DNA of 7,465 nucleotides from T1SED10-198M sp003554345 [NCBI: Candidatus Sumerlaeota bacterium] (GTDB lineage Bacteria; Sumerlaeota; T1SED10-198M), in contig PWGE01000211.1 in NCBI GenBank assembly GCA_003554345.1, forward strand, positions 1 to 7,465, in the 5' to 3' direction. The position numbers and the translations under genes are program-made. Every line of letters begins with the position of its first letter. Within the stretch, counting starts at the first letter, position 1. Positions 1 to 7,465 of this stretch are shown here, piece after piece. Under the pieces are notes generated by a model. The model worked only from the letters and a program-made list of their open reading frames with translations. It was not told the origin of the DNA and did no database searches.

Positions 1-1
1 A

Positions 2-115
2 CGCATTGAGCAGGCAGAAGAAGTCAAGGAATATGGTATCCGCCGTGTTCTGGAAGACATCCTTGTCACGGAAGAAGAACACCGGCGCGATCTTCTGGCT
101 TCCTTAGGAAGATAA
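2..115 (+). CDS. Ferritin-like diiron protein, C-terminal fragment
   Basis: An open frame enters from the left edge and stops with TAA at 113-115, giving the last 37 residues of a protein. The visible part is an acidic/basic amphipathic helix ending IL-x-x-EEEH-x-x-DLL. It carries an E-x-x-H pair typical of the last iron-binding helix of bacterioferritin, Dps-like and rubrerythrin-type four-helix bundles. Such proteins store iron or detoxify peroxide in the cytoplasm by oxidising Fe(II) at a diiron centre. The N-terminal three quarters, including the other ligands, lies outside the window, so the exact family (bacterioferritin, Dps-like or rubrerythrin-like) cannot be decided. A strong terminator follows 25 bases downstream, so this is the end of its transcription unit. 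Its possible link to the iron-related features near 4490-5140 is suggestive only. Confidence 0.7.
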   Translation, partial: RIEQAEEVKEYGIRRVLEDILVTEEEHRRDLLASLGR

Positions 116-139
116 GCTTCTATTCATATTTCTTAACAT

Positions 140-169
140 AAGCGGGAAGAGGCGCTCTTCCCGCTTTTT
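140..169 (+). terminator. Rho-independent terminator of the ferritin-like gene
   Basis: AGCGGGAAGAG (141-151) pairs perfectly with CTCTTCCCGCT (155-165) around a GCG loop, and A140/T166 adds a twelfth pair. A run of five T (165-169) closes the structure. It lies 25 bases after the TAA at 113-115, on the same strand. Confidence 0.93.
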
Positions 170-470
170 CTGTTCTATAGAGCAATATTGGTCTTAGTTT
201 CTCTGCTTTCTTCCTGGTAACTTGATTTTTCCAGAACTTTTTTATTACTTAGTTAGTCAGATTTCCGCTCAACATACACTATATATCGTCCCCCACTTTC
301 TTTCTTTACATGCTAATAGATGTTTTCTCTTTCCATGCATTATCTCTTTTCTGACTCCATCGCTCGATTAACGAGAGGCTTTCTTTTAATTCTTATTCGA
401 CCTATCCTCGTAAATTCTTATTAACCTCTTTCAGGCTATTCAATTTTTACTTATCCTGTAAAGGATATCC
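170..470. other. Intergenic stretch with no recognised gene
   Basis: About 300 bases, pyrimidine-rich on the plus strand. I find no ORF with a convincing start, no RNA gene and no strong promoter. The only local structure is a weak 4-bp hairpin, CTCG-ATTAA-CGAG, around 363-375. The stretch separates the terminator of the ferritin-like gene from a possible Mop/TOBE remnant. Confidence 0.5.
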
Positions 471-545
471 ATGAAAACTATTTCAGCAAGCAGAAATCAG
501 CTATAATGAGATTGAGTCTGTAAATATTACCCTTTCATCTTTGAA
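471..545 (+). pseudogene. Possible frameshifted remnant of a Mop/TOBE molybdate-binding protein
   Basis: A good ribosome-binding site (AAAGGA at about 460-465) precedes an ATG at 471. The frame reads MKTISASRNQL and then stops at TAA 504-506. Mop and TOBE-domain proteins, which bind molybdate or tungstate as small oligomers, characteristically begin with M-K-x-SARNQL-x-G-x-V-x-x-V. Shifting the frame at about 504 continues NEIESVNI (505-528), which fits the next beta strand (x-x-I-x-x-V) of that fold. Nothing recognisable follows, and the convergent methyltransferase ends at 575, so at most the first third of a ~68-residue protein survives. The match is short and rests on the N-terminal signature only. 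It could be coincidence, or an 11-residue leader-like ORF. Confidence 0.35.
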
Positions 546-574
546 ATTTTGTAACCATTATTTTCTCGCACATC

Positions 575-1405
575 TCATATCTTTTTGCAAATAGCACAAA
601 ATCCGCAAAGATAATTATTATATTTACGAAAAACATGGCGTATTTCACGTATTCGCGAAATAGCTGTCTCATCCTCCAGAATATTATAAACAAAATCCAG
701 AGCGGCTATCATTCCTTCATCTTCGATCAATCGTTCTTTTTCCAGCAAAAAAACAGGTCTTTTTATTACATTCACAACCTTAAAACCCTGTGTTTCTATT
801 AATTTTTTCCATTCATTAACACTTTTAGGCCACGCAGGATGACGAACAGCATAAATAAGGTCGCGGCGCATCTGTTCCAAAAAATCTTGTTCCAGGTCGT
901 CAGTTGATATGGCCAGTTCCTGAAAAGCATAACGCCCTTTTTTATTCAACAGACGATACACTTCTTGTAAAATGGTTTTCTTTTTTTCATCAGGATGTAT
1001 TGTCAGCATGGATTCTCCATAAACAACAGACGCAAAGCCCTCAGGAAGATCTACCGAATCAGTAGCATCAACATTGAGACAGCGCCAGTATGGATTTTTA
1101 TCGAGCAAATCGTTCAACATTTGAGCTGCTGATCGGTCCCGTTCAATTGCCGTATAGCTGGACGGTTCGTTCTGTATTGTGAGTCTGGCTGTTACACCCA
1201 TACCGGGTGCATATTCAATAACATGGTCCTTGTTTGATATTTCCAGTTTCGCCAGCATTTTTTTGGTTAGTTCAATTCCTCCTGGTCTCAGCACTCTTTT
1301 CCCAAGGCTCGCAAGAAGCCAGTACCCGGGCATACGGTCCCGTTGAAGTTTATCCCAGGGACGTGAAATGGATTGACGTTCGGACATTCTTACATCTTCA
1401 AACAT
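575..1405 (-). CDS. Class I SAM-dependent methyltransferase with a C-terminal CxxCxxC tail
   Basis: The 276-residue protein has a Rossmann-fold methyltransferase core. Motif I is VIEYAPGMG (62-70), which binds S-adenosylmethionine. The acidic residue ending strand 2 is E88 in YTAIERD. A later VVYGESMLT (127-135) resembles the motif IV region, followed by a helix and strand (KKGRYAFQEL, 155-164). The substrate is unknown. The protein ends YLCGFCAICKKI, so C267, C270 and C273 form a CxxCxxC cluster not part of the methyltransferase fold. ATG 1403-1405 is preceded by GAGGAG nine bases upstream, and lies one base after the TAA of the ATPase gene. It is therefore the last gene of the ABC transporter operon and probably acts on the imported compound or a product of it. 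No clear terminator follows. The family assignment is firm; the role is inference. Confidence 0.88.
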   Translation of the reverse strand: MFEDVRMSERQSISRPWDKLQRDRMPGYWLLASLGKRVLRPGGIELTKKMLAKLEISNKDHVIEYAPGMGVTARLTIQNEPSSYTAIERDRSAAQMLNDLLDKNPYWRCLNVDATDSVDLPEGFASVVYGESMLTIHPDEKKKTILQEVYRLLNKKGRYAFQELAISTDDLEQDFLEQMRRDLIYAVRHPAWPKSVNEWKKLIETQGFKVVNVIKRPVFLLEKERLIEDEGMIAALDFVYNILEDETAISRIREIRHVFRKYNNYLCGFCAICKKI

Positions 1406-1406
1406 T

Positions 1407-2033
1407 TTATATTTCTCCTCCCTTTAAAGTATTACCCGCAAAGTACAGATGCTCTTTTGCCAGCGGAAGCAATTCATCAGGATAATGGGAAACGCAAATG
1501 CATATGGTTTCATTATTATTCAAATACCGTTGTAGAATATGAATAACACCTTGTTTTGTTTCAGCATCAAGACCATTTAAGGGCTCATCCAGCAGTAATA
1601 CATCTGGTTTAATGACTAAAGCTCTGGCAAGTGACACTCTTTGAGCCATACCACCGGATAATTTTGACGGAAAATAATCCGCCGCTTCTTCAAAATTAAA
1701 TTCTTTAAGTATTTGCCTGGCCATTTTTTCAGCTTTCTTGGATGAAACACCCTGATTCCATAAGGGAAGAGCAACATTTTGCCAGGCTGTCTTCCAGGGA
1801 AGCAAACGGGGTGCTTGAAAAACCATACCAATTGTGAGATTTTGTGAAGCATCAATTTTTCCTGAGGAAGGTGGAATAAGTCCTGCAATAAGTCGTAAAA
1901 GAGTGGTCTTACCAGAGCCGCTGGGTCCAGTTATCAGGACAGTGTGATTTGCTTTCCATGTGTAATAAAAATTTCGAATAATAGGTTTATCGCCATAAAA
2001 CATATTCACTGAGAACATGGTAATATACTTCAA
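1407..2033 (-). CDS. ABC importer ATPase, nitrate/sulfonate/taurine type (SsuB/TauB-like)
   Basis: This is the cytoplasmic ATPase that powers the importer encoded just upstream. Counting from the longest frame (GTG at 2048), all motifs are intact: Walker A GPSGSGKTT (41-49), Q-loop VFQAPRLLPW with Q78, signature LSGGMAQRV (130-138), Walker B VLLLDEP (150-156, D154/E155), D-loop GLD and switch H188. FQAPRLLPW is typical of the SsuB/TauB/NrtD subfamily. I place the start at TTG 2031-2033, because GGAGGG lies seven bases before it and its first three bases overlap the permease TGA as TTGA, the usual sign of translational coupling. The frame could start at GTG 2048, but that codon lies within the Shine-Dalgarno-like stretch. 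From TTG the protein has 208 residues, short for the family, ending soon after the H-loop region. The substrate cannot be read from the ATPase. Confidence 0.93.
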   Translation of the reverse strand: MKYITMFSVNMFYGDKPIIRNFYYTWKANHTVLITGPSGSGKTTLLRLIAGLIPPSSGKIDASQNLTIGMVFQAPRLLPWKTAWQNVALPLWNQGVSSKKAEKMARQILKEFNFEEAADYFPSKLSGGMAQRVSLARALVIKPDVLLLDEPLNGLDAETKQGVIHILQRYLNNNETICICVSHYPDELLPLAKEHLYFAGNTLKGGEI

Positions 2034-2794
2034 GAAACATCCCTCCACCGATACGTTCTTCGTAATATAGGTCTCAATAAAAGAAATTCAGATGCTATGG
2101 CTAAAAATAAAACGACGATTACCCATGCCGTCATCCGCTCTGTATTGAGTAAACGGGCATGGATTGCAATAGCGGCCCCCACTCCTTTCTCAGTTCCCAG
2201 AACTTCTGCCAGTACGGTGGCACGTATAGCACTGCATATAACCTGCACCGCCCCGGCAAAAAGTGAAGGAGCTATGGCTGGGAGAAAAAAATGTCGTAAG
2301 CGCATGGCAGGTGATATTTTAAAAACCCGCGCAGTTTCCCGAAGTTCTTCAGTATAAATCCGACTTCCCTGAAGAATATTAACGTACATTATCGGCCAGA
2401 GAATAACGCTTCCAAAAACGATGATCATATTTGAACCTACTCCCATCCAGAACATAATGACAACAATAATAACAACGGGGGGAACAGTCATACATATCCA
2501 CCGAAAAGGCTCAAGAGCTTCCATCAAACGTTTATCAAAAAGAGCAAGTGTTGCTAAAATAATACCGCCGGTTCCTGCAAATAACAAAATCCCACCGATG
2601 CGATAAACTGTCCAGAAGATATTTTCATAAAACGACCGGTCATTCAACATGGCAATAAGAGAACTGAAAGTAGCAAAGGGAGAAGAAATAAGCAGGGGGC
2701 CAGCAAGTATCGATAGAACCCACCATATACCAAGGAGTACCCCCACTCCCAGAAAAATGTAGCGTGAAGGATGTCTGGTTATCTTCACATCCAT
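2030..2794 (-). CDS. ABC importer permease, SsuC/TauC-like
   Basis: This inner-membrane subunit forms the translocation path of the importer. The 254-residue protein has about six hydrophobic segments (roughly 12-32, 67-87, 103-118, 122-140, 174-194 and 223-242). The cytoplasmic EAA loop that docks the ATPase is at about 149-175: ELRETARVFKI followed by RHFFLPAIAP. The conserved EAA is ETA here and the conserved glycine is replaced by lysine. Length and layout match the BPD_transp_1 permeases of the taurine/nitrate/sulfonate class. I choose ATG 2792-2794, with AAGGAG 11 bases upstream and a gap of five bases from the binding-protein stop. A longer frame starting at 2827 would add 11 residues overlapping that gene and has no site of its own. 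The 3' end overlaps the ATPase start by four bases. Confidence 0.92.
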   Translation of the reverse strand: MDVKITRHPSRYIFLGVGVLLGIWWVLSILAGPLLISSPFATFSSLIAMLNDRSFYENIFWTVYRIGGILLFAGTGGIILATLALFDKRLMEALEPFRWICMTVPPVVIIVVIMFWMGVGSNMIIVFGSVILWPIMYVNILQGSRIYTEELRETARVFKISPAMRLRHFFLPAIAPSLFAGAVQVICSAIRATVLAEVLGTEKGVGAAIAIHARLLNTERMTAWVIVVLFLAIASEFLLLRPILRRTYRWRDVS

Positions 2795-2799
2795 GGTTA

Positions 2800-3831
2800 T
2801 CACTTCTCCTTTTCTGCTGCATTCCAAAAATAAAAGTCTTGTGAAGCCGGGACAGTAAAATGCTCCGGAGCCACCTCCTGTAATGTTTGAAGAAAAAGTT
2901 CAATAACTTCCTCTTCTTCACCGGAAGGTGTTGGTTTTCGTGCACTAATCTGAAAAGCGTTTTTAGTACCCTTCAGAGCCGTCTTGTCAGTGGTCAACTC
3001 CTTCAAGAGACCGGCAGCGTTTTCTGGATGTGTCAGGCACCATTCCATAGATTCTTCATAAGCCCGCCAGAAAGTTTGAAGCAGCTCAGTATCCGAAGCT
3101 GTCTCATGCAATGCTGCTATTCCTGCCACCGGTATATGTAGATTTTCCCCCTGTATTGAATTCCAGGTTCCCTGTAAATTCAGGGAGCGGTAATACCTTT
3201 CAGGACTTTTTTCCAAAAGGATTGAAACGTGTGGTTCAGCTATCAAGGCTGCATCTGCTCTTCCTGCGGCTAACATGTTGGCTGCATCCCGGGAAGACTG
3301 AGCGTATTGAATGTGCAAAGTAAAATCAGGATGTTTTTGTTGTAAACTTCGATATAAAGCCTGAAAAAAGATATCAGGATATCGCCCTTTCATCGGGATA
3401 ACAATGTTTCGATTTTCAAGATCTGAAAATGAATTGATTTGTTTATCATTCGACACAATATGAATAACATTTTGCAGCGATCCTCCGATAAAACGTAGAG
3501 GTACTCCTCGGTCATAAAAATTTGCTGCACCTGGCAATGGTAGGCCTACTATATCAACTGATCCATTTAAGATATAGGCAACCAATTGTTCCTGCGAGCG
3601 CCATGGTACAAATTCCAGCTCAATATCTTCCTTTTTCAATGCCTCAGTCCTGACCATATGTAAAAGTGGGGGCGCCAGCAACCCATCAGAAGGTGCCGAA
3701 AGCTTCAAAATCTGCCTTTCTTTATATTCTTCTTTATCACCATCAGAAATATACATGAAGACAATCAATATGCCTATAGCACCAAGAAGGGCTATAAGCA
3801 TATTTCTGAGAGTTTTACTTATTTTAATCAT
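2800..3831 (-). CDS. Membrane-anchored NMT1/SsuA-like substrate-binding protein
   Basis: This is the solute receptor of the ABC importer. The 343-residue protein begins with a short basic segment and one hydrophobic helix (about 11-29, LIALLGAIGILIVFMYIS), then a two-lobed periplasmic domain. Family features include APSDGLLAPPLLHMV near 47-61, a NGSVDIVGLPLPGA stretch (about 89-102) where ligand-selectivity residues usually sit, an IVIPMKGRYPDIFF hinge segment and AGRADAALIAEPHVS (about 189-203). The latter is typical of NMT1, SsuA and TauA-type proteins. There is no lipobox cysteine and no obvious signal-peptidase site, so the helix is probably a permanent anchor. ATG 3829-3831 has AGGA nine bases upstream; a TTG three bases earlier is an alternative start. 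It begins three bases after the pilin-like gene stops. The ligand could be a sulfonate, nitrate, pyrimidine or another small compound; the sequence does not decide. Confidence 0.88.
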   Translation of the reverse strand: MIKISKTLRNMLIALLGAIGILIVFMYISDGDKEEYKERQILKLSAPSDGLLAPPLLHMVRTEALKKEDIELEFVPWRSQEQLVAYILNGSVDIVGLPLPGAANFYDRGVPLRFIGGSLQNVIHIVSNDKQINSFSDLENRNIVIPMKGRYPDIFFQALYRSLQQKHPDFTLHIQYAQSSRDAANMLAAGRADAALIAEPHVSILLEKSPERYYRSLNLQGTWNSIQGENLHIPVAGIAALHETASDTELLQTFWRAYEESMEWCLTHPENAAGLLKELTTDKTALKGTKNAFQISARKPTPSGEEEEVIELFLQTLQEVAPEHFTVPASQDFYFWNAAEKEK

Positions 3832-3834
3832 CAA

Positions 3835-4473
3835 TCAATATCCTAAATTAACATGTCTCTGGGATCGGAAAATATTACCACCAGAAATGGTGCCGTTCGT
3901 AGGATCATAAAATCCTTTATAATAATCCGTGCTTTCCGGTCCACCAATATTTGCCGGTGATAATGAGCCCCTTGTCAGATCGGGACCACACCCCCACATT
4001 GCCCAGTCTCCCAAAAATTGTAGACGATTTTCAAAGGCTCCACCTGGTCCAGGCCATGGCGGCTGTAAATCACGTCTTTTCTCAAGTGCCAGATTAGTGT
4101 AAAAATAGTTTTTCCCTTCTTTTGGCGGGACATACTCTGTAGCAAAAGGATCCAGTGGAATTGATGTCAGATATGCTGTTGGCGTTGTAATCGCCCTCGA
4201 TAAGAACTTGTGAGCTGATGCCATTTCAGTATTTTGCAATTCAATTTCTCCGGTTTGTGAGTTTATACCGCTCGAATAAGGATACACATTATGATCTACA
4301 TTATACGATTCAAGCGCAGTTGCTATCGTACGCAGATCAGACTTGGATCTGGAGATCTTTGCCCGTACCTGAGCCTGCAAAAAATTAGGAATGGCTATTG
4401 CAGCTAGTATAGCAATGATCGCCACCACGATTAAAAGTTCAATCAAGGTAAACCCTTTTTGTCGTTTATACAT
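3835..4473 (-). CDS. Type IV pilin-like pseudopilin (PulG/GspG-like)
   Basis: The 212-residue protein starts with a six-residue basic leader and a class III (prepilin) signal. Cleavage is predicted between G7 and F8 in QKG/FTLIELL, and the invariant glutamate E12 is position 5 of the mature protein. A long hydrophobic helix (8-30) follows, then an amphipathic helix ending in ATALESYNVDHNVYP. The globular part carries TSIPLDPF (103-110), GDWAMWGCGPD (155-165) and YDPTNGTISGGNIFR (189-203). Such domains occur in the large pseudopilin families of PVC-type and related phyla. These proteins assemble into short inner-membrane fibres for type II secretion or type IV pili, but no assembly ATPase, platform or prepilin peptidase is in view. 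AAGGAGG lies seven bases before the ATG. The gene sits 19 bases after a FeoB-associated peptide and three bases before the binding protein, an unusual place for a pilin. Confidence 0.92.
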   Translation of the reverse strand: MYKRQKGFTLIELLIVVAIIAILAAIAIPNFLQAQVRAKISRSKSDLRTIATALESYNVDHNVYPYSSGINSQTGEIELQNTEMASAHKFLSRAITTPTAYLTSIPLDPFATEYVPPKEGKNYFYTNLALEKRRDLQPPWPGPGGAFENRLQFLGDWAMWGCGPDLTRGSLSPANIGGPESTDYYKGFYDPTNGTISGGNIFRSQRHVNLGY

Positions 4474-4492
4474 GAACTATCCTCCTTTATGT

Positions 4493-4624
4493 TTATTCTT
4501 TTTTTTTACAATTATTACAACCTGTACAGGGACCCTCATTATTTTTTAACCCTCTGAAAACTGCATAGCACAGTATAATCATCAACAGTAAAGAAGTTAT
4601 GAGATATACCATAAGGTCTTTCAT
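4493..4624 (-). CDS. FeoB-associated Cys-rich membrane protein (43 residues)
   Basis: This short gene reads ATG at 4622-4624 to TAA at 4493-4495. It has one membrane helix (about 5-23, MVYLITSLLLMIILCYAVF), a basic junction (RGLK), and a C-terminal tail GPCTGCNNCKKKE. The C-x-x-C-x-x-C cluster is at C33, C36 and C39. This is the pattern of the FeoB-associated Cys-rich family, small proteins encoded directly after feoB in ferrous iron uptake loci and thought to support FeoB at the membrane, perhaps by binding iron. No clear Shine-Dalgarno is seen (GGAATAAAAG lies upstream), and the start is 17 bases after the previous stop, so translation may be coupled. No intact feoB is present; the ORF before it appears to be a relic. 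The pilin-like gene begins 19 bases downstream. Confidence 0.75.
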   Translation of the reverse strand: MKDLMVYLITSLLLMIILCYAVFRGLKNNEGPCTGCNNCKKKE

Positions 4625-4640
4625 GTTCTTTTATTCCATT

Positions 4641-5060
4641 TCATAATGTTATCTTCTGATAGATCACCACTACCACCAACCATTCCAGACAGGTAGAATA
4701 AAAAAGGAAAATGAAGTACATATATAACAATGGCTTTGTGTTCTTATAATACCTATGAGCCGTATTCTTCTCGACAATAATCGCAGAAATATTAAGCGCT
4801 GATTGCAAATTATTCTTTAATATATGACGCTTTATTCTTATCTCAGACGTTCTTTTATGATTCCGGCTTTTTATCCTGTTAAGATAGCATTCTAAACCCT
4901 TGACCATTTCCCTTTCTGCCTGAAAAAGAGCATGTTGCCCATTAGTTTTAGCAATACTTATTCTTTCAGCCACATAGGTTCCCCCTACCTCATTTTTTAT
5001 TTTTTCAGGAAACAATATGTCTTCTAAATAATTTCCTATGGATAGTGATTTTAATGACAT
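4641..5060 (-). pseudogene. 139-codon ORF, probably a feoA/feoB deletion relic
   Basis: The frame is open and well placed: AAGGTGG lies nine bases before the ATG, and a strong promoter with a DtxR-type box stands upstream. The N-terminus, MSLKSLSIGN, resembles FeoA proteins (M-x-L-x-x-L-x-x-G). The C-terminus, FLFYSTCLEWLVVVVIYQ (118-135), fits the end of FeoB, where a segment like YQTGLAWxVAFxVYQ closes the last membrane helix. ISAIIVEKN (91-99) may echo the ISAI-x-x-E stretch before that helix. The middle (about 15-88) is charged, lysine- and arginine-rich and unlike either protein; no G1 or G3 GTPase motif is present. The following FeoB-associated gene supports a former feoAB locus. It may instead be an unrelated small tail-anchored protein with one helix at 111-134. 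The similarity is by eye and short. Confidence 0.45.
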
Positions 5061-5085
5061 AATAAGAAACCACCTTCAACTTAAT

Positions 5086-5103
5086 TGTTAGGCTTGCCTA
5101 ACA
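5086..5103. promoter_or_regulatory. DtxR/IdeR/MntR-family operator
   Basis: TGTTAGGCTTGCCTAACA is a perfect 8-bp inverted repeat around a TT centre. It contains TTAGG-N4-CCTAA, the core recognised by iron- or manganese-dependent repressors of the DtxR family. It begins right after the -10 element of the promoter at 5112-5139, covering the predicted start of transcription, and lies 25 bases before the ATG at 5060. Metal-loaded repressor would block transcription here. Which metal, and which family member, cannot be told. Confidence 0.72.
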
Positions 5104-5111
5104 TATTTTAT

Positions 5112-5139
5112 ATTTTATAAATCTTACTCTGAATGTCAA
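5112..5139 (-). promoter_or_regulatory. Strong sigma-70-type promoter of the feo relic/pilin/ABC unit
   Basis: On the minus strand a perfect -35 TTGACA (5134-5139) is followed after 16 bases by TAAAAT (5112-5117), one mismatch from TATAAT. Transcription would start near 5105, at the edge of the DtxR-type palindrome. No terminator is seen between here and the methyltransferase end at 575, so one transcript may cover all seven ORFs. Confidence 0.7.
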
Positions 5140-5447
5140 ACATTACTGTAATTTTTTTTATATGTCTCTGTTCTTAACAAGTTGTCATAAAAGACATTTA
5201 CAATAATAAATATTGATCTAAATATAATTACAGTTTTTATTGCAAAGTTAAAGCCATTAAAATTCACCTTACAAAATGGAGTGTTTTTGATTTTACAAAA
5301 TAGAGATGCAATATTTTTCGTTTCATAATGGCATATTTTGAAGGGCTTTACTCAGTCTGAGCTGATATTTACGTCACCAATGAAAATTATTGTGAGTTTC
5401 AAAGTTTTTTCGTTCAGAATTCTTATCCAGATAATTTTTCTCAAAAA
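5140..5447. other. AT-rich upstream region with a pair of direct repeats
   Basis: No gene is recognised here. TTACAAAATGGAG (5269-5281) and TTACAAAATAGAG (5293-5305) form a direct repeat with one mismatch and a 24-bp period, which might be operator half-sites. A small palindrome, CTCAG-T-CTGAG, lies at about 5351-5361. The rest is low-complexity AT-rich sequence, as expected for a promoter-upstream or decayed region. Confidence 0.4.
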
Positions 5448-5515
5448 CTATTCTCGGTACCTGGCATAGAAAAACAAATATGCTGCAATAAGAACAGCCA
5501 AAGCAATGGGCATTA

Positions 5516-5575
5516 CTGACACTGAACCTGGTAAGAGTATTTACAGCGGTATGTTTCTCTGTTCTCTTTCCCGGG
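5516..5575. repeat. Repeat copy 1 (internally deleted form)
   Basis: Bases 5516-5559 match 5887-5930 at 40 of 44 positions, starting CTGACAC and ending TTTCTC. Directly after it, GTTCTCTTTCC (5561-5571) matches sequence found about 120 bases further on in the other copy (around 6057-6069). Copy 1 therefore looks like copy 2 with about 127 bases lost between two TTTCTC hexamers. Confidence 0.75.
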
Positions 5576-5873
5576 AGCGTCAATCTTCAGATTACGGTCC
5601 ACCTGAGGGGGATTGACCTCTATGCTCGGCTAAAAGCACAAATCATAACCTAAGCTTGATTTGAATTTGAAGCTTTATAACAGAAATAACGATGAAAAGA
5701 TGGTTAGAAACCTGGGAGAAAAGAGACGTACCACTACCTTAATTCCCGGATGCTGGTTCTTAGGTTTTTCTGAAATAAAAAATAATGATAAAACTTAAAT
5801 CTTCTGCCGAATGTTGTTGATAGGTCAATAGACAGCATGAGAAAGTCAGCATTTAAAAGTATGAACCGAGAAA
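5576..5873. other. Intergenic region between the two repeat copies
   Basis: About 300 bases with no convincing gene. It holds a GC-rich hairpin-like patch near 5596-5618 (GGTCCACC...GGGGGATTGACC), a pair of AAGCTT sites at 5652-5657 and 5670-5675, and a 16-codon ORF from ATG 5692 with no ribosome-binding site. Partial pairing between 5708-5717 and 5744-5767 is too interrupted to call a terminator. The stretch reads as decayed spacer. Confidence 0.4.
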
Positions 5874-5886
5874 ATGACGAATTTTT

Positions 5887-6075
5887 CTGACACGGAACAT
5901 GGCAAGAGTATTTACAGCGGTATATTTCTCGGTGTTCTTATCTCCATCCTTTTCATCTTGTTCAATATTCTGTCTTCCAGTTCCCTGCATTCTTTTTCTG
6001 GAGTATTTATCCTGCAATTATTGTCCATCGATGCAACATTTTCTGGGGCTGTTTCTCTCTTCTCTTTCCGGTAAG
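5887..6075. repeat. Repeat copy 2 (longer form)
   Basis: The left end (5887-5930) and right end (about 6051-6075) both match copy 1 at 5516-5575, while the central ~120 bases are unique. On the plus strand a 66-codon frame (5874-6074) reads through it with a hydrophobic stretch, GIFLGVLISILFILFNIL. On the minus strand a 74-codon GTG frame (5912-6136) covers the same bases and is highly charged. Three of the four differences in the 44-bp part fall in one codon phase, which is silent in either of two frames, so the repeat may once have been coding. Neither frame is recognised and neither has a good ribosome-binding site. Confidence 0.6.
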
Positions 6076-6132
6076 CTGTTTTATCCTGCTTTTTCTCTTC
6101 CCTCCTGGCCATGCTCAGTTTTTTGTAGGACC

Positions 6133-6894
6133 TCACACCCCGGAAATACGGTCTTTATATGTTTCCAGGGCTTCATGGAGTCTTTCCCGTGCCGTCGTAT
6201 CGCCCGGAATATTATGTGATGGATGTATATAGAGTTTTTTCCCTTTTTCAACAAGTAATTCTGCTACAGTGGTAATGACCATCCAGACGCAGGTCACAAA
6301 GGCAATAGTAGAAACCGGGCCAACTTTATCAACATGTCCGGGCAAAGGCACTGATGCATCCTGCGCCGGGACACAGGTATCAACCGTCACATCTGCCAAT
6401 TCAAAGAGATTTTTTCCGCTGGAATGCCTGGTTTCGGTAGCCTTAAATTCAGCAGCAGAACCCATAGCAACAATCGGAATATTGAGCTTTTTTGCTTCGA
6501 GAGCAATATCAATATTAACATTGTTTATCCCCGAATGGGAAAATATCCACATGGTATCTCTTTCGTCAAAACGGTAGCTCTTCATGATTTCCCTGCCGTA
6601 TCCTTCAACACGTTCTAAAAATACAAATTGATTTACACCCATTTCTCCGACAATATGAGTAAAGAATGAAAGGGGGAGTTCAATCATGGGATGAAAACCA
6701 ACAAACCCCCCGATACGGGGATACATCTCTTCTACCGGCAGAGTGGCATGACCACATCCAAAAGTATGAACCCAGCGCTTTTGGGCAATGGATTCAGCCA
6801 TATACAAGGCTGCTTTCCTGATGTTGTCTAATTGGGTCTTTTCAATAGAACCCATAACTGATTGGGCATTTTCCAACCACATTTTTGCCAGCAT
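6133..6894 (-). CDS. SIS-domain sugar isomerase-like protein (UPF0309-type)
   Basis: The 253-residue protein is a soluble SIS-domain protein, a fold that binds phosphosugars in isomerases, etherases and deglycases. It opens with a helical segment, then HTFGCGHATLPVEEMYPRIGG (43-63), equivalent to the FGTGHSH phosphosugar loop of the UPF0309 group. A second loop, IFSHSGINNVNIDIALEAKK (117-136), is the SIS phosphate-binding site. TETRHSSGKNLFELADVTVD (153-172) and VPAQDASVPLPGHVDKVGPVSTI (175-197) are also characteristic. AGGAG lies seven bases before the ATG, and the gene begins 18 bases after the ROK kinase gene stops, so the two are co-transcribed. The likely role is isomerisation or cleavage of a sugar phosphate made by the partner kinase. 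The exact sugar is not evident; amino sugars or N-acetylmuramate-like compounds are candidates by analogy. Confidence 0.88.
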   Translation of the reverse strand: MLAKMWLENAQSVMGSIEKTQLDNIRKAALYMAESIAQKRWVHTFGCGHATLPVEEMYPRIGGFVGFHPMIELPLSFFTHIVGEMGVNQFVFLERVEGYGREIMKSYRFDERDTMWIFSHSGINNVNIDIALEAKKLNIPIVAMGSAAEFKATETRHSSGKNLFELADVTVDTCVPAQDASVPLPGHVDKVGPVSTIAFVTCVWMVITTVAELLVEKGKKLYIHPSHNIPGDTTARERLHEALETYKDRISGV

Positions 6895-6912
6895 AACACA
6901 TCTCCTTTTATA

Positions 6913-7465
6913 TTACATTTTTCTGAGAATAACTCGCTTGATTCCAAAAAGAACCCCCTCACTTCCCAGCAAAGAGATGGTAATATTCACCGTACCCTTT
7001 TGAGCAGGAGAAAGACGTTTATTCACCTCACATTTCAGAGAAGATAAAAACCGGGAGGCCGGACCGAACAATCCTCCGCCCAGCACAATAAGCTGTGGAT
7101 CCAGAATGCTTGTACAATCTGCAATTGCCCCAGACCAGTGTTCAATGACATTATCAAAAATTCTCTGGGCTGCTTTATCACCTTCCTCATATGCCTTAAA
7201 GATATCCCGTGCTGTAAGTTCATGTTCCGAAATATCGGCTAACTGTCCGCTATATTCCGGAAAACGGGCCAATATTTCCCGGGTTGTGTTAATTATGCCC
7301 GATCCGGAGGCATAATTTTCAAGATGGTTCACTGAACAAGGACTTTCATGAACCCTTCCTTTTATCGTAAGCCAGCCCATTGAACCTGAAAGACCACGAT
7401 GGCCGCCATAATATGTTCCATTTATAAATATCCCGGCCCCTATGCCGGTGCCAATAGCTATAAAA
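6913..7465 (-). CDS. ROK-family sugar kinase, N-terminus outside the window
   Basis: The frame enters from the right edge and gives the last 183 residues. The glycine-rich ROK signature FIAIGTGIGAGIFINGTYYGG is visible first, and ILDPQLIVLGGG (120-131 of the fragment) is the nucleotide-binding segment of the second lobe. ROK kinases phosphorylate glucose, N-acetylglucosamine, N-acetylmannosamine, allose and similar sugars. Here the usual E-x-G-H sugar/zinc motif reads S-M-G-W (28-31), and the C-x-C-G-x-x-G-C-L-E zinc motif is reduced to SPCSVNHLENYASG, keeping only the final glutamate. The catalytic aspartate and N-terminal ATP loop lie beyond 7465 and cannot be checked. An ATG at 7380 is internal, since the frame is open and homologous upstream. 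The gene is followed 18 bases later by the SIS gene, its probable partner. Confidence 0.9.
   Translation of the reverse strand, partial: FIAIGTGIGAGIFINGTYYGGHRGLSGSMGWLTIKGRVHESPCSVNHLENYASGSGIINTTREILARFPEYSGQLADISEHELTARDIFKAYEEGDKAAQRIFDNVIEHWSGAIADCTSILDPQLIVLGGGLFGPASRFLSSLKCEVNKRLSPAQKGTVNITISLLGSEGVLFGIKRVILRKM

Follow-up and report, generated by a model that had tools for sequence, protein, structure and literature searches.

A type IV pilin-like gene linked to an ABC importer in Candidatus Sumerlaeota and its possible role in iron-starvation import

As judged from gene order, a type IV pilin-like gene of Candidatus Sumerlaeota is genetically linked to an ABC importer. In a synteny check that had been set beforehand, it was found directly upstream of the importer's binding-protein gene in five of the six genomes which encode this binding protein (among 40 genomes of the phylum), and these five stem from four families. 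We regard it as probable (roughly 0.6) that the locus is an operon for import under iron starvation, with a pilin of its own serving import, in which the ABC proteins replace or supplement FeoB. The order of the genes, the conservation of that order, the boxes shared with iron genes and the pattern of FeoB occurrence can be read from the genomes directly, and together they suggest that a fibre helps cells of this phylum to acquire iron or an iron compound.

To our knowledge, it is an open question how bulky, scarce nutrients pass the outer membrane of bacteria that lack TonB receptors. With its genetic tie to an iron-boxed importer in several lineages, the pilin constitutes a concrete and testable candidate for TonB-free uptake, and this tie would be one possible reason for the 11 to 56 pilin genes per genome in the phylum. 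In the accessible parts of two papers on Sumerlaeota (PMC8092238, PMC10866078), one names type IV pilus twitching and the other siderophore transport, and the pilin-importer operon is named in those parts of neither. Likewise, the accessible portions of the literature on Sumerlaeota, on pilins and iron, on NnrS and on PqqT yielded no description of the arrangement.

Gene layout and encoded products

The window, i.e. the whole analysed stretch of 7,465 nucleotides, is a complete contig of a Candidatus Sumerlaeota MAG (454 contigs, 88% complete). Seven ORFs follow one another on its minus strand behind one promoter-like site, all of them intact and separated by 16, 19, 3, 5, -4 and 1 bases, in agreement with the closely spaced run described in the first-pass annotation; the binding-protein ATG also lies where that annotation had placed it relative to the pilin stop. 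The features are as follows.

5112..5139, minus strand: promoter-like site TTGACA-16-TAAAAT, agreeing with the consensus at 11 of 12 positions, the best of the 16 such sites in 400-5300
5088..5101, no strand assigned: perfect palindrome TTAGGCTTGCCTAA resembling a DtxR-type iron box, just downstream of the -10 element
4641..5060, minus strand: ORF of 139 aa, which may encode a distant or degenerate member of the DtxR family (17.0 bits, local DtxR profile)
4493..4624, minus strand: membrane peptide of 43 aa with a Cys cluster, FeoB_associated-like (PF12669, sub-threshold)
3835..4473, minus strand: type IV pilin-like protein (pseudopilin) of 212 aa, N_methyl and T2SSG both above cut-off
2800..3831, minus strand: NMT1/SsuA-type binding protein with an N-terminal hydrophobic helix (PF09084, 37.0 bits, cut-off 20.5), ATG 3 bases past the pilin stop
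2030..2794, minus strand: ABC permease (PF00528, BPD_transp_1, 65.5 bits, cut-off 26.4)
1407..2033, minus strand: ABC ATPase with a TTG start and a 4-base overlap with the permease (PF00005, ABC_tran, 105.7 bits, cut-off 25)
575..1405, minus strand: class I SAM-dependent methyltransferase, weak matches to RrnaAD (25.7 bits, cut-off 24) and Methyltransf_11 (23.3 bits, cut-off 21.2)

The 16 promoter-like sites compare with a chance mean of 12.9 and are thus near chance overall. Two terminator-like stems, of 5 base pairs each, are on the minus strand, both within ORFs, and the total of 4 stems compares with a chance mean of 3.5. A single Rfam match, to an L20 leader, was sub-threshold and is attributed to chance.

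The identities proposed earlier for the pseudopilin, binding protein, permease and ATPase each exceed a Pfam cut-off, and that of the methyltransferase passes the two weak ones listed, while its score for the DVU_1556 equivalog (52 bits) is below the cut-off of 155. The pilin matches N_methyl (PF07963) with 42.8 bits (cut-off 21.2), T2SSG with 25.0 (cut-off 21) and the prepilin N-terminal methylation motif TIGR02532 with 37.8 (cut-off 16.3), and falls short of the GspG equivalog TIGR01710 (61.9 versus 88.85); its structure model (pLDDT 53) is too poor for a fold search. With an NMT1/THI5 binding protein, a permease and an ATPase, the operon encodes an importer of the NMT1/SsuA (NitT/TauT-like) type, which remains below the NCBIfam cut-offs for SsuA_fam (53.8 versus 163.5), SaoP (44.8 versus 295), ntrB (40.8 versus 209.05) and TauC (32.7 versus 342). 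The AlphaFold model of the binding protein (pLDDT 85) has 3hn0 (Z 30.0) and PqqT (Z 27-28) as fold neighbours, followed by SsuA, TauA, Thi5 and CmpA/NrtA (Z 20-24); the fold search thereby names relatives and indicates no substrate. By these fold matches, known relatives bind PQQ, sulfonates or thiamin precursors, and we know of none that carries iron.

The first ORF had been taken for a feo-like relic, a reading which finds no support: searches of Pfam, NCBIfam and PHROG gave no match for it, and local FeoA, FeoB and Fur profiles find nothing in the three minus-strand frames of 4481-5110. Against a five-sequence local DtxR profile it is the best of 2370 ORFs (E 6e-4; the runner-up, which is not DtxR, reaches 12.2 bits), a score that depends on the profile, being about 0 bits when the profile is built from four full-length sequences and 15.6 when it is built from five N-terminal ones. 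We take the signal as a weak hint, at most of a distant DtxR-like protein. As for the supposed FeoB-associated peptide, the ORF is present, whereas the family match is sub-threshold (18.3 bits, cut-off 27). Membership in a feo operon is not indicated, with no FeoB_C in the source MAG and neither FeoA nor FeoB at 4641-5060.

Conservation of the pilin-importer arrangement

The permease gene directly follows the binding-protein gene in five of the six genomes. The binding proteins of the other operons are 25-39% identical to that of the window (37-39% in G028 and G039, 25% in G036), and the permease is 47-53% identical in three relatives. Two genomes deviate: G013 encodes the transporter but shows neither an adjacent pilin nor a box, and G036 has the pilin and binding-protein pair without an adjacent permease or a box there. 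An alignment search with the permease retrieved four relatives, all of them Candidatus Sumerlaeota; a contig scan with a single binding-protein sequence returned none, nor did a search outside the phylum run through G040, which covered one genome and carries no weight. Methyltransferase relatives occur in six of the 40 genomes including its own, with no match in G039, G013 or G036.

The pilin is the best conserved product of the window operon and of two other linked operons. The window pilin shares 67-70% identity with its counterparts in the G039 and G028 operons; past the first 35 residues these three share 64-66% identity, as opposed to 36-41% for the next pilins, and they form a single clade (support 95/99) in a tree of 57 pilins, outside which the linked pilins of G006 and G036 fall. 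The next gene could be read for 52 of the sampled pilins; eight of these 52 have a same-strand neighbour within 30 bases downstream, and in three of the eight it is the present binding protein. The tree and this count both draw on a subset of the phylum's known pilins. Within the source MAG (13 of 17 known pilins examined, 12 with a readable next gene), the window pilin is the only one with a close downstream neighbour. Prepilin peptidase (PF01478) was not found in this 88% complete MAG and was detected in 12 of 14 control genomes.

Iron-type boxes, FeoB and TonB receptors

An upstream palindrome of the feoAB type is present in all four pilin-importer operons. The window box matches that of the dtxR-feoA-feoB operon of G005, and exact TTAGGCNNGCCTAA sites number two in the 40 genomes, namely the window and G005, where the site lies 31 bases upstream of dtxR. 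The reversed pattern yields 24 sites, so that the weight rests on the placement of the sites and not on their number. Similarly, TTTGGCATGCCAAA occurs once per whole genome in G028 and in G006, upstream of the linked pilin in each, and the G039 operon has TTAGCCACGGCTAA plus an imperfect TTAGCCTTGTCTAA, with a DtxR-FeoA protein gene immediately preceding the pilin. By the filter used, boxes stand at 8 of the 39 feoB loci of the phylum; they also occur at FecB-type genes in two genomes and upstream of lone pilins. In G017, a boxed FecB-FecCD-ATPase set is followed by a pilin with a box of its own. Methyltransferase-pilin pairs near a box were seen in G015 and G025, divergent from a NorB-type gene in both (NorB and ScdA/hemerythrin by Pfam in G015, by eye in G025); a by-eye reading of NnrS in the G015 cluster was dropped, since Pfam gave a sub-threshold COX1 match only.

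The wider pattern TTTGRCNNGYCAAA has 47 forward and 59 reversed sites in the 40 genomes, and 28 versus 12 in families f3 and f5. With the reversed controls at 24 and 59 against 2 and 47 forward sites, neither pattern is enriched phylum-wide. All 47 sites were fetched for a pilin count, because an earlier count, in which a pilin followed 5 of 14 sites, used a CATG core chosen after the sites were seen. Seven of the 47, all from f3 and f5, precede a pilin, with a pilin motif at a distance of 79 to 202 bases past the box (binomial 4e-5 at a chance rate of 2% and 0.0025 at 4%, both rates being our own estimates). Two of the seven belong to ABC operons (G028, G006 C39), one lies behind the FecB-type importer of G017, and for the four others (G004 C12, G035 C130, G006 C108 and G021 C132) no transporter was noted, the neighbourhoods of the first three having been read by eye. 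A comparison at box scores of at least 12 (7/57 pilins versus 25/621 other genes) is not used as a test, as its sample mixes in loci fetched for holding a box. Taken together, an operator-like element is shared by feoB loci, FecB-type genes and the four pilin-importer operons, with reversed controls that are not lower phylum-wide. The metal-regulated promoter postulated in the first-pass annotation gains support from this likeness to feoAB operons of some relatives, and from the shared boxes we infer that the operon is under iron control.

FeoB is missing from four of the six binding-protein genomes as compared to two of the 34 others (Fisher p 0.0022 with kinship ignored; three of the four FeoB-less binding-protein genomes are of one family). 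A TonB receptor scores above the cut-off in three of the 40 genomes and has no match in the source MAG; neither a TonB receptor nor NnrS is among the Pfam results for the window proteins.

Proposed function and comparison with known systems

In the reading we prefer, a DtxR-type repressor would leave the promoter palindrome when iron is scarce, and a single transcript would yield the pilin, binding protein, permease, ATPase and methyltransferase. The cargo of the ABC proteins would be iron itself or, with higher likelihood, a small iron-related compound such as a chelate or cofactor, the proteins thereby substituting for or backing up FeoB. The pilin may form an envelope fibre which serves import, e.g. 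by carrying the substrate as far as the outer membrane, or across it, in cells mostly devoid of TonB receptors, and the methyltransferase may modify the imported compound or a partner protein. A bolder version, according to which uptake is pilus-dependent and TonB-independent, the fibre replaces the TonB receptor, catches the iron compound and hands it to the anchored binding protein, and pilins were recruited to iron import more than once (NMT1-type, FecB-type, feo operon), appears rather unlikely to us.

Pilin and importer might instead obey a common switch and do separate jobs, the pilin of iron-starved cells acting in attachment, motility or mineral contact with no part in import. The seven boxed pilins, four of them without a noted transporter (three of these four read by eye), and the position of the G006 and G036 linked pilins outside the window clade speak for this reading; yet it leaves unexplained why the pilin precedes the binding protein so tightly in several lineages and why the window-type pilin is better conserved than the transporter, and we hold it to be possible, though doubtful. 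We are similarly tentative about a cargo other than iron, for instance a redox cofactor like PQQ, a precursor of thiamin or a compound linked to nitrogen oxides, needed under iron shortage or nitric oxide. PqqT with PQQ ranks among the near ligand-bound folds, NnrS lies beside the nearest plasmid transporters in 11 of the 15 annotated regions opened, some of them near nap, nor or hcp genes, and the G015 and G025 pairs diverge from a NorB-type gene. On the other hand, TonB receptors are encoded in nine of these 15 regions and ferritin, FTR1 or heme genes in some, the box matches that of some feoAB and FecB-type operons, and FeoB tends to be absent.

A secretion pseudopilus, in which the pilin serves to push outward the binding protein or some other product, would accord with the weak T2SSG match and the sub-threshold GspG score. 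We deem it improbable, given that the binding proteins of the window, G028 and G006 have, by eye, apparent membrane anchors or lipoprotein-like ends, which argue for retention, and that Pfam recognised no secretion gene in the operon. Least credible of all is a chance fusion of unrelated operons, as the first-pass annotation had also considered, or an assembly artefact: the MAG is fragmented and one relative lacks the adjacent pilin, but the order of pilin and binding protein recurs in other assemblies and families, whose binding proteins are no more than 25-39% identical to that of the window, and this synteny contradicts a fusion by chance.

Several known systems resemble parts of the operon for which we favour a role in iron-starvation import. 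The feoAB operon of Sumerlaeota with its DtxR-FeoA regulator has the same kind of operator box (8/39 feoB loci), whereas the window operon is devoid of FeoA and FeoB and encodes an ATP-driven importer of another family. FecB-FecCD-ATPase sets (HmuTUV-like) are likewise iron-boxed ABC genes of the phylum, and that of G017 precedes a pilin; their binding-protein and permease families (PF01497, PF01032) are unrelated to those of the window, and the G017 pilin is separately boxed. SsuABC, TauABC, NrtABCD and PqqT share the binding-protein fold and the broad permease/ATPase family with the window importer, which is nonetheless sub-equivalog and differs in operon partners and regulation. With type IV pilins and GspG, the window pilin has the methylation motif, hydrophobic helix and weak T2SSG domain in common, but it scores below the GspG equivalog cut-off, and sampled pilins of the phylum rarely have a close downstream neighbour.

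The nearest importer found outside the phylum belongs to the TonB-ABC-NnrS plasmid clusters of Campylobacterota and Proteobacteria (binding proteins 26-36% identical in the 12 best-ranked records), for which 15 annotated regions out of 58 records were opened. The regions were selected so as to vary and lack independence, two from the Arcobacter group being near copies. No pilin is annotated in the 15 regions opened. These clusters are as compact as the window operon, several lie near iron, heme or anaerobic/NO genes, and Crp/Fnr or Fur-like regulators accompany several. The importers of this group are poorly named and may connect the supply of iron with nitric oxide stress. Where the window has the pilin and the methyltransferase, the clusters have a TonB receptor (9/15) and NnrS (11/15), and in four of the 15 regions the TonB receptor gene directly precedes the binding-protein gene, which is the place of the pilin in the window.

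Architecture and surroundings of the operon

The source MAG, a fragmented one from the phylum Candidatus Sumerlaeota (2.55 Mb, 454 contigs, 88% complete), holds the window as the complete contig C32 of 7465 bases, the minus strand of which carries seven ORFs in a row, separated by gaps of 16, 19, 3, 5, -4 and 1 bases:

ORF 1, minus strand: 139 aa, first of the seven in the operon
ORF 2, minus strand: 43-aa Cys-rich membrane peptide, second in the operon
ORFs 3-7, minus strand: pilin, binding protein, permease, ATPase and methyltransferase, in this order, backed by Pfam and NCBIfam

A stem search on the window yielded no terminator between the operon genes above chance level. The closely spaced run of seven minus-strand ORFs described in the first-pass annotation is confirmed. 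The top promoter-like site of the operon (11/12 consensus matches) ends at 5112 and is followed by the perfect palindrome TTAGGCTTGCCTAA at 5088-5101.

The same annotation had taken ORF 1 for a feo-like relic, a view that was not supported: neither the FeoA nor the FeoB profile matched, and no family match was obtained in the searched libraries. Against a local DtxR profile ORF 1 scores 17.0 bits, with the next of 2370 ORFs at 12.2 and true DtxR proteins at 170 or more, while an earlier DtxR profile gave about 0 bits. In G039, a genome of family f7 within the 40-genome phylum set, a DtxR-FeoA gene is the direct upstream neighbour of the pilin. ORF 1 is possibly a degenerate regulator.

The spacer upstream of the operon contains a 56-base direct repeat (5513-5568 and 5884-5939, 86% identical). 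Further upstream, 6133-7464 encodes, in the direction of the operon, a member of the SIS-domain sugar isomerase family and a ROK kinase truncated at the contig end; the two apparently constitute a separate unit. At the left contig end, 2-115 on the plus strand encodes the last 37 residues of a protein convergent with the operon, which looks like the C-terminus of a ferritin or bacterioferritin (PF00210 at 18.0 bits, under the cut-off of 24.5; weak bacterioferritin matches at E about 0.1).

Conservation of the gene order and of the pilin

Relatives of the binding protein occur in six of the 40 genomes, namely the own genome G000 (f1), G039 (f7), G006, G013 and G028 (f5) and G036 (f2), with 37-39% identity to that of the window in G039, G006, G013 and G028 and 25% in G036. 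A pilin directly precedes the binding protein in five of the six (all except G013, which has no adjacent pilin), a result that goes against a chance fusion of operons, the second reading in the first-pass annotation. A permease directly follows in five of the six, the exception being G036, and the ATPase is next in G000, G039, G028 and G013. One contig of G006 ends inside the permease, and a second one has, at its end, part of an ATPase gene with the methyltransferase behind it; the latter is the last operon gene in G000, G028 and, over this contig break, G006, and has no match in G039, G013 and G036. Hence, two genera have the complete order pilin - binding protein - permease - ATPase - methyltransferase, and a third has it distributed over two contigs. 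Identities to the window products amount to 47-53% for permeases, 45-48% for ATPases and 57% for the G028 methyltransferase.

Pilins are abundant throughout the phylum: each of the 40 genomes has 11 to 56 matches at E 1e-15, and the own genome has 17. Only 8 of 52 sampled pilins with a readable next gene had an ORF on the same strand no more than 30 bases downstream, and in three of these eight it was a window-type binding protein. Among 13 pilins examined in the own genome (12 with a readable next gene), that of the window alone has such a close neighbour. Its bit scores reach 329 and 314 when compared with the linked pilins (those directly upstream of the binding-protein gene) in G028 and G039, and at most 162 against all others listed. 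Past the first 35 residues, these two share 64-66% identity with it, more than the permeases, ATPases and methyltransferase do with theirs, and the next-closest pilins 36-41%. A tree of 57 pilins groups the three in a single clade (95/99) and places the linked pilin of G006 elsewhere, in another starred set, as well as, less surely, that of G036. The occurrence of different pilin lineages in the same operon position speaks for function, yet it also means that one pilin can be exchanged for another.

Putative iron boxes, FeoB and further genes beside pilins

The exact sequence TTAGGCNNGCCTAA occurs at two places in the 40 genomes, the window and 31 bases upstream of dtxR-feoA-feoB in G005. Near the operon start, a box of the type searched for is present in 8 of 39 feoB loci, comprising G005, G036 (TTAGCCAAGGCTAA upstream of dtxR-feoA-feoB) and six of the nine f3/f5 genomes with FeoB (G012, G016, G004, G021, G017 and G027), where it is TTTGRCATGCCAAA-like; the remaining 31 loci are boxless by the filter used, some owing to cut contigs. 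TTTGGCATGCCAAA lies upstream of the linked pilin in G028 and G006 as the sole exact copy in each genome, and G039 has TTAGCCACGGCTAA upstream of its DtxR-FeoA gene and an imperfect TTAGCCTTGTCTAA between this gene and the pilin. No such box was found at the G013 transporter or at the pilin/binding-protein pair of G036.

Backward-pattern controls in the 40 genomes gave 24 backward versus 2 forward sites for the exact pattern and 59 versus 47 for a second one, so that neither is enriched across the whole phylum; in f3 and f5, the second pattern shows 28 forward versus 12 backward sites. At 7 of the 47 forward sites, all in f3/f5 and including both ABC operons there, a pilin motif follows 79 to 202 bases past the box (4e-5 at a chance rate of 2% and 0.0025 at 4%, both rates being our own estimates). 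Of 14 sites with a CATG core, which was chosen only after the sites had been seen, five precede a pilin, three feoA-feoB and two a FecB-type binding protein, and four lie elsewhere. By association the box is thus an iron box, though only within part of this phylum, and pilins form a notable share of the genes it marks there. One of the seven pilins past a forward site lies 131 bases beyond a TTTGACCGGTCAAA box in G021 (L242, C132).

A FeoB_C match is absent in 6 of 40 genomes, comprising four of the six binding-protein genomes (G000, G006, G013 and G028) and two of the 34 others (Fisher p 0.0022, with no correction for relatedness or for incomplete MAGs). The FeoB of G039 scores lower and adjoins a Fur gene, and G036, where no permease is adjacent, possesses a full dtxR-feoA-feoB. 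In this small sample, the pattern fits an importer that could stand in for FeoB.

Pilins also occur with other iron genes. In G017 (L179, 4651-8213), a box precedes genes for a FecB-type binding protein, a FecCD permease and an ATPase; the pilin after them has a further box of its own and might be transcribed with them or separately. A pilin thus also stands beside an importer of another, unrelated family. The same box precedes a FecB-type protein in G027, with a permease (read by eye) at the contig end. Downstream of dtxR-feoA-feoB, G036 (L102, 961-6059) carries a small ORF, a pilin preceded by gaps of more than 100 bases, and a CbiX-family protein. In G015 (L113) and G025 (L111), a methyltransferase of the window family adjoins a pilin, and an iron-type box, imperfect in the case of G025, lies upstream of this pair, between it and a divergent gene for a NorB-type nitric oxide reductase (assigned by Pfam in G015 and by eye in G025). 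G006 has another copy of the methyltransferase, preceded at about 50 bases by an imperfect box. Elsewhere in the own genome (L024, C166, 1461-2840), a DtxR-family gene (2442-2840, minus, Pfam) is followed after about 345 bases by a pilin (1461-2096, minus), the variable part of which contains the His/Asp-rich stretch HDHDHGHDHDH, as if it were metal-binding.

Proposed function and related transporters

The operon probably serves import under iron starvation and brings a dedicated pilin with it; what the sequence supports directly is the gene order, its conservation, the box and the FeoB pattern. A DtxR protein would bind the box, the substrate would be iron or an iron-related compound, and the pilin would form a fibre that serves import. 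Against this reading stand a prepilin peptidase not found in the own MAG (88% complete), G013 without an adjacent pilin, G036 without an adjacent permease, and the mixed box controls. The ligands of related binding proteins, which are organic molecules, also count against it. For the structure model of the binding protein (pLDDT 85), the nearest folds are 3hn0 of Parabacteroides (Z 30.0, rmsd 2.4, 276 aligned) and PqqT (Z 27-28, rmsd 3.1-3.3), with SsuA and the CmpA/NrtA group further down. Neither binding protein nor permease reached a curated NCBIfam cut-off.

Methyltransferase relatives on plasmids comprise 19 records, five of which were examined. In Providencia, the relative ends a cluster of TonB receptor, Crp/Fnr, iron-type ABC and cupin genes; in Vibrio it lies beside Crp/Fnr and cupin genes, about 4 kb from a TonB receptor gene; and in Tunicatimonas it follows truncated hemoglobin and cupin genes near ric and nosZ. 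The Rhizobium and Rhodococcus plasmids revealed no clear link.

Transporter relatives on plasmids comprise 58 records, of which 16 were examined and 15 of these are annotated. NnrS accompanies the ABC genes in 11 of the 15 annotated regions and a TonB receptor is present in nine, directly before the binding protein in four; some also hold ferritin, FTR1, HutX, iron ABC, nap, nor or hcp genes. Clusters of NMT1-type ABC and NnrS genes, often with a TonB receptor, were seen on plasmids of Campylobacterota and Proteobacteria (L198-L200, L202, L205, L208-L213); their annotations are general only and name no substrate. Of the 40 Sumerlaeota genomes, 3 have a TonB receptor over the cut-off, and none of these 3 carries the binding protein. 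In the boldest reading, the pilin fibre would act in place of a TonB receptor.
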